Part shown: in pieces, positions 1-64,000 of the stretch
Numbering within the stretch: position 1 is the stretch's first letter
How the letters are laid out: every line of letters starts with the position of its first letter
Source: Acidobacteriota bacterium
GTDB lineage: Bacteria; Acidobacteriota; Blastocatellia; Pyrinomonadales; Pyrinomonadaceae
Length of the DNA: 64,000 nucleotides
Reading direction: 5' to 3'
Assembly (NCBI GenBank): GCA_020199835.1
Contig: JAIVJV010000009.1
Location: forward strand, 124,001-188,000
The notes under the pieces: model-generated
The model's database searches: none
The model's input: the letters and a program-made list of their open reading frames with translations, nothing else
Told to the model about the DNA's origin: nothing
Made by a program: the position numbers and the translations under genes

Positions 1-31
1 CCACCTGCGACGCGCAAAAACGGAAAAAACA

Positions 32-376
32 ATGAAGTCAAACAATCCCTGCATCACCGCCACCGTCACCCAAGCACTCGAACGCCTGCCCGGCCCCGAA
101 GGCCAGCGATTCGCGACCGTGTTCAAACACGGCAGTTTTTTAGTTGAAATCTATGCGCCGCGCGGTACCGATCCGCAGCAACCGCACACGCGCGACGAGG
201 TCTATGTTGTGGCTTCGGGAACCGGCGAGTTTGTCTGCGGCGACACACGGCAGACGTTTGGGCCCACGGATATTTTGTTCGCTGCGGCGGGCGTCGCACA
301 CCGGTTTGAAAATTTCTCCGGTGATTTGACGGTTTGGGTGCTCTTCTACGGACCCGAAGGCGGTGAGGAGTCTTAG
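32..376 (+). CDS. Small single-domain cupin protein
   Basis: A 114-residue protein made almost entirely of one cupin barrel. The first cupin motif is visible as a His (PHTRDE) followed by an acidic residue and a glycine-rich turn (VASGTGEF), and the second as GVAHRFEN. The family binds a metal in a small beta-barrel, but the substrate cannot be read from the sequence. The ATG at 32 has only a weak purine-rich upstream stretch. The stop overlaps the end of the convergent PolX gene by 4 bp. The upstream neighbour lies outside the window. It could be a sensor-like cupin or a small isomerase; no function is assigned. Confidence 0.75.
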   Translation: MKSNNPCITATVTQALERLPGPEGQRFATVFKHGSFLVEIYAPRGTDPQQPHTRDEVYVVASGTGEFVCGDTRQTFGPTDILFAAAGVAHRFENFSGDLTVWVLFYGPEGGEES

Positions 377-2178
377 GCTACGGGGCGCACGGCCTTCCTG
401 AAACCGGCGAGTGGGAGCGTGTTCAGCACCTCACCTTTTCTCACCCAACCTCTGCGCGCCATCGCCACCCCAAACTTCACATTGTTCAGCGCGCCCATCG
501 AATGCGCGTCAACCGAGATCACAAACTTGATCTTTCGCTTGCGCGCCTCGCGCACCCAACGCGGTTCGAGATCCAGCCGGTAAGGATCTCCATTGATCTC
601 GATCGCCGCGCGCGACTCCGCAATCACGTCGAGAATACGTTCAACGTCACACTCAAAGGGCGGTCTCCGTTGAAGCAACCTTCCAAGCGCATGTCCCCAG
701 ACTTTGAAAACCGGCTGTTGCATCGCGGCGACGATCCGGTCGGTCATCTTCCGTGAGTCCATTTTGTAACGCGCGTGAACGCTCGCCACGATGCAGTCCA
801 GCTGCTCCAGAATCCGATCGGGATAATCAAGACCGCCGTCGGCAAGAATATCTGACTCAGTGCCGCGTAGAATCTTGATCTTCACGTTGCTTTGCACTTC
901 ATCGATCTCGTCCCACTGCCGATACAGATCCTCAGCCTTCAAGCCGCCCGCATAAAACGCGGTCGGCGAGTGATCGGTAATCGTGATGTATTTCATGCCC
1001 ATCTCTTCCGCCGCGCGCACCATCTGTTCGAGCGTGTGCTTGCCGTCAGAGTAGGTCGTGTGGCAATGGACCATGCCTTTAATGTCGTCGAGCGTCAGCA
1101 GATCTTCCGGTAACTCTCCAGCAAGCGCCGCTTCGATCTCACCCTGATCTTCACGCAACTCAGGCTCGACATACTGCATGCCCGCTCGCTGGTAGATCTC
1201 CTCCTCACTACCCGGCAATCGTTTTCCCTGGGACCCCTTTGCCTGGGACCGCAGGCGTCTCGCCTGCCCGGCAACGGATGGGGCGCCATTGTGAGTTGCA
1301 GGCGAGACGCCTGCGGTCCCAGCTATACCGGTCCCGGCTATGATATGCGTCACCTTATCGACGTGCGCTTGCGATCCGGTACGCGCAAACAACACGGTGG
1401 CAAACTCCGCCGGAGTGACTGCCGTAAACGAAACAATCGCGCTATCAGCAAGCTGCGCAATGCAATGGTTTTCGTCTTCAATCTGACTCGTAGCGATGAG
1501 GGGCAAACGTAAGAAATGCTCCACCAGCGCAGCTGGTTTTTTACCACTCGCAACGATCTCGATCGTCCCGACCGTCTCAACGCAGCGCCGCAACGAACCC
1601 GCAAAACTGATCTCCACGAGTCCGCGATTGGTCTGCATGTACTCGATCACGCGCTCGGCCGTACTAAGCGCGTGATGCAGGTGCAAACGTTCGCGCGGTT
1701 TCTTCTCTTTCGGCTTTCCGATCTGCTCGAGCAAGCGCTGTTCAGTCTTCGCCCCGAAGCCTTTCAGGTTGCGAAGCTGCCCCGCTTCCGCGGCGGCTTT
1801 GAGTTCGGCAACCGAGCTGATCCCAAGCTCCTCGTGCAGTTGTTTGATCTTGTTGAGACTGAGCCCCGGAACGGCCGATAGTTCGACGATGCCCGGTGGA
1901 AACTCTTTGCGCAGCTCGTTCAAAACGGTCGATTCGCCGGTGAGATAGAGCTGCTTGATTTGCGACGCGAGCGCGGTGCCGATGCGCGGCAGCGTTGTCA
2001 ATCGCTCCTCGCGCACGAGCCGATCGAGATCGCCCACAGCTTGAATCGCACGCGCACCGGCGTTGTAAGCCTTCGCTTTAAATCGATACTGGCCGCCGCG
2101 CATGTCCATCAAGTGCGCAATCTCCTGCAACGCAGCGGCGACGCCAAACTTGTCGAGTTGTGGTTTTTGCTCAGGCAT
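373..2178 (-). CDS. polX: PolX-like protein: HhH / degenerate Pol beta domain / PHP phosphoesterase
   Basis: A 601-residue protein with PolX architecture: an N-terminal helical 8-kDa-like region with helix-hairpin-helix motifs (to about 150), a Pol beta nucleotidyltransferase region (about 165-280) and a C-terminal PHP domain (from about 365). The PHP metal ligands are present (H371-x-H373, later DHS). In the polymerase region the usual GDID motif reads GTIE (T205, E207), and the third catalytic Asp position appears to be Ser (S250). DNA synthesis is therefore unlikely, whereas PHP nuclease activity may remain. Residues about 286-312 are encoded by a palindromic repeat inserted in frame between the two domains. 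Bacterial PolX works in base-excision and gap repair. The gene is divergent from the aldehyde dehydrogenase with only 20 bp between start codons. Confidence 0.85.
   Translation of the reverse strand: MPEQKPQLDKFGVAAALQEIAHLMDMRGGQYRFKAKAYNAGARAIQAVGDLDRLVREERLTTLPRIGTALASQIKQLYLTGESTVLNELRKEFPPGIVELSAVPGLSLNKIKQLHEELGISSVAELKAAAEAGQLRNLKGFGAKTEQRLLEQIGKPKEKKPRERLHLHHALSTAERVIEYMQTNRGLVEISFAGSLRRCVETVGTIEIVASGKKPAALVEHFLRLPLIATSQIEDENHCIAQLADSAIVSFTAVTPAEFATVLFARTGSQAHVDKVTHIIAGTGIAGTAGVSPATHNGAPSVAGQARRLRSQAKGSQGKRLPGSEEEIYQRAGMQYVEPELREDQGEIEAALAGELPEDLLTLDDIKGMVHCHTTYSDGKHTLEQMVRAAEEMGMKYITITDHSPTAFYAGGLKAEDLYRQWDEIDEVQSNVKIKILRGTESDILADGGLDYPDRILEQLDCIVASVHARYKMDSRKMTDRIVAAMQQPVFKVWGHALGRLLQRRPPFECDVERILDVIAESRAAIEINGDPYRLDLEPRWVREARKRKIKFVISVDAHSMGALNNVKFGVAMARRGWVRKGEVLNTLPLAGFRKAVRPVA
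1244..1321. repeat. Palindromic repeat element inserted in frame inside polX
   Basis: Two perfectly complementary 24-nt arms (1244-1267 and 1298-1321) flank a 30-nt centre. The core of the left arm reads GCAGGCGTCTCGCCTGC, itself a smaller palindrome. A partial extra copy of the arm edge (TGGGACC) lies just outside at 1229-1235. On the coding strand it is translated without a stop, giving the low-complexity segment that ends QARRLRSQA. The form is that of a REP/MITE-like dispersed element. Its spread elsewhere in the genome cannot be seen here. Confidence 0.8.
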
Positions 2179-2198
2179 CGATCTACACTAACTTAACC

Positions 2199-3593
2199 AT
2201 GGGAATCACTACAATCAACCCAACCACGGGCGAAGCTTTAAAGAAATTTGACGAACTCAGCCCAGACCAGCTCGAAACAAAACTCGAACTCGCAGCAAAC
2301 ACGTTTCGCACTTATCGTCATACGTCGTTTGCAGACCGCGCGCGCATGATGACGCGCGCCGCCGAGAACCTTGAAAACGAAAAGCACGAATTTGGCAGGT
2401 TGATGACAATCGAGATGGGCAAACCGCTCAAGGCGGCAATCAGCGAAGCGGAAAAGTGCGCGTTGGTCTGTCGTTACTACGCGGAGAACGCGGAACGCCA
2501 CCTTGCGGATCAGGTCGTTGAAACGAATGCGAAGCGCAGCTACGTACGGTTTCAGCCGCTTGGTCCAGTGCTGGCAGTGATGCCGTGGAACTTCCCGTTC
2601 TGGCAGGTGTTTCGCTTTGCCGCGCCCGCGTTGATGGCCGGGAACGTTGGTTTGTTGAAGCACGCTTCGAACGTGCCACAGTGCGCTTTCGCGATCGAGG
2701 AGATCTTTCGTCGCGCGGGTTTTCCAGAGGGCGCGTTTCAGACTTTACTGATCGGTGCCGACAAAGTTGAGAGCGTCTTGAAGGACTCGCGCGTGGCTGC
2801 GGCGACGTTGACGGGGAGTGAGCCGGCGGGGCGTAGCGTCGCGAGCATCGCCGGAAAGGAGATCAAGAAGACTGTTTTGGAACTCGGCGGAAGCGATCCG
2901 TTCATCGTGATGCCGTCCGCGAATCTGGCGGAGGCGGTTACGACCGCGGTTAAGGCGCGCACGATCAACAACGGGCAGTCGTGTATTGCCGCGAAGCGCT
3001 TTATCGTGGACGCAAAGATCTATTCATCGTTCGAGGAGGGATTCGTTGAAGAAATGAAAGCGCTGCGGATTGGAGACCCGCTCGAAGAGTCGACGGAAAT
3101 CGGTCCGCTGGCGACGGCGCAAATCGTCAACGACCTGGATGAACAGGTGAAGAAGGCCGTTGCGTCGGGCGCGCGCGTCCTCACGGGTGGAAGGCGCGTG
3201 AATCGACCAGGAAATTTTTACGAGCCAACCGTGCTCGTCGATCTCGCTCCCTCCGCGCCCGTGTCGTGCGAAGAGATCTTCGGTCCCGTCGCGATGCTGT
3301 TTCGCGTAAACAACATCGACGAAGCCATCGGTCTTGCGAACGCGACGCCGTTCGGTCTCGGCGCCGCCGCCTGGACCAACAACGCTGACGAACAACGCCG
3401 GTTTATCGAAGAACTCGAAGCTGGTTCCGTGTTCATCAACGGCATGGTCGCTTCCGATCCGCGTCTGCCGTTTGGCGGCGTCAAGCATTCCGGCTACGGC
3501 CGTGAACTCGCGGAGTTTGGCATCCGCGAGTTTGTGAACATCAAAACCGTCTGGATCGGTGAAAACAAGGCCGCCACTGAAAACACGGAGTAA
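2199..3593 (+). CDS. NAD(P)-dependent aldehyde dehydrogenase (succinate-semialdehyde dehydrogenase type)
   Basis: A 464-residue aldehyde dehydrogenase, full length for the family. The catalytic cysteine is C262 in NGQSCIAAKR, the general-base glutamate lies in LELGGSDP, and the cofactor loop follows PWNFPFWQ. The closest match by motif is the succinate-semialdehyde dehydrogenase (GabD/Sad-like) group, which oxidises aldehydes to acids; the exact substrate is uncertain. The ATG at 2199 is chosen because the protein then begins at the conserved I-x-P-x-T-G segment. An in-frame upstream start at 2160 would run into the divergent polX gene. Only 20 bp separate the two genes, so the promoters must lie within coding DNA. 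Confidence 0.9.
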   Translation: MGITTINPTTGEALKKFDELSPDQLETKLELAANTFRTYRHTSFADRARMMTRAAENLENEKHEFGRLMTIEMGKPLKAAISEAEKCALVCRYYAENAERHLADQVVETNAKRSYVRFQPLGPVLAVMPWNFPFWQVFRFAAPALMAGNVGLLKHASNVPQCAFAIEEIFRRAGFPEGAFQTLLIGADKVESVLKDSRVAAATLTGSEPAGRSVASIAGKEIKKTVLELGGSDPFIVMPSANLAEAVTTAVKARTINNGQSCIAAKRFIVDAKIYSSFEEGFVEEMKALRIGDPLEESTEIGPLATAQIVNDLDEQVKKAVASGARVLTGGRRVNRPGNFYEPTVLVDLAPSAPVSCEEIFGPVAMLFRVNNIDEAIGLANATPFGLGAAAWTNNADEQRRFIEELEAGSVFINGMVASDPRLPFGGVKHSGYGRELAEFGIREFVNIKTVWIGENKAATENTE

Positions 3594-3669
3594 ACTACTG
3601 CGTCGGTCGAGACCTTCGCTCCAGAAGATACTGGTGGCCAGTTTCTAAGTTAGTGTCGAAGGGAGACGC

Positions 3670-4509
3670 ATGCAGTATCCATTTGCGGATATCGAGCTTG
3701 CGCGGCGTTTGGAACAAACGGAAGGGCAAGGAAACGCAAACTTCATTGATGCGCGCCAGAAAGCGTTTCCCGATTGGGGCGCTGAGTCGATCGAGGTCGC
3801 CGGTACGCGCGCGATGTTCGATGGTCCAGGTTCACCGTTGACGCAGACGTTTGGTCTTGGAATGTTTGAGCCGCTCACGCCCGAGCAGTTGGACGAGATC
3901 GAGCACTTTTTCCAGACGCGCGGCGCAGACGTGTTTCATGAAGTCTGTCCGCTGGCCGATCCATCGACGTTTGCCTTGCTCAACGAACGTGGTTACAAGC
4001 CAATAGAGTCTTCGAATGTGCTTTACCGTCCGATCAGCCCCGATTTCCGGCTGGAAGCCTGGCGCAACGAACAAGTGCAAGTGCGGCTGATTCGTAAAGA
4101 CGAAATCGATGTTTGGGCGCAGACCGCGTCCGACGGCTGGAGCGAGTTTACGGAGATAGCCGACTATTTACGCGATCTGGGCCAGGTCACTGCGCGTTCG
4201 AAGTCGTTGTCGTTTCTCGCGGAGCTGGATGGAAACCCGATTGCGACCGGAGCGCTGACGATCTCAGGCGATGTTGCATTGCTCGCGGGAGCGAGTACCA
4301 TTCCGAGCGCGCGACGGCAAGGAGCACAGCTTGCGCTGCTCGAAGGACGTTTGCGTTATGCGGCGGCTCAAGGTTGCACGATTGCGATGATGGTGGCCCA
4401 ACCCGGCAGCGGCTCGCAGCGCAATGCCGAGCGTCACGGATTTCGCATCGCCTACACACGCTACAAATGGCAGTTACAAGGGAAACAGGAACAAGATGCA
4501 GGACTTTGA
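3670..4509 (+). CDS. GNAT-family N-acetyltransferase
   Basis: A 279-residue protein with a GNAT fold in its C-terminal half. The acetyl-CoA binding region is at about 208-230, where a beta strand (LLAGASTIPSARRQGAQ) leads into the R-x-x-G-x-A loop, followed by a late strand with NAERHGFR and a tyrosine-containing end. The N-terminal 120 residues may be a second, degenerate GNAT-like half. The acceptor substrate is unknown. A clear ribosome binding site (AAGGGAG) precedes the ATG at 3670. Its 3' end overlaps the start of the HerA-like ATPase by 14 bp, suggesting co-expression. Confidence 0.8.
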   Translation: MQYPFADIELARRLEQTEGQGNANFIDARQKAFPDWGAESIEVAGTRAMFDGPGSPLTQTFGLGMFEPLTPEQLDEIEHFFQTRGADVFHEVCPLADPSTFALLNERGYKPIESSNVLYRPISPDFRLEAWRNEQVQVRLIRKDEIDVWAQTASDGWSEFTEIADYLRDLGQVTARSKSLSFLAELDGNPIATGALTISGDVALLAGASTIPSARRQGAQLALLEGRLRYAAAQGCTIAMMVAQPGSGSQRNAERHGFRIAYTRYKWQLQGKQEQDAGL

Positions 4510-6889
4510 AAAGTTGGGCGCGTTTTACCTGGGTCGTCCATTCGATCTCGACGAGAAGAAACCAAAAGCAGGTCTGCTGCTTTACGATTCGAAGGATCTC
4601 GTTACCCACGCCGTCTGCGTGGGCATGACCGGCAGCGGCAAGACGGGTCTGTGTATTACGTTGCTGGAAGAAGCCGCCATTGACTCGATCCCGGCAATCA
4701 TTATTGATCCAAAAGGCGACCTCAGTAACTTACTGCTGACCTTCCCGAATCTCGCTCCAGAAGACTTCGCGCCGTGGCTCAACGAAGGCGAGGATGCGGC
4801 ACAGAAAGCTCAACTTTGGAAAGACGGGCTTGAAAGCTGGGGACAGGACGGCGAACGTATTCGCCGCCTGCGCGATGCGGCCGAGTTTCGTGTCTACACG
4901 CCCGGCAGCAACGCTGGTCTCCCGGTTTCGATTCTCAAGTCGTTCGACGCGCCGAACGAAACCATCAGGCAGGACAACGAACTCCTCGGCGAACGAATTA
5001 ACACCACCGTCACGAGTTTGCTTGGGCTCATCGGCGTCACTGCCGATCCGCTTCGCAGCCGCGAACACATTCTGCTTTCCAACATTCTTCATCACGAGTG
5101 GTCCAACGGCAGAAATTTCGACATCGCGGGACTGATTCAACAGATTCAGACGCCTCCGATGACGAAGATCGGCGTGATGGAGCTCGATACGTTCTTTCCC
5201 GCGGGCGATCGCATGGAGCTCGCGATGGCGTTGAATCATCTGCTCGCATCCCCGAGTTTCGCGAGCTGGATGGAAGGCGAACCGCTCGACATCCAAAGCT
5301 TGCTGTACACGCCTCAGGGCAAGCCGCGGCTCTCTATTTTTTCAATTGCGCATTTAGCCGACGCGGAGCGTATGTTCTTCGTGTCGCTGTTGCTGAACCA
5401 GGTGTTGGGCTGGGTCAGAGCACAATCAGGAACCACGAGCCTGCGCGCGATTCTCTACATGGACGAGATCTTTGGTTACTTCCCTCCCGTGGCGAATCCG
5501 CCCTCGAAGTTGCCGTTGTTGACGCTGCTGAAACAGGGTCGTGCGTTTGGTCTCGGAGTCGTGCTGGCGACGCAGAATCCGGTCGATCTGGATTACAAAG
5601 GACTCGCGAACACGGGCACGTGGTTCATCGGCCGCTTGCAGACCGAACGCGACAAAGCGCGCGTGTTGGAGGGTTTGGAAGGAATCGCCGCCGGGTCGGG
5701 GCAGAAGTTTGACAAGCAGGAGATGGAGGAGACACTTGCGGGGCTGAGTACCCGGATCTTTGTGCTGAACAACGTTCACGACGACGCGCCGGTAGTGTTT
5801 GAAACGCGTTGGGCCATGTCGTATTTGCGCGGTCCACTCACACGTTCTCAGATCAAGTTGCTAATGGATCCGCTTAAATCAGAAACAGCGGCCCAACCAA
5901 CCCTAACCCCTTTATCCCCGGTCCCTTTGACCGTACGCCCGAGCGCTCCACGAACTCAGCTCCCTCCAGACATAACGCAATACTACATCCCCGTTCGTTC
6001 ATCTCAGGATGCGAACCTCGTTTATCAACCGATGCTTCTCGGCCTCGCGGAAATTCACTACAGCAAGTCGAAAACCATCGACGTAACACAGCAGGTCACA
6101 CTAGTCGCCACGATAAACGACGGCCCAATAGACTTGGATTGGAACGCGGCGATGCCAATCGATCTCCCGGCCGAAGATCTCGAAACCGAACCGCAACCCA
6201 ACGCACAATTCACCGAAGTCCCGGCCAAAGCAACAAAAGTAAAGAGCTATGGCACGTGGCGCAAAGACTTCGCGAGCTGGCTCTACCGCAACCAACGCCT
6301 CGAATTACTCGAAAGCCCGAGCCTCGATGTTGCTTCCAGCCCGGGCGAATCCGAACGCGACTTCCGCGTTCGTTTGCAGCAGATCGCACGAGAACAACGC
6401 GATGAAGCGGTCGAGAAGTTACGCCAAAAATACGCCGCGCGTTTTGCGCAACTCGAGGAGCGCAAACGCCGCGCGGAACAGGCAGTCGCACGCGAAGCGG
6501 AAGAAGCAAAAGATCAAAAATTCCAGACCGCGATCTCGTTTGGCGCGACTCTGCTATCGTCGTTCATGGGTCGCAAACGCACGAGCATGTCCACGCTCGG
6601 TCGCGCGACCACCGCAGTGCGCGGAGTCAGCCGCACGAGGAGACAGGCTGACGACGTCGATCGCGCAGAAGACAACGTCGCTGCGGTGACCCAACGGTTC
6701 GCGGATCTCGAAGCCGAGTTCAAAGCCGAAGTCGAAACGATCGACCGTTCATTCGATCCGCAAACCGAACAACTCGGAACAGTGAGCCTGAAACCAACGA
6801 AGGCAAACATCAACGTCAAACTACTAACGCTTGTGTGGGCGCCCTACCGGCAAAACGTGCAGGGCGAAGCCAAACCCGCGTGGGAGTAA
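4496..6889 (+). CDS. HerA/VirD4-type P-loop ATPase (DUF87-like) with C-terminal coiled coil
   Basis: A 797-residue ATPase. Walker A is GMTGSGKT at 43-50, followed by the typical IIIDPKGD strand. A Walker B-like hydrophobic strand ends in YMDEIFGYFPP. The arginine-rich loop after TQNPVDLDYKGL matches HerA/FtsK-type hexameric pumps and VirD4-like ATPases. The C-terminal 250 residues contain long Glu/Arg/Lys-rich helices (about 620-670 and 720-750), likely coiled coil, with a short hydrophobic stretch between them. HerA-type enzymes move DNA or protein through hexameric rings. No NurA nuclease partner is next to it. The ATG at 4496 follows ACAGGAACAAG and sits inside the end of the acetyltransferase gene. 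Confidence 0.8.
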   Translation: MQDFEKLGAFYLGRPFDLDEKKPKAGLLLYDSKDLVTHAVCVGMTGSGKTGLCITLLEEAAIDSIPAIIIDPKGDLSNLLLTFPNLAPEDFAPWLNEGEDAAQKAQLWKDGLESWGQDGERIRRLRDAAEFRVYTPGSNAGLPVSILKSFDAPNETIRQDNELLGERINTTVTSLLGLIGVTADPLRSREHILLSNILHHEWSNGRNFDIAGLIQQIQTPPMTKIGVMELDTFFPAGDRMELAMALNHLLASPSFASWMEGEPLDIQSLLYTPQGKPRLSIFSIAHLADAERMFFVSLLLNQVLGWVRAQSGTTSLRAILYMDEIFGYFPPVANPPSKLPLLTLLKQGRAFGLGVVLATQNPVDLDYKGLANTGTWFIGRLQTERDKARVLEGLEGIAAGSGQKFDKQEMEETLAGLSTRIFVLNNVHDDAPVVFETRWAMSYLRGPLTRSQIKLLMDPLKSETAAQPTLTPLSPVPLTVRPSAPRTQLPPDITQYYIPVRSSQDANLVYQPMLLGLAEIHYSKSKTIDVTQQVTLVATINDGPIDLDWNAAMPIDLPAEDLETEPQPNAQFTEVPAKATKVKSYGTWRKDFASWLYRNQRLELLESPSLDVASSPGESERDFRVRLQQIAREQRDEAVEKLRQKYAARFAQLEERKRRAEQAVAREAEEAKDQKFQTAISFGATLLSSFMGRKRTSMSTLGRATTAVRGVSRTRRQADDVDRAEDNVAAVTQRFADLEAEFKAEVETIDRSFDPQTEQLGTVSLKPTKANINVKLLTLVWAPYRQNVQGEAKPAWE

Positions 6890-6892
6890 TCA

Positions 6893-7345
6893 ATGAAAAT
6901 CCCCCTCAAGTACGGACTGATAGCCGCGTTCGGCCTCATAATCTGGATCCTCGCCGCTCACTGGCTCATCCCGAATCCGCAATCGACGGTGCACACGCTC
7001 GGCGCGCCCATCTTTTTCAACGTGCTTCACTTCATCGTGATCTTCCTCGGACTCAAAGCTCTGGAACGTGAGCGAGGTGACAAGCCTCGTTTCAAAGACG
7101 CACTGAAAACCGGGGTGGCAATCGCTTTTGTGTACGCGCTGACAGCGTCGCTGTTTTTTGTCGGCGTGGTTTTAGTGGTGGGTACGAGGTGGATTGCGGG
7201 TGGACCAGACGCCGGGACGCCAACGGGGGTGCTATTGGCCCAAGCGTTTGCCGGTCTGTTTTTAGGAACTATGCTCTTCGGTCTGATCTACTCAACTGTG
7301 ATCGCGTTCTTTGTCGCCAAGCGGCAGAGCGAACTAAGGGACTAG
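6893..7345 (+). CDS. Small four-helix membrane protein (DUF4199-like)
   Basis: A 150-residue integral membrane protein with four predicted transmembrane segments at about 8-27, 39-56, 74-97 and 112-140, separated by short charged loops. Size and layout match DUF4199-type proteins of unknown function. The start lies 3 bp after the ATPase stop, so it is probably translated as the third gene of that operon. Its end overlaps the convergent oxidoreductase gene by 12 bp. No catalytic or ligand motif is visible. Confidence 0.65.
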   Translation: MKIPLKYGLIAAFGLIIWILAAHWLIPNPQSTVHTLGAPIFFNVLHFIVIFLGLKALERERGDKPRFKDALKTGVAIAFVYALTASLFFVGVVLVVGTRWIAGGPDAGTPTGVLLAQAFAGLFLGTMLFGLIYSTVIAFFVAKRQSELRD

Positions 7346-8350
7346 CACGACCTTGCCGATATTCTTTCGCGCTTCCAGGTACTGGTGCGCCTTTCCCGCT
7401 TCATCAAACGAGAACGCCTGATCGACGTAAGGCTGCACCCAGCCCTCCTCAACTCCGCGCAAAATATCGCGCATCCAGATCGCAACCTTCTCCGGCTCAT
7501 GCCACATGTGGCCCAGGTTCAAACCAAACACGCCGCGGTTTCGATTGAGCAACGGCAACGCGTGAAACCAGGGGGTTTGAATCACCGCTTTCAACATCTT
7601 CAACTTGCCGGTGAAACCGTTTGCTGACGCGGTGGAAACGCCAAACATTCCAAGGCGGCCGGTGTGTCTCAACGAAGCAAAACTCTTCTTCCAGTGCGAG
7701 CCGCCGATCGGGTCGATAATCAGATCGACGCCGCGGCCTTTTGTCAGTTCCTTTAACACCGGTTGCCAGTCCTGGCCGCGATAGTCGATCGCGTGGTCCA
7801 ACCCACGCTCGGCGAGAAACTTGTGTTTCGAAGGACTCGCCGTGCCGTAAGTGACGGCGCCGATCTTCTTCGCGATGTCGAGCGCCGCGAGTCCGACGCC
7901 GCCGCCCGCGTTGTGAATCAACAGTGATTCGCCCGCGTGAAGCGAACCCATCACGACAAGGAGCGCATAAGCCGTCAGGTAGTTCACCGGAATGGCAGCA
8001 GCTTGCTCAAACGTGAGGTCGGCCGGTTTATCAAACACCTGCGTCGCTTTCACCACGACCAAGTCCGACTGCCCGCCAAAACGCGTCATTGCCGCCACCG
8101 ACTTGCCCACAAACGAAGGATTGATTCCCTCCCCGACCTCCTCGATCACGCCGCTCACTTCATAACCCATCACGCACGGCTTCGGCGGCGAATCGGGATA
8201 CAGGCCCTGGCGCGAGAGTATGTCGGCGAAGTTCAGTCCCGCCGCGCGCACTCTGATCGCAATTTCGCCTGCCCGAGGTTTTGGATCCGGTTTTTCCTGG
8301 ACCTTCAGCACCTCGATGCCGCCTGTTCCGGTCGTCACAATTTGTCTCAC
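7334..8350 (-). CDS. Zinc-independent medium-chain dehydrogenase (quinone oxidoreductase / VAT1-like)
   Basis: A 338-residue medium-chain dehydrogenase/reductase. The N-terminal GroES-like domain has GLNFADILSRQG and GYEVSGVIEEVG, and the Rossmann fold begins at HNAGGGVGLAALDIAKKIGA. The cysteines that bind zinc in alcohol dehydrogenases are absent, which places it with NADPH:quinone reductases and VAT1-like enzymes that reduce quinones or enones. The full expected length is present. It is transcribed away from the sugar ABC operon, with 36 bp between the two start codons. The natural substrate is not evident. Confidence 0.85.
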   Translation of the reverse strand: MRQIVTTGTGGIEVLKVQEKPDPKPRAGEIAIRVRAAGLNFADILSRQGLYPDSPPKPCVMGYEVSGVIEEVGEGINPSFVGKSVAAMTRFGGQSDLVVVKATQVFDKPADLTFEQAAAIPVNYLTAYALLVVMGSLHAGESLLIHNAGGGVGLAALDIAKKIGAVTYGTASPSKHKFLAERGLDHAIDYRGQDWQPVLKELTKGRGVDLIIDPIGGSHWKKSFASLRHTGRLGMFGVSTASANGFTGKLKMLKAVIQTPWFHALPLLNRNRGVFGLNLGHMWHEPEKVAIWMRDILRGVEEGWVQPYVDQAFSFDEAGKAHQYLEARKNIGKVVLVP

Positions 8351-8386
8351 CGTCGCATGTTATCAGTGTTAATCTGTGTTTCAAAT

Positions 8387-9649
8387 ATGCGGCTGGCAAC
8401 TCTACTGATCCTTGTGGTCCTAACGTTTGGTTGCACTCAACCAAGCTCGCAGAGGCAACTGACACTCGCCGTGGTCTCAGGCGTCGAGGGCGAGGCACTC
8501 AAACAAGCGGCGATCGATTACGAAACGCAGACTGGAGTGCACATCAACATCGCGCAGTTTCCTTACCAAAATCTTTTTGAGAAAGAATTGATAGATCTCA
8601 ACGCGCGAACCGGCGCTTACGATCTCATCATGCTCGACGATCCGTGGTTCCCCCTTTTTGCGGGCAGCCAGTTTCTGACTGACCTGACTCCATTACTGCA
8701 AAAGCGTGGACAAAGTGGACCAGACGCGGATTTTGTCGCGACGTCTGTGGCCGTCTGCCGTCAGCCTTATGAAACCGGCGCGCTTCATGCGTTGCCGTAC
8801 GTCGGCAATTCGCAGTTATTCTTCTATCGGCAGGATCTGTTTGCGAAGCACAATTTGAAAGAGCCGGCAACCTGGAACGACGTGCTCTCGGCTGCGAAAA
8901 CGATTCAGGAAACGGAGACCGCCGAGGGTGGCGGCAAGATGTATGGCTACGTGATGCGCGCTGCTCAGGGAAACGCCGCGGTCGCTGATTTCATGCCGAT
9001 CTTCTGGGCGTTTGGCGCCGAGATGTTTGATCAGAACGGCAAACCGGTCGTGAACTCTCCCGAAGGTATCGAAGCGCTGCAATTCATGCTCGAACTCGGC
9101 AAATATTCACCACCGGGTTACGCGAGTTTCAACGCGGACGAAGTGAGCGCGCACTTGTTGCAAGGCACGGCGGCGATGTCGATTAACTGGCCCGCGTGGA
9201 TCAGCGCGTTCAGCGATCCGTCGAAGTCGAAAGTGCTCGGCAAGATTCAATTCGCGACGCTGCCCGGCGCGCGTAAAGCCGGACAGGCCGAGATCGGCAA
9301 CTGGCTGATCGCGATTCCGCGTCACTCACAAAACGTCGAAGCCGCGATGGATTTTTTGCTGTGGGCCACGAGCGCCGAACAGATGAAACGATCCGCATTG
9401 CGCGGTAATCCTCCGACGCGGCGATCGCTGTTTGGCGATCCGGAACTCGTAGCGAAGTTTCCCGCTTACCCGGTGCAGTTGCGCTCACTCGAAAGCTCGC
9501 GGCCACGACCGCGCACGCCGAAATGGAACGAGATCGAAAACGCGTTCGGCATCTTTCTCTCGAAAGCAAACAGTGGTGAGTTGTCGCCCGCCGATGCGAT
9601 GAACCAGGCGAATGCCGAGATCGAGAAGATTCTCCAGCGCGCTCAATAG
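8387..9649 (+). CDS. Sugar ABC transporter substrate-binding lipoprotein (CUT1 type)
   Basis: A 420-residue extracytoplasmic solute-binding protein of the maltose/multiple-sugar family. The N-terminus is a lipoprotein signal with cysteine C16 in LTFGC. The mature protein shows family features such as YDLIMLDDPW, PYVGNSQLFFYRQDLF and the C-terminal WNEIENAFG segment. The ATG at 8387 is chosen because it starts the signal peptide; a longer in-frame reading would overlap the opposite-strand dehydrogenase. It is the first gene of a four-gene importer operon and overlaps the next gene by 38 bp. The bound sugar cannot be named. Confidence 0.9.
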   Translation: MRLATLLILVVLTFGCTQPSSQRQLTLAVVSGVEGEALKQAAIDYETQTGVHINIAQFPYQNLFEKELIDLNARTGAYDLIMLDDPWFPLFAGSQFLTDLTPLLQKRGQSGPDADFVATSVAVCRQPYETGALHALPYVGNSQLFFYRQDLFAKHNLKEPATWNDVLSAAKTIQETETAEGGGKMYGYVMRAAQGNAAVADFMPIFWAFGAEMFDQNGKPVVNSPEGIEALQFMLELGKYSPPGYASFNADEVSAHLLQGTAAMSINWPAWISAFSDPSKSKVLGKIQFATLPGARKAGQAEIGNWLIAIPRHSQNVEAAMDFLLWATSAEQMKRSALRGNPPTRRSLFGDPELVAKFPAYPVQLRSLESSRPRPRTPKWNEIENAFGIFLSKANSGELSPADAMNQANAEIEKILQRAQ

Positions 9650-10502
9650 GCGCGAACTGCTGCTGCCTTACCTCCTCGTCGCTCCGGCGCTGGTGGTGCT
9701 GCTCGCGCTTTCCATTTATCCGCTGCTTTACTCAATCACAATCAGCCTGCAACAAGAGACGCCCGCCGGTGTTGTTTGGACCCTCGGCCATTTCAAGCGA
9801 CTCGCGTCCGACAATTTTTTCCGCACCGCGATGGTCCACACGTTTGTCTTTGCCGCCGCGGCACTGACGTGCGAGTTTCTCCTCGGTTTGGGTCTGGCGC
9901 TGTTGCTGAACCAGCAAATACGCGGGCGTGGGCTCTTTCGCGCCAGTCTGCTCGTGCCGATGATGCTGCCGACCGTGGTCGTCGGCGTCGTTTGGCGTTT
10001 GATGTTGAATCCAAACTTCGGCGCGATCAATGGCACTCTCAAACAAGTCGGCATCAACACGGAGAGTTTGACGTGGACCGCCTCGCCGCGACTCGCGTTT
10101 CTCGCGGTGATTGCGGTGGACGTTTGGCAATGGACGCCGTTTGTTTTTCTCGTGCTGCTCGCGGGATTACAAGCGATTCCACAGGAGCCGTACGAAGCGG
10201 CGCTGATCGATGGTTCGTCTCGCTGGCAAACGTTCCGCCATGTGACGCTGCCGCTGCTCAAGCCGGCGATTCTGATCGTGCTGTTGTTGCGCACGATGGA
10301 TCTGCTGCGCGTGTTTGATCAGATATTTATTTTGACGGAAGGCGGGCCGGGGTTCGCGACCGAAATGATCAGTCTTTATATCTATCGCGCGGCGTTCCGG
10401 TTCTTTGATTTTGGTTATGCGGCGGCGATGTCGTTTGTGTTGTTGGCCGTGACGAATGTGGTGAGTGTTGTGTATATCCGGTTGTTGCAAGCGAAGGCAT
10501 GA
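9612..10502 (+). CDS. Sugar ABC transporter permease (MalF/UgpA type)
   Basis: A 296-residue inner-membrane permease with six predicted transmembrane helices, starting with LLLPYLLVAPALVVLLALS. The EAA loop that contacts the ATPase is visible as EAALIDGSSRWQTFRHVTLPLLKP. Length and sequence match the first permease of CUT1 importers. The ATG at 9612 lies inside the 3' end of the binding-protein gene. No strong ribosome binding site is visible, so translational coupling is likely. The last codons overlap the start of the second permease (ATGA). Confidence 0.9.
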   Translation: MPRSRRFSSALNRRELLLPYLLVAPALVVLLALSIYPLLYSITISLQQETPAGVVWTLGHFKRLASDNFFRTAMVHTFVFAAAALTCEFLLGLGLALLLNQQIRGRGLFRASLLVPMMLPTVVVGVVWRLMLNPNFGAINGTLKQVGINTESLTWTASPRLAFLAVIAVDVWQWTPFVFLVLLAGLQAIPQEPYEAALIDGSSRWQTFRHVTLPLLKPAILIVLLLRTMDLLRVFDQIFILTEGGPGFATEMISLYIYRAAFRFFDFGYAAAMSFVLLAVTNVVSVVYIRLLQAKA

Positions 10503-11326
10503 AGAGAACACGGATTTTCAGAACGGGATGGTTGGTGCTGGCGCTAGTGGCGGCGCTCGCGCCGGTCTACTGGATGCTCACGATCTCGCTGAAAACTGAG
10601 GTCGATCAATTTGCGATCCCGCCGAAGTGGTTCTCGTTTACGCCAACGCTCCAGCACTACACCGACGCGTTTGTGACGCGCTCGTTTGGTCAATACCTGC
10701 TCACGAGCGCGATTGTTGCCGTCGTTTCGACTTTCTTCGCGCTCCTTATCGGCACGCTCGCGGCTTACGCGTTGACTCGGTTTCGATTGCCCTGGAATCT
10801 CGATCACAAGCTCTCGTTGTGGATTCTTTCGACGCGCATGTTTCCCGCGATCGTGACTGCAGTACCGTTGTTTTTGATGATGCGCGACTTGCGACTGCTC
10901 AACACTAAGCTCGCGCTGATCATCGTCTACACGGCTTTCAACTTGCCGTTTGTCGTTTGGATGATGCGCGGGTTCTTTGCGGAAGTGCCGCGCGATCTTG
11001 AGGAGGCGGCGCTGGTCGATGGTGATTCGCGGCTCGGCGCGCTCGTTCGCGTGGTGTTGCCGCTCGTGAGTCCGGGGCTGGCCGCAACGGCGGTGTTCTG
11101 TTTGATCGTCTCGTGGAACGAATTTCTGTTTGCGCTTGTGTTAACGCAGACGGATGCGGCGATGACGTTGCCGGTCGGGATTGCGGGACGGGTGACGCAG
11201 TATGAGATCAAGTGGGGCGTGATGAGCGCGGCCGGAGTGGTGGCAATGATGCCGATTTTAGTTTTTGCGCTCGCAATGCAGCGGTATTTAGTAAGGGGTT
11301 TATCGCTGGGTGCGGTAAAAGGTTGA
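10499..11326 (+). CDS. Sugar ABC transporter permease (MalG/UgpE type)
   Basis: A 275-residue permease with six predicted membrane helices. Its EAA loop reads EEAALVDGDSRLGALVRVVLPLVSPG. It has the C-terminal extension ending LSLGAVKG typical of MalG-like subunits. It pairs with the MalF-like subunit just upstream to form the channel. It starts in an ATGA overlap with the previous gene and ends in a TGATG overlap with the ATPase gene, so the three cytoplasmic-membrane components are translationally coupled. Confidence 0.9.
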   Translation: MKRTRIFRTGWLVLALVAALAPVYWMLTISLKTEVDQFAIPPKWFSFTPTLQHYTDAFVTRSFGQYLLTSAIVAVVSTFFALLIGTLAAYALTRFRLPWNLDHKLSLWILSTRMFPAIVTAVPLFLMMRDLRLLNTKLALIIVYTAFNLPFVVWMMRGFFAEVPRDLEEAALVDGDSRLGALVRVVLPLVSPGLAATAVFCLIVSWNEFLFALVLTQTDAAMTLPVGIAGRVTQYEIKWGVMSAAGVVAMMPILVFALAMQRYLVRGLSLGAVKG

Positions 11327-12390
11327 TGTCGATCAAGTTCAAAAACGTAACCAAGTCGTTTGGCGACTCAAAAGTCGTTGACGATTTTTCTCTCAAGATC
11401 GAAGACGGCGAGTTTGTCGTGCTGCTTGGTCCATCCGGTTGCGGCAAGACAACGACACTGCGGATGCTCGCGGGACTCGAATCCGTCACTAGCGGCGACA
11501 TCTATGTGGGCGACGAACGCATCAACGACGTTCCGACGCAGCGACGCGATCTCGCGATGGTGTTTCAGAGTTACGCCCTGTATCCACACATGAGCATCGC
11601 CGAAAATATCGCGTACCCGTTGCGTGTGCGAAAAGTCGATCGCAATGAACGCGAACAACGCGTCGCGCGCGTCGCAAAGATGCTCGAGATTGAACCGTTG
11701 TTACAGCGAAAGCCGCGGCAACTCTCAGGCGGCGAACGCCAGCGCGTCGCACTCGCGCGGGCGATCGTTCGCGAGCCGCGCGCGTATCTCATGGACGAAC
11801 CTCTTTCGAACCTCGACGCGCGTTTGCGTGTGCAGATGCGTGGCGAACTCAAACGCCTGCAACATCAACTCGGCACCACCACAATCTACGTCACGCACGA
11901 TCAAGCTGAAGCGATGACGCTTGCCTCGCGCGTCGCGGTGATGAAGAAGGGGCGGTTGCAGCAGTTTGACACTCCGCTCAACATCTACAACCATCCGGCG
12001 AATCGTTTTGTAGCGGAGTTTGTCGGCAGTCCGAGCATGAACCTCATCGACGGAAAAATCGAGCACGGCGTGTTTCTGAGCGACTCGATCAAAATCCCAA
12101 TAGACCGCTCCGATGCGGCAGTGACAATAGGCCTTCGCCCCGAACACGTTCATGTCTCAACTGCGCCGCTCGACGGCGCGATTCCGGCCAGCGTTTACGT
12201 GACAGAGCTAATGGGAAACGAGACTTTCGTGTTTCTATTGGTCGGTCCGCACAAAATAATTGCGCGTGCTCCTGCGGATTTTCGTGCTGAGGTGAACTGC
12301 AAGGTGTGGTTGCGCCTCGAAACCGACAAAGCGCACTTCTTTCCAAAAGAGCATTCCACAGATTACACAGATCAAAAACAATCTGTGTAA
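11326..12390 (+). CDS. Sugar ABC transporter ATP-binding subunit (MalK/UgpC/MsmK type)
   Basis: A 354-residue ATPase. Walker A is GPSGCGKTT at about 38, the Q-loop is MVFQSYALYPHM, the signature is LSGGERQRVALARA, Walker B is AYLMDEPLSNLDA, and the switch histidine is in TIYVTHDQAEA. The C-terminal TOBE-type domain (about 240-340) is shorter than in E. coli MalK. It energises the importer encoded by the three genes before it. Its last twelve or so residues (HSTDYTDQKQSV) are encoded by the left arm and loop of a strong palindrome, so this tail was probably acquired from a repeat rather than inherited with the domain. Confidence 0.9.
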   Translation: MSIKFKNVTKSFGDSKVVDDFSLKIEDGEFVVLLGPSGCGKTTTLRMLAGLESVTSGDIYVGDERINDVPTQRRDLAMVFQSYALYPHMSIAENIAYPLRVRKVDRNEREQRVARVAKMLEIEPLLQRKPRQLSGGERQRVALARAIVREPRAYLMDEPLSNLDARLRVQMRGELKRLQHQLGTTTIYVTHDQAEAMTLASRVAVMKKGRLQQFDTPLNIYNHPANRFVAEFVGSPSMNLIDGKIEHGVFLSDSIKIPIDRSDAAVTIGLRPEHVHVSTAPLDGAIPASVYVTELMGNETFVFLLVGPHKIIARAPADFRAEVNCKVWLRLETDKAHFFPKEHSTDYTDQKQSV

Positions 12391-12397
12391 TCTGTGG
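12356..12397. terminator. 17-bp perfect palindrome at the end of the ABC operon (terminator / dispersed repeat)
   Basis: Arms at 12356-12372 and 12381-12397 are perfectly complementary, with an 8-nt loop CAAAAACA. The stop codon of the ABC ATPase lies inside the right arm, and the convergent peroxiredoxin gene ends 9 bp beyond. The position between converging genes suggests a bidirectional terminator, although no U-run follows. The arm sequence resembles a short dispersed word (ACAGATTACACAGAT), and degenerate relatives occur at about 8363 and 58897. Confidence 0.65.
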
Positions 12398-12405
12398 CTG
12401 AATTC

Positions 12406-13083
12406 TTACGAGGCGGTCTTTGCCGCGGTATCGGTCGTTGACGTTTGCTGCTTGTTCGGCTGTGGCGTGATGCGGAGATACGGTTTCGGGGCGCGCCAAC
12501 CACCCGGGAATTTCTCCTTGGCGGCTTCGTCAGACAATGACGGTACGATGATCACATCGTCGCCGTCTTTCCAGTTCACCGGGGTCGCGACACTGTACTT
12601 CGCCGTCAACTGCAACGAATCGATCACGCGCAGGATCTCATCGAAATTGCGTCCGGTGCTCGCCGGATAAGTAATCATCAACTTGACCTTCTTGTCTGGT
12701 CCAATGACGAAGACCGAGCGCACGGTGAAGACGTCGCTGACCTCCGGATGAATCATGTCGTAGAGTTCGGCGATCTTGTGATCCGGATCGGCGATGACGG
12801 GAAAATTGAGTTCTGAACCCTGGGTCTCTTTGATGTCCTCGGCCCATCGTTTGTGCGAATCGGTCGGGTCAACGCTGAGACCGATCACTTTAACGCCCCG
12901 CTTTTCGAAGTCCGGTTTGGAACGGGCCACGTAGCCCAGCTCGGTCGTACAAACGGGCGTGAAATCCTTGGGATGGGAGAACAGGACCGCCCAGTTATCA
13001 CCAATCCACTCGTGAAATCTTATCGGTCCTTCAGTTGTCTCTGCTGTGAAATCGGGTGCGATGTCTCCAAGTCGTAGAGCCAT
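12406..13083 (-). CDS. 1-Cys peroxiredoxin (Prx6 subfamily)
   Basis: A 225-residue thiol peroxidase. The peroxidatic cysteine is C45 in SHPKDFTPVCTTELG, and the long C-terminal domain (FPGGWRAPKPYLR) is typical of Prx6-type enzymes. No second cysteine is present after C45, consistent with a 1-Cys mechanism. It reduces hydrogen peroxide and organic peroxides in the cytoplasm. The ATG at 13083 has a good purine-rich ribosome binding site (AGGAGAGAG). The last 15 or so residues (Thr/Ala/Gln-rich) are an extension of unclear role. It stands as a single gene convergent with the sugar importer. Confidence 0.92.
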   Translation of the reverse strand: MALRLGDIAPDFTAETTEGPIRFHEWIGDNWAVLFSHPKDFTPVCTTELGYVARSKPDFEKRGVKVIGLSVDPTDSHKRWAEDIKETQGSELNFPVIADPDHKIAELYDMIHPEVSDVFTVRSVFVIGPDKKVKLMITYPASTGRNFDEILRVIDSLQLTAKYSVATPVNWKDGDDVIIVPSLSDEAAKEKFPGGWRAPKPYLRITPQPNKQQTSTTDTAAKTAS

Positions 13084-13245
13084 TTTCTCTCTCCTTCTAA
13101 TGTCGAAAAAGCTATTCCCAGCCAACAGACCGGGACGGGTAAGGGCGCAGATTTAGTTTTGTCAGGATGCCAACCACGCTTTTACAACTAATGAACCGGC
13201 AAGTCAAACCAAGTCCTCGATCATCCGTGGTATCCTGATTAACAA

Positions 13246-14067
13246 ATGAAAATTGCACTTAATGGCGCGACCACGATGCGCGCCGACCTCGAAACGGACA
13301 TACACGTCGCACAAGCAACCGGGTTCGATTATCTCGAGATCTGGGCCGCAAAACTCAGCAGCTTCCTGCAACACCGGACCAGCAGCGAGCTGAACAAACT
13401 GCTCGCGAACTCGGGCGTTCCCCCGCTGAGCATCAACTCGATCGAGCACGTCACTTTTGACGACCCACGTACCTTCGGAGCGATCAAAGCGCAGTGCGCC
13501 GAGCTGAGCCGCATTGCCGCGGCGATCAAATGCCCGTTCATCGTGGTCGTGCCCGGCCGTGTGCCTGATGGCGGCGTCACGCGCGCGGAAGTGATACGCG
13601 AGTCGGTTCGCGTGTTGCGGGAACTCTGCGATATTGCGGCGCGTCACGACGTGGCGCTGGCTTTCGAGTTTCTCGGCCAACCCGATTGCAGCGTGCCCAC
13701 CCTCGACCTCGCTCACGACATCGTGCAAGCGTCGGATCGCGCGAACCTCGGCCTCGTGATCGACAGTTTTCACTTTTACGCCGGCGGCTCGACTATCGAA
13801 ATGATCGAAGCCGTCGATCCAAAACTGATCTACGTGTTTCACATCAACGACGCGGAAAACCTGCCGCGCGAACGGCTCGAGGATCGACATCGGCTGCTGC
13901 CCGGGCTTGGGATTCTGCCGTTGCGCGAGATGGTCAGTGCGTTTCGCAAGATAGGTTACGACAAAGTGGCGAGTATTGAAATCTTCCGGCCGGAGTACTG
14001 GGAACGCGATCCTTTTGAACTCGCGCGTGATGCGTGGCTGGCGACCGAACGCGTGGTAGGAAAGTGA
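13246..14067 (+). CDS. Sugar phosphate isomerase/epimerase family protein (TIM barrel, xylose-isomerase-like)
   Basis: A 273-residue TIM-barrel protein of the AP-endonuclease-2/xylose-isomerase-like family (IolE/IolI-type). Candidate metal ligands are a glutamate in LAFEFLG, a Asp/His pair in LVIDSFHFY, a His/Asp pair in YVFHINDAE and a glutamate in ASIEIF. Members isomerise or epimerise sugars and inositol derivatives. The downstream Gfo/Idh/MocA gene starts in a 1-bp TGATG overlap, which supports a shared catabolic pathway for a polyol or uncommon sugar, possibly the one taken up by the ABC importer 1 kb upstream. Confidence 0.85.
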   Translation: MKIALNGATTMRADLETDIHVAQATGFDYLEIWAAKLSSFLQHRTSSELNKLLANSGVPPLSINSIEHVTFDDPRTFGAIKAQCAELSRIAAAIKCPFIVVVPGRVPDGGVTRAEVIRESVRVLRELCDIAARHDVALAFEFLGQPDCSVPTLDLAHDIVQASDRANLGLVIDSFHFYAGGSTIEMIEAVDPKLIYVFHINDAENLPRERLEDRHRLLPGLGILPLREMVSAFRKIGYDKVASIEIFRPEYWERDPFELARDAWLATERVVGK

Positions 14068-15062
14068 TGGCTAAAGTTAAAGTCGGCATCATCGGCACGG
14101 GCTACATCGGCGGCGTTCATGCGGGATTACTTGCGCGCGACGAGCGCGTACAACTCGCAGCCGTTTACGATGTGAATCGTGAGTGTGCGGAAAAGTTTGC
14201 GCGCGCACACGACGCACAAATCAGCGATGGTCCAGCGGAAGTGATCGAGCGCTGCGACGCCGTTTACATCACCACGCCAAACACGCAACACGTCGCTGCC
14301 TCACTCGCAGTGATCGAGGCCGGCAAACATGTCTTCTGTGAGAAACCATTGGCGACAAACATCTCCGACGCGGAAACCGTTTACGCCAAAGCCTCGAAGA
14401 GCAAATCCGTGTTCCAGGTCGGACACAATCGCCGCTTTGCGCCAGTCTACGCGACGTTGAAGCAACTTCTTTCAGATAAGTACACGCCGCATTCCGCGCA
14501 CGTGAAGATGAACCGCGGCGAACTGCTCAATCCGGTCTGGACCGGCGACGCGTCAGTCACGGGCGGCTTTCTTTTCGAAACGCCGATTCACATGTTCGAC
14601 ATGATGCGGTTCCTGTTTGGCGAAGTTGAAAGCTTGCACGCGATCGGTTCCACACATGAATACAGCGAGACTGACGATTTCTCGGTGCTCCTGAAATTCA
14701 AGAGCGGCTTTCACGCGACGCTCGCCACCGCCGCGGACGCGAGCTGGCTATTTCCGTTCGAGCGCGTCGAAGTTTTTTCCCATCACGCCACGCTCGTGAC
14801 CCGCGAAATGGAAACCCTGGTGTGCAGCACCAATCTTCAGGGACATTTCGCGGAACAGTCCATGCAGCAACTGCCGCGCGAAGAGAAATGGGGTTACGTG
14901 CAGGAAGATCGGGCGTTTATCGACGCCATCGTCAACGGCACTCCCCCGCCCGTGACCGCGCTCGACGGTTTAATGTCAGTTGAATTGGTCAACGCTGTCT
15001 ATGAGTCAGTTAGGACCAATTCAACCATTACCCCGCGGCCCGTATCTTTGTTGGCACGTTAG
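14067..15062 (+). CDS. Gfo/Idh/MocA-family NAD(P)-dependent oxidoreductase
   Basis: A 331-residue oxidoreductase. The N-terminal Rossmann motif GIIGTGYIGGVHAG binds the dinucleotide, and the family hallmark EKP appears in HVFCEKPLATN. The C-terminal alpha/beta domain has the catalytic-region His in ETPIHMFDMMRFLFG. Enzymes of this family oxidise or reduce sugars and inositols, such as inositol 2-dehydrogenase. It overlaps the sugar isomerase stop codon by 1 bp, so the two are almost certainly co-translated. The specific substrate is not determinable. Confidence 0.9.
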   Translation: MAKVKVGIIGTGYIGGVHAGLLARDERVQLAAVYDVNRECAEKFARAHDAQISDGPAEVIERCDAVYITTPNTQHVAASLAVIEAGKHVFCEKPLATNISDAETVYAKASKSKSVFQVGHNRRFAPVYATLKQLLSDKYTPHSAHVKMNRGELLNPVWTGDASVTGGFLFETPIHMFDMMRFLFGEVESLHAIGSTHEYSETDDFSVLLKFKSGFHATLATAADASWLFPFERVEVFSHHATLVTREMETLVCSTNLQGHFAEQSMQQLPREEKWGYVQEDRAFIDAIVNGTPPPVTALDGLMSVELVNAVYESVRTNSTITPRPVSLLAR

Positions 15063-15131
15063 GTGCTAATATCCCTTCACCCCCCACGAACACCCCCTTG
15101 ACCTGTTCCCGCTTATCGATGGGGGCGCTTT

Positions 15132-17618
15132 GTGTCGCAGAATGCCTTCTCACGAAGAGAAGCACCAGACCAGCCGTCGGCTCGGCCCGTTGAGCTGCAC
15201 TCCAATCTCTATCGCGAGATCTTCGACCACTCGCGCGAAGCCATCGCCATTATCGATCCTGACGGTTACTACCTACAGCAAAACGGCGCGCACTTTACGT
15301 TGCTCGGTTTTCCGGACGACGATCTCGAAGGTAAAACACTCGCCAACGAGTTCGACAAGGAAACTTTCGCCGAAGTAAAACGTCAACTCGCCGCCTCGGG
15401 CGAGTTCTCCGGCGAGATCGTCTCTAGCACTAAGGGCGGCGAACAACGCAACATCGACCTCTCCATCTTCACGATGCGCAGCGGACTCGGCGAACCGCTC
15501 TGTTACGTGTGCATCAAGCGCGACATCACGCGCCGCAAACAGGACGAGCTCGCGCTGCGCCGCAGCCAGGCAGAGTTAACCGACTTTTTCGAGAACGCCT
15601 CGTTCGGGCTGCTGTGGTTCAGCCCCGAGGGCACGATCCTGCGCGCGAACCAGGCGGAACTTGAGCTCACCGGCTACACGCGTGAGGAGTTCATCGGACG
15701 CAACATCGTCGATATTCATTGCGACCGCGAAGTCATCGACGACATTCTCGAACGACTGCGTCACGGTCAAGTAGTGCGCGACTACGAAGCGCGGCTGCGT
15801 TGTAAGGATGGTTCGCTCAAAATCGTGCGCATCGATTCGAGTGCGTACTTCGAAGACGGAAAGTTTGTTCACTCGCGTTGCTTCACTCGCGACATCACCG
15901 ATCGCCGGCGCACCGAGCACCGCCTCGCGTTGCAGTATGCGATCACGAGAATCGTGTCGCGCTCGATGGATTTCGTTGAAGGCACGCACGAGATTCTCGA
16001 GACAGTTTGCGAAGGTTTGGGATGGCAGGTCGGAGTGCTGTGGGCAGTAGATCACCAGGAGGAAGTGTTGCGCTGTGTGGACGTGTGGCACAGTCCGATT
16101 CTCGACGCGGGCGATTTTCAGTCTGCGTGTTTGACCATGATGTTTGTTGAAGGCACCGGCTTGCCGGGCCGGATCTGGGAGACCGGCAAACCCGTCTGGC
16201 TTCCCAATCTGAAGGAAGATCAGAACTTTGCGCGCGGTCCCGTCGCCGAGCATGCAGGATTGCGCTCCGGTTTTGGTTTTCCGATCCTGCTGGGTGAGGA
16301 AGTCATCGGCGTGATCGAGTTTTTCACCCAGGAGATTCGGAAACCGGATGTCGAACTACTCGAGACGATCGGCAGTGTGGGCCGCCAAATCGGACAGTTT
16401 CAGGAACGCAAACGCGCCGAAGAAAAACTGGCCCACCTGCTGGTGCGTGAACGAAGCGCGCGCGCCGACGCGGAAAAAGCGAACCGGCTGAAGGATGAGT
16501 TTCTCGCGACGCTGTCACACGAGTTGCGCACGCCTTTGAACGCCGTCATCGGCTGGTCGCGCATGTTGAAGTCGGGCAAATTGGACCAGGACAGTGCGAA
16601 CCACGCGATCGACGTCATCGAACGAAACGCGTGGGCGCAAAAGCAGATCATCGAAGACATTCTCGACGTCTCGCGCGTAATCACCGGGAAATTACAACTG
16701 CACCTCGGGCCGGTGGATCTCGTTACGGTTGTGAATGCCGCGCTCGACGCAGTTCGGCCGGCATTCGACGCCAAGGAGATCAAAGTCGAGACCGATTTTC
16801 AGGAGGGACTGAAGGTCATCGCTGGCGACGCCGATCGCTTGCAGCAAGTCGTTTGGAACCTGTTGTCAAACGCTTCGAAGTTTACGCCGCCCAACGGCGC
16901 GGTTGGCATAAGCGTGACGCATGACGGCAAGTACGCGAAGATTCAGATCAGCGACACTGGTCCAGGCATTGCGCCGGACTTTCTGCCGCACGTCTTCGAA
17001 CGATTTCGTCAAGCGGATGGCTCCACCACGCGCACACACGGTGGACTCGGACTTGGTCTCGCGATCGTGCGGCATCTCGTCGAACTGCACGGCGGCGTGA
17101 TCGCGGTTGAGAACGGCACCGTGCGCTCGGGAGCGGTGTTTACAGTCAAACTTCCCATGCCGAGTGGCGAGCTGAATTTCACGGCGCCCGTTGTCGTGCC
17201 TGCGTTCGCTGAACATCACGTGACCGACAACGATCTTGCAAATCTGCGGATTCTCGTAGTTGAAGACGAAATCGACGCGCTGGATCTGCTGGGCATCGAC
17301 CTGCGTGAGCATGGCGCGATCGTCACCGGCGTGCCTTCCGCGTCCGAAGCGCTTCGATGGCTGGGCCTCCAAAAGTTTGATCTCATCATCAGCGACATCG
17401 GCATGGCCGACACCGACGGCTACAACCTGATCAAACAGGTGCGCGAGCAGGAAGGTGACGAAGGAGAGCACATCCCCGCGATCGCGTTGACCGCGTATGC
17501 GCGCGCGCAGGATCGCATCCGCGCCCTCGCCGCCGGATATAACGCTCACGTCGCCAAACCTGTCCAGATCCGCGAACTCGTTTCTGTAATAAAATGTCTG
17601 ACTGGTAAAATCGGTTAG
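15132..17618 (+). CDS. Hybrid sensor histidine kinase (PAS-PAS-GAF-HisKA-HATPase-REC)
   Basis: An 828-residue cytoplasmic hybrid kinase with no transmembrane segment. In order: PAS (about 25-135), PAS (about 145-260, with TGYTREEFIGRNI), GAF (about 280-435), HisKA with phospho-accepting H463 in LSHELRTPLNAVIGW, HATPase (NLLSNASKFTPP, DTGPGI, GLGLGLAI) and a C-terminal receiver domain with phospho-acceptor D755 (LIISDIGM) and conserved Lys in AKPV. The signal is unknown; GAF and PAS suggest a small ligand or redox cue. The start is GTG at 15132, with GGGGGCG upstream. No separate response regulator lies next to it, so the phosphate may pass to a distant partner. Confidence 0.92.
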   Translation: MSQNAFSRREAPDQPSARPVELHSNLYREIFDHSREAIAIIDPDGYYLQQNGAHFTLLGFPDDDLEGKTLANEFDKETFAEVKRQLAASGEFSGEIVSSTKGGEQRNIDLSIFTMRSGLGEPLCYVCIKRDITRRKQDELALRRSQAELTDFFENASFGLLWFSPEGTILRANQAELELTGYTREEFIGRNIVDIHCDREVIDDILERLRHGQVVRDYEARLRCKDGSLKIVRIDSSAYFEDGKFVHSRCFTRDITDRRRTEHRLALQYAITRIVSRSMDFVEGTHEILETVCEGLGWQVGVLWAVDHQEEVLRCVDVWHSPILDAGDFQSACLTMMFVEGTGLPGRIWETGKPVWLPNLKEDQNFARGPVAEHAGLRSGFGFPILLGEEVIGVIEFFTQEIRKPDVELLETIGSVGRQIGQFQERKRAEEKLAHLLVRERSARADAEKANRLKDEFLATLSHELRTPLNAVIGWSRMLKSGKLDQDSANHAIDVIERNAWAQKQIIEDILDVSRVITGKLQLHLGPVDLVTVVNAALDAVRPAFDAKEIKVETDFQEGLKVIAGDADRLQQVVWNLLSNASKFTPPNGAVGISVTHDGKYAKIQISDTGPGIAPDFLPHVFERFRQADGSTTRTHGGLGLGLAIVRHLVELHGGVIAVENGTVRSGAVFTVKLPMPSGELNFTAPVVVPAFAEHHVTDNDLANLRILVVEDEIDALDLLGIDLREHGAIVTGVPSASEALRWLGLQKFDLIISDIGMADTDGYNLIKQVREQEGDEGEHIPAIALTAYARAQDRIRALAAGYNAHVAKPVQIRELVSVIKCLTGKIG

Positions 17619-17636
17619 CCGAAAACAGTCAGACCA

Positions 17637-18188
17637 ATGACCAAACGTTGCTTCTGGGCCACCACTCCCTTATCGATCGCTTATCACGACAAAGAATGGG
17701 GCGTTCCCGTTCACGACGACACGCGCCTGTTCGAGTTTCTGATTCTGGAGGGCGCGCAGGCGGGACTCAGTTGGGAAACGATCCTGCGCAAGCGCGACAA
17801 TTATCACGCGGCGTTCGACGGTTTCAATGCCGCGAAGGTCGCGAAATATGACGAACGCAAGATCGCGGCGCTGATGAACGACGCGGGCATCATTCGCAAT
17901 CGTTTGAAGATCAACGCTGCGGTTACGAACGCGAAAGCTTTTCTGGACGTGAAAAAGGAGTTCGGCAGTTTCGACGCTTACGTGTGGCAGTTTGTTGACG
18001 GCAAACCGCTGCGGCGAAAGCGTGGGCAACCGATGGTCGCGACGACTCCGATTTCCGACGCGCTCAGCAAAGACTTGCTGAAACGAGGTTTTAAATTCGT
18101 CGGCTCAACGATCTGTTACTCTTTCATGCAGGCGGTCGGCCTCGTCAACGATCACGACACCACCTGTTTTCGCTATCGTGAAGTATGA
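17637..18188 (+). CDS. tag: DNA-3-methyladenine glycosylase I
   Basis: A 183-residue base-excision repair enzyme that removes 3-methyladenine from alkylated DNA. The structural zinc ligands typical of TagI are visible: C5 and H17 at the N-terminus and H173 and C177 near the end (NDHDTTC). The catalytic-site segment ILEGAQAGLSWETIL is intact, and the length matches E. coli Tag. The start codon lies 18 bp after the histidine kinase. Its stop overlaps the next gene, a cupin, in an ATGA arrangement. Confidence 0.95.
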   Translation: MTKRCFWATTPLSIAYHDKEWGVPVHDDTRLFEFLILEGAQAGLSWETILRKRDNYHAAFDGFNAAKVAKYDERKIAALMNDAGIIRNRLKINAAVTNAKAFLDVKKEFGSFDAYVWQFVDGKPLRRKRGQPMVATTPISDALSKDLLKRGFKFVGSTICYSFMQAVGLVNDHDTTCFRYREV

Positions 18189-18556
18189 ACAAAGTAAATC
18201 TTACGGAAAAGCTCTCGCTGATTAACGACCACTGGAATCCACGCATCGCGGCCGAGCTGAACGGCCAGTACGTGAAGCTGGTGAAGTTTCAGGGGCCGTT
18301 CACCTGGCATCATCACGAAAACGAAGACGAGCTTTTCATGGTGGTGAAGGGCCGGTTTCGCATGGAATATCGCGACGACGATGGCGAACAGAGTGTTTGG
18401 ATCGAAGAAGGTGAAATGATCGTCGTGCCGCGCGGCGTTGAGCACCGGCCTGTTGCTGACGACGAATGTGAAGTGCTGCTGTTCGAACCTGTCGCCACCC
18501 TGAACACCGGCAACACCGAAAACGAGCTCACGCGAAAAGAACTGTCGCACATCTGA
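18185..18556 (+). CDS. Small cupin protein
   Basis: A 123-residue single cupin domain. Metal ligands are visible as the paired histidines in TWHHHENEDELF and a later histidine in PRGVEHRPVADD, so the barrel is probably metal-loaded. It begins in an ATGA overlap with the tag gene, implying co-translation. The last residues are polar and repetitive (Asn/Thr/Glu). Cupins of this type include mannose-6-phosphate isomerase-like and sensor proteins; the function is not known. Confidence 0.85.
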   Translation: MNKVNLTEKLSLINDHWNPRIAAELNGQYVKLVKFQGPFTWHHHENEDELFMVVKGRFRMEYRDDDGEQSVWIEEGEMIVVPRGVEHRPVADDECEVLLFEPVATLNTGNTENELTRKELSHI

Positions 18557-18599
18557 ATAAGCTTGTAATTTACCCGAACCTGATTACTGGAGGTCTCCC

Positions 18600-19661
18600 T
18601 TGCACACGAATTTCTCTACGTTGCGTTTCCTCGCGCTACTGACAATTTTACTGTGGATGCCGGTGTCTGCTTTGGCGCAGGACGCGCGCGTATCGCTCGC
18701 GAACCTGCCGGATGCAGACGTGCTCATCTACGTCAGTCCGCAAAAAATTCTGAATGACGCCGCGCCGCGGCTCATGCCGCCCGCAGAGTTGGCGAAGATG
18801 CGTGCGTCGTTTGCCGACATGAAGCAAGATGTCGGTTTCGATCCCGCAAACGTTCAGTACCTCGTGATCGCGCTGCGGTTTAACAAACCCGCGGGTGACC
18901 TGAGTTTCGTGGCGCCCGACGTCCTGGCGGTGGTCGGTGGCGACTTCAACGCCAATGCGCTGTTCTCGCTCGCAGAACTAACGCTTCAGAACCGCGTGCG
19001 AACGGAGAAGCACGGCTCGAAAACAATCGCATTGATGAAAATCGATCCGATAGCCGCACAGGCGGAAAAGATGCCGTGGCTGAAGTCGTTGTCCGAAATC
19101 GGCGGCGTCGTGCTAAACGATAACACGCTCGCCATCGGGAACCTTCCGTACCTGAAATCGGCCGTCGAGGCGGCGGAGGGAACGGGCCGTATCAACGCTG
19201 CCACGCTCGACTCGTTGATGCGCGATCCCCACGCGCTGATCGCAGCGTCGGGCGCGCCGCTCGCATCGTTCGCCAAAGCGATCGGTCTATTCGGGACTGA
19301 AACCACGCCACGCGACGGCCGTTGCGACACGGCTTTCGGCAATTTCTACGCTGCCGTTACAATGGCTGGAACCAACTTCAACGTGCGCGGTGCAATGAAT
19401 GCCGATAATCCCGACACCGCGAAAATTATCAGTGGCTTGATGGCGGGACTGATGCAGCAAGGAATCAACGCCGTGCCCGACAAGCAGGCGCAGTCAGTTT
19501 TGCAAAGCATCAAGATGACGCCACGAGAGAGTGAGATAGTTTGGGAGGCTGATATTCCGGAACAGGCGATCGCCAATCTTTTCAAGCCGGACAAGCCTGC
19601 GATTGTTGGACCAAAGGCCGCACCGAAGCGCGCTCCGGTTCGCCGGAAGCGGACGAAATAA
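18600..19661 (+). CDS. Exported protein of unknown function
   Basis: A 353-residue protein beginning with a TTG codon at 18600, preceded 5 bp upstream by a strong GGAGGT ribosome binding site. The N-terminus is a signal peptide (about 1-27, cleavage likely after SALAQ). The rest has no domain I recognise. It begins with the DVLIYVSPQKIL segment, contains only one cysteine and ends with a basic Pro/Arg/Lys tail (RAPVRRKR). It lies 46 bp upstream of a cytochrome c gene in the same direction, which may indicate a shared transcript. Confidence 0.7.
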   Translation: MHTNFSTLRFLALLTILLWMPVSALAQDARVSLANLPDADVLIYVSPQKILNDAAPRLMPPAELAKMRASFADMKQDVGFDPANVQYLVIALRFNKPAGDLSFVAPDVLAVVGGDFNANALFSLAELTLQNRVRTEKHGSKTIALMKIDPIAAQAEKMPWLKSLSEIGGVVLNDNTLAIGNLPYLKSAVEAAEGTGRINAATLDSLMRDPHALIAASGAPLASFAKAIGLFGTETTPRDGRCDTAFGNFYAAVTMAGTNFNVRGAMNADNPDTAKIISGLMAGLMQQGINAVPDKQAQSVLQSIKMTPRESEIVWEADIPEQAIANLFKPDKPAIVGPKAAPKRAPVRRKRTK

Positions 19662-19707
19662 GCGATTCCCCGCGAGCAGTCGAGATACGGATCAGAAGGA
19701 GAAGACT

Positions 19708-20256
19708 ATGTTCATTACTCTGCGATTGATGGCGTTTGCGTTGTTGCTGGTAGTTACGGTGTTGTTTGCGAGTGCGTTCCGGCCCGCGACCTTGTCGGCT
19801 CAGAACACAAACAGCTCCACGACCAATAAAAACCAGAACCAGAACGATACGAAGCCAGCCACGCCGCCGGCTGCGGCAAAAGCACCCGAACAGGACTTCT
19901 CGAAAAACACCTGGGAACTGCCCGACGACGCTGACAAAACCAAGAACCCGGTTGCTTCTTCGCCAGAATCGATTGTCAAGGGCAAAGAACTCTACCTCGC
20001 TCGCGACAAAGGCAATTGCACCTTCTGTCACGGTGAAGCCGGTTCCGGGAACGAAGCAAACCTCGCGCGTCTGCGTCGCAAACCCGCCGACCTGACGAAC
20101 AAAGAGCGCATGACGGCGATGAGCGACGGCGAACTCTTCTGGAAGGTTTCCAAAGGCATCACGGGCATCATGCCGGCGGGCGAGCGTCGCATGAGTGAGG
20201 AAGAGCGTTGGCACGTAGTCAACTACATCCGCACCCTCGCGAAAGACAAGCAGTAG
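19708..20256 (+). CDS. Exported mono-haem cytochrome c
   Basis: A 182-residue protein with an N-terminal signal or anchor (about 7-30), a low-complexity Asn/Thr/Pro-rich linker (about 32-60) and a C-terminal class I cytochrome c domain. Haem is attached through C104 and C107 with axial H108 in NCTFCHGEAG, and the likely sixth ligand is Met in GIMPAG. The family carries electrons in the periplasm. The ATG at 19708 follows AGAAGGAG. The same-direction upstream gene encodes an exported protein of unknown role. Confidence 0.9.
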   Translation: MFITLRLMAFALLLVVTVLFASAFRPATLSAQNTNSSTTNKNQNQNDTKPATPPAAAKAPEQDFSKNTWELPDDADKTKNPVASSPESIVKGKELYLARDKGNCTFCHGEAGSGNEANLARLRRKPADLTNKERMTAMSDGELFWKVSKGITGIMPAGERRMSEEERWHVVNYIRTLAKDKQ

Positions 20257-20287
20257 TTACAAACCCAGGTTGAAGCTGTCGTTCGGT

Positions 20288-20469
20288 TCAACGCCGAAGG
20301 CGTTCACCAATTTCAGCCCCGGGGTTGTTTCAACCCTGGGCTAACGTCGCCACTCTTAGTCGTAACGCCGAAGGCTTGGCGAACTCTTTCAGAGTTAGTC
20401 GCGAGGTGTCATTGCTCCCCAGGGTTGAAACAACCCTGGGCTGAAATTTGTGAACGCCTTCGGCGTAAC
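20288..20469. repeat. Inverted pair of a ~50-bp dispersed repeat
   Basis: Copy A (20288-20342) and copy B (20418-20469) are near-identical in opposite orientation, separated by 75 bp. Each carries the word CGCCGAAGGCGTTCAC and an internal hairpin formed by CAGGGTTG...CAACCCTG. A shorter fragment (GTAACGCCGAAGGC) lies between them. A third copy occurs at 30763-30814. The arrangement occupies nearly the whole gap between the cytochrome c gene and the GntR regulator, which converge here, so it may also stop transcription. No gene is seen in this gap. Confidence 0.8.
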
Positions 20470-20490
20470 AAAGCTGGGGGAAGCTTTCCG

Positions 20491-21393
20491 CTAAAAGAAG
20501 CGTTCGGCGTGGTCGCGGATATCCTGGAGTGACGACTGCGCGAGGACACGGAAGAGCTTGATCTCGCAACCGGCGGGTATGCGCGGCGCCATCAGAGAAT
20601 CGGTGATTACAAACGTCGCCGAGCGCAATCCGTTTTCCCAACCACGCTCGCGCGCGTCACGAAAGCTCAACGCGTCAGCATCGAGCCCTGCTGCGACAAG
20701 CATCGTGCGCGCCCAACGCAGAAACTCGGGCCAGCGCGAGACGATCGCTACGAGTGCGTCAGCCGGCGGACGCGTCTGTCCTTTGATTGACTCCACCACC
20801 GACGCAGAATGAAGCACGAGAACTTCCGTCTGCGAATCGATTCGATCGCCGAAGTTTTCCAGATGCCCATACAACACGAGCGGCGTCGCTCCCGTTAACA
20901 AAACACCGTCATCAAGATCGGTTGGACCAGCGCCTTTCACCGTCACTTTCGTCGCCGCAGCGATCTCCGCAACGAGAATCTCTCGCAACTCCGGATCTGC
21001 TTCGAGCAGCAAAAAGTGATCGGGGCGCTGAAGCGAAAACGAGCGCCGCACGGCATCCTGGATCTCGGCCAGCGAATGCCCATCCTCACGCAGGTGGCGA
21101 AAAAATCGTGAGATCAACTGATCGAGCGCGAGCTGTTGTTCGAACTGGCCGTCGGTGCGCGGGCGCACGTAAACGCCACTCCCCTTGCGAAATTCGACCC
21201 AGCCGCGATGCGCGAGTTCACGATACGCCGCGCTGACGGTGTTGGCGTGAATGTCGTAACGACGGGCCAGATCGCGCGTGCTTGGAAGACGCTCGTTGAC
21301 CTTCAGGTCGTTGCTGACGATGCCGAGGACGATCTGTGTTACCAGTTGTTCGCGAATCGGCACTTCACTGTTTTTGGAAAGCCAGAGACGCAT
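20491..21393 (-). CDS. GntR-family transcriptional regulator
   Basis: A 300-residue regulator. The N-terminal 75 residues are a GntR winged helix with the typical REQLVTQIVLGI, LPSTRDLARRYDIHANTVSAAYRELAHRGW and GSGVYV segments. The C-terminal 220 residues are neither the short YtrA tail nor an obvious UTRA or aminotransferase domain. They contain VLLTGATPLVLYGHLENF and may be a ligand-binding domain of a less common type. It is divergent from the radical SAM gene, with a promoter for the latter just upstream of its own start. It may control that gene or itself. Confidence 0.85.
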   Translation of the reverse strand: MRLWLSKNSEVPIREQLVTQIVLGIVSNDLKVNERLPSTRDLARRYDIHANTVSAAYRELAHRGWVEFRKGSGVYVRPRTDGQFEQQLALDQLISRFFRHLREDGHSLAEIQDAVRRSFSLQRPDHFLLLEADPELREILVAEIAAATKVTVKGAGPTDLDDGVLLTGATPLVLYGHLENFGDRIDSQTEVLVLHSASVVESIKGQTRPPADALVAIVSRWPEFLRWARTMLVAAGLDADALSFRDARERGWENGLRSATFVITDSLMAPRIPAGCEIKLFRVLAQSSLQDIRDHAERFF

Positions 21394-21399
21394 TTGGTT

Positions 21400-21427
21400 T
21401 TGACAGGATTACAGCATTGACTATAAA
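21400..21427 (+). promoter_or_regulatory. Sigma-70-type promoter upstream of the radical SAM gene
   Basis: TTGACA at 21400-21405 and TATAAA at 21422-21427, 16 bp apart, lie 7 bp from the start codon of the divergent GntR regulator. Transcription to the right would give a leader of roughly 90 nt before the radical SAM gene at 21524. The position is suitable for control by the adjacent regulator. Confidence 0.5.
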
Positions 21428-21523
21428 AAGAGTTGCGTTCACCGGCAACCTGCGCCATAACTGATACCAGCGGGTCTCGGACCGACCGGCGCGTGTCTTC
21501 TCTTTTACGGTAGCATACTTCTG

Positions 21524-22564
21524 ATGACTGAACTTCTATCGCCCACCGACACGCAACACGAGCCCTCGTATCTCAGCTTGTTGCGCGCAGGTGTGCTGCA
21601 ACAGCGCGTGGAAGCACTCGAGCGTCTGCTTGAGAGTTGCACTGTCTGCCCGCGCGACTGTCTCAACAATCGTCTCAACAACGACATCGCAGCGTGTTAC
21701 TCAAGCCGCTTGCCGATCGTTTCGTCCTACACGGCCCACTTCGGTGAGGAACCGCCGCTCACCGGCTCGCGCGGCGCCGGCAACATCTTCTTTGGAAACT
21801 GCAACCTGCGTTGCGTGTACTGCCAGAATTACCAGATCTCGCAAACACACAAACAACAGCTCAAGAACGAAGTGACGCACGAGCGACTCGCGGAGATGAT
21901 GCTCGAGTTGCAGCAGCGCGGCTGTCACAATATCAACTTCGTTTCCCCGACGCACTTCGCGCCGCAAATGGCGCGTTCGATCCTGCTCGCGGCGCAGAGT
22001 GGACTGCGGCTGCCGATCGTTTACAACACGAATGCCTACGACGCTGTTTCGGTGTTGCAACTGCTCGACCGCGTGGTGGATGTTTACCTTCCGGATTTGA
22101 AGTATGCGGATGACGAGTCCGGCTACTTGTATTCGAAAGTGAGTGGTTACAAAGAGTTCTCGCGCCTCGCGTTGAAAGAGATGCATCGCCAGACAGGCGA
22201 CGAGCTTGTTTTCAACGAACACGGGTTGCTGCGGCGAGGACTCGTGATAAGGCTACTGGTTTTGCCCAACGATATCGGTGGCGTGCGTGAGTCAATCGAG
22301 TGGATCAAAGACGAATTGAGTCCGCGCGTGGCGATCTCGTTGATGGCCCAATACTACCCGACGCACCAGGCGGAGACGAACAAACGCTACGTGTTGCTGT
22401 CGCGACGCATCCGGGAATTGGAATGGTTGAAAGCGACGGCCGCGCTTGAAGAGCTGGGGATGGAAGAAGGTTGGGTGCAGGAGTTTGACGGTGCTTCGTA
22501 TTACTACCGTCCCGATTTCAACGATGCTGACCGGCCGTTTCGAGACATCAGGGATTTTGAGTAG
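21524..22564 (+). CDS. Radical SAM protein, PflX family (pyruvate formate-lyase activase homologue)
   Basis: A 346-residue radical SAM enzyme. The [4Fe-4S] cluster cysteines are in GNCNLRCVYCQNYQ (C-x3-C-x2-C), preceded by a cysteine-bearing segment CTVCPRDCLNNR that marks the PflX/COG1313 group. The substrate of this family is not established; homology to glycyl-radical activases suggests hydrogen abstraction from a protein or peptide. No glycyl-radical enzyme is near. The C-terminal 17 bp overlap the convergent bicupin gene. A promoter lies next to the divergent GntR gene. Confidence 0.88.
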   Translation: MTELLSPTDTQHEPSYLSLLRAGVLQQRVEALERLLESCTVCPRDCLNNRLNNDIAACYSSRLPIVSSYTAHFGEEPPLTGSRGAGNIFFGNCNLRCVYCQNYQISQTHKQQLKNEVTHERLAEMMLELQQRGCHNINFVSPTHFAPQMARSILLAAQSGLRLPIVYNTNAYDAVSVLQLLDRVVDVYLPDLKYADDESGYLYSKVSGYKEFSRLALKEMHRQTGDELVFNEHGLLRRGLVIRLLVLPNDIGGVRESIEWIKDELSPRVAISLMAQYYPTHQAETNKRYVLLSRRIRELEWLKATAALEELGMEEGWVQEFDGASYYYRPDFNDADRPFRDIRDFE

Positions 22565-23210
22565 ACGGTTCGTAGCGAACCGCAGGACTGCCCGCCGGAT
22601 AGAACACACCGAGTAAACGCAACTCGCCCGTGCCGGTATTCTCAACACAGTGCACCTGCTTACGCGGCAGATAAATACAAGATCCGTAAGCAATCGGCGT
22701 AGATCTGTCTTCGGTCCACAGGCGTCCTTCGCCACGCAGGATGAAAAGTACCTCTTCGTATTCGTGAAAGTGATCGGGGGCGCGGCCAGGAGGGATTGAG
22801 CCGACGAACTGCGTTACTTCAGAGTCGATCAGGACGCGATACCAGCGATCGGCTGTCGGCATTGCGCGTTGATCCGCGAGCCTGACGATCGGCGGCGGAG
22901 AAGCAGCCGTAGCCGGACACTGCACGCTGACAAAACGCGCTATGTCCTTTCCACGGTTTTCAACGCGAAACGTTGCGCGGGCACTAATAAAAACACCGGA
23001 TTCGGGTTCAACCTCGTGAGTAAGTTCGCCAAGCATGATTTTGCAACTGCTCAACGAGAAGAGGACTTCATCGAGGTCGTCGTTGCATAGTTCCGGCGAC
23101 TTACCTGGGTCAAACTCGAGCACTCGCAGCGAGAGCAACGAACCGTCTTGCCGCGGAAGACCATCGTTCATCGGCGAGACGCGGCAACCACCTTCGAGCA
23201 ACACAGCCAT
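22548..23210 (-). CDS. Two-domain cupin (bicupin) protein
   Basis: A 220-residue protein with two cupin-like halves. The N-terminal half (about 20-95) is weak in metal ligands. The C-terminal half has APDHFHEYEEVLFILRGEGR and PRKQVHCVENTG, with three histidines and a glutamate suitable for metal binding. The enzyme or ligand is unknown. The order of halves suggests a catalytic C-terminal domain and a structural N-terminal one. It overlaps the convergent radical SAM gene by 17 bp and is followed upstream, 9 bp away, by the zinc-ribbon protein gene in the same direction. Confidence 0.8.
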   Translation of the reverse strand: MAVLLEGGCRVSPMNDGLPRQDGSLLSLRVLEFDPGKSPELCNDDLDEVLFSLSSCKIMLGELTHEVEPESGVFISARATFRVENRGKDIARFVSVQCPATAASPPPIVRLADQRAMPTADRWYRVLIDSEVTQFVGSIPPGRAPDHFHEYEEVLFILRGEGRLWTEDRSTPIAYGSCIYLPRKQVHCVENTGTGELRLLGVFYPAGSPAVRYEPSTQNP

Positions 23211-23219
23211 TGGGCGCTC

Positions 23220-23840
23220 CTACGACTTCGTCGGTTTCAAATGATGAGTCGTGTGTTCGGTGACGGACGCGAGCTGCGGATTAGTGCCTTGTCCGAGTTC
23301 GTTCGTGAGACTGCCTGCAATCGGCTGCTCGTGTCGTGTTCGACTCTGCACGGAGTCGAGCACCTCTTGCGCCAGCGCGTCAGAAGTTCCTCCCGGCAAC
23401 TGTTTCCGTGGCACCGTAAACAGCAGACCGTTGAGAATGATCCCAAGGCCGATCATGAACGTGACAAAGCCCGGCAGAGCTAAGAAAAAATCGCCATTGC
23501 TGAGCGCCACCAGCAAACTTACGAACGCCACCGCAAAACCAACCACCGAAGTGATCACGCCCGCGCGCAGCCGCCGCAAACGTCTTTCTTCCGGCGATTC
23601 CAAAAACTTTTCAAACGCCGGCAAAACTTCTTCCGCGATGTGTTCGAGATCCTTGCCGGAACGCATCTGCCGGATCTGATCGGCAATCGCCAGTCCGATG
23701 TGTTCGCGAGCGGAAACAGCGGAAGCAGTGATCGCGTCAGGACTCTCGAGACTGGTCCGCACCACGCGCAGATCTGTACCGCACGCACGGCAGAACTGGC
23801 TGAGTTGTCGTTCTTCAGAACCGCAGGATGGGCAGTACAT
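23220..23840 (-). CDS. Zinc-ribbon membrane protein
   Basis: A 206-residue protein with an N-terminal zinc ribbon (CPSCG at 3-7 and CRACG about 14 residues later) followed by a cytoplasmic helical stretch and two adjacent transmembrane segments at about 95-118 and 122-147. The C-terminal tail is polar. This zinc ribbon plus membrane layout is common in poorly described bacterial proteins and suggests a membrane-tethered regulatory or scaffold role. It lies 9 bp upstream of the bicupin gene and 24 bp after the YCII-type gene, so the three may be co-transcribed. Confidence 0.7.
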   Translation of the reverse strand: MYCPSCGSEERQLSQFCRACGTDLRVVRTSLESPDAITASAVSAREHIGLAIADQIRQMRSGKDLEHIAEEVLPAFEKFLESPEERRLRRLRAGVITSVVGFAVAFVSLLVALSNGDFFLALPGFVTFMIGLGIILNGLLFTVPRKQLPGGTSDALAQEVLDSVQSRTRHEQPIAGSLTNELGQGTNPQLASVTEHTTHHLKPTKS

Positions 23841-23864
23841 AACTCAAACGCTCCACTCAAAAAA

Positions 23865-24560
23865 TCACGGCAAGATTCCTTCCGGAACAATCCACGGATG
23901 AATCTGTAATGCGAGCCGGCCGGCTTGCACTGCGGGATCGGTGGCCGCTAGCTGGCGTGCTTCCTCGATCGAATCGACGCGAAAAACGAAGATGCCGCGC
24001 AGTGTGCCGTTATCGCCAAACGGTCCGGCAACGACGAGTTTCTTCTGATCGGCGAGCTTCTGAATGTTGGCGAGGTGCGCCTTCTGAATCGCTTCAGTCT
24101 GGGGCGTCTTTTCCGGCGTCCATTTGTCGCCGCGCACGAGAAATGCGAGATACGCGGTCATCATCTTCTGCGGCGTGGTCGTCTTCTTCATCACGTCTTC
24201 CGACCACCACGGATGCATCTCGACGGTGAAGTGTCCCGCGGCAACAGCCGGATCGGCCATTACCCAAGCGCGCGCCTCGTCGGCAGATTTCGTGCGAAAG
24301 ATATAAACGCCGAGCAGCTCCGGGTCGTCTTTGATCGGCCCGGCGATCATCGCTTTATCGGCGTCGAGCAACGAATACGCGTATTCGTGGTGCCGTTTTC
24401 GCAGGTCGGAAGTTTCCCAGTCGGAAATCGCTTCCAATCCGCGTTTCAGAAGAGCCATTTGAAATTCGAGCAGCTTGTGTTGGGGTTCAGCTTGCTGTTG
24501 TTGCGCGGCAACCGGAAGTAAAACGCACACCAGTGTGAGTAAAGCGAAAAGTTTCTTCAT
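23865..24560 (-). CDS. Exported protein with two YCII-related domains
   Basis: A 231-residue protein with a signal peptide (about 1-19, ending VAAQ) and two tandem YCII-like alpha+beta domains at about 35-120 and 130-225. Each has the typical pattern of a LVAGPF or MIAGPI strand followed by GIFVFR or GVYIFR and a DPAVxAGxxxxxxHPW ending with His. YCII domains form ferredoxin-like dimers, and some act as dehalogenase- or muconolactone-isomerase-like enzymes. Export of the protein is unusual for YCII family members. It is transcribed divergently from the 638-residue exported protein. Confidence 0.75.
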   Translation of the reverse strand: MKKLFALLTLVCVLLPVAAQQQQAEPQHKLLEFQMALLKRGLEAISDWETSDLRKRHHEYAYSLLDADKAMIAGPIKDDPELLGVYIFRTKSADEARAWVMADPAVAAGHFTVEMHPWWSEDVMKKTTTPQKMMTAYLAFLVRGDKWTPEKTPQTEAIQKAHLANIQKLADQKKLVVAGPFGDNGTLRGIFVFRVDSIEEARQLAATDPAVQAGRLALQIHPWIVPEGILP

Positions 24561-24674
24561 TAGTCAGTCCCTATGCAAATGATTGGCGGCAAGCGCGGTG
24601 ATTATAGCTGCCGAATTGCTAAAGGCGAACTTGGATTGTAGGATTCAAGCAACCTGCCGCAGAGGTATCAACGG

Positions 24675-26591
24675 ATGAAGATATTATTTGTTCTCCTAAT
24701 GATTATGGGCGCTACCGCGTCGCCCGTTTTTGCCCAGGATCAAACGACGGCACAGGGTGCGCTACAGCCCACCTCCGAAGAGGTCGAGAAGGCAAAGGCG
24801 GAACGGGAAAAGAATGCCCACCGGCTGCTCGATCAGGTGATCGACGAGGCGCAATCGCTGCGACTGGCCGAGAACCGCGTTCGCGTGCAAACCATCGCCG
24901 GCGACCTGCTCTGGGACAACAATCAGGGCCGGGCGCGTTCCCTTTTTGCGATGGCCGCCGAAGGCGTGGCGGAGTTAAATCGAACGCCGCAAAACAATAA
25001 TCGGCGTGGTGGACCGCCGAACAACAATCGACGCGCGTTTCAACTGCGACAGGAGCTCGTGCTCGCCGTTGCTCGTCACGATGCGCAACTCGCGTATCAG
25101 TTGCTGGCTTCGACCAAACCGCCAGTGCAACCGGTCGTAACCGATCCGCGCGGTCCGCGTTTTCAACCCAATGCGCTCAATCCAGACGATAGTCTCGAAC
25201 AGATGCTTCTGGGACGGATCGCCAGTCTCGATCCAAAGCTTGCCGCAACAAACGCCGAGCAGATGATAGACAAAGGCCAGTTTCCGCGAACTCTGCCGGA
25301 AGTCATCAATCAACTGCACAAACAGGATCCAGAAGCGGCCGCCAAGCTCACCGACAAGACGGTCAAGAAACTTCAGGGCGCAAATTTTTTGACCAACAAC
25401 GAAGCGGGATTTCTGGTGCAGCAGTTTTTGAGGGCGGGGCCGCGTCCTGCTGAAACCGCGACTGGCGTCACGACGTTCAGCGGCAGACCACCGTTACTGG
25501 AACAGGGCGCTTACATTGAACTCCTGGGAACGATTGTTGACCTGGCGCTGAAAGCCACGCCGTCGACTCCAGCGCGGCGGCCGGGTCAACCAGCCGTGCG
25601 CAGTGGGGTGACAACTGCTGGTCCAAACGCTCCACAGCAACCGACCGAAGCGCAAATGGAACAGAACGGCGCGCGCCGTCTGCTCCAGAGTTTACAGGGG
25701 GTGCTGCCGCTGATCGATCAATATCTCCCCGCGAAGTCCGCAGCGGTTCGTCAGAAACTGACGGAAGTCGGCGGCATGCCACCCAACTCGCCAATGAATC
25801 TGCCGCAAACGTTCAGCACGCTACAGGGAAACGCAACAGCGGACGCGTTGGTCCAGGCGGCTGCGACGGCGCCGCCGCAAATGCAGCCGCGTCTTTACCA
25901 GCAGGCCGCATACAAGGCGCTGGAGGAAGGCAATCCTGATCGCGCACGACAGATCGCGACGGAGCACTTGTCTGACAAAGCGCGAGAGACCTTAATGCAG
26001 CAAGTCAACTTCCGTGAGATGGCGCAGAAAGGTGACGGCGCACGGCTCGATGAGATCAGGCAGATGATCGCGAGACTGCAAACTGACGACGAAAAGATCA
26101 ACATGATCGTGCAGATGGCCGGCGACGCAGCCAAAGTCAATCCAAAGTTAGCAGCGCAGTTGTTGGAAGATGCGAAGCAGATGACGAGCCGGCGAGCGAC
26201 GAGTTATGACCACTTCGGCCAGCAACTCCGAGTGGCGCGTGCGTATGCCACGATCGATGCGGCGCGCAGTTTTGAAATTCTGGATCCGGGTATCAGTCAG
26301 CTAAACGAGTTGCTCGCGGCTGCGGTCGTGCTGAATGGTTTTGAGATCAACATGTTTCGTGATGGCGAGATGATGTTGCAGGCCGACGGTGGGTTGGGGT
26401 CGATGATCAATCGCTTTGGCCAGGAGTTGGCGCGGCTTGCACGCAGCGATTTCGAGCGTTCAGAAACGCTGGCCGGACGGTTTCAGTTTGCCGAACCGCG
26501 TATCATGACGCGGCTCGCGATCGTCCAGGGCCTGCTCGACGCGAGACAGTCAACTAACCCCCCTAATCAAGTAAACGTGTTGCGTAATTAA
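24675..26591 (+). CDS. Large exported protein of unknown function
   Basis: A 638-residue protein with an N-terminal signal peptide (about 1-21, cleavage near VFAQ). The remainder is mainly alpha-helical by composition, with Gln/Asn/Pro-rich linkers (about 105-125 and 285-325) that separate helical modules. Repeating short helices with ALA/LLxD patterns suggest a TPR-like or solenoid scaffold, although no motif is certain. The ATG at 24675 follows the purine-rich GCAGAGGT. It is divergent from the YCII-type gene and followed 24 bp later by a membrane protein gene. Confidence 0.7.
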   Translation: MKILFVLLMIMGATASPVFAQDQTTAQGALQPTSEEVEKAKAEREKNAHRLLDQVIDEAQSLRLAENRVRVQTIAGDLLWDNNQGRARSLFAMAAEGVAELNRTPQNNNRRGGPPNNNRRAFQLRQELVLAVARHDAQLAYQLLASTKPPVQPVVTDPRGPRFQPNALNPDDSLEQMLLGRIASLDPKLAATNAEQMIDKGQFPRTLPEVINQLHKQDPEAAAKLTDKTVKKLQGANFLTNNEAGFLVQQFLRAGPRPAETATGVTTFSGRPPLLEQGAYIELLGTIVDLALKATPSTPARRPGQPAVRSGVTTAGPNAPQQPTEAQMEQNGARRLLQSLQGVLPLIDQYLPAKSAAVRQKLTEVGGMPPNSPMNLPQTFSTLQGNATADALVQAAATAPPQMQPRLYQQAAYKALEEGNPDRARQIATEHLSDKARETLMQQVNFREMAQKGDGARLDEIRQMIARLQTDDEKINMIVQMAGDAAKVNPKLAAQLLEDAKQMTSRRATSYDHFGQQLRVARAYATIDAARSFEILDPGISQLNELLAAAVVLNGFEINMFRDGEMMLQADGGLGSMINRFGQELARLARSDFERSETLAGRFQFAEPRIMTRLAIVQGLLDARQSTNPPNQVNVLRN

Positions 26592-26615
26592 CTTTTCAGG
26601 TAATAAGGCCGGTAG

Positions 26616-27227
26616 ATGCTTAGGTTTTTTCTGAGGCTGGGGATCTTCGGCCTTTTTCTCTTGAGTGCGCTCGACTCGTCTTTTCTGGTCCTGCCTTTTG
26701 GCCACGATCTGTTGCTCATCGCGCTGGTAAATAGAGACCGTAACAGTCTGATTTGGATTGCGTACGTACTCGTGTCGGCGATCGGATCGATCGTTGGTGT
26801 GTTTGTGATCGACACGATCATGCGTAAGGCGGGCGAGAAGGGACTGGAGCGTTTCTTAAGTGAGAAAAAGATCGAGAAGTTCAAAAAGAAGATCGAGAAC
26901 AAGGCGGGCGTTTCTGTTTTTATAGCGACTGTTTTGCCGCCGCCGTTTCCGTTTACGCCGGTGGTGATGACAGCGTCGGCGTTACAGGCTTCGCGTCGCA
27001 CGTTGCTGATTGCGGTGTTCGTGGGCCGACTTGTGCGATGCACGATCGAAGCGGTTTTGGCGTTGTATTTTGGGCGCAAATTGATCGCTTACATGAATTC
27101 TGATGTGGTCACTTACGCGATGTATGGGTTGATCGGAATAGCGGCTGTTTTGAGCACGTTGTCGGTACTTACGTGGTTGCGGCGGAATAAGACGGGAGGT
27201 AGAATCCCGAGTCAAAAAACCTCCTGA
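26616..27227 (+). CDS. DedA/VTT-family membrane protein
   Basis: A 203-residue integral membrane protein of the SNARE-associated/VTT (DedA-like) type. There are about five hydrophobic segments (residues 5-30, 45-68, 100-120, 128-148 and 165-185). A central arginine-containing GRLVRCTIEA helix and a PPPFPFTPVV re-entrant segment resemble the membrane-embedded motif of DedA proteins. DedA proteins move lipid carriers such as undecaprenyl phosphate across the inner membrane, although many are not characterised. A highly basic stretch (IEKFKKKIENK) faces the cytoplasm. Confidence 0.75.
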   Translation: MLRFFLRLGIFGLFLLSALDSSFLVLPFGHDLLLIALVNRDRNSLIWIAYVLVSAIGSIVGVFVIDTIMRKAGEKGLERFLSEKKIEKFKKKIENKAGVSVFIATVLPPPFPFTPVVMTASALQASRRTLLIAVFVGRLVRCTIEAVLALYFGRKLIAYMNSDVVTYAMYGLIGIAAVLSTLSVLTWLRRNKTGGRIPSQKTS

Positions 27228-27240
27228 AGGGAGCCGCAGC

Positions 27241-27474
27241 ATGCCAGAGAGACGGGGCGTTCAGGCCACCGACGAAATAAAAGCAGAATGGGCCTTTGCT
27301 TATAAAGTCTATCTCAGGGCGCCTGGCGACCGCTTTGACAAAAAGAAAGATCGAACTGCCCGGATCGATTACGTAGCCCAGGAAATGAAACTTACGCGCA
27401 AACAAGCCAAACGCAGGATTCGAAACTACGAAGCCTGGCAACGAAACATCAAAAAAGGCATAGCCCCACCGTAA
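27241..27474 (+). CDS. Small basic protein of unknown function
   Basis: A 77-residue, strongly charged protein lying 13 bp after the DedA-like gene, with GGGAG in the upstream region, so a co-transcribed small gene is plausible. It is predicted helical with a lysine/arginine-rich second half (LTRKQAKRRIRNYEAW). A possible HTH-like feel exists, but there is no recognised family. No signal peptide or cysteines are present. Confidence 0.5.
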   Translation: MPERRGVQATDEIKAEWAFAYKVYLRAPGDRFDKKKDRTARIDYVAQEMKLTRKQAKRRIRNYEAWQRNIKKGIAPP

Positions 27475-27521
27475 ACTCAAATCGCGCCGCAACGCATCAC
27501 GTTTCTTTCATTTTCCTGGTC

Positions 27522-27546
27522 CAACTCTTGACTCCCGCAAGAGTTG
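27522..27546. terminator. 9-bp hairpin between convergent genes
   Basis: CAACTCTTG at 27522-27530 pairs with CAAGAGTTG at 27538-27546 around a 7-nt loop (ACTCCCG). It lies between the small basic protein gene (+) and the metallo-hydrolase gene (-), a suitable place for a bidirectional terminator. No T-run follows on either strand, so termination efficiency is uncertain. The 180-bp gap otherwise shows no gene. Confidence 0.4.
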
Positions 27547-27654
27547 CTAAATTCGTGTGTCTCCGTGTTCTGACCTGCTTTGGTCCGCGCCCCTGGCGAC
27601 TCTTATCCTTGTCCCCTACGCTCACAGTTCGGACGCCGCCGCTAAAAAGTGGCG

Positions 27655-28668
27655 CTAAAACTTCGTCCCCTTCAACTCCTTATACATATCCTCAACATTC
27701 GGCGCCGCGAAGTTCTGAAACCCAAACTCTTTATACTTCTCCGGCAGCTTCAACTGCTCCTTCGCCTGCTCGATCGTCAACCCAGTCGCAATCGCCTGTT
27801 TCACTCGCGTCCGTAAATCATCGAGATAATCTCTAAACTCCCGTATATCGGCCGCCGTCGCCACTTCCCCATGCCCCGGAACAAACTTCGCGTTCGGATA
27901 CTGGCCCAACAAACTATCAAGCGAAGTTATCCAATCGTTAACAGTCGCATCCACGAGATTCGGCAACGTCTTGCGCCAACCCATGTCACCCATGAAAACG
28001 ACGTTCGCATCCGGAACGTACGCAAGCACGTCTCCACCCGTATGTCCCGGCAACGTAAACAAAATCACCTCGCGCTTCCCGAGATGCAGCCGAATAGTTC
28101 CCGCCGGGAACGTCACACTCGGGTTCGTCAGCTTGATCGTCATCAACGCGTCAAACCGGCGAAGCTGCCGTTCCAGCGGCGCGCGTTTGTCTGCCTGATC
28201 CGCTGGTATCTCACTCAACTGTTTCGCCTCCGCCTCACGCCTCTTTTGCAGTTCGTCCGTAACCGGCAGGAAACGACGGTTCTTCACCGTCTGCCACTCG
28301 ATCAGTTTCTCGTGCGCAATGATCGGCACGCCACGCGCCGCGAGCACCTGGTTTCCCCCGGTGTGGTCGAGATGATAGTGCGTGTTGAGCGCGTACTTGA
28401 TCGGCTGCTTTGTTTCCGCAGCAATGACGCCAATCAAATCTTCGACCGCCGCGGGCGTTAAAAACGTGTCGACCATCAGCACGCCTTCATCACCAACGAC
28501 AAAGCTCGCATTGCCCGTCGCGAGTCCACCCGTCTTTGCCACCGCGGCGTAAACGCCGTCAGCCACTTTGTTAAGCGTGAAATGGTCTTCAGCCTTCGGC
28601 GCGGGAACAGCCGAAATCCCCGCTCCGAGCGCTAAAACGATCGTTAAAAGGAGAGTTATGGTTTTCAT
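27655..28668 (-). CDS. Exported metallo-beta-lactamase-fold hydrolase
   Basis: A 337-residue MBL-fold enzyme with a signal peptide (about 1-20). The metal-binding motif is in NTHYHLDHTGGN (HxHxDH), with later ligands His in LPGHTGGDVL and His in VPGHGE. The layout resembles the SoxH/quinoprotein-relay type and other periplasmic MBL hydrolases; the substrate is unknown. The ATG at 28668 is chosen because it starts the signal peptide. It is divergent from the M2 peptidase gene, with 69 bp between starts. Confidence 0.88.
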   Translation of the reverse strand: MKTITLLLTIVLALGAGISAVPAPKAEDHFTLNKVADGVYAAVAKTGGLATGNASFVVGDEGVLMVDTFLTPAAVEDLIGVIAAETKQPIKYALNTHYHLDHTGGNQVLAARGVPIIAHEKLIEWQTVKNRRFLPVTDELQKRREAEAKQLSEIPADQADKRAPLERQLRRFDALMTIKLTNPSVTFPAGTIRLHLGKREVILFTLPGHTGGDVLAYVPDANVVFMGDMGWRKTLPNLVDATVNDWITSLDSLLGQYPNAKFVPGHGEVATAADIREFRDYLDDLRTRVKQAIATGLTIEQAKEQLKLPEKYKEFGFQNFAAPNVEDMYKELKGTKF

Positions 28669-28737
28669 GGTAAGTGGTTTTGGATAATACAACAGGTTAT
28701 ATTGTGGCCCTCCCCTTAAAACTCAGGAGGGTTAACC

Positions 28738-30579
28738 GTGAGCTTCAACTATCGACCCCGTCAACTGTGGTTGAGCGGGTCCTTTTTTCTCTTTGTGGGA
28801 CTGCTGCTTATGTCTTCCTGTACTGACAATCCAAACGCGACTACGCCGTCCGGCACAGCGTCCGCCGAACAAGCCCAGAAGTTTATGACGGACGCCGAAA
28901 CGCGTCTGCTCGAGCTCGGCATCAAAGCCGCGCGCGCTGATTGGGTGAAGAGCACTTTCGTCACTGACGATACAGAGGCGCTTGCTGCTGCCGCAAACGA
29001 AGTCCTGATCGGCGCCACCACTGAACTCGCCGAAGAGTCGCGCCGATACGAAGCGTTGGACCTTTCACCCGAACTGAGGCGAAAGCTAAAACTGCTGAAA
29101 CTCTCGCTGACTTTGCCCGCGCCGAAAGACCCGGCCGAACGCTCCGAACTCACGAAGATCACCGCTTCGATGGAGGGTGACTATGGCAAAGGCAAATACT
29201 GTCCTGACGGCGATAAAGGAAAGTGCCTCAGTCTGACCGAGCTTGAACAGATCATGGGTAGCAGCCGCGACCCCGAAGAGTTGAAGCGAGCGTGGGCCGG
29301 TTGGCATCAGATCGCGATCCCGATTCGCAAAGACTACGTGCGCTTCGTTGAGCTCAGCAACAAGGGCGCGAAAGAGATGGGTTTCAAAGACACGGGCGCG
29401 ATGTGGCGTTCGAAGTACGACATGGAACCTGACGCGTTTGCAGCCGAGATGGAGCGCCTGTGGCAACAGGTGAAGCCGCTTTACGACTCGCTCTACACCT
29501 ACACGCGCCGCAAGCTCGCTGAGAAATATGGTCCGCAGGTCGTGGCGGAAGATAAACCGATCCCCGCGCACCTGCTCGGAAACATGTGGGCGCAAGGGTG
29601 GGCCAACATCTATCCCCTGCTCGCGCCGGCTAACGCCGATCGCGGCTACGATCTGACGGCTACTTTGAAGAGTCGCAACACCGACGCGAGGCAGATGGTG
29701 CGCTTCGGCGAGGGCTTCTTCACGTCGCTCGGCTTTGAAGCGTTGCCTGCGAGCTTCTGGGAACGATCGATGTTTACCAAACCCGCGGATCGCGAAGTGG
29801 TCTGTCACGCGAGCGCGTGGGACATCGATTACGAAAAAGACGTGCGATTGAAGATGTGCATCCAGATCAACGAGGAAGACTTCTCGGTGGTCCATCATGA
29901 GCTGGGTCACAACTACTATCAGATGGCTTACGCGAAACAGCCGTTTCTCTTCCGCGAGAGCGCGAACGACGCGTTTCACGAAGCGATCGGCGACACGGTC
30001 GCGTTGTCAGTCACGCCGCCGTATCTCAAGCAACTCGGTTTGATTGAGACCGTCCCGCAGCCGTCTGCTGATATCGGGTTCCTGCTTAATCGCGCGCTTG
30101 ACAAAGTCGCTTTTCTGCCGTTTGGGTATCTTGTCGATCAGTGGCGTTGGAAAGTTTTCTCTGGCGAGGTTGGACCAAACGATTACAACAAGGCCTGGTG
30201 GGAACTGCGCGAGAAGTACCAGGGTGTGGCCGCGCCGGTGGCGCGCAGCGAACAGGATTTTGATCCGGGCGCAAAGTATCACGTGCCGGCGAACACGCCG
30301 TACGCGCGTTACTTCCTTGCGGCGATTCTCCAGTTTCAGTTTCACCGCGCGCTGTGTCGAGAGGCGGGTTTCAACGGCCCGCTTTACCAGTGTTCGATCT
30401 ACGGCAACAAACGCGCCGGCGAAAAACTGAAAGCCATGCTGGAGATGGGTTCGAGCAGACCGTGGCCCGAAGCGTTGAAGGCGATGACGGGCGAAGACAA
30501 GATGGACGCCACGGCGATCATCGACTACTTCGCTCCACTCAAAACGTGGCTCGACGAACAGAACGCGGCCAGAAGGTAG
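28738..30579 (+). CDS. M2-family peptidyl-dipeptidase lipoprotein (bacterial ACE-like)
   Basis: A 613-residue zinc metallopeptidase related to angiotensin-converting enzyme. The N-terminus is a lipoprotein signal with cysteine C28 in LLMSSC, so the enzyme is membrane-anchored outside the cytoplasm. Zinc ligands are H387 and H391 in HHELGH, with E415 in FHEAIGD exactly 28 residues after the first histidine, as in ACE; E388 is the catalytic base. The start is GTG at 28738 with an ideal AGGAGG ribosome binding site. It releases dipeptides from peptide C-termini. A factor-independent terminator follows. Confidence 0.95.
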   Translation: MSFNYRPRQLWLSGSFFLFVGLLLMSSCTDNPNATTPSGTASAEQAQKFMTDAETRLLELGIKAARADWVKSTFVTDDTEALAAAANEVLIGATTELAEESRRYEALDLSPELRRKLKLLKLSLTLPAPKDPAERSELTKITASMEGDYGKGKYCPDGDKGKCLSLTELEQIMGSSRDPEELKRAWAGWHQIAIPIRKDYVRFVELSNKGAKEMGFKDTGAMWRSKYDMEPDAFAAEMERLWQQVKPLYDSLYTYTRRKLAEKYGPQVVAEDKPIPAHLLGNMWAQGWANIYPLLAPANADRGYDLTATLKSRNTDARQMVRFGEGFFTSLGFEALPASFWERSMFTKPADREVVCHASAWDIDYEKDVRLKMCIQINEEDFSVVHHELGHNYYQMAYAKQPFLFRESANDAFHEAIGDTVALSVTPPYLKQLGLIETVPQPSADIGFLLNRALDKVAFLPFGYLVDQWRWKVFSGEVGPNDYNKAWWELREKYQGVAAPVARSEQDFDPGAKYHVPANTPYARYFLAAILQFQFHRALCREAGFNGPLYQCSIYGNKRAGEKLKAMLEMGSSRPWPEALKAMTGEDKMDATAIIDYFAPLKTWLDEQNAARR

Positions 30580-30648
30580 TTTGGTTACGCCGAACTACTT
30601 TTGAGGTCTACAAGCCACTTAACGGTCGCCAGGGTGAGGCCAAGGGGG

Positions 30649-30672
30649 CACCGACTTTCGTCGGTGTATTTT
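30649..30672 (+). terminator. Rho-independent terminator after the M2 peptidase gene
   Basis: CACCGAC (30649-30655), loop TTTC, then GTCGGTG (30660-30666), followed by TATTTT. A 7-bp GC-rich stem, tetraloop and T-rich tail 70 bp after the stop codon are typical of intrinsic termination. Confidence 0.65.
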
Positions 30673-30762
30673 AAGAAGAAGAAACGGATAAATTTCCGGA
30701 ACCGGGATCAACGTTTAAGCTGCGTAACCGTCGACTGCCGCGAACGCAGAACTCGCCGCGGC

Positions 30763-30814
30763 CAACGCCGAAGGCGTTTACTAATTGCAGCCCAGGGTTG
30801 GCACAACCCTGGGT
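30763..30814. repeat. Third copy of the ~50-bp dispersed repeat
   Basis: CAACGCCGAAGGCGTTTAC followed by the internal hairpin CAGGGTTGGCACAACCCTGG. It is closely similar to the two copies at 20288-20342 and 20418-20469, in the same orientation as the first. A related hairpin word (AACGCTGAAAGCGTT) follows at about 30835-30850. It lies in a 270-bp gap that also contains the terminator above and no clear gene. Confidence 0.75.
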
Positions 30815-30852
30815 CAGGAGACGCAAGTTGAACCCAACGCTGAAAGCGTTCG

Positions 30853-31131
30853 CTATCTAACGGGTGAAATGCTGCGGTCGCGCAAGACGTAGTGCTGCAC
30901 GTCGCTCGAGGTGACGACTTCCGCGGATTGAAACCGCCGCAAAACTTCCGGCGGCCAAACGCGATGCGTGCGGCCCTCGCGGACAGTCGCGTTGCTCACG
31001 CGCATGAACTCCGTCTGGGACGGCACCGCGACTTTGCGGTTAACGAGTGAAAAGAGGCGGGGACGACGCTGAGTGGCGAGTCCCAGCTTGAAAGAGATCG
31101 TTGAATTTTGTTGGGCAAGTGCTCTCATCAA
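30853..31131 (-). CDS. Small protein of unknown function
   Basis: A 92-residue basic reading frame with no recognised domain. The central part (QTEFMRVSNATVREGRTH) is balanced in composition, and the start has an AGGTTG purine stretch at 6 bp, so translation is plausible. The final residues abut the dispersed repeat, and the stop codon may come from it. A 11-bp-arm hairpin lies just upstream. It could also be a non-coding stretch. Confidence 0.4.
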   Translation of the reverse strand: MMRALAQQNSTISFKLGLATQRRPRLFSLVNRKVAVPSQTEFMRVSNATVREGRTHRVWPPEVLRRFQSAEVVTSSDVQHYVLRDRSISPVR

Positions 31132-31147
31132 CCTAAAGGCAGTACGA

Positions 31148-31193
31148 ATCGGCCACGGATTCCAGGTTTTTACTCCTGCAACCCGTGGCCGAT
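31148..31193. terminator. 11-bp-arm inverted repeat between two genes
   Basis: ATCGGCCACGG (31148-31158) and CCGTGGCCGAT (31183-31193) are perfect complements around a 24-nt loop. It lies 27 bp downstream of the stop of the Arg/Tyr/Asp-repeat protein gene and upstream of the small gene at 30853-31131 (both - strand), so it could be a terminator or a protected mRNA end. No T-run is present on the - strand side. Confidence 0.4.
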
Positions 31194-31220
31194 AGTGTTA
31201 CGACCGCTTTTTAACCGTGG

Positions 31221-31694
31221 CTAGTAGCGCCCGCGGCGCCAGCGATCCCTGCGATCCCGGTCTCGTCCGTATCCAGCGAATTGCTGCCAACCCTCGCGGT
31301 ATCCCTGCTCAAACGCACTGCGAAAGATCTGCTTGTACTGTCCCTTGTTTCCGTAGGACGAGCTGTATCCTTCGGTCGCGTTCTTCCAATAGCGCGAACG
31401 CTGCGGATTGTAACTCTGACGACGCTGCGCGTCCGCGGCGCCGACGTTCAAGCCGTAGCTGTAACCCTGTTGCCGCGCTATCTCGAAGTTGTTGCGCCGA
31501 TAACGATCATCGCGATAGTCACGATCGCGGCGGTACCGATCATCACGATAATCACGATCGCGTCGATACCGATCATCACGATCTCTGCCCCATTGGGCTT
31601 GCGCGGTAGTACTGGCGATTGCGGTAAAACCAAGAATCAGGAAGAGTGCCAGAATATATCCGCCCACTTTTTTACTCGAGTAATTTGCTGTCAT
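31221..31694 (-). CDS. Exported Arg/Tyr/Asp-repeat protein
   Basis: A 157-residue protein with an N-terminal signal peptide (about 10-34, cleavage near TAQAQ). The segment from about 35 to 67 consists of repeats of an 11-residue unit (RDDRYRRDRDY), encoded by a 33-bp tandem repeat at about 31495-31590. The C-terminal half contains regular 14-21-residue units with aromatic and glycine residues (e.g. FEQGYREGWQQFAGYGRD) and ends with another basic RDRRDRWRR cluster. The strongly basic, Tyr-rich export product suggests envelope or nucleic-acid/polyanion binding; nothing more can be said. A GGGGAGGT ribosome binding site supports the start. Confidence 0.7.
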   Translation of the reverse strand: MTANYSSKKVGGYILALFLILGFTAIASTTAQAQWGRDRDDRYRRDRDYRDDRYRRDRDYRDDRYRRNNFEIARQQGYSYGLNVGAADAQRRQSYNPQRSRYWKNATEGYSSSYGNKGQYKQIFRSAFEQGYREGWQQFAGYGRDRDRRDRWRRGRY

Positions 31695-31826
31695 GTTGTA
31701 CTACCTCCCCTTGTGGGATTGTTTTGGCAAGTACCATGCCTCAAGCGAAAAGCTGTTTTTCAGGCGGATTTGGAGGAAATCTCGACACGATATCGTGCGC
31801 TGATGAACCACATCGGTTCAACGCAT

Positions 31827-34800
31827 TCAGGCGGGTCGTTGCAGATAGGATCTGAGTTCCGGGCGCGTCGCTTTACGCACCAACGCACTCTTTGCTTTCC
31901 ATTCCGTCGCGCGGCTAAGCTCGATTAGAAAATGCGTGTCGCCGGATTCGAGCGCAGCGATGGGAACCCCATCGTGATAGAGAATGCGATTACTCGTGTG
32001 AGCGGTGATGCGATTGCCGGGCATGATGATGCCGACGAGGTTCAACGGATCGGCAGCGCTTACAGAGATCATGCTGTCTTGCGCACCCTCGCGGCGAATC
32101 GCGCGCAACATCCCGATCGACTCCGGGAGTGCAAACTGTTCTCCCGAGATCCCGGCGACAAAGCGGCCGCCGCGGATTTCACCGCGCGCTTCTAAACGAT
32201 GATAGGTGCGCAACAGCACGCGCCACGGCAGCGTCAGACCTTCGCGTTCGAGCAAACGTTTGAACACTACGCCATAACGCTTCAAGAGCGTCCACGCGAT
32301 CTCTTCAATCTTTTCCTGATCGATCGGCGTTTGACTGTTTCGGTTTGCAGTTGACGCGTTTCCATTCTCGCGATGAACGATGGACCAGCGGCCGGCACTC
32401 GCCATTTCGTAAACCGGTTGCCGGTGTTTGCGTCGCGCGGCGGCCTGCGTTTTGCGGCTGCCGGGTGTCAGCAGCGCGCGCAAGCCGGTGAAACTGTCGG
32501 ACACGACAACGCCGGTCGCGACCAGTTCGGCGAGTGACTCCTCAACCTGGCTGCGCAATAACTTCGTGTTCTCGACGATGTCGCTGAAGAACGAAGCGCC
32601 GCGAGTTTGAAGATAGTCGTAGACGACTTGTGTTGTCGTCGAGAACTCATTTTCGGCGGTCACGGCGAGTGAAGGAAATACGGAGCTCCACAGCCCGAAG
32701 TTTTTGCGCCGCAGGAGCGCGATCGGCGTGTTGCGCACCGGTCCCGCTCCGCGTGGTCTATCCGATCCATTTTCACTTGCCGCACGAACCGGAGGCGTCA
32801 ATCTTGCCCAAACCACTTCGCCTGACAAGCAGAGGGCGTCAAGCCACGCGGGATCGTATTCGACGAGGCGCGACGGCAGCAGTTCGCCTTCCCACGCGGC
32901 CGCGGGCGCTTCGAATCCTTCTAGTTGCTCGATGATCGCGCGGACGCTTTCCGGTCCTTCCATCTGGTGGTCCGGCGCGACCTTCTGCCACGCCAGCAGG
33001 AAGCGAATAAAGTCGGCGCTGGAAACCGGCTCGATTTCCTGGCGCAGGCGGTTGAGCGTGTAACTGTGAATGCGGGCCAATAAGCGGCGCGCGCACCATT
33101 GCGTTTCCGTAGTGTCAGGCGTGAAACGACCGCGAATGACGAAGCCTTCGGCTTCGAGTTTTAGCAGGGCTGTTTCGATGGCGAGCTTGTCGAGGCCGGA
33201 CTGAGAAATTAATTGATTGACGGTTATGGGGCCGAGACCTTCCAAACGGCCACGGATGATCTCGACCAGTGCGTCGTCAAAATTCCACGAGGTTCTAGCC
33301 ACGCTTTCAGGGGAGGTGATTGGTGGTGCAAGCGTAGCAGACGGAAACACGGATTGGAGCTGAGGTAATCGTTCTGCCGCTACCCAGAGATGATTGTTCA
33401 ACACGGCGGCGCGGCGATCACCGTTTAGTTCAGCGAAGAACTCTTGCCAATCCGTGCGTTCATCCATCGTTATGAACCCCAACTCTACCAGCGCATCGTG
33501 CAATTCATCCGCGGTGCGTGGCTCCGGCCAGACTTCGTCACGCACGCGATCGATCGCGGCTTGATCGAGTTTGCCCATGTCGCTCGCCGTTTCCGGATCG
33601 AGCCAGCGGCGCTGAAACACCGCGCGCGTGCGGCGTTCTTCGAGCGGAGCGTCGTCGAGATACGCATAAGGCCGCGCGTTCAGGATCTCCTGCGACAAAG
33701 GCGACGCTTCGATCACGTCGCGTGCGAAAAGATTCTTCTCGTTGCGTTCGATGGATGTCAGCAACTCTTCGAGACCGTCGATGTCCATCGCTTCTTCGAG
33801 ACAGTCTTTGACGGTCTGATCGACGAGCGGATGCGTCGGGATCTCGCGTTCACCGCCGGTGAGGTTCTCCGCGCAAGCAACCTGATCGGGAAAAACCGCG
33901 GTGAGCAGATCTTCCGCGTCCATCCGTTGCAACTGCGCCGGGATTTTCTTCCCGCCACGACGTCGCAACACCGCTAGCGAACGCGTCGCGTTCCAGCGCC
34001 AGCGAATGTTCCACATTGGCGCATCGAGCAACGCCTGGCACAACAAGTTGCGGACTGTTTTTGAATTCAGGTAATGGAAAACTTCGTCAAGCGGGAAACT
34101 GTGTGTTGGCCCAAGCGAGAGCACAATTGCATCTTCAGTCGCGGCTGCTTGTAACTCGAAATTGAACTTGCGGCAGAAGCGTTTGCGCAACGCGAGTCCC
34201 CACGCGCGATTGAGACGGCTGCCAAACGGCGAATGCAACACCAACTGCATGCTGCCGCTGTCATCAAAAAATCTTTCAAGCACGAGGTTCTGCTGCGACG
34301 GCATCACCCCGAGTACGATCTTCGAGCCGGCCAGATATTCAACGATCTGCTCCGCCGCCGACTGCGTCAGGCCAACCTCGGCAATCAACCACTTAACCGC
34401 AGACGCAGTCTCGACGTTTTCCACGTCAACTCGTGCCGCGACTTCCTCGCGCAGCCGCGACACCGACATCGACAGTTCGTGCGATCGCGACGGCGCTTCG
34501 CCCAGCCAAAACGGAATCGACGGCGGCTGGCCGTGCGCGTCCTCAACGCGAACTTTCCCCTGTTCGACACGAAGCACACGCCACGAAGTGTTACCGAGTT
34601 GGAAAATATCGCCCTGCAAGCTTTCAATCGCAAAATCTTCATTGACTGAGCCGATCACCAAATCCGTCGGCTCCAGCACCACTGCGTAATCCGCCGTGTC
34701 AGGGATCGCGCCGCCGGAAGTGATCGCCGCGAGCCGCGCGCCACGGCGGCCGCGGATGCGTTGATTGACCGCGTCGTGATGCAGATAGGTCGAACGCCGC

Positions 34801-36221
34801 CCGCGTTTGGTCGTGAAACCTTCAGCAAGCATGCGCACGATCGAATCAAACTGTTCGCGTTCAAGGTTGCGAAACGGATACGCGCGGCGAATCGTCGTGA
34901 ACAGATCGTGTTCGGTCCATTCTTCAGCGGCGGCCGCGGCGACGATCTGCTGGGCCAGGATATCGAGCGGCCGTTCGGGAATCTCCAGACGATCGAGTTC
35001 ACCACGGCGCACGGAATCGATAATCGCAGCGCACTCCACGAGTTCATCGCGCGATAGCGGAAAGATACGACCTTTCGGAAAACCTGCGACCGTGTGATTC
35101 GAGCGGCCGACGCGCTGGAGAAAACTCGCGATCGATCTGGTCGAACCAAGTTGGCAAACTAGATTCACGTCGCCGATGTCGATTCCCAACTCGAGCGACG
35201 CGGTTGCGACGAGGGCTCTCAGTTGGCCGGATTTCAAACGTTGCTCGGCGGTCAGACGCTGCTCGCGAGCCAGACTGCCGTGGTGCGCGGCGATATTTTC
35301 GTCGCCAAGCCTTTCGCCAAGATGGCGGGAGACACGTTCGGCCAAGCGCCGAGTGTTCACGAAGACCAGCGTCGTTTTATGCTGGCGAATAAGTTGGGCC
35401 AGACGATCGTAAACTTCTTCCCAAACTTCGCCCGACATTACTGCTGACAACGGTGAGTCAGTTAACTCGATCGCGACGTCCAACTGGCGCGCGTGGCCGC
35501 TATCGACGATGGCACAGTTTGGAGTTCGATCTTCGCGGATGTTTGTAGTGCCGACGAGAAAACGCGCCACTTCTTCGATTGGACGCTGCGTGGCCGACAA
35601 GCCGATCCGCGTCAACGATCCGTTGTTCTGTCGCACCAGTTGCTCGAGACGTTCGACGGAAAGTGCGAGGTGCGAACCGCGTTTGTCGCTCACTACCGCG
35701 TGAATCTCATCGACGATCAGCGTGCGGGCGGTTTCCAGCATGCGCCGGCCGCCTTCGCTGGTTAAGAGAATGTAGAGCGACTCGGGTGTGGTCACGACGA
35801 CGTGCGGCGGACGCTTCGTCATCGCGGTGCGTTCTGACGCGGGCGTGTCGCCGGTGCGCACGAGCGTGCGGATATTCACTTCCGGGAGATTCATCGCGCG
35901 AAGCTCTTGCTGGATTCCTTCGAGCGGTGTTTGCAGGTTGCGCTGTACGTCGTTGCTCAGCGCCTTCAGTGGCGAGACGTAAATTACGTGTGTCGAGTCG
36001 TCGAGTTTTCCTTCGAGGCTTCCTTCGAGTCCGCGGCGAACCAGATCGTCAATCGCGGAAAGAAACGCGGCGAGAGTTTTACCGGAACCGGTGGGCGCGG
36101 CGATGAGGGTGTGTCGCTGTTTCTTGATCTCCGGCCAGGCGTGCAACTGCGGTTCGGTCGGAGCGGGAAAACTCCGCGCAAACCAGCGCGCTACTGCCGG
36201 GTGAAACAGTTCGAGACTCAT
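31827..36221 (-). CDS. lhr: Lhr-type ATP-dependent DNA helicase (full length)
   Basis: A 1464-residue superfamily-2 helicase. Walker A is APTGSGKT (about 42-49), the DEAH-like box is [10 protein letters not shown], the helicase-C segment contains [18 protein letters not shown] and the arginine finger is in RVGRSNH. A winged helix and beta-barrel follow (to about 870), and the last 550 residues correspond to the Lhr C-terminal extension found in E. coli Lhr (1538 residues), which includes an HTH/AlkZ-like segment. Lhr unwinds DNA and RNA:DNA hybrids and is DNA-damage linked. The gene is uninterrupted and ends 130 bp upstream of the repeat-protein gene. Confidence 0.95.
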
Positions 36222-36295
36222 AAGGGAGAGACATTATACCCGGCCGCCGTGAGGTTGCATAGCTGAATCATGGGCCTAGACGTGAAACAGGAGCT

Positions 36296-36940
36296 TCACT
36301 CAAACTGTTTCTTGAATTCTTCAAACTGGGCCTTCAATGCTTCAACCTCTGCTGTCAACACGTCGACCTTCTGTTCGAGTGTTTGTCGTGAAGCAGAAGC
36401 AGCAGCTACGCGTTCCGGTTCCGGCGGCGCGTCGTAGTGGACTTCGCCGGACAGCAGATGCGCAAAGCGCACTTCCTTCTGTCCCGCCTGACGCGGCAAA
36501 CGCGTCACGAGCGGCTCCGGCTCGTGCGTGATCAACCCGCCGAGCGTCTCTTCAATCTCATCAAGCCCGGTAAACGCGTGTAAACGTGCCGCATTACCGC
36601 GCAACTCGCCCGGCGTTTGCGGCCCACGCAACAGCAACACGCACATCAAAGCCGTTTCCCCAGGCGTCAGATGCAACACCTCCGGCATCACGTGCTTATA
36701 TTTGGGCACGCGGCTGGTGCTGCCGTAGAAAATGTAAACGAGGTTCTTCTCGCGCAGGGTTTCCACGGCCTGCGCGACCTCATTTTCCGTGTACGCAGTG
36801 ACCGGAGAGCGATTGTTTTTCTGGTTACAGGCAAGCGTCAACGCGTTGAGCGTCAGTGGATAGTATTCCGGCGTTGTAACCTGCTTCTCCACCAACGCGC
36901 CAAGCACGCGCGCTTCGATATCAGTTAAATACTGGGCCAC
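36296..36940 (-). CDS. YceH/DUF480-family protein
   Basis: A 214-residue protein typical of YceH (DUF480). The N-terminus EARVLGALVEKQVTTPEYYPLTLNAL and the VTAYTENEVAQAVETL segment match the two-winged-helix structure of this family. The C-terminal 35 residues are a Glu/Lys/Leu-rich coiled coil (LEQKVDVLTAEVEALKAQF). YceH proteins are likely nucleic-acid binding; the precise role is unknown. The gene lies between the Lhr helicase and the M14 peptidase, 6 bp from the end of the latter, all on the same strand. Confidence 0.88.
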   Translation of the reverse strand: MAQYLTDIEARVLGALVEKQVTTPEYYPLTLNALTLACNQKNNRSPVTAYTENEVAQAVETLREKNLVYIFYGSTSRVPKYKHVMPEVLHLTPGETALMCVLLLRGPQTPGELRGNAARLHAFTGLDEIEETLGGLITHEPEPLVTRLPRQAGQKEVRFAHLLSGEVHYDAPPEPERVAAASASRQTLEQKVDVLTAEVEALKAQFEEFKKQFE

Positions 36941-36946
36941 AAACTT

Positions 36947-39900
36947 TTATTGATCTTCGTCGACCGTTGATCTTTGACCCTGGCCGGCTCGCGACGGCTC
37001 GGGGCGTCCAACGTTCAGGTTGTCGTAGTTCAACGCCGCATTGAACAGCAGGAAAAACTCGCCCTGCGTTTGATGACGCCACATCGGATTAGTGGCAAAC
37101 ATCACGACGTGACCGCGGCCTACCGGAACGTCCACGATCGCAGGCCGATTGGCCAACTCGTTAGCGCCCGCGAGCATGCCGCTGATGAGCAAATTCTTCT
37201 CGTCAGAAACAAAACGCAGCACCACGCGCGGCCGCAATTGCGGCGGGGTGTAGAACGGGCTCTCGCGCTGGTCCTGCTCCGGATCGGGACGGTTGTTCGG
37301 ATCCGCGGGACGCGGTTGCGGCATCGCCTGGATCACGTCCGGGTCGTTGACACCGCCGCGTCCTGAAGCACGCGACTGCGTCCCGCCACCCCCCTGGCCG
37401 CCACCACCGCCACCGCCACCAGGTCCACCCGGGCCGGCAGCGACCTGAAACAGCGGCGCCTGGTTGAAGTAGATCGGCAAGCCAGCGTCGTAACCGTAGG
37501 CGATCGGACTCTTCCGGTCGGAGAAAGTTCCGTTATAGATCGAGCCACGCGCCTGAAGTCTCTCGGCCGGTTGAATGGAAACGCCACTGGTGATGCCGTA
37601 GTCGATTGCAATACTCGAGACGCTGTTGCCGACGGTGATGAACAGGCCGCCGTCTTCAATAAACCTTTGCAGGTTTGCGACGCCGGTCACGCCCATGCCG
37701 CCGCGCATGTCGTCAGTTTGATCCGGCGACGAAGCGAAGTTGGGCGTGATCGCGGAAGCTTTCCACGGGATCGGATCGCCACGACGCGGCATGCCGTTGA
37801 CGATCGTCTGCGCTGAACCGCCCATCGGCGGGAAGATCAGCACGTCGTATTTGTCGCGCAGGTTGGGCGTGTTGCGAATCACGTGATCCGAGATGTACGA
37901 ATACGGAATCTGCAAACGGTCAAACTCGATGCGATACCAACCTTCGTTTTGGGTGTTGGTCCACGTATGAACGATCGCGATGCGCGGCACAGCGAGTACG
38001 TGAGTCTTCACTTCCGGCAGTTTTTCGACAGCTAAAGCTTTCAAACCGAGTTCCGTGACCGCTGCTTGCAAACGCTGGCGCGTGTCCGCGCGGTTTCCAT
38101 CGCGAGGGATGATGAACGAGCCGCTATTGAATTGCTGCTCGCCGATCTTGAAGCTGTCTTCCGCGGCGCTCATCTTCACGTCTTTCAAACGGAAACGGAG
38201 CGTTGCGAGCGTGTTGTCGGTGTTGTGATTGATTACGTAAGCCGCTGCCGAAGCAGGGCCGGTGAGTTGTCCGGTTACTTTTGCGTCTTCGGTGAGCAGT
38301 TTCGCTTCGACGTCGAGCACGCTCTTGTCAGTGATCCGAACGGTCTTCACATTGCGCATCGCGCCCATGGTCCAGCCGGTGTCGTCATAGGGTGCCGGAT
38401 CGTTGACGTTGTAGTACTGCGTGTCAAGCATCATGTCGGCCCAGCGCGAATACGGTTGATCCATCCTTACGATGTAGGAACCCGCGGTAAACTTCTGATC
38501 CTTGACACTGAAATCCTTCGTCGCACGATGAACTTCAATTCCCTGGAGCCGCATCAGGTTCACCATGTCGGCCGCTTCGACGGGACGCGGCGTGTCGCCG
38601 GGAATGATGTAAGCCGCGGGGCCTTCGTTCGACGCCTTCGCGATCGAACGACGGCTCTTGAGATAGAAGTTGTTTAGAAACCGCTCTTTCTCGCGCGCTA
38701 CGAGATTCATGGCAAACAGGAGGCCCGATTGCTGCAGGTTTACGTTGTTACGCAGCGACCATTTGACGCGCGGAAACGGCGGATTTGGACGGTACCAGAC
38801 GCGCGAAGTTTGATTCGCGCCGAGCGTTCGGTCGCGAGTGTCAGCTCCGCCGTTGCCGAATGTTTCGTAAAAACGACCGATGGAGTTGTGTCCCGTAGCG
38901 ATATAGAGCATGTAGTTCGGCGCCCAACCGTCGTAAAAGCCATGCGTCCAAACTCCGGGCACACCGCGCTTCGTCAGCTCCTCGATCTCGTGATAAGCGA
39001 GTGCCTGAAACTCATCGATCGCGAGTGGATCGAGCCACGCGTTGTACGGGCCGGTGCCCGTCATCGTGTAGAGATACGGCACTGACTCGTGCAGATCGTG
39101 AAGTACCGTCGGGTGATACTCGAGAAACGTCTTCATTTGATTGCGCGAGAGGGCGAGAGCCATGCCGAGGCTGTCGCGGTTGTTGTCGTGCGCGACGTAC
39201 TTGCCCCAGTAAAGCAATGGCGGCGCGGGTTTACCCGGATTTGCTTTGCGGTAGTTGTACAGGTCGACCATGCGATCGCGACCGTCAACTTCCAGCGTGG
39301 GGGTGATCATCACGATCATATTTTTGCGAATGTCTTCGATGAACGGCGAATCTTCGACCGCGAGACGATAAGCAAGCTCCATCAACATCTCGGGCGAGCC
39401 GGTTTCCGGCGAGTGAATCGAGCCCGAAGCCCAGTAAAACGGTTTGCCTTCCGAGATCAGCGTTTGCGCTTCGGCTTCGCTGAGCTTGCGCGGATCGCCG
39501 AGTTTGGCCGTGATCTCTTTGTAACGATCGAGGCGCGCAAGATTTGCTTCGTCGCTGACGAGGATCAGTAGCTGTTCGCGTCCCTCTTCACTTTTCTCCG
39601 GCGCGACGAAGATGCGCACGCGCGGCGAAGCAGCGCCTAGCGCGCGATAGTAACGATGGAGATCTTTCGTGTAGGTCAGCTTGTTCGGCGTCCCGATCGC
39701 GTAGCCCAGAATCTTCTCCGGCGAAGGCACCTTATCTGACAGGGGCAGGTGGTCCACCAGTTCGGTCATGAAGTATTTTTCGGTCGTGTACTCAGCGATC
39801 TTTGCGCCGTAGGCCGTGTCGTTCGGAGACTTCGGTGTCGTGTAACGCGGGTTTACGGCTGCGGCTTTCGCAGGAGGCGTGTTGCGTGAGTCCGTTTGCG

Positions 39901-39967
39901 CGGAGATTTTCGCTGACAAAGCACAAATCGAAAACACGATGACCAGGAGAGACAGGGATCTTCGCAT
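36947..39967 (-). CDS. Large exported M14-family zinc carboxypeptidase-like protein
   Basis: A 1006-residue protein with a signal peptide (about 1-23, SISAKISAQ). The N-terminal third is an M14 carboxypeptidase domain: a Zn-binding His/Glu pair in ASGSIHSPETG and a later His with HDNNRDSLG and HEIEELTKRG segments. The remaining 600 residues form a glutamine-amidotransferase-like/ThuA-type or beta-rich region with a Gly-rich linker (about 875-895) and a C-terminal MFATNPMWRHQTQGEF segment. Enzymes of this build degrade peptides or cell-wall material outside the cell. The ATG at 39967 follows AAGGAGC. An in-frame extension upstream would overlap EgtB and is rejected. Confidence 0.85.
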   Translation of the reverse strand: MRRSLSLLVIVFSICALSAKISAQTDSRNTPPAKAAAVNPRYTTPKSPNDTAYGAKIAEYTTEKYFMTELVDHLPLSDKVPSPEKILGYAIGTPNKLTYTKDLHRYYRALGAASPRVRIFVAPEKSEEGREQLLILVSDEANLARLDRYKEITAKLGDPRKLSEAEAQTLISEGKPFYWASGSIHSPETGSPEMLMELAYRLAVEDSPFIEDIRKNMIVMITPTLEVDGRDRMVDLYNYRKANPGKPAPPLLYWGKYVAHDNNRDSLGMALALSRNQMKTFLEYHPTVLHDLHESVPYLYTMTGTGPYNAWLDPLAIDEFQALAYHEIEELTKRGVPGVWTHGFYDGWAPNYMLYIATGHNSIGRFYETFGNGGADTRDRTLGANQTSRVWYRPNPPFPRVKWSLRNNVNLQQSGLLFAMNLVAREKERFLNNFYLKSRRSIAKASNEGPAAYIIPGDTPRPVEAADMVNLMRLQGIEVHRATKDFSVKDQKFTAGSYIVRMDQPYSRWADMMLDTQYYNVNDPAPYDDTGWTMGAMRNVKTVRITDKSVLDVEAKLLTEDAKVTGQLTGPASAAAYVINHNTDNTLATLRFRLKDVKMSAAEDSFKIGEQQFNSGSFIIPRDGNRADTRQRLQAAVTELGLKALAVEKLPEVKTHVLAVPRIAIVHTWTNTQNEGWYRIEFDRLQIPYSYISDHVIRNTPNLRDKYDVLIFPPMGGSAQTIVNGMPRRGDPIPWKASAITPNFASSPDQTDDMRGGMGVTGVANLQRFIEDGGLFITVGNSVSSIAIDYGITSGVSIQPAERLQARGSIYNGTFSDRKSPIAYGYDAGLPIYFNQAPLFQVAAGPGGPGGGGGGGGQGGGGTQSRASGRGGVNDPDVIQAMPQPRPADPNNRPDPEQDQRESPFYTPPQLRPRVVLRFVSDEKNLLISGMLAGANELANRPAIVDVPVGRGHVVMFATNPMWRHQTQGEFFLLFNAALNYDNLNVGRPEPSRAGQGQRSTVDEDQ

Positions 39968-39989
39968 GATGGGCTCCTTAATCTGTGGC

Positions 39990-41267
39990 TCACAGATCGC
40001 GCGCACAACGAAAGCCTGAGAGCATCCAGCGTTCGTGTGCGTGAAAGAAGTTTCGGTACGTCGTTCTGATGTGCAACCGAGGCGTGGCAAACGAACCGCC
40101 GCGCAAAACCTTTTGATTGACGAACCACTTGTCGTTGTATTCGTCAAACTCCGACTTGAATCCGGGATACGGCACGTAATCGGAAGTCGTCCATTCCCAG
40201 ACGTCGCCAATCATCTGCTGGCAACCGCCCGCAGTAGCGCCTTCGGGAAAAGCGCCGACAGGCGTTACTGACCAGAAACCGTTGTCGAAGAGATTGGCGC
40301 TGCCGGTATCGGGGTCGGTGTCGCCCCAGGGAAATCGGTGCTTAACTTTGCGTTCCGCATCATAACACGCCGCCTTCTCCCATTCAGCTTCTGTCGGGAG
40401 TCGTTTGCGTGCCCACTTGGCGAAGGCGGAAGCTTCGTAATAACTGACGTGTGAGACGGGATCGTCGCTACGGCTCGCGGCTGGTTGCAGACCGCAGAAG
40501 TCGCGAATCATCCACTCGCGGTCATGCAGTTCCCAGTAAAGCGGCGCCTGCCACTGTTCGCGTTTCACGGTTTCCCAGCCTTCGGAAAACCACCAGCGGA
40601 AGTTCTCGTAACCACCGTCCTTCATAAACTCAAGGAACTGGCCATTAGTAACCAGACCTCGATCCAGCTGAAAATCCCGTAAGAAAACCTGGTGAGCGGG
40701 TTTCTCGTTATCCCACGAAAATTCCTTCCCCTCATAACCCAACCAAAACAAGCCACCTTCGACTTCAACCATGCCCTCTACTCTTGTTTGCGGCTTCGGA
40801 AGCGGCGTCATTTTTGGCTGAAACTGATCACCGAGCAGGTGCTTGATGTCGTAGACGAGCAACTCCTGATGTTGCATCTCGTGTTGGAGACCCAGTCGAA
40901 CCACGGATGACACGGATTCGGCGGCGGATCTTAGGAAATCGAGCATGTGCTCATCGATGTGGTTGCGATACGCGATAGTGTCTCGAACTGTCGGACGGGA
41001 CTTGGTGCCGCGCTTGGGTCGTTCGATCCGCGCGCCAAATCCTTCGTAGTAGGAATTGAAGTAAAACAACAAATCTTCCGAATAGACTTTGTAACCCGGC
41101 TTGTGTGCCTGAAGCACCGTTTCAAAGAACCACGAGGTATGACCGATGTGCCAGCGCGGCGGACTCATAAACTCCGCCGTTTGGATCACATAGTCTTCAA
41201 TCTCGAGTGGAGCAACGATTTCCATCGTGCGCGCACGAACCTGCTTGTATAAATCAATTATCGACAT
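39990..41267 (-). CDS. EgtB/SenA-family nonheme-iron sulfoxide (or selenoxide) synthase
   Basis: A 425-residue protein with an N-terminal DinB-like four-helix domain and a C-terminal FGE-sulfatase/C-type-lectin domain. The iron ligands expected for EgtB are visible: H43 in HIGHTSWF, and H129 and H133 in LQHEMQHQE, with E135 next to the second. The C-terminal domain shows [22 protein letters not shown] and GFRCARDL. EgtB joins a histidine betaine and a sulfur donor through iron-dependent oxygenation. It lies 20 bp after selD on the same strand. No egtD-like methyltransferase is adjacent. The SelD pairing suggests SenA, which uses a selenosugar; see the findings. Confidence 0.85.
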
Positions 41268-41287
41268 GGTTTTTTGCGAGGATAATA

Positions 41288-42319
41288 CTAGCTCACAACT
41301 ATCGAGTGTGAGCCGCGGGGGGAAACTCGTCCGATTATCTGAGCCCGGGGGTAATTCTCGCGTAATGTGCCAAGCAGAGCCTCTGCTTTGTCTGCGGCCA
41401 CGGCGATCAGCATTCCACCAGCCGTTTGTGGATCAAACAACAGCTTGACGAGATTTGAATCGACCGCCGGAGCAATCTCAATATCCGCGCCGACATATTC
41501 ACGGTTGGTCTTGTCGCCGCTCGTCAAGATTCCGGCAGTAGCCAACTCCAACGCGCCATCGAGCAGCGGCACTGCACGAGCTTCGATCTCGATTGTCACA
41601 CGGCTCGCGCATGCCATCTCCCACGCATGTCCGAGCAGGGCAAATCCCGTCACGTCCGTCGCGCCTTTTACTTCGAACTCGCGCATCGCCTCGGCTGCAT
41701 ACTTGCCCGGCGTCAACATCGTTTCCACCGAACCCGCCACAATCGCATCACTCGCGCGGGCTTTTTTGATTCCCGTGGAAATCACGCCCGTGCCAATCGG
41801 TTTCGTCAAAATGACGACATCGCCGGGCCGCGCGCCCGAGTTCTTCGCGACTTTGTTCGGATCGATAACACCCGTAACCGAGTAACCAAACATGATCTGC
41901 GTGTTATCGACGCTGTGACCACCAATTAAAGTCACGCCGTATTGGTTAAGTGTCTCGATCCCGCCGCGCATGATTTGCGTCAGAATCGCGGGATCGACAC
42001 CGGTCTTCGGAAAACACGTGATCGCCAGCGCCGTGATCGGCGTGCCGGCCATTGCCCATACATCGTTAATTGAGTTAAGCGCGCTGATGCGGCCATAGTC
42101 GTACGGGTCATCGACTATCGGCGTGAAGAAGTCTACAGTTTGTACCAAAGCGAGGTCGTCGCGGAGACGGTAAACTCCCGCGTCGTCGGCCGTGTCGAAG
42201 CCGACAATCAGATTGGGATCCGCGGGTTGTTTTGGTAGCTCGCTCAAAACCTGAGCGAGTAAGCTCGGGCTAAGCTTGGCCGCTCAACCAGAACACGAAA
42301 CCATCTCAGTCAGACGCAT
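41288..42319 (-). CDS. selD: Selenophosphate synthetase, selenocysteine-containing (in-frame TGA)
   Basis: A 343-residue protein when the in-frame TGA at 42284-42286 is read as selenocysteine (residue 12). The start is ATG at 42319 with an ideal AAGGAGGT ribosome binding site. The N-terminus reads [18 protein letters not shown], and U12 and K15 align with C17 and K20 of E. coli SelD. The next candidate initiation codon, TTG at 42247, lacks this active site. Later motifs ([30 protein letters not shown]) match the ATP-binding core. The enzyme makes selenophosphate from selenide and ATP. It heads an operon with the EgtB-family gene. Confidence 0.93.
42239..42286 (-). promoter_or_regulatory. Bacterial SECIS-like hairpins just after the selD TGA
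   Basis: Two overlapping, mutually exclusive hairpins follow the TGA on the selD strand. In the first, TGAGCG (42286-42281) pairs with CGCTCA (42257-42252), with AAGCT/AGCTT stacked inside. In the second, CTCGCTCA (42259-42252) pairs with TGAGCGAG (42246-42239) around the loop GGTTT, whose GG begins 32 nt after the TGA. A hairpin with a G in the apical loop at this distance is the standard recognition element for SelB. Confidence 0.7.
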
Positions 42320-42398
42320 CGAAGGGCACCTCCTTCCTAAGGTTCCAAGGGATATCTGTGTTTTACCATAGTTGCTAAAGTTCACCGAAGGGAGCTGA

Positions 42399-43298
42399 TT
42401 GATGATCCGCATTGGGCCGGCAGGTTGGTCTTACAAGGACTGGGAAGGAATTGTTTACCCGCAGAAGCCCGGCAAGAACTTCGATCCACTCGAATATCTC
42501 GCAAACTTCTTCAATACGATCGAGATCAACAGCAGCTTCTATCGCCCGCCCGCACCGTCCACGACCAAAGCCTGGGTCAAACGTGTCGAGCACAATCCGA
42601 AGTTCAGTTTCACCGCGAAACTGCACCGTTTGTTCACGCACGAACGCGGAAAAGCCACTAAGAAAGATGAAAAGGAATTTAAGGATGGAATGGCACCGTT
42701 TTTGAAAGCGGGAAAACTGGGCGCGTTGCTGCTTCAGTTTCCCTGGTCGTTCAAGAACACAGTTGACGACAGAGTTTATCTCGCGAAGCTGCTGAAACAG
42801 TTTGAAAAATATCCGCTCGTGCTCGAAGTCCGGCACGCGTCATGGAACACTCCAGCCATGTATGAATGGTTGCAGGAAAGAGGCGTGGGAATCTGCAATA
42901 TCGATCAGCCGGTGTTTTCGAAGTCCATCAAGCCCGCGGCATTAACGACTTCACCCGTGGGTTACATCCGTCTTCACGGACGAAACTACCAGAACTGGTT
43001 TCGCGAAAAAGCCGGGCGAGACGAGCGTTACGATTATCTCTATACACTCGACGAACTGGATTCGTGGATGAAACGAATCAAAGACGTCGCCAAACAGACT
43101 CGCGAGAGTTACGTCATTACCAACAACCACTTTCGCGGACAGGCGGTCGTTAATGCATTGGAAATCGACGCCGCAGTGAAGGAAAAACCCGTTCCCGCTC
43201 CAGCGCCACTGTTTGCCGTCTATCCGCGGCTTAGTGAATCAGCCACTCCCGATTCAGGCACTCCAAATAGCTCCGAACAGAAACTCTTCGACGACTAA
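42399..43298 (+). CDS. DUF72-family protein
   Basis: A 299-residue protein with the typical DUF72 pattern: GPAGWSYKDWEGIVYP at the N-terminus, FFNTIEINSSFYRPP, LLLQFPWSF and a late NNHFRGQAVVNA. The family forms a TIM-like barrel of unknown function. The start is ambiguous between ATG at 42399 and the adjacent ATG at 42402. GGGAGCTG lies 8 bp upstream. It is divergent from selD and converges on the EVE-domain gene, overlapping it by 4 bp. Confidence 0.88.
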   Translation: MMIRIGPAGWSYKDWEGIVYPQKPGKNFDPLEYLANFFNTIEINSSFYRPPAPSTTKAWVKRVEHNPKFSFTAKLHRLFTHERGKATKKDEKEFKDGMAPFLKAGKLGALLLQFPWSFKNTVDDRVYLAKLLKQFEKYPLVLEVRHASWNTPAMYEWLQERGVGICNIDQPVFSKSIKPAALTTSPVGYIRLHGRNYQNWFREKAGRDERYDYLYTLDELDSWMKRIKDVAKQTRESYVITNNHFRGQAVVNALEIDAAVKEKPVPAPAPLFAVYPRLSESATPDSGTPNSSEQKLFDD

Positions 43299-43750
43299 CG
43301 TTTGCGCGTTTTGGCGCTACCCATCGCCAAGATCACATCAAACTCATCTTTCGTGAGCGGCATGACCGAGAGTTGCGACTGTCGAATAAGCGGCAATTGG
43401 CTTAGTCGTTTGTCATAACGAATCGCGGCGAGTTGGACCGGCGTTGAGAGCGGCTTAACTGGTTTGAGATCTACCGCCACCCACTGCGGATCGTCAGCAG
43501 TCGGATCAGGATACGCACTCTTGACCACTTCGGCCAGGCCAACCACTTCTTTTCCCTTGCCCGAGTGGTAAAAAAGCACGCGGTCACCAACCTTCATGCC
43601 GCGCAGGTTGTTTCTCGCCTGGTAATTGCGCACACCGGACCAATCGGTGCTGCCGTCGTTCACAAAGTCGTCCCACGAATAAGTTTCCGGTTCCTGCTTC
43701 ACCATCCAATAATTGAGTTTCTTCTTAGCTGGGCTTTTCATTATCATCAC
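43295..43750 (-). CDS. EVE-domain protein
   Basis: A 151-residue single EVE (YTH-like, DUF55) domain protein. Recognisable features are [31 protein letters not shown] and [13 protein letters not shown], which match the aromatic-cage barrel that reads modified bases. EVE proteins bind modified nucleotides and can act in RNA or DNA modification sensing; the target is not clear. The start may be 43750 or 43741. It overlaps the convergent DUF72 gene by 4 bp. Confidence 0.88.
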
Positions 43751-43787
43751 CGGCGATTCAGTTTGTCAAAAACCAAAAGGATACAAG

Positions 43788-44246
43788 ATGCTCAAAGAAG
43801 GAACTACTGCGCCTGCCTTCAAGACCACTGATGCCAACGGCGAAACGGTTGGTTTGAAAGATCTGCGCGGCCAGAAGGTCGTGCTCTATTTTTATCCGAA
43901 AGACGACACACCCGGTTGCACTAAAGAAGCCTGTTCATTCCGCGACGACTTCGCGGAGTTCAAGAAACGTGGCATCGCTGTGCTCGGCATCTCGCCAGAC
44001 AGCGAGAAGTCACACAAGAAGTTCGAGACCAAATACAAACTTCCGTTCACCTTGCTGGCCGACACCGATCATGCGATCGCTGAAAGCTACGGCGTTTGGG
44101 GAGAGAAGAAGTTTATGGGGCGAACGTACATGGGTGTTCATCGAACCACTTTTCTGATCGATGAGAACGGCAAGATCAGAAAAGTCTTTGAAAAGGTAAA
44201 GCCAGAAGATCACGCCAATGAGGTTCTGGAGGCTTTCGCTGAGTAA
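43788..44246 (+). CDS. bcp: Bcp/PrxQ-type peroxiredoxin
   Basis: A 152-residue thioredoxin-fold peroxidase. The peroxidatic cysteine C44 and the resolving cysteine C49 are in [15 protein letters not shown], spaced as in atypical 2-Cys Bcp enzymes. FLIDENGKI and RTYMGVHR also match. It reduces hydroperoxides in the cytoplasm with thioredoxin as partner. The ATG at 43788 follows AAAGGATACAAG. An upstream in-frame extension would be hydrophobic but is not needed for the domain. Two hairpins follow before the next gene. Confidence 0.93.
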
Positions 44247-44253
44247 TCGACCG

Positions 44254-44310
44254 GACGGACTCGTCCGAGGTTCCGCCGAGGTGGGACAGGCGTTGCTGCC
44301 CGTCCCACCT
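44254..44310. terminator. Hairpins between bcp and the convergent zinc-finger gene
   Basis: AGGTGGGAC (44279-44287) pairs with GTCCCACCT (44302-44310), with a further GGC/GCC step inside. A smaller hairpin (CGGAC...GTCCG) precedes it at about 44252-44267. Position between two gene ends suggests a bidirectional terminator. Form and base composition also fit a dispersed REP-type element. Confidence 0.55.
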
Positions 44311-44317
44311 GAAGAGG

Positions 44318-44920
44318 CTAGGCTGCCACCCAGCCTCCGATTTTCGGTTCCCCGTCCGGGTTCCTGCCAGGCATCAATCCCTGCAAACAACTGAAGGAGC
44401 TCGGCACGTCGCGCTTGCGAGCCGGCAGTACCGGGTCGTCGGCAACCGCGGCCGCTTCGCCCGCTTCGTTAAGAAAATAAAGACGCGTGTTTCCTGCGAC
44501 CTGCGTTCTGATCTCATGAGTCCACAACAGCAGATTAGCGAGTGCATCGCCAATCTCATCTTTACCGAGCTTAGTTTCCTGTGCGATCTCACGTTGCGTG
44601 CGCGAGCCTTTGCGAATGGCGTCGCGAACGCGCTCGACTGGAGACAACTTGCTGACAGATCTTGTCGGGTATTGCGCGCTGGTTGTTTCGCCCGCGATCA
44701 TCTCGGTCACTTCGATCTGCTGGGAGACATATCGCTTGCGAGCCGACTTGTATTCTTTCAACGCGCGGCGGCTTTGGGTTACTTTCTGCCGAATGCAACT
44801 CTTGCAGTAAAGGTTTCGGCCATCCTTCCTTGCTCGGCAAATTCCAAATTCAGAAATCGGCAAATCCTGTGCACAAATCGGACAATGTTTTACTTGGGGG
44901 GACAACAGATTTTCTTTCAT
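44318..44920 (-). CDS. Zinc-finger / helix-turn-helix protein of unknown function
   Basis: A 200-residue protein. The N-terminus has a zinc-finger-like CPIC...CRARKDGRNLYCKSC pattern (about 15-45), and a central region (VRDAIRKGSRTQREIAQETKLGKDEIGDALANLL, about 120-155) has the helix-turn-helix pattern of a winged-helix regulator. The C-terminal tail is disordered. It may bind DNA or act in a repair or phage-like context; no family is recognised with certainty. The ATG at 44920 follows GGAGTGCGGAA and is preferred over an upstream in-frame start. A structured RNA candidate lies 110 bp upstream on the same strand. Confidence 0.65.
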   Translation of the reverse strand: MKENLLSPQVKHCPICAQDLPISEFGICRARKDGRNLYCKSCIRQKVTQSRRALKEYKSARKRYVSQQIEVTEMIAGETTSAQYPTRSVSKLSPVERVRDAIRKGSRTQREIAQETKLGKDEIGDALANLLLWTHEIRTQVAGNTRLYFLNEAGEAAAVADDPVLPARKRDVPSSFSCLQGLMPGRNPDGEPKIGGWVAA

Positions 44921-45029
44921 TTCCGCACTCCACTGGGCAATAGAAGACCACACTGCAGTCCGACACGCGGACAACACTTCACCTGAACCGGCTCGATAGA
45001 TTCCGGCTAAGGAGTCTTAGTTTGAGTTA

Positions 45030-45241
45030 TTGTTTGGCGAAGATGCCCACCACTGGGCGAATCGCCTGGATTGCCTTTGCGCGACAGCCGCACGTGCCAC
45101 GCACCACTCACCTGGACTTGTTTTCGTTGAAGGCTCCGGGCAATTGCGAGAAATAGATATGAGAGCTTAGTACCTTCAACGAGTCAAAAACCAGGCCGCT
45201 GACCCTACTCTCTTCTTGGCAATCAATGTTCAGCGCGAGGG
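45030..45241 (-). ncRNA. Structured RNA candidate, 6S-like rod
   Basis: On the - strand, a promoter is followed by about 200 nt that can fold into a long rod. From the outside in, the arms are CGC/CTG (45063-45068 with 45231-45237, one bulge), GATTGCC (45069-45075 with 45218-45224), a large internal loop, CCTGG (45111-45115 with 45191-45195), a small asymmetric loop, and CGTTGAAGG (45125-45133 with 45173-45181). A small hairpin (GCCCA/TGGGC) lies at the 3' side. The length, long double-stranded rod and central bubble resemble 6S RNA, which mimics open promoter DNA. Family identity is not certain, and it could instead be a leader of the zinc-finger gene. Confidence 0.45.
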
Positions 45242-45247
45242 AATCGC

Positions 45248-45275
45248 ATTATAGTGACCGGCCATTTTTTTGCAA
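45248..45275 (-). promoter_or_regulatory. Strong sigma-70 promoter for the structured RNA
   Basis: On the - strand, TTGCAA (45270-45275) and TATAAT (45248-45253) are 16 bp apart. The expected start is near 45241. No other gene on this strand begins within 300 bp. Confidence 0.6.
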
Positions 45276-45710
45276 CACCTTTTTCGGTTCTGTTTCAACT
45301 CATCTTTAATCCAAAATTTCATCACTCGAGTTGTTGATTTCAACGTCGCAAACGACTCTCAAATAGCAGGATAGATGATCGCATCACTGACGATCGAACG
45401 ATCGATTTTATGTTCAACCTGTCGCAAGCGCGCGAGTGGGGCGTTTGTTTTTCTAGGAAATCTTATGGACCATCAAGAGTTGAAAAAGCGTTCGCCGTCT
45501 GTTTGGCGCAACTCCTTCGTATTCGTTTTCGATGGTCCCACAATTAGTAGACATATGGTTGGACCATGTGCGGTTGCAGTGATGCAACGCGTACTTAGCG
45601 ACGAATAACGCACTAACACGTTCACGCGTAAAGGGTTTTTGTTTCGCCGCTCACGTGTGCAAAGTGTTGTAAGTGCGCGTTTGTAACAGCTTTGTAAAAC
45701 TCTGGCCTAT
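45276..45710. other. Gap with no supported gene
   Basis: About 430 bp of lower-GC sequence than its neighbours, with T-rich and A-rich stretches. A 47-codon reading frame at 45465-45608 (+) has AGGAAATCTT upstream but no recognisable sequence. It is not claimed as a gene. The palindromic word CGATCG recurs (about 45390-45410). No clear repeat or promoter toward either neighbour was seen. Confidence 0.4.
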
Positions 45711-45747
45711 GATTTCCACAAAGTTTTCCTCAGATCCTGTGGAAATC
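45711..45747. terminator. 10-bp-arm inverted repeat after the DUF3052 gene
   Basis: GATTTCCACA (45711-45720) and TGTGGAAATC (45738-45747) are perfect complements around a 17-nt loop. It lies 17 bp beyond the DUF3052 stop codon, as a transcription terminator or mRNA 3' end would. No T-run follows. TTTCCACA resembles part of a DnaA box, but there is no cluster of such sites. Confidence 0.4.
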
Positions 45748-45763
45748 ACGCGCGAAGCGAGAA

Positions 45764-46180
45764 TTACGATCGCGTCTTGCGATCTTTCAAACGAAATACA
45801 AATTTCAAGCCTGACCACGTCTCATCAATCGCGCAGATCTTCACATCAACAAGTCCAGCGTCCAGTCCTATGCGTTGCACGCGTTCGAATGCAAGATCAG
45901 TTGCAACGCCTGAACTCTTCTTCGGCCACGCAACCCAGATCATTCCGTTAGTCGCGAGCTTCTCCGCGAGTTTCGCAAAGTCTTTCGCAAGCGCACGCTC
46001 GTTGGTTACAAACAAGAGAATCACGTCTAACGGTTTAGTCAGTCGCTTGACGATTTCTGCGCCGTCAGGAAGAGGCGGTAAATAAGTGTGAAAGTCTTCA
46101 GGCGCGTTGACGAACGCAATGCGCGACTGTTCCTTGATTCCGAGTTTCTTGAGTAGCGGAGTTGACGAGTATCCAGCCAT
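45764..46180 (-). CDS. DUF3052-family protein
   Basis: A 138-residue cytoplasmic protein matching DUF3052: AGYSSTPLLKKLGIKEQSRIAFVNAPEDF at the start, VILLFVTNERALAKDF and MIWVAWPKKSSGVATDL in the middle. It has an alpha/beta fold of unknown role. The ATG at 46180 is preferred because the domain begins there. The gene starts 8 bp after the DASS transporter stop codon on the same strand, so co-transcription is likely. Confidence 0.85.
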   Translation of the reverse strand: MAGYSSTPLLKKLGIKEQSRIAFVNAPEDFHTYLPPLPDGAEIVKRLTKPLDVILLFVTNERALAKDFAKLAEKLATNGMIWVAWPKKSSGVATDLAFERVQRIGLDAGLVDVKICAIDETWSGLKFVFRLKDRKTRS

Positions 46181-46188
46181 TTTCGTTA

Positions 46189-47640
46189 TCACCAGTACGT
46201 AAGTATTTTCCACCAGGCCACGCCGACCACGCTCCAGATGATAATAGTCGTGATCGAGGCGATTAGCCCCAGCCACCACCAGGTGCGTTGACTGGTGTAG
46301 CCGGCGCCGAAGTAAATGGGCGCGGGTGTCGTTCCGTAGTGTGTCAATGACGCCGAGAGATTAGAAAAGTAAGCCAGTGACAACACCGCCAGGAACGGAG
46401 GCGCCCCGGCCGCAAGAATCACGATCAAAAACGGCACGAACATCGCCGTTACGTGCGCGGTGATGCTGGCGAAGACGTAATGCGCGTAAAAGTAGATCAA
46501 AAGTAACGACGCCAACGCGAGCCACCACTTCCAGCCGGTCGTTAATCCCGCAGCAGCCTCGGCAAAACGCTTCGTCAAGCCTGTTTGACCAAGTGCTTCA
46601 GCCATTCGAATCAAGCCGCCGTACCAGATGAACACCGCCCACGCCGCTTTTTCAGTTATCAAATCTTCCCAATCCAAAACTCCCGTAATCAGCAGCACGC
46701 TGATGCCCAATAACGCGACTGCGGCATAATCCATTCCGTGAAGCTGGGTAGTCATCCACAACAAGGCGACGATGCCAAACACGAACAGCATCAGCTTCTC
46801 GGACCATTTCATCGGGCCCATTGCCTGCAATTCTTCAGAAGCGAAGTTACTCGCAGCGGGCGTGTGTTTGATTTCCGGTGGAAAAACCTGATACAGCAGA
46901 AACGGAACGGCGACCAGGCTAACCACGCCCGGCACGATAGCTCCGATGGCCCAGCGCGCGTAAGTCAGGTCGATTCCCGTCACTTCCCTGGCAAATCGCG
47001 CGATGATCGGATTCGAAGCCTGTCCCGTAAGAAACATCGCGCAAACAACGACATTACATTGATAAACGCTCGCCATCAGAAAAGCGCCGAGACGGCGAGC
47101 AGTTGGTCCGGGTCGCGATTCATAAGCCTCCGCGAGGCTCTTCGCAATCGGGAAGATGATTCCGCCCGAACGCGCGCCCGTAGACGGAATCACCGTGGCG
47201 AGTACCGCTTCAGTTGAGGCTAGCGCATAGCTGAGGCCGAGCGAGTGGCGTCCGATGGCTTTTATGAACAGAAACGCGATGCGTCGTCCCAGGCCGGTCT
47301 TGATCATGCCTCGCGAAATGAAAAACGCGGCAAGGACGAGCCACACGACCGGGTCTGCATATCCGGTCAGCGCCTGATTGATCGTCATCACCTTGAAGAT
47401 CGGAAGCGCCGTGACACCCAACAAAACGATTGCAGCGCCAGGTATCGGACGAACAATTGAACCAGTGATCGTTGCGGCAAAGATTGCCAGCAGTCGCCAG
47501 GATTGCGTTGAAACGCCACTCGGAACGGGAATCAGTAAGATTCCTACAGCGACAAGCAACACCACCGTCCAACGCAGCAAGCGGCTTTGAAATCCAATCC
47601 TTTCGGTGGACTCCTTTTCAGATTCGGGCGTGTTTTGCAT
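46189..47640 (-). CDS. DASS/SLC13-family sodium:anion symporter
   Basis: A 483-residue membrane protein with about 11-12 hydrophobic segments. The family pattern is visible: [26 protein letters not shown] near the first substrate-binding repeat, PSTGA-like SNT loops, and [25 protein letters not shown] near the end. Relatives carry di- and tricarboxylates (succinate, citrate) or sulfate with sodium. The particular anion is not known. It is followed by the DUF3052 gene. Upstream, MsrP is transcribed in the opposite direction from about 20 bp away. Confidence 0.88.
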
Positions 47641-47663
47641 ATGCTAGGGGGCAAGGCTTCAAA

Positions 47664-48614
<951 letters not shown>

Positions 48615-48623
48615 CGTGCAACT

Positions 48624-49238
48624 ATGACCTTTCCCAAAGTCGTCGTCTTCATCAATTCGCTCATTCCTCTCGCACTGCTCCTGTGGGACATCTACGGGCA
48701 GCGTGTTGGGCCAAACCCGCTTGAGTTTGCGACCAGAACAACCGGAATGCTGACGCTGATTTTTCTGTGTCTCACACTCGCGGTCACGCCACTCCGGAAG
48801 ATCTTCGGCATCAATTACCTCGTTAAGTTTCGACGCATGCTCGGGCTGTTCGCGTTTTTCTACGGATCACTGCACCTGCTGACCTACGTTTGGTTTGATC
48901 GGCTCTTCGATCTTTTCGGCGTCGCGGCCGACGTAGTGCAACGGCCGTTCATTCTGCTTGGTATGACGGCGCTCCTGTTGATGGTTCCTTTGGCAATTAC
49001 TTCAACTAATGAGATGGTAAAGCGTCTTGGCGGAAAACGCTGGGCGATGCTCCATCGGCTGGTTTACGTTGCGGCGATCGCGGGCGTGGTCCATTTCTGG
49101 ATGCTGGTGAAGTCAGACACGAGCTTGCCGTTGACGTTTGCGTTCATCGTCTTCTTTCTGCTGGGCTATCGCTTATTGCTGAAATATGCGCCAAATCCTC
49201 CAACCAATACCGGCCCGAGCCTCTTCCCGCGAGATTAA
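48624..49238 (+). CDS. msrQ: Haem-binding membrane subunit of MsrPQ
   Basis: A 204-residue integral membrane protein with about six hydrophobic segments. The ferric-reductase-like pattern is visible, including histidines in GSLHLLTYVWF and LHRLVYVAAIAGVVHFW that would hold b-type haem, and RRMLGLFAFFYG. It passes electrons from the respiratory chain to MsrP. The gene starts 9 bp after msrP. Residues at the end are short and polar. Confidence 0.93.
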   Translation: MTFPKVVVFINSLIPLALLLWDIYGQRVGPNPLEFATRTTGMLTLIFLCLTLAVTPLRKIFGINYLVKFRRMLGLFAFFYGSLHLLTYVWFDRLFDLFGVAADVVQRPFILLGMTALLLMVPLAITSTNEMVKRLGGKRWAMLHRLVYVAAIAGVVHFWMLVKSDTSLPLTFAFIVFFLLGYRLLLKYAPNPPTNTGPSLFPRD

Positions 49239-49276
49239 GCTTCATCTTAGAATGCTCAACAGCAGCGAGGTCTGAT

Positions 49277-49594
49277 ATGTCCGAGCGACGAACCACCGAA
49301 CGAAAGAAAGTACTCCTGGATGCGAGGTGGAAGAGTATGTCGGGCCGGCACGAGGCGCGTGTTGACGACGTCAGTCTTGGCGGCTGCTTTGTAAACACAC
49401 ACGGACACGTTGAGCTTGGCGAGCCTGTTGAGCTTGAGATTCTCTTGCCTTCAGGCGACTGGTTGACACTGCACGGCGCCGTCGCGTCGTATCACCCGGG
49501 TGTGGGATTCGGAATGTGGTTTAGATTTGGGAATGCTGCGGAACGAACTGACCTGAAAGAGTTGATTGCCTCCGCGGCTGATCGTCCTGTGTGA
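49277..49594 (+). CDS. PilZ-domain protein
   Basis: A 105-residue single PilZ domain. The c-di-GMP-binding pattern is present as an arginine-rich N-terminal RRTTERKKV (RxxxR-like) and a D-x-S-x-x-G motif in VDDVSLGGCFV. It probably binds cyclic di-GMP and modulates a partner protein. A ribosome binding site (AGCGAGG) precedes the ATG. It is a stand-alone gene after msrPQ, converging with the UbiB-family gene. Confidence 0.85.
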   Translation: MSERRTTERKKVLLDARWKSMSGRHEARVDDVSLGGCFVNTHGHVELGEPVELEILLPSGDWLTLHGAVASYHPGVGFGMWFRFGNAAERTDLKELIASAADRPV

Positions 49595-49598
49595 TTGC

Positions 49599-51281
49599 TT
49601 AACTTCCGTCGCGCTTTTTTCTGCGCTTCTCGTCGTAAAAAAGGATGCTGAAAGCCAGCACCAAGCCTGCGGCTGCTGCCAGCGAGAAGAAAATCATCGC
49701 GATTCCCGGGTAGCCGAAGATGCGGAACGACGTCTCAACTCGCATCAACATCGCGGCCCCGACGATCAAAGCAGCGACAACGAGACCAAGCGTAATTCGA
49801 TTCGCGACTTTCTGTAGTCCCTCTAAAACCACCTTCTCGTCGATGGCATCAATCTTGATCTTCAGCTCGTTGTTTCCGATCTGGTCGAGGATGCGATTCA
49901 CGCGCGGCGGAAACTTCTCGACAAACTCCTTGAGATCGACAACGCCGCTCAGCAGATTGCTCGGCGCCATGCTCTTGACAATGTTCTGTTCAATTAACTC
50001 GTTCGCGCGTTCGCGAATCACTGCGTTTGGGTCGAAGGTTGGATCGAGCGTGTATACCACTCGATCGAGGTTCATTAGTGCTTTCGCAAACATCGTGAAC
50101 TCGGGCGGAAGCCGGAACCAGCAATCGGCGGCGGCCTTCGTTATCTCAAGGCTAACCTTGCCGGCGTTTGCGCGACTCAAAACTGCGTCGCTGTTGTCGT
50201 TAACGAGTTCAGCGATGCGTCGATCGAAGGCTCTGCGATCGAAGCCCTCCTTCGCCTCTCCCATCTTCACGGCGGTTTCGGCTGCAGCGTCGCCGCGACC
50301 CTCGCTGATGGCGAGCAGCAGCCGTAACAGATTGTCCTGGAATGTTCGTGTGACTCGCGCGACCATTCCGAGATCGAGCAAAGCGATGCGATTGTCGTCA
50401 GTCAGGAAAACATTTCCGGGGTGCGGATCGGCGTGGAATAGTCCATCTACCAGAAACTGTTTCAGGTAGGCGCTAAACAGCTCGTCAGCCAGCGAGCTGG
50501 CGTCAATCTCCATTAGCCGCAGCGGACTGAGCGTCGTAATCTTTTTGCCGGGGATGTACTCCATCGTCAAAACGCGCGTCGTGCCGTAGTTGTCGATGGG
50601 TTCCGGGACAACGATCTGATCAAACTCCGCGAGGCTCTCACCAATGCTGCGCAGGTTCCTTGCTTCGATCGTAAAGTCGAGTTCACGCAACAGGCTTTTG
50701 CGTAGATTGATGAGCATGTTGTCAAACTCGTAGCGTTTGCCAAGCTCAGTATGCTGATCCATGAAATGCGCGATCTCGCCCAGCGCTTCGAGGTCTCCTA
50801 CGATGGTTTCGCGAATGTCGGGACGTTGGACCTTCACGACGACGGCACGACCATCGCGCATCCACGCTCGGTGGACCTGCGACAACGAGGCCGCAGCTAG
50901 TGGAACCGGATCGAACTCGGCGAAGGCTTTCGAGATCCTGACGCCCAACTCAGTCGAGACGATTCGTTCGACTTCTTCGTACGGGAAGGGTTCGATGTGG
51001 TCCTGAAGTCGCTCCAGCGCTTCGAGGTATGGACCAGGCAGCAGATCCGCACGCGTGGAGAGCAGCTGGCCCAACTTGATGAAGGTTGGTCCGAGTCTTT
51101 CGAGATCCTTGGCCAGTTCCTCCGCCGGAGCGTCGGCGCCTGCTTCTTCCGCGATTTCGTCCGGCAGGACGCTGTTCTCGAGTCCGGCGGCGCTGATGAG
51201 ATCAGACCGGCCGTACTTGATGAGAAGCATCGCGACATCTTTGTAACGCTTGAGTCGCTCGGGTTTTAATGAAACGACCAT
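49599..51281 (-). CDS. UbiB/ABC1/AarF-family kinase-like protein
   Basis: A 560-residue atypical kinase. The family-specific N-terminal KxGQ motif (FIKLGQLLSTR), the Ala-rich nucleotide loop (AAASLSQVHRA), the ion-pair lysine in VVVKVQRP and the catalytic HADPHPGNVFL with DLGM are present. The C-terminal part has two hydrophobic segments (about 490-535) that anchor it in the membrane. UbiB is needed for ubiquinone or related prenyl-quinone synthesis. It follows the SurA/DsbA-like gene on the same strand across a 141-bp gap with two small hairpins. Confidence 0.92.
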   Translation of the reverse strand: MVVSLKPERLKRYKDVAMLLIKYGRSDLISAAGLENSVLPDEIAEEAGADAPAEELAKDLERLGPTFIKLGQLLSTRADLLPGPYLEALERLQDHIEPFPYEEVERIVSTELGVRISKAFAEFDPVPLAAASLSQVHRAWMRDGRAVVVKVQRPDIRETIVGDLEALGEIAHFMDQHTELGKRYEFDNMLINLRKSLLRELDFTIEARNLRSIGESLAEFDQIVVPEPIDNYGTTRVLTMEYIPGKKITTLSPLRLMEIDASSLADELFSAYLKQFLVDGLFHADPHPGNVFLTDDNRIALLDLGMVARVTRTFQDNLLRLLLAISEGRGDAAAETAVKMGEAKEGFDRRAFDRRIAELVNDNSDAVLSRANAGKVSLEITKAAADCWFRLPPEFTMFAKALMNLDRVVYTLDPTFDPNAVIRERANELIEQNIVKSMAPSNLLSGVVDLKEFVEKFPPRVNRILDQIGNNELKIKIDAIDEKVVLEGLQKVANRITLGLVVAALIVGAAMLMRVETSFRIFGYPGIAMIFFSLAAAAGLVLAFSILFYDEKRRKKRDGS

Positions 51282-51308
51282 CGGGGTTCCTACACCAAAC
51301 GCGCGCGA

Positions 51309-51381
51309 AGACGCCTTTTTGGCGTCTCCGCATGCAAAACTCTGACCACGGTTTTAGCTAGACTTTTGTCGCGATAGCGAC
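51309..51381. terminator. Two short hairpins between the DsbA-like and UbiB-like genes
   Basis: AGACGCC-TTTTT-GGCGTCT (51309-51327) and GTCGC-GATA-GCGAC (51368-51381). They lie after the stop of the upstream gene on the - strand and before the UbiB-family start, so either could reduce read-through. Neither has a T-run on that strand. Confidence 0.35.
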
Positions 51382-51422
51382 GGAATTAATACGAAAACTT
51401 CACACAGATGTCCGCTTGCAAT

Positions 51423-53060
51423 TCACTTCGGCTGAGTTCCGCTAGCGGATTTTGCGGCCCGATCGATCGCTTCGCGGAGGCCGTCAGCACTCAGTACGCG
51501 GAGCTGAACGCCGTTGATGAAAATCGTCGGCGTGCTGCCGACCCCGTACAACTCGCCGTCTTCGATGTCGTGCTTCACTTCCGCTGCAAAGGTCCCACGG
51601 TCCAACGCGGCGTCGAAACGAGTTCGGTCCAACCCGAGTTCGCTTGCGTACTTCTTTAGTGATGGAACGTCGAGCGCTTTTTGGCGCTGGAACAACAACG
51701 CGGCGTACTCGAAAAACTTTCCTTGCTCGTTCGCGGCGTTGGCGGCTTCCGCGGCCTTGCGCGCCCACTCATGCTGGTTCAACGGGAAATCCCGCACCAC
51801 CAACCGCACCTTGTCGCCGTAAGACTTCAACACTTCTTCGATCACGGGATGCATCGCGGCGCAAGCGGGACATTGGAAGTCCGTAAACTCGACGATCGTC
51901 ACTGGCGCATTTGCGCTGCCGCGCGCGGGGTCGTCATCGACGCTGATGTTTTGAACAGGCTGTGCCGGCTCAGTGATGAGCCAACGGATGTCCGCGCTCT
52001 TGCGCAGGCGGTCTGACAGTTCGCGTTCGAGGCGGCGTTTGTCTTCTTCCTGAAGATACATCGCAACCTGGCGGCGCACGCTGTTGAGATCGCCGCTGAT
52101 GCGCGCTTTGTTGTCGTTATAGAACTTGCTGACTTCCGCTTCGGTCGGAGGGCGAACCTTTTCGCTGATCTCGGCGCGCACGATCTCTTCCGGGCCAACC
52201 TGGCGTCGTTTCGCTTCGTCGAGCAGGAGCATGTTGTTGACGATCTGATCCGCATGCTGTTTGGCGCGCACGTAAGCGTCGAGACGTATGCGGTAGATGA
52301 TTGGTTTGAGTCGTTCTTTTACCGCTGCGGCTTTGAGTGGTTGGCCGCCGATGGTTGCGAGTACGGTGTCGTCAGCAAGGTTTGGAGCGTTGACGTCAGC
52401 GCCCATGACGACGGGAATCGTCTGGCGCAAACGTTTGACGAGATCGTCGGCAAGTTTGCTCTCGGCTTCGTCGTGAAGATAGGCCGTGACTTGGTGGTTT
52501 ACCGTGGCCGGATCCATGCCCTGGAACTGCGCCTTGTTCTCCTCGATGAACTTTTGGATCTGGGCCGGAGTCGGCGTGCCGGCGCGACGACTTACTTCTG
52601 TTTCGTAAAGGCGATGCGTGTCGACGCGACGTTTTTTGGCTTCGACTTGAAGCAGGATCGTGTTGATTTGGAGATCGAGCACGCTTTGTCGGGCTTCGGC
52701 GATTTTTTGTTCGACGGCTTCGACGTCCTGGCGCAGTTGAGGGTCGAGATCCGCTGTGGTTAGTGTCTGGCCGTTGACGACGACGAGTGGTATTGGCGAC
52801 GTGGGCCGCGCGGTCGGCTGCGTGGTCGAAGCAGGTTGCCTCGCTGAAGCAGGTTGCGTGGCCGAAGCAGGAGTGGCTGATGTACCGCTCGCGGGCGTCG
52901 GCGATGCTGTTGGTCGGGCCGCACGGTTAGGTGTGGCCACGGGCGGTTTGCGATTCGTTGACGGTCGTCGTTTGGTTTGTGCGATCGAAGCTGATGAATA
53001 GATCAGAAGCAGTATCGCAGCGAACAGGATTGTGGCGCGAAGGGTCGTTGCAGATGTCAT
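51423..53060 (-). CDS. SurA-like / DsbA-like thioredoxin-fold fusion, exported
   Basis: A 545-residue exported protein. After a signal peptide (about 1-27) there is a Pro/Thr/Ala-rich linker (to about 90), then a long helical, SurA-like N-terminal region with three repeats (about 95-345), and a C-terminal DsbA-like thioredoxin domain (about 370-540). The redox motif is FQCPACAAMHP (C-x-x-C) and the cis-proline loop is VGSTPTIFING. The last domain would oxidise or isomerise disulfides in the periplasm. The coupling with chaperone-like helices suggests folding of secreted proteins. Several GWxTD- and large peptidase-type exported proteins encoded nearby could be clients. Confidence 0.88.
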   Translation of the reverse strand: MTSATTLRATILFAAILLLIYSSASIAQTKRRPSTNRKPPVATPNRAARPTASPTPASGTSATPASATQPASARQPASTTQPTARPTSPIPLVVVNGQTLTTADLDPQLRQDVEAVEQKIAEARQSVLDLQINTILLQVEAKKRRVDTHRLYETEVSRRAGTPTPAQIQKFIEENKAQFQGMDPATVNHQVTAYLHDEAESKLADDLVKRLRQTIPVVMGADVNAPNLADDTVLATIGGQPLKAAAVKERLKPIIYRIRLDAYVRAKQHADQIVNNMLLLDEAKRRQVGPEEIVRAEISEKVRPPTEAEVSKFYNDNKARISGDLNSVRRQVAMYLQEEDKRRLERELSDRLRKSADIRWLITEPAQPVQNISVDDDPARGSANAPVTIVEFTDFQCPACAAMHPVIEEVLKSYGDKVRLVVRDFPLNQHEWARKAAEAANAANEQGKFFEYAALLFQRQKALDVPSLKKYASELGLDRTRFDAALDRGTFAAEVKHDIEDGELYGVGSTPTIFINGVQLRVLSADGLREAIDRAAKSASGTQPK

Positions 53061-53111
53061 ACGGCTGCCTTAGCTATGTGATGGCTGAGTTATTAGAGCA
53101 TAAACACACGT

Positions 53112-53139
53112 TTGGCGCTGCCTGTAAAAGCAGCGCCAA
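53112..53139. terminator. 10-bp-arm hairpin after the TPR regulator gene
   Basis: TTGGCGCTGC (53112-53121) pairs with GCAGCGCCAA (53130-53139) around an 8-nt loop (CTGTAAAA). On the - strand it is downstream of the TPR regulator and the tandem repeat array and upstream of the SurA/DsbA-like gene. It is a good stem, but no T-run follows. Confidence 0.45.
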
Positions 53140-53153
53140 GAGGTTGCGAAACG

Positions 53154-53186
53154 GGTACTCGAGTTAAGCTTTCGGTACTCGAGTTA
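53154..53186. repeat. Direct repeat of a 13-bp word
   Basis: GGTACTCGAGTTA occurs at 53154-53166 and again at 53174-53186, exactly 20 bp apart. The word contains the palindrome CTCGAG. It lies between a hairpin and the degenerate tandem array that follows. Confidence 0.6.
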
Positions 53187-53233
53187 GGCTCCGGTCAGTG
53201 GTTGCGCCTGCTGGTCACTTAGTGGCGCCCATT

Positions 53234-53384
53234 GATTCGCCGCTTCGGTGACGATCGATTCACCACTTGTGCGATTGGTTCGCCACTTCGCTGACGATCG
53301 ATTCGCACTTGGTGACCGTTGACTCGCCACTCTGGTGACATTGATTCGCTACTCGTGCGATTGATTCGCTACTTAGTGGTTGCG
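53234..53384. repeat. Degenerate ~22-bp tandem repeat, about seven units
   Basis: Units begin at 53234, 53257, 53278, 53300, 53321, 53343 and 53363, giving a spacing of 20-23 bp. The consensus is close to GATTCGCCACTTGGTGACGA, with GTGCGATT in several units. The last unit runs into the 3' end of the TPR regulator gene, whose stop codon is at 53373-53375. Units differ from one another at several positions, so the array is old or under relaxed selection. It contains no gene. Confidence 0.75.
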
Positions 53385-54872
53385 AATGATGCTTCGCCGG
53401 CGTTTCTTGACGGGAGTTCGAATTGATAAAAGATCGTTGTGGCGGCCGTTCAGGATGAAAGCGAGTCCCTGGTGCGTGACACCGAGCTGGCGTGCTGCGC
53501 GGGTGACGCTACCGCCGGAGTCTTCGAGAGCTTTACGGATCAAGCTGCCTTCGTAACGTAACACTTCCGCGTCGAGTGAGAAGCCTGGCGGCATTGCAGG
53601 AAGGTCGGTTGTTTGCGTGTTGGATTTAAGGCTTGCGAACTCCGCGGCGAGTACGCGGCGGGCGCATTCGCCAAGGCGGGTTTTGAGACTTCGATTTTGA
53701 GATTTTGAGAGTAACGACTCGGCCATAGAGTAGTACGCGTGCAGGGATTCCAGCGACAAGTAGCTGCTCAACTCTTCAATAGCAGTGACTGCGGCAATGC
53801 CGCCTCGATCCGGGTTGCCGACCGTTCGCGCAATCTCGACTGCCTGATCGAGGGTTGTTTTTGCTAACTGGAATTCTCTGATGCGGGCCAATGCAGTTGC
53901 ATACGTTGTCAACGCCTCTGCTAAGATGGCCTGCTCACCACCAACAGTGAGGGAACGCACCGCAGCTCGTGAAGCTTTTTCTGCTTCCTCATACTTTCCC
54001 TCCATTAGGAAGGCTTGAGCTCGCGTGTCTTCGGCACCGGCCGCGCCCCCGCGATCACCGACGCTAAGGTGCAACATACGGGCACGGGTTAAGTGCTCGT
54101 GTGCGTCGTCAAATCGACGAAGCGTCGCAAATAGATATCCAACGTTGTTCTCGACACGAGCTTGAAATCGTCGATGCCCTGCCCGTTCGAAGTGATAACT
54201 TGCAGCGGCGTATTCTACTAACGCATTGTCAATATAGTCTTCACGATTTTCGGACGTGCCGAGACTACGCAAGAGAGTAGCGTGAGAATTGTGAAACTTT
54301 CCCTTTAGTGCATGGTTTGAGCTGGATGCGAAAAGATCGGACGCTTGCCGATAGATTTTAAGCGCTTCGCGTTCGCGAGTGGCTACTTTTTCAACGATTG
54401 CACTATTCAGGAGAGCCCGAAGTCTTTGCTCGCTGTGCATTTCGCCAAAGCTCTCAAGCACGTGACGTAATGTAACTCTAGCTTCGTCGAGGGCACCTTC
54501 TCTCCAATAACATATGGCCAAATCGACTCGCGCTTCAGCAACTTTCTCTGGAACGCCCAACCCTTCAAAGAGCGCAACGCTTTCGCTTATGAGGTCTTTG
54601 GCGGCTTCTTGGGCACCTGGAATTTGTTTTGCACTTCCAACCCAGCCAGTTAACGTACCACTGCGCAACAATAACTCCGCTTTTGCGGCGTCCGTTAACC
54701 CTGAGATTTGGGGCCGACTGACGGGCCCACTCCAAAACAGACTAAGCGTCTCGACAGCACTTTCAAACTCACCGGCTTCCTCAAGACCCTTGGCTAACGC
54801 GCAAAGCGGAACTATGTTCTCGGCTAGAGCAACATCAGAATTATTATGATATACGGATGTTTGCAACTCCAT
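53373..54872 (-). CDS. TPR protein with C-terminal Fis-type helix-turn-helix
   Basis: A 499-residue cytoplasmic protein. About 20-410 is a chain of TPR-like helical repeats (e.g. RRFDDAHEHLTRARMLH, YEEAEKASRAAVRSL), and the C-terminal 75 residues contain a Fis-type helix-turn-helix (SGGSVTRAARQLGVTHQGLAFIL) followed by a basic tail. This pairing of a peptide-binding-like TPR domain with a DNA-binding domain is that of peptide-sensing regulators, although in RRNPP proteins the HTH is at the N-terminus. The ATG at 54872 follows GGAG at 7 bp. It is divergent from a gene for a small exported peptide. Confidence 0.8.
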   Translation of the reverse strand: MELQTSVYHNNSDVALAENIVPLCALAKGLEEAGEFESAVETLSLFWSGPVSRPQISGLTDAAKAELLLRSGTLTGWVGSAKQIPGAQEAAKDLISESVALFEGLGVPEKVAEARVDLAICYWREGALDEARVTLRHVLESFGEMHSEQRLRALLNSAIVEKVATREREALKIYRQASDLFASSSNHALKGKFHNSHATLLRSLGTSENREDYIDNALVEYAAASYHFERAGHRRFQARVENNVGYLFATLRRFDDAHEHLTRARMLHLSVGDRGGAAGAEDTRAQAFLMEGKYEEAEKASRAAVRSLTVGGEQAILAEALTTYATALARIREFQLAKTTLDQAVEIARTVGNPDRGGIAAVTAIEELSSYLSLESLHAYYSMAESLLSKSQNRSLKTRLGECARRVLAAEFASLKSNTQTTDLPAMPPGFSLDAEVLRYEGSLIRKALEDSGGSVTRAARQLGVTHQGLAFILNGRHNDLLSIRTPVKKRRRSIIRNH

Positions 54873-54942
54873 ATTAATTCTCCAGTTTTCCACTTCCGCA
54901 AGGAACCTTGCAAGCCGTTCGATTGACGGATATTATCATCTT

Positions 54943-54965
54943 CAACCAGTTACTCTACTTGGTTG
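54943..54965. promoter_or_regulatory. Inverted repeat in the divergent regulator/peptide intergenic region
   Basis: CAACCA (54943-54948) and TGGTTG (54960-54965) are complementary and 11 bp apart. The site lies in the 142 bp between the starts of the TPR regulator and the peptide gene, and could be the binding site of a dimeric regulator. No certain promoter is identified. Confidence 0.35.
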
Positions 54966-55014
54966 CACACACCACTTCACCGGCTTGACTACAACATTCT
55001 TGAGGAGAAGATCG

Positions 55015-55260
55015 ATGAAACCTGTCAAAACCTTAGCATCTGTCGTCGTACTTTTGCTTGCGCTCGCAGTCAATACACCTGCTGGGGAACAAGAGACGCC
55101 CGGTTATGTACCACCACCCCCGCGCGTTATGACTACATCCACAGAGGCGGATACTTCACCAACGTTAAGCGATCCTTATTCCGAACAGTCTGGAGAAACA
55201 ATCGAAACGTCAGATTACCTGTTGTTCGAAACGCTTACAGCCCTACTGTACTTGTACTGA
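55015..55260 (+). CDS. Small exported peptide, divergent from the TPR regulator
   Basis: An 81-residue precursor. The N-terminus is a signal peptide (MKPVKTLASVVVLLLALAV) with cleavage likely near residue 24-26. The mature part has a Pro stretch (PPPPR), a Thr/Ser/Glu-rich middle (TTSTEADTSPTLSDPYSEQS) and a hydrophobic C-terminus ending LFETLTALLYLY. There are no cysteines. The ATG at 55015 has a GAGGAG ribosome binding site. Its place opposite the TPR regulator suggests a peptide signal or regulator partner. It matches no family known to me. Confidence 0.7.
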   Translation: MKPVKTLASVVVLLLALAVNTPAGEQETPGYVPPPPRVMTTSTEADTSPTLSDPYSEQSGETIETSDYLLFETLTALLYLY

Positions 55261-55508
55261 GAAAAACGCAAACCCACGAACAGCTTTCGCCGTGGTGTAG
55301 TCTCGCGGCCTGCGTTCTGTGTGTCCGGGCTCACCGTAAACGTGCGAAAAATCTGATTTGGGAGGCGGTGACGCGTTGCATCGTACCCCCATCTGGCCGC
55401 CGTGGCAATAGGAACTTTTACTATTTCCACGGCACCTGCCGGATTTTTGTCGACGCGTTACTCCACCCGAGCCGGGCTTTTTCTACACCATTCGCCCGTC
55501 CGAGGGGT

Positions 55509-57188
55509 TCATCCGCCCTCCACCAGACGTCTGACCGTCTCCAAAGTGTCAATTTCCCGAGCCGTTTTGTCCGGCCTTAACCGCAAAATCCTCGGAAAAC
55601 GCAGCGCATAGCCGCTGTTGTGCCGTTTTGATGGCTGAACCCTGTCAAACGTTACCTCGATGACGATCTTCGGTTCAACGACGCGAACCCGGCCGTGGGC
55701 AAATTCCTGGAGCGTATGCGCCTTGAACCACTCAGTCAGCTCCAGCAACTCCTGGTCGGTCAGGCCCGAATACGCCTTCCCGATATTCAAAAGCTCCTCC
55801 TCCTCATTTGAACGTCGTACTGCGAACGTGTAATCCGAAAGCAGGTGCCGCCGCCTTCCGTGCCCAACCTCCACCGCCGTCACCGCCACGTCCAGCGTCG
55901 CAATCGCCCGCTTCAACTTCAACCACTCGCGCCCGCGTCGTCCCGGCTTGTACAACGAACTAGGACTCTTAATCATCAAGCCTTCGTTGCCTCGCGCACG
56001 CGCCCGATCAAACTCTTCATCCAACAGGCTTGCTTCCGTAAAGATCTTGCCCTGCGAAAGACGCAATGGACCACTTCCCGGCGCCAGCTCTTCTAAAATC
56101 CGTCGACGCTCCGCAAGCGGCTCGTCGATGAGAATCTTGCCGTCAGCGTACAAAAGGTCGTACGCGACCAGGATCACCGGTACAGCTTGCAACAGTTGTG
56201 TCCCAACAGTCTTACGGCCCAGTCGCTTTTGCAACTCGCTAAACGGAAGAAACGCTTCGTCGCTTGCCGGGACGATCTCGCCGTCAATGATTACATCTGT
56301 CGGCAACGACCGCAACGGGTCCACCAATTCCGGAAACCGGTGCGTGATCTCGTCCATCGTTCGCGAGTAAATCGCAACGCGTCCATTCGCGACGTGCGCC
56401 TGCGCGCGAATGCCGTCAAACTTATCTTCAACCAAAAACTCTTCCGGCATCGTTCGCGCAATGTCGGTCAGATCCGCAGCCGGTGTCGCCAGCATGAACT
56501 TGATCGGATGAAACAGGCGCATGCTCACGTCGCGTAGATCTGCACGCCTGGCCCGCGTCGCGGTTTCACCAATATCGCCTAAGAGCATGTTTGCGTAAGC
56601 AACGTCGGCCAGCGACTGTCCAAACACGCGCGCAATCGCATCTTCAACCAGCCCTTCTCGCAAACCGATACGCAGATCGCTCGCCAGTAACTTGACGAGA
56701 TACTTAGCCTCGAGCGGCGTTGCGCGATGCAGTACAGCAGCCAGCAATGCAGTCTTGTTTCTAATGCCACGGGTCTCACTGAGCCTGCTGATCAGTGATT
56801 CGGCTTCAGCCAACGTTATGGTCGGTTCACGCGTCTTGTGTGCTTCTTTTACAATCTCCTCGGCCAGATCACCGGGATCGCCAAGCCGCACCCAGCGCGG
56901 ATAAAGATCCTCCGGACTGAACCCAGTGGCTTCACTCAACGCCGCACTGATAATGCTGCCACCTACGTTGGTGGTCCGTGCGTCGTTCTGTGCAAATTGT
57001 TGGCCCGCAAAATAGCGCGCGGCGCGCGTGAGATCCGGATCAGAAAGCGTTTTGAGATAGTCTCCGAGTATCGCCGCCTTCTGCAGCTTTTTCGTCGTCG
57101 CCGCGACAGCTTCAGCGCATTCCCCAAACGCTTGCAGCGTTGCCGCCGCGTCTAGCGACTTTCCCTTTGCACTTTTTTCTTCATCCAT
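55509..57188 (-). CDS. ATP-dependent DNA ligase (archaeal/eukaryotic LigI type)
   Basis: A 559-residue DNA ligase. The adenylated lysine is K256 in EDKFDGIRAQ (KxDG). The N-terminal 230 residues form the helical DNA-binding domain of the ligase I type, which NAD-dependent bacterial ligases lack. The C-terminal OB-fold has EWLKLKRA and VEPKIVIEVTFD with R-x-P-x-x-x-R-x-R-x-x-x (ALRFPRILRLR). It seals nicks with ATP. Bacterial enzymes of this kind occur in some Acidobacteriota in addition to LigA. The start (57188) is uncertain, since a TTG at 57200 is also in frame. Confidence 0.92.
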   Translation of the reverse strand: MDEEKSAKGKSLDAAATLQAFGECAEAVAATTKKLQKAAILGDYLKTLSDPDLTRAARYFAGQQFAQNDARTTNVGGSIISAALSEATGFSPEDLYPRWVRLGDPGDLAEEIVKEAHKTREPTITLAEAESLISRLSETRGIRNKTALLAAVLHRATPLEAKYLVKLLASDLRIGLREGLVEDAIARVFGQSLADVAYANMLLGDIGETATRARRADLRDVSMRLFHPIKFMLATPAADLTDIARTMPEEFLVEDKFDGIRAQAHVANGRVAIYSRTMDEITHRFPELVDPLRSLPTDVIIDGEIVPASDEAFLPFSELQKRLGRKTVGTQLLQAVPVILVAYDLLYADGKILIDEPLAERRRILEELAPGSGPLRLSQGKIFTEASLLDEEFDRARARGNEGLMIKSPSSLYKPGRRGREWLKLKRAIATLDVAVTAVEVGHGRRRHLLSDYTFAVRRSNEEEELLNIGKAYSGLTDQELLELTEWFKAHTLQEFAHGRVRVVEPKIVIEVTFDRVQPSKRHNSGYALRFPRILRLRPDKTAREIDTLETVRRLVEGG

Positions 57189-57340
57189 TATCTTTGGCAA
57201 ATCCCGCGAAGGAGACCATCTCCTTGAGGACCACTTGCAGCTTTCAGCATTTTAAGTGATCCTAGCGCCATCTATTAGCGAGCAAGCCACACCCCGCAGG
57301 CTTACTTACAACCAAATCTGTTAGGAAGGTGAAACGAGCT

Positions 57341-57790
57341 GTGTTTGCCCTCATTCTGGAAAGCCTCAGTAGCACTGAATTAGTATTTATTCTGGTCATC
57401 GCTCTGATATTTTTCGGACCGCGCAAGTTGCCACAACTAGCGCGCTCGATGGGCAAAGGGCTCGCTGAGTTTCGCAAAGCTTCTGATGATTTCAAGCGCA
57501 CCTGGGAACGGGAAGTCGCGATGGAAACTGCGAAGCTGGACTTTGAAGACACCTCAATGCTTCCGAACGAGCGGCCTCAAGCCTATTTGGAAGAGAACGT
57601 AACGCCGATAGATGAAATGATCGAAGCAGAACCGCTCGTTGCAGCAGCGGATCCCGAACTGGTCGTCGCCCGCGGCAACGCGCCCGAACCCGCAGCTCAA
57701 CCGGAACCACTCTCTCATGCAGCCGAGCCACTAAGCCCCGCGGTCGAGTCTGGACCGCCCGAGCCACTTCGAAAACAAAACTGGATCTAA
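57341..57790 (+). CDS. tatA: Sec-independent translocase subunit TatA/TatB
   Basis: A 149-residue protein. The single N-terminal membrane helix (TELVFILVIALIFFG) is followed by the conserved hinge FGPRKLPQLARSMGKGLAEF and an amphipathic helix; the last 80 residues are acidic, Pro-rich and probably disordered. The length and the acidic tail lean toward TatB. GTG at 57341 is preferred because AGGAAGGTG lies at the right distance; a GTG at 57329 is also in frame. It is directly upstream of tatC. MsrP is one likely substrate. Confidence 0.9.
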   Translation: MFALILESLSSTELVFILVIALIFFGPRKLPQLARSMGKGLAEFRKASDDFKRTWEREVAMETAKLDFEDTSMLPNERPQAYLEENVTPIDEMIEAEPLVAAADPELVVARGNAPEPAAQPEPLSHAAEPLSPAVESGPPEPLRKQNWI

Positions 57791-57801
57791 GTTCATTCGC
57801 G

Positions 57802-58869
57802 ATGTCAGCATTCATAAAAGCACTAGCCGGCAATAAAGAAAGAGAAGAAGAACTCGGTGGCCAGATGTCCTTCCTGGAACACCTGGACGAGCTGCGGCGC
57901 CGCCTGGTTCGATCATTCATTTTCATCATCATTGCCGCCGCCGGCTCATTTTACTTCTCCGGCCAGATCTATGCCTTTCTCGCTGCCCCGGTCCAAAGAG
58001 CACTCGCCGAAGCACAGCGCCAGCAGGTTCCGATTGCGGGCGTCACCGGCACCGAAGCAATCGGTACGTTGACATCTCTGAAAGAGAACGATGTCGGTCG
58101 CTACGTCTTTGACCAGGAAACAAAACTGGGCTCGAGCCTCGTACCGGCGGGCGCCTCGGTAATGGCCCGTGCACTCAAGGATGGTCAAGGCAAACTACAT
58201 CTCTTCACTGACGAAGCACTCTATTCGGGCAATGCGGTTATTCCGAAAGGCGTTCGTTTGCCTGCCGAGCTCCATGTGGCGATCGAGGCGTTTTCGGGTG
58301 TCAACGACAAGCTCATCGTCACCACCGCGATGGAGCCGTTTTCCCTGTACTTGAAAGTCTCCCTCTATGCCGCGATCTGCATTTCTCTACCGTTTCTGCT
58401 GTTTCAGATCTGGGGCTTCGTCGCGCCCGGCCTTTACCCACACGAACGCGCTTACGTCACACCGTTCATACTTTTGTCCACGATCTCGTTCGTTCTGGGT
58501 GCCGCTTTCGCCTACTACATCATCTTTCCGCCGGCAGCAAAATATCTACTCGGTTTAGGAAGCGACTTTCGCCTGCTGCTGAAGGCGGACGAGTATTTCG
58601 ACTTCATCATCATCGTCATGCTCGGGATGGGCGTCGTTTTTCAAATGCCCGCGGTGACCTATGTCCTCGCGCGCATCGGACTGGTCACAGCCGGTTTTCT
58701 CGTGCGGAGCTGGAAAGTCGCAATGATCGTCATCTTTATCGCCGCGGCGGTTCTTTCGCCAACTGCCGACGTTCCAAACATGATGTTGTTCGCTGCGCCG
58801 ATGATCGTGCTCTACATGGTCTCCATCTTCGTCGCGTGGATCTTCAACAAACCCCGGACAACAACCTGA
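57802..58869 (+). CDS. tatC: Sec-independent translocase TatC with a large periplasmic insertion
   Basis: A 355-residue TatC, about 100 residues longer than usual. The cytoplasmic N-terminus SFLEHLDELRRRLVRS and the region FQIWGFVAPGLYPHERAYV (E. coli F94/E103 area) are intact, with six membrane segments in total. Between helices 1 and 2 the normal ~20-residue periplasmic loop is replaced by about 110 residues (about 65-175) with a beta-rich, charged sequence (e.g. GVTGTEAIGTLTSLKENDVG). The receptor site for twin-arginine signals is on the cytoplasmic side and is unaffected. It lies 11 bp after tatA. Confidence 0.93.
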   Translation: MSAFIKALAGNKEREEELGGQMSFLEHLDELRRRLVRSFIFIIIAAAGSFYFSGQIYAFLAAPVQRALAEAQRQQVPIAGVTGTEAIGTLTSLKENDVGRYVFDQETKLGSSLVPAGASVMARALKDGQGKLHLFTDEALYSGNAVIPKGVRLPAELHVAIEAFSGVNDKLIVTTAMEPFSLYLKVSLYAAICISLPFLLFQIWGFVAPGLYPHERAYVTPFILLSTISFVLGAAFAYYIIFPPAAKYLLGLGSDFRLLLKADEYFDFIIIVMLGMGVVFQMPAVTYVLARIGLVTAGFLVRSWKVAMIVIFIAAAVLSPTADVPNMMLFAAPMIVLYMVSIFVAWIFNKPRTTT

Positions 58870-58947
58870 GAAACATCGGGTACAAAATCGAACATTTACA
58901 CGGATTTTCCTGCGTTTCAGGCAACTTACGTTGACCGTGACCGCATC

Positions 58948-58977
58948 TTGACTCTGTTCTCAGCGCGAGCTTAGAAT
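58948..58977 (+). promoter_or_regulatory. Sigma-70-type promoter upstream of the GWxTD protein gene
   Basis: TTGACT (58948-58953) and TAGAAT (58972-58977), 18 bp apart, lie about 75 bp before the start of the GWxTD gene at 59052, which itself has CAGGAG as ribosome binding site. The rest of the 182-bp gap after tatC shows no gene. Confidence 0.5.
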
Positions 58978-59051
58978 CCCTGGTCTTCAACCGGTACCCG
59001 AAACAGTCCGTGTAGCTCGAAATTCGTCATACGTCACACAGGAGTTTTGTA

Positions 59052-60665
59052 ATGTCTTACCAGAAAGTTGCTCTGCGTCTGGCTCTGATTGCCGCTTCAG
59101 CGCTTTGTGCCAGCCCCGCAGTTTTGACCCAGGAGCAGCAGGACCCCACTAATAAACCCCGCAACGTAAAACCGGAACTGAAAAAGGCTTACAAAGACTG
59201 GCTCGATAAAGACGTTAGCTACATCATCACCGACGAAGAGCGGAAAGCCTTTAAGAAGCTGGCCACCGATGACGAGCGCGAACGCTTCATCGAAGAGTTC
59301 TGGCGCCGCCGCGATCCGGATCCGGACACCGACGAGAACGAGTTTAAGGAAGAGTATTACGAGCGTATCGCCTACGCCAACGAACACTTCAGCTCCGGAA
59401 TTCCGGGCTGGAAGACTGACCGCGGCCGCATCTGGATCATGTACGGCAAGCCCGATGAGCGCGAGACACACCCGATGGGTGGCAGTTACCAGCGTCCATC
59501 CTGGGAAGGCGGTGGCTCGACGACCACGTACCCGTTTGAGATCTGGTTTTATCGCTATATCGCCGGCGTCGGCTCCGGTATCGAAATCGAGTTCGTAGAC
59601 CCGACCGGCAGCGGCGAATATCGCATGGCCCGCAATCCGAACGAGAAAGACGCGCTGCTACACGTTCCGGGCGCGGGACTCACGTTATCAGAGCAGCTCG
59701 GCTTGTCCAGCAAGGCTGATCGTATTTCCGGTATTGGCGGCGTCGGTAGCACGAGCTACATGCGTGAGCAGGACAGCCCCTTCTCGCGTTTGCAACTGCT
59801 CGCGGATCTCAACCGTCCCCCACAAGTTAAGTTCAACGATCTCGCGACCGCAGTGAATACCGGCGTTATCGAAGAGAACCCGCTCAACTTCGATTTGCGA
59901 ATCGACTTCTTCCGCCAGTCAGACGAGCGCGTGATCACGGCGTTCACGATTCAGGCGGAGAACAAAGATCTGGTTTTCACGGATAGCGGCGGTTTGCAAC
60001 AGGCGCGGATGAACATCTTCGCGCGTATCACTTCAGTCGCCGGCCGGCGCGTCGGCATCTTCGAAGATCCGGTGATCACCACCGCAACTGCCCAGGAACT
60101 CACTGAAGCGCGCGATCGAAAGTCTGCTTATCAAAAAGCAGTGCCACTCGCGCCCGGCACGTACAAAGTTGACGTGATTGTTCGCGACGTTGCGTCCGGC
60201 GCGACCGGTCTGAAACAACTCGGTTTCACCGTTCCGCGTTACGACCAGGAGAAACTCTCGACTTCGACGATGATTCTCGCCGCCAAGCTCGAAAGCGCGG
60301 GAGATCAACCGGCGGTGGGCCAGTTCTATATCGGCCAGAATAAAGTGATTCCCAACGTCTCCGGCACTTTTCGTCGCGGTCAACCGGTCGGTGTGTATCT
60401 GCAAATCTACAACGCGGGAATCGATCAAACGACTCTGCGTCCTTCTGTCGACGTCGAATACGCGCTGCTCAAGGATGGCAAGGAACTCGGCAAGCAAGCA
60501 GAAGACTGGAAGGGTCTCAGTGACTCTGGCCAACGCCTGACTCTCGCCCGCTTGATGGGCACGACCGGGCTCGCGCCTGGCAACTACGAAGTCGCTATTC
60601 GGATTCGCGACCGCGTCACGGGACAGGCCCTGTCACCCACGCAGAAGTTCACCGTCACTCAGTAA
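59052..60665 (+). CDS. Exported GWxTD-domain protein
   Basis: A 537-residue protein with a signal peptide (about 1-25, ending PAVLTQ). The GWxTD hallmark is [18 protein letters not shown] at about 120-137, preceded by a helical [18 protein letters not shown] segment and followed by beta-rich domains to the end ([30 protein letters not shown]). GWxTD proteins are restricted mainly to Acidobacteriota and related phyla and have no established function. It stands alone between tatC and rlmN with its own promoter. Confidence 0.88.
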
Positions 60666-60737
60666 AAGAGCTTTCAATTTTGTCGACCTCCTCCTCTCAG
60701 AAGGTCGACCTGCGTGCATCTAAGCTCGGGTGCTAAG

Positions 60738-61871
60738 ATGAGTGCGCAAATGAAGGAAATCGTGGAACTAACGGGGCTCTCCCAGCCGGAGCTCATTTCA
60801 TTCGTCGAAACTCTCGGGGAGCCGGCGTATCGTGGACGGCAGATTTTTGCCGCGCTACAGCATCGACGCCTGCGCAGTTTCGACGAGATAACCGATCTGT
60901 CAAAAGATCTGCGCGCACGCCTGAATGACGTCGCGCGCCCTTCATCGATAAAGATTGAATCACGCTACATCTCTTCCGACGGCACACGCCGTTATCTGAT
61001 GAAGACGCACGACAGTCTTCCGGTTGAAACTGTTTTCATTCCCGAAGAACATCGCGACACGATCTGTTTCTCTTCGCAATCCGGCTGTCCGCTGCAATGC
61101 ACATTTTGTTTGACGGCCCAACTCGGTTTGTTGCGATCACTAACCGCCGGCGAGATCGTCGAGCAGGTGTTGATTGCTTTAAACGATGCTTACGGCGTCG
61201 GGGTGAAGCCGCCGCGCGGAACGAACCTCGTCGGCATGGGCGCCGGTGAACCGTTTCTCAATTTTGACAACCTGTTAAAAGCGCTGCGCGTCATGGCCGA
61301 TCGCGACGGCCTCTACATCGTTCCGAATCGCGTAACGATCTCCACCGCGGGAATCGTGCCGAAGATTCTCGAGCTCGCGGAGGTCGCGGATCGTCCGCAT
61401 CTCGCGATCTCGCTGGCTGCGCCGACCGACGAACTGCGCAACCAACTGATGCCGATCAACAAACGCTGGCCGCTGGAAGAATTACTCAAGGCTTGCAAGG
61501 TTTTCGAAAAATCACTCAAGCCGGGCGAGCGATTCACTTTTGAGTACGTGATGCTGGCGGGGATAAACGATTCGGAAGAACAGGCGCGGCAACTCGCGAA
61601 TCTGCTGAACCGTCACGGTCTGAAAGTAAAAGTGAACCTGATTCCGCACAACCCGGCCGAACCGCTTCCATACCGGCCGTCAGCGGATGAAACAGTGGAC
61701 CGATTCAAACAGACTCTGGAAGCAAAAGGCGTCCACACGTACGTCCGCCGTCCGCGCGGTCGCGACATTTTTGCCGCCTGCGGGCAACTTGCTGCGCGCC
61801 AGGAAAAACTTAATATCGCAACGCTTAATGCGTGCAAAGACACCACTACTCCGGGAGTTACCACTCGATGA
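60738..61871 (+). CDS. rlmN: Dual-specificity RNA methyltransferase RlmN
   Basis: A 377-residue radical SAM methyltransferase that methylates C2 of A2503 in 23S rRNA and A37 of some tRNAs. The iron-sulfur cysteines are in GCPLQCTFCLTAQLG (C-x3-C-x2-C), the N-terminal domain has EPAYRGRQIFAAL, and the methyl-carrying C-terminal cysteine is in FAACGQL. SAM contacts lie in GMGAGEPFLNF. ATG at 60738 is chosen (an alternative is 60750). The gene ends in an ATGA overlap with the next gene. Confidence 0.95.
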   Translation: MSAQMKEIVELTGLSQPELISFVETLGEPAYRGRQIFAALQHRRLRSFDEITDLSKDLRARLNDVARPSSIKIESRYISSDGTRRYLMKTHDSLPVETVFIPEEHRDTICFSSQSGCPLQCTFCLTAQLGLLRSLTAGEIVEQVLIALNDAYGVGVKPPRGTNLVGMGAGEPFLNFDNLLKALRVMADRDGLYIVPNRVTISTAGIVPKILELAEVADRPHLAISLAAPTDELRNQLMPINKRWPLEELLKACKVFEKSLKPGERFTFEYVMLAGINDSEEQARQLANLLNRHGLKVKVNLIPHNPAEPLPYRPSADETVDRFKQTLEAKGVHTYVRRPRGRDIFAACGQLAARQEKLNIATLNACKDTTTPGVTTR

Positions 61872-62368
61872 CCATTCATTTGAAGTTTCTGGGCGCGTTC
61901 GCCATATGCGTTGCGTTGTTGCTTCCCGCGCCTCTTCGCTCGAATCCGCTGCCGCAGTCGGCCGCCGACGTAAACGTCAGTGGCTCAATCGCGCCCGATA
62001 AGATCAAAAAAGGCCGCGTGGTCAAAGGCAGCGTGGTCATCGACATCCCAAAGGGTCTGCATGTGCAGTCGAGTAAGCCACTCGACAAATACCTGATCGC
62101 TACGAAACTCGATGTCGAAACGCCGTCGGGTATGAGAGTTGGTCCAATCAGCTATCCGCGCGCGGTGATGCGCAATCTGAAGTTCTCGAAAGGCGCCGTT
62201 GCAGTTTACGAAGGTCGCGCAATCGTCCGTTTCAACGTTACCGTGCCCGCAAACTACGGCGGCTCTTCCGGTGAGATCAAAGGCAAGCTGCGTTTTCAGG
62301 CGTGCAACGACGATGCGTGCTTTCCACCGGTGACGCGTGAAGTAAAGATGTGGCTCAACGTGGAGTGA
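61868..62368 (+). CDS. Exported DsbD N-terminal-domain-like protein
   Basis: A 166-residue protein with a signal peptide (about 1-26). The mature part is a beta-sandwich of the DsbD-alpha type (thiol:disulfide interchange), recognisable from the segment GKLRFQACNDDACFPPVTREV, where the two cysteines (C-x5-C) would exchange electrons. It lacks the membrane and thioredoxin domains of DsbD, so it is either a stand-alone electron carrier or binding protein. It starts inside the end of rlmN and overlaps the convergent pgeF gene by 14 bp. Confidence 0.8.
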   Translation: MTIHLKFLGAFAICVALLLPAPLRSNPLPQSAADVNVSGSIAPDKIKKGRVVKGSVVIDIPKGLHVQSSKPLDKYLIATKLDVETPSGMRVGPISYPRAVMRNLKFSKGAVAVYEGRAIVRFNVTVPANYGGSSGEIKGKLRFQACNDDACFPPVTREVKMWLNVE

Positions 62369-63224
62369 CCTGCTCGCGACCAACCACCGCCATCAATCGA
62401 CCAACCTTGCCGTGCAGCTTCTTCTCCTGACGATAGGAGAAGAAAAGATCCGTGCGGCACATCGTACACAGCGGCGCAACGTGAATCCGTTCGGGCTTTA
62501 CTCCCGTTGATTCAAGTTGTTCCCGGTTCGCCTGGATGAGATCAACGAGCGCATGACCTGGACGCGTCGGCGTAAACAATTTTGCGCCGTTTGGAAAGCG
62601 GCTACTAAACGCGTCGATTACTTCGCTGCCGACTTCATAACAACATGAACCAGCCGATGCGCCAATCGCGACGCGCAAACCTTCCGGCCGCGCGCCGTAT
62701 TCCTGCGACAAACGTTTCACACCCTCGATCACCGCGGTGGCGAGTGTGCCGCGCCAGCCGGCGTGCACGGCTGCAAACGAGCGCGTACGTGGATCGCCGA
62801 TCAGAATCGGCACGCAATCAGCGGTTTTCACGCCTGCGAGTACGTTGTCGGCGTTGCTGACGATGATGTCGCAGTAAATCGTCTCGCCGAGTTGATCTTC
62901 CGCGGGCTTTGCGTCTTCAACCGACGACACGACGCGAGCATCAGCGCCGTGGACCTGCCAGCAACCCGCGAGGGACCACTGGCCCGGAAAAAGCTTGAGA
63001 AAGCGACGACGATTCTCCAGAATGTTCTCCGCGTCGTCGTCGTGAAAGCCGGCGAGACTCAGCGAATCGCTCGGCATGCTGCTGACGCCGCCCATGCGAG
63101 TTGAGAAGCCGTTAACAAAACCGTCCTGTTCGAGAGGCAGACAAACAAGCGCGCGCAAGCCGTTGAGTTCGCGCCAATAATATCCAGCTTCGGTTAACTG
63201 TTGGTCGCTCGTGATCGTTTCCAT
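62355..63224 (-). CDS. pgeF: YfiH/PgeF-family (laccase-domain) purine nucleoside-related enzyme
   Basis: A 289-residue protein of the YfiH family. The conserved metal-site residues are in DCVPILIGD, AVHAGWRGTLATAV and SAGSCCYEVGSEV. The family includes the enzyme that corrects peptidoglycan-precursor errors, and purine-nucleoside phosphorylases such as human LACC1. The ATG at 63224 gives a start that overlaps the divergent acpS start by 14 bp. No better internal start codon exists in the first 20 residues. It converges with the DsbD-like gene. Confidence 0.88.
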   Translation of the reverse strand: METITSDQQLTEAGYYWRELNGLRALVCLPLEQDGFVNGFSTRMGGVSSMPSDSLSLAGFHDDDAENILENRRRFLKLFPGQWSLAGCWQVHGADARVVSSVEDAKPAEDQLGETIYCDIIVSNADNVLAGVKTADCVPILIGDPRTRSFAAVHAGWRGTLATAVIEGVKRLSQEYGARPEGLRVAIGASAGSCCYEVGSEVIDAFSSRFPNGAKLFTPTRPGHALVDLIQANREQLESTGVKPERIHVAPLCTMCRTDLFFSYRQEKKLHGKVGRLMAVVGREQVTPR

Positions 63225-63588
63225 CGGTATAGACATTATCGAAGTTGCGCGGATTCGCGAAGTGCTGCTGCGAACGCCGCGCTTCACTGAACGCGTCTTC
63301 ACACGCGCCGAACGCGAATACTGCGACAGTCGCGGGGTCGTGGCGGCGCAGCATTATGCCGCGCGCTTCGCGGCAAAAGAAGCGGCGTTGAAAGCACTGC
63401 AAACGGGTTGGCGTGGCGGAATCAGTTGGCAGGACGTGGAAGTTTCAGCGCGCGACAGCGGCGCGCCTTACCTAATCTTCACGGGCGAAGTACTCGCCAC
63501 GTTCAAAAAATTCGGCGCGACCGCAACACATCTCTCGCTCTCACACACGAGCGAACACGCTATCGCGCAAGTAATTTTGGAGCGCTAG
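63211..63588 (+). CDS. acpS: Holo-[acyl-carrier-protein] synthase
   Basis: A 125-residue phosphopantetheinyl transferase. The N-terminal strand SIGIDIIEVARI with the catalytic aspartate and FAAKEAALKAL with the second metal ligand are clear, and TGEVL and SLSHTSEHAIAQV follow. It attaches the 4'-phosphopantetheine arm to acyl carrier protein. The start is GTG at 63211, as no ATG is nearby. The 5' end overlaps that of the divergent pgeF gene by 14 bp. Confidence 0.95.
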   Translation: MIVSIGIDIIEVARIREVLLRTPRFTERVFTRAEREYCDSRGVVAAQHYAARFAAKEAALKALQTGWRGGISWQDVEVSARDSGAPYLIFTGEVLATFKKFGATATHLSLSHTSEHAIAQVILER

Positions 63589-63612
63589 GTTCGGTGTACA
63601 TCCGTGTAAGGA

Positions 63613-64000
63613 TTACTCAGCGAACGGACTGCTCCACGCCGGCAGATTCCCGTGCAGATAACACTCCATGTGCGGCTGCTCGCCTTCAGGAACCGCAATC
63701 AACTCCCGCAACGGACACGTAACAGCCGAAAGCAGCCCCGTCGCGATATCAACCTCGACAAACTTAATCCCTTCCGGACACTCAAAGTGCGCTCCACCCA
63801 GATCAGGCCGCACCGCAACCGCGCCTTTCATAAAATCCACCCACGCCGGCAACGCCGCTTCCGCGCCCGTCAGACCGAGCTGTTGGTTGTCGTCAAAACC
63901 AATCCAAACGACACACACGAGATTCGGCGAATAACCGATAAACCATCCGTCGCGCGACGTTCCTGTTTTCCCTGCGATCGCTGTTCCGGGCAACGCGCCG
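63613..64000 (-). CDS. Class A penicillin-binding protein, C-terminal fragment (continues past the window)
   Basis: A partial reading frame covering the last 129 or so residues, open at the right edge of the window. The transpeptidase KTGT motif is intact in AGKTGTSRDGWFIGYSP, followed by VVWIGFDDNQ and a short C-terminal tail. These match PBP1A-type bifunctional peptidoglycan synthases. The N-terminal glycosyltransferase and most of the transpeptidase domain lie upstream of the window edge. It is transcribed toward the acpS gene (convergent). Confidence 0.9.
   Translation of the reverse strand, partial: GALPGTAIAGKTGTSRDGWFIGYSPNLVCVVWIGFDDNQQLGLTGAEAALPAWVDFMKGAVAVRPDLGGAHFECPEGIKFVEVDIATGLLSAVTCPLRELIAVPEGEQPHMECYLHGNLPAWSSPFAE

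Follow-up and report, generated by a model that had tools for sequence, protein, structure and literature searches.

A selenocysteine-type selD and a candidate selenoprotein cassette beside extra tRNA-Sec genes in a Pyrinomonadaceae bacterium

We confirmed that the selD gene of a Pyrinomonadaceae bacterium is of the selenocysteine (Sec) type and carries a bacterial SECIS hairpin, and we found that extra tRNA-Sec (selC) genes of the same genome probably mark a cassette with a candidate new selenoprotein. The selD gene lies in the window, the whole stretch of 64,000 nucleotides of DNA that was analysed, and the cassettes lie outside it. The catalytic residue of SelD in this organism is almost certainly selenocysteine, with UGA decoded through SelB and the SECIS hairpin. 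We infer that the source organism decodes UGA as Sec, as a preliminary description of the locus had proposed, which is well supported by selA, four selC genes and the conserved TGA.

The selD gene and its in-frame TGA

The selD coding sequence is found on the minus strand at 41288..42319, where the frame runs from an ATG at 42319 without a further stop through 41300 (340 residues) and its stop codon ends at 41288. With the TGA counted as a residue, the product has 343 residues, and the full-length protein matches the NCBIfam model TIGR00476 (SelD) with 362.3 bits (cut-off 125). The TGA (42284..42286, minus strand) is residue 12, and phmmer aligned residue 12 with Cys17 and residue 15 with Lys20 of PDB entry 3u0o, in agreement with the preliminary description; we take 3u0o to be E. 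coli SelD and assume the roles of its Cys17 and Lys20. The ribosome-binding site that had been noticed before the ATG is present as a Shine-Dalgarno-like AAGGAGGT (42328..42335, minus strand), read in the sequence 8 nt 5′ of the start codon. As had also been pointed out, the mechanical ORF begins at a TTG at 42247 and lacks the N-terminal part with the TGA, and reading from the ATG at 42319 restores U12. Plain ORF calling thus mis-annotates selD and removes the active residue.

The codon at this site was compared in 97 genomes, the source and 96 relatives, a set that overlaps with a second set of named SelD loci. SelD was found in 88 of the 97 genomes and the site was readable in 86, with G092 and G053 left out of the count as matches without the N-terminus. 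TGA was present in 77 of the 86 readable genes and a Cys codon in nine. Among the 52 named loci, 38 were read and 14 left out, and TGA was found in 28 of the 38 and another codon in 10. The TGA-containing loci comprise 26 of the 27 acidobacterial-type loci (one of them a MAG labelled Akkermansia), one delta-proteobacterial locus and one from a Chloroflexi MAG, and the named SelD genes closest to that of the source belong to Pyrinomonadaceae MAGs (84-85% identity). Since the TGA recurs at the same site in 77 of 86 related genes, a sequencing error, which the preliminary description had named as a possible source of the codon, is very unlikely; with the frame recurring in relatives as well, a pseudogene at selD was likewise rejected.

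In a tree of 83 SelD rows, each of at least 250 residues, eight Cys-type genes form one clade, and only that of G007 falls within the Sec genes (support 100/99). The SECIS-type loop is missing in eight of the nine Cys-type genes and kept in that of G007 (L138, of which L019 seems to be a duplicate record), where the codon is TGC and the hairpin is still intact. The nesting of G007 within the Sec clade together with the kept hairpin suggests that its SelD underwent a recent Sec-to-Cys replacement. In addition, two genomes, G035 and G055 (99 and 97% complete), yielded neither a selD match at 1e-40 nor a selB above the cut-off, and their best RF01852 matches were 46.8 bits in G035 and 47.6 bits in G055, the latter just above the cut-off of 47; at the thresholds used, this is a coherent loss of the Sec trait. 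Sec is the usual SelD residue among the relatives searched, and the change from Sec to Cys is caught in one genus.

Sec-containing SelD is an established type, as had been stated, and in one reference set (PMC4561486) it accounts for 19% of SelD. The selD gene studied here is an ordinary but clean case of this already known kind. It has in common with known Sec-SelD (TIGR00476; UxxK motif in the accessible part of PMC13188914) the Sec at the Cys17 position, a Lys at +3 and a bSECIS just downstream; nothing essential differs, and the loop is mostly RGUNN in the present set. The Cys-SelD genes of the same class (G061, G065, G069, G073, G077, G088, G091 and G094) belong to the same enzyme family and come from genomes that all eight have selB over the cut-off, but they carry a Cys codon and no G at loop position 2 of the SECIS place. 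In the open-licence literature we found no paper on Pyrinomonadaceae with selenocysteine; within the portions available, PMC1794560 mentions Acidobacteria twice and PMC12013277 once, for a genome with three known selenoproteins.

The selenocysteine machinery and the neighbour of selD

The source assembly comprises 4.87 Mb in 18 contigs and is 83% complete. A search of the genome for selA, selB and selC had been proposed together with the Sec reading, and two of the three are present: an intact selA occupies C12:63670-65028 and precedes the window by about 59 kb (547 bits, cut-off 268), and selC is represented by four tRNA-Sec genes with the anticodon UCA (66.8-69.4 bits, cut-off 47). For selB, no match over the cut-off was found in this 83%-complete assembly. 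In the whole-genome set, selB is over the cut-off in 84 of 97 genomes; by hand count, 10 of the 77 Sec-type genomes are without an over-cut-off selB, and so is the close relative G005 (93% complete). The gene bshA, whose identity was confirmed by the model TIGR03999, is next to selB or one gene from it in the four relatives inspected, lying directly before selB in G003 and G011 and separated from it by a VWA-type gene (named by eye) in G004 and G015. Since G003 and G011 have selB without an adjoining VWA-type gene (their best matches to it are 54 and 44%), this gene is no marker, and bshA is the sole linked marker left. In the source genome bshA was not found, its best match reaching 33% over half the length. 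In G003, bshA and selB lie in a block of about 22 kb (G003:C1:36397-58769; L239 and L240) whose order is common to G004. This block was not seen in C15:90000-229999, the 140 kb around the main selC of the source genome; there, the genes adjoining selC are conserved and the blocks beyond them are different.

With bshA and selB both missing, the whole block appears to be missing, through a gap in the assembly or a loss in the organism. Recent loss of the block from the organism would make selD a decaying gene whose TGA is now a stop, and the missing selB and the absence of the bshA-selB block as a unit are what this reading would predict. We consider it very unlikely, since the assembly is only 83% complete, selA is intact, the four selC copies keep G73, CCA and the acceptor and T stems, the selD frame is otherwise intact, and the two cassette genes of the source genome described below keep translated-type conservation past their TGA. 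The incompleteness of the assembly leads us to lean towards an assembly gap rather than a deletion. Formate dehydrogenase alpha (FdhA), the common partner selenoprotein, was considered in this role and rejected, as none of the matches listed from the source and six related genomes has a TGA; none in the source genome is over the cut-off. The source genome also contains a partial MnmH/SelU match (G000:C12:326962-327498, L231; 157 bits against a cut-off of 219.75, 182 of 311 positions), which may be a selenouridine synthase in truncated or divergent form.

The downstream neighbour of selD is egtB (39990..41267, minus strand; TIGR03440, 483 bits, cut-off 360), and an EgtB match lies within the locus in 16 of the 27 acidobacterial-type SelD loci, one at only 35% identity and several of the 27 loci ending at contig ends. 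As the selenoneine synthase SenA and its cluster (NF041186, TIGR04348) likewise have an EgtB-like enzyme beside SelD, selD and egtB might together form a selenoneine pathway of the SenA-SenC type that is the main use of selenophosphate, and the recurrence of EgtB beside selD fits such an arrangement. Unlike in that cluster, the neighbour is over the EgtB cut-off and under that of SenA (343 bits, cut-off 420), and SenB reaches at best 34 bits against a cut-off of 300 in the 83%-complete source assembly. The selenoneine reading is therefore not supported and is improbable, and the neighbour is taken as egtB rather than a selenoneine synthase. Another genome of the same genus, G012, has a SenB-family glycosyltransferase over the cut-off (G012:C260:7018-7989, L229; 377 bits), and selenoneine synthesis may exist there.

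Hairpins after the selD TGA

The bacterial SECIS hairpin of selD (42239..42259, minus strand) has an 8-bp stem and can be written CUCGCUCA-GGUUU-UGAGCGAG; its loop, at 42251-42247, begins 32 nt past the TGA, as the preliminary description had it for a second hairpin with a GG-containing loop. A 26-nt piece with this hairpin folds at -12.8 kcal/mol (z -4.3), and 0 of 200 shuffles were equally stable. The limits given for bSECIS elements in the accessible part of PMC13188914 are a loop of 3-9 nt, a stem of 4-16 bp, a G within loop positions 1-2, a spacing of 16-37 nt and a minimum free energy of at most -7.5, and the selD hairpin lies within all of them (loop 5 nt, stem 8 bp, GG, 32 nt, -12.8 kcal/mol). 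As a measure of chance, 3.0% of the 2077 TGA triplets counted over the two strands of the window have at least 8 contiguous pairs, with G-U allowed, in the permitted range, and the selD TGA scores 9 in the same count. With this background rate, the selD hairpin by itself is weak evidence.

Covariation was scored in 76 distinct 72-nt windows around the site against a null in which synonymous codons were shuffled among the sequences at each codon (300 shuffles). Pairing in the SECIS stem was 0.870 compared to 0.822 under the null, and covariation was 0.257 compared to 0.170, with 0 of 300 shuffles reaching either value. In addition, loop position 2 is G in 76 of 76 windows and position 3 is U in 75 of 76. 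As controls, the pairing was slid, and two of four slid pairings (+1 and +2) also exceeded the null (0 of 50 shuffles) at low pairing (0.36 and 0.31), which suggests that the covariation statistic is somewhat inflated by shared ancestry. Judged from these alignments, the selD SECIS appears to be under selection as RNA. Taken together, the conserved TGA and the covariation of the stem beyond the synonymous-codon null settle the reading of the selD codon as Sec.

The first hairpin, which includes the TGA (42268..42289, minus strand), had been described as mutually exclusive with the SECIS. The two hairpins stand as described, but they are compatible in this sequence, and the lowest-energy fold holds both the first hairpin (42289-42268) and the SECIS. 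The SECIS is excluded by a different pairing, in which UGAGCG, at the codon, pairs with CGCUCA in the SECIS arm. A translational switch, in which the UGA stays paired with the 5′ arm of the SECIS until SelB binds and selenium autoregulation results, could draw on this pairing, which gives the fold of lowest energy in one relative (L015), but such a switch is very unlikely, since the pairing (0.899 compared to 0.897 under the null) and its covariation were reached by 107 and 105 of 300 shuffles and the SECIS stem exceeded the null in both.

With the TGA read as Sec, the ribosome would start at the ATG at 42319 and reach the UGA after 11 codons, where SelB with Sec-tRNA-Sec, docked on the hairpin at 42259-42239, would insert Sec in place of termination. 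The catalysis of SelD is known from the family. The Sec, placed in an N-terminal loop, would make selenophosphate from selenide and ATP together with Lys15. Since the selenophosphate would then feed SelA, a Sec-type SelD would depend on its own product.

Extra tRNA-Sec genes and a candidate selenoprotein cassette

The four selC genes of the source genome (G000) lie on C15 (L001), on C6 (L002 and L003, 2.1 kb apart) and on C11 (L004). They are non-identical, and all have G73, CCA, an intact seven-pair acceptor stem and an intact T stem. One compensating change in the variable arm sets all three remaining copies apart from the top-scoring one, and a second such change is found in one of the three. 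Mismatches that the top-scoring copy does not have occur at the outer anticodon-stem pair in two copies and at a D-stem pair in one, and one of these three copies has a further mismatch in the variable arm. At the eighth acceptor pair, all four genes (e.g. L001) have A-A, and relatives were seen by eye to have A-A, C-A or A-G, a state near the 7/5 forms described in the accessible part of PMC5330540. The multi-selC genomes in that part of PMC5330540 likewise have additional selC copies that differ in sequence, carry G73 and show compensating changes, but its Table 3 gives at most two tRNA-Sec genes per bacterium, in contrast to the four found here, of which three also have a mismatch not seen in the best copy. 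The significance of spare tRNA-Sec genes is called unclear there. C6 and C11 resemble each other over long stretches (88.7% over 3.5 kb and 79% over 3.6 kb).

Beside selC copies in three genera, we found a gene for the same unnamed secreted-type protein 0.4-0.7 kb downstream, with TGA as its apparent stop. It is present twice in the source genome (L160:8984-10036 and L161:8505-9566, both minus strand) and once each in G039 (L225:7615-8550, minus strand) and G016 (L224:3448-4347, plus strand), genomes of other genera in each of which one of two selC genes adjoins it. All four copies have the in-frame TGA, a conserved read-through and a GC-rich hairpin. The gene starts about 610 bp (C6), 370 bp (C11), 700 bp (G039) and 670 bp (G016) past the end of selC. 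These genes were found by inspecting the neighbourhoods of second selC copies, and one lies within 0.7 kb of four of the five such copies with enough downstream sequence. For the fifth, the other selC on C6, the gene follows at a distance of about 2.7 kb, beyond the second selC of that contig. In G004 the contig ends too close to the second selC, and this copy was left out of the count. G067 has a weaker second selC match, which ARAGORN did not report as a tRNA and which lacks a cassette gene nearby, and no cassette gene was found within 1.5 kb of the 30 best-scoring selC loci of other genomes, some of them truncated.

The cassette gene has about 250-260 codons up to the TGA, and read-through would add 90 (C6), 92 (C11), 52 (G039) and 47 (G016) further codons. 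About 47 of the read-through codons are well conserved, with the pattern GFPWV[VIF]-U-PVI[PS]DPRxGGIA...VKNxDGSEQSP across the site. For the 49 codons past the TGA, dN was 0.009 and dS 0.626 between the two source-genome copies, and dN was 0.12-0.13 and dS 1.3-1.8 between these copies and that of G039. The low dN relative to dS marks the sequence past the TGA as translated. A hairpin with a C5/G5 stem and a loop of GGGAC, GGTCC or GGTTC is present in four of four copies; the distance from the T of the TGA to the start of the stem is 17 nt, and the loop, 19 nt after the TGA, is within the bSECIS range. The stem is invariant in all four, leaving no variation for covariation, and folds of 60-nt pieces show it in some copies only, least in G016.

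By eye, the N-terminus of the cassette protein resembles a signal peptide. Three full-length read-through proteins had no match in NCBIfam at E up to 1 and, in Pfam, only two chance matches (E 0.24 and 0.31); the fourth was scanned as a 261-residue part alone. No motif listed in the accessible part of the 119-family inventory (PMC13188914) fits the protein, several entries there having no motif; most of the 119 entries carry a Pfam or NCBIfam accession, with the cd and PTHR entries outside the scan. Further members were not found in plasmids, phages, viral contigs or PDB chains. The cassette protein is therefore a candidate new selenoprotein family.

The next gene encodes a multiheme-cytochrome/TPR protein on C6, on C11 and in G039 (three of four copies), and ArsS with a partner is nearby on C11 and in G039. 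On L161, near the selC copy, lies an arsenosugar cluster (L161:12296-15187) of ArsS, a peroxidase-like protein and two glycosyltransferases; by eye, its ArsS and peroxidase-like protein carry Cys rather than Sec. In G016, selA (L224:1365-2534), 61% identical to the source-genome selA, is directly before selC, and in G039 (L225) a 27-residue remnant of the 3′ end of selA (E 1.8e-4) is just upstream of selC. These comparisons make it quite likely that the extra selC genes mark a Sec cassette consisting of selC, perhaps ancestrally selA-selC, and a new secreted-type selenoprotein of 300-354 residues that belongs to no described family and would carry Sec in GFPWV[VIF]-U-PVI[PS]DPR near its C-terminus, with the multiheme-cytochrome/TPR gene next in three of four copies and arsenosugar genes near two. 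Duplication of this cassette in the source genome would account for four tRNA-Sec genes in one bacterium.

The cassette matters more than selD itself and is more novel. If its protein is a true selenoprotein, it would add one family to the inventory of 119 and would suggest a reason for the retention of spare tRNA-Sec genes.
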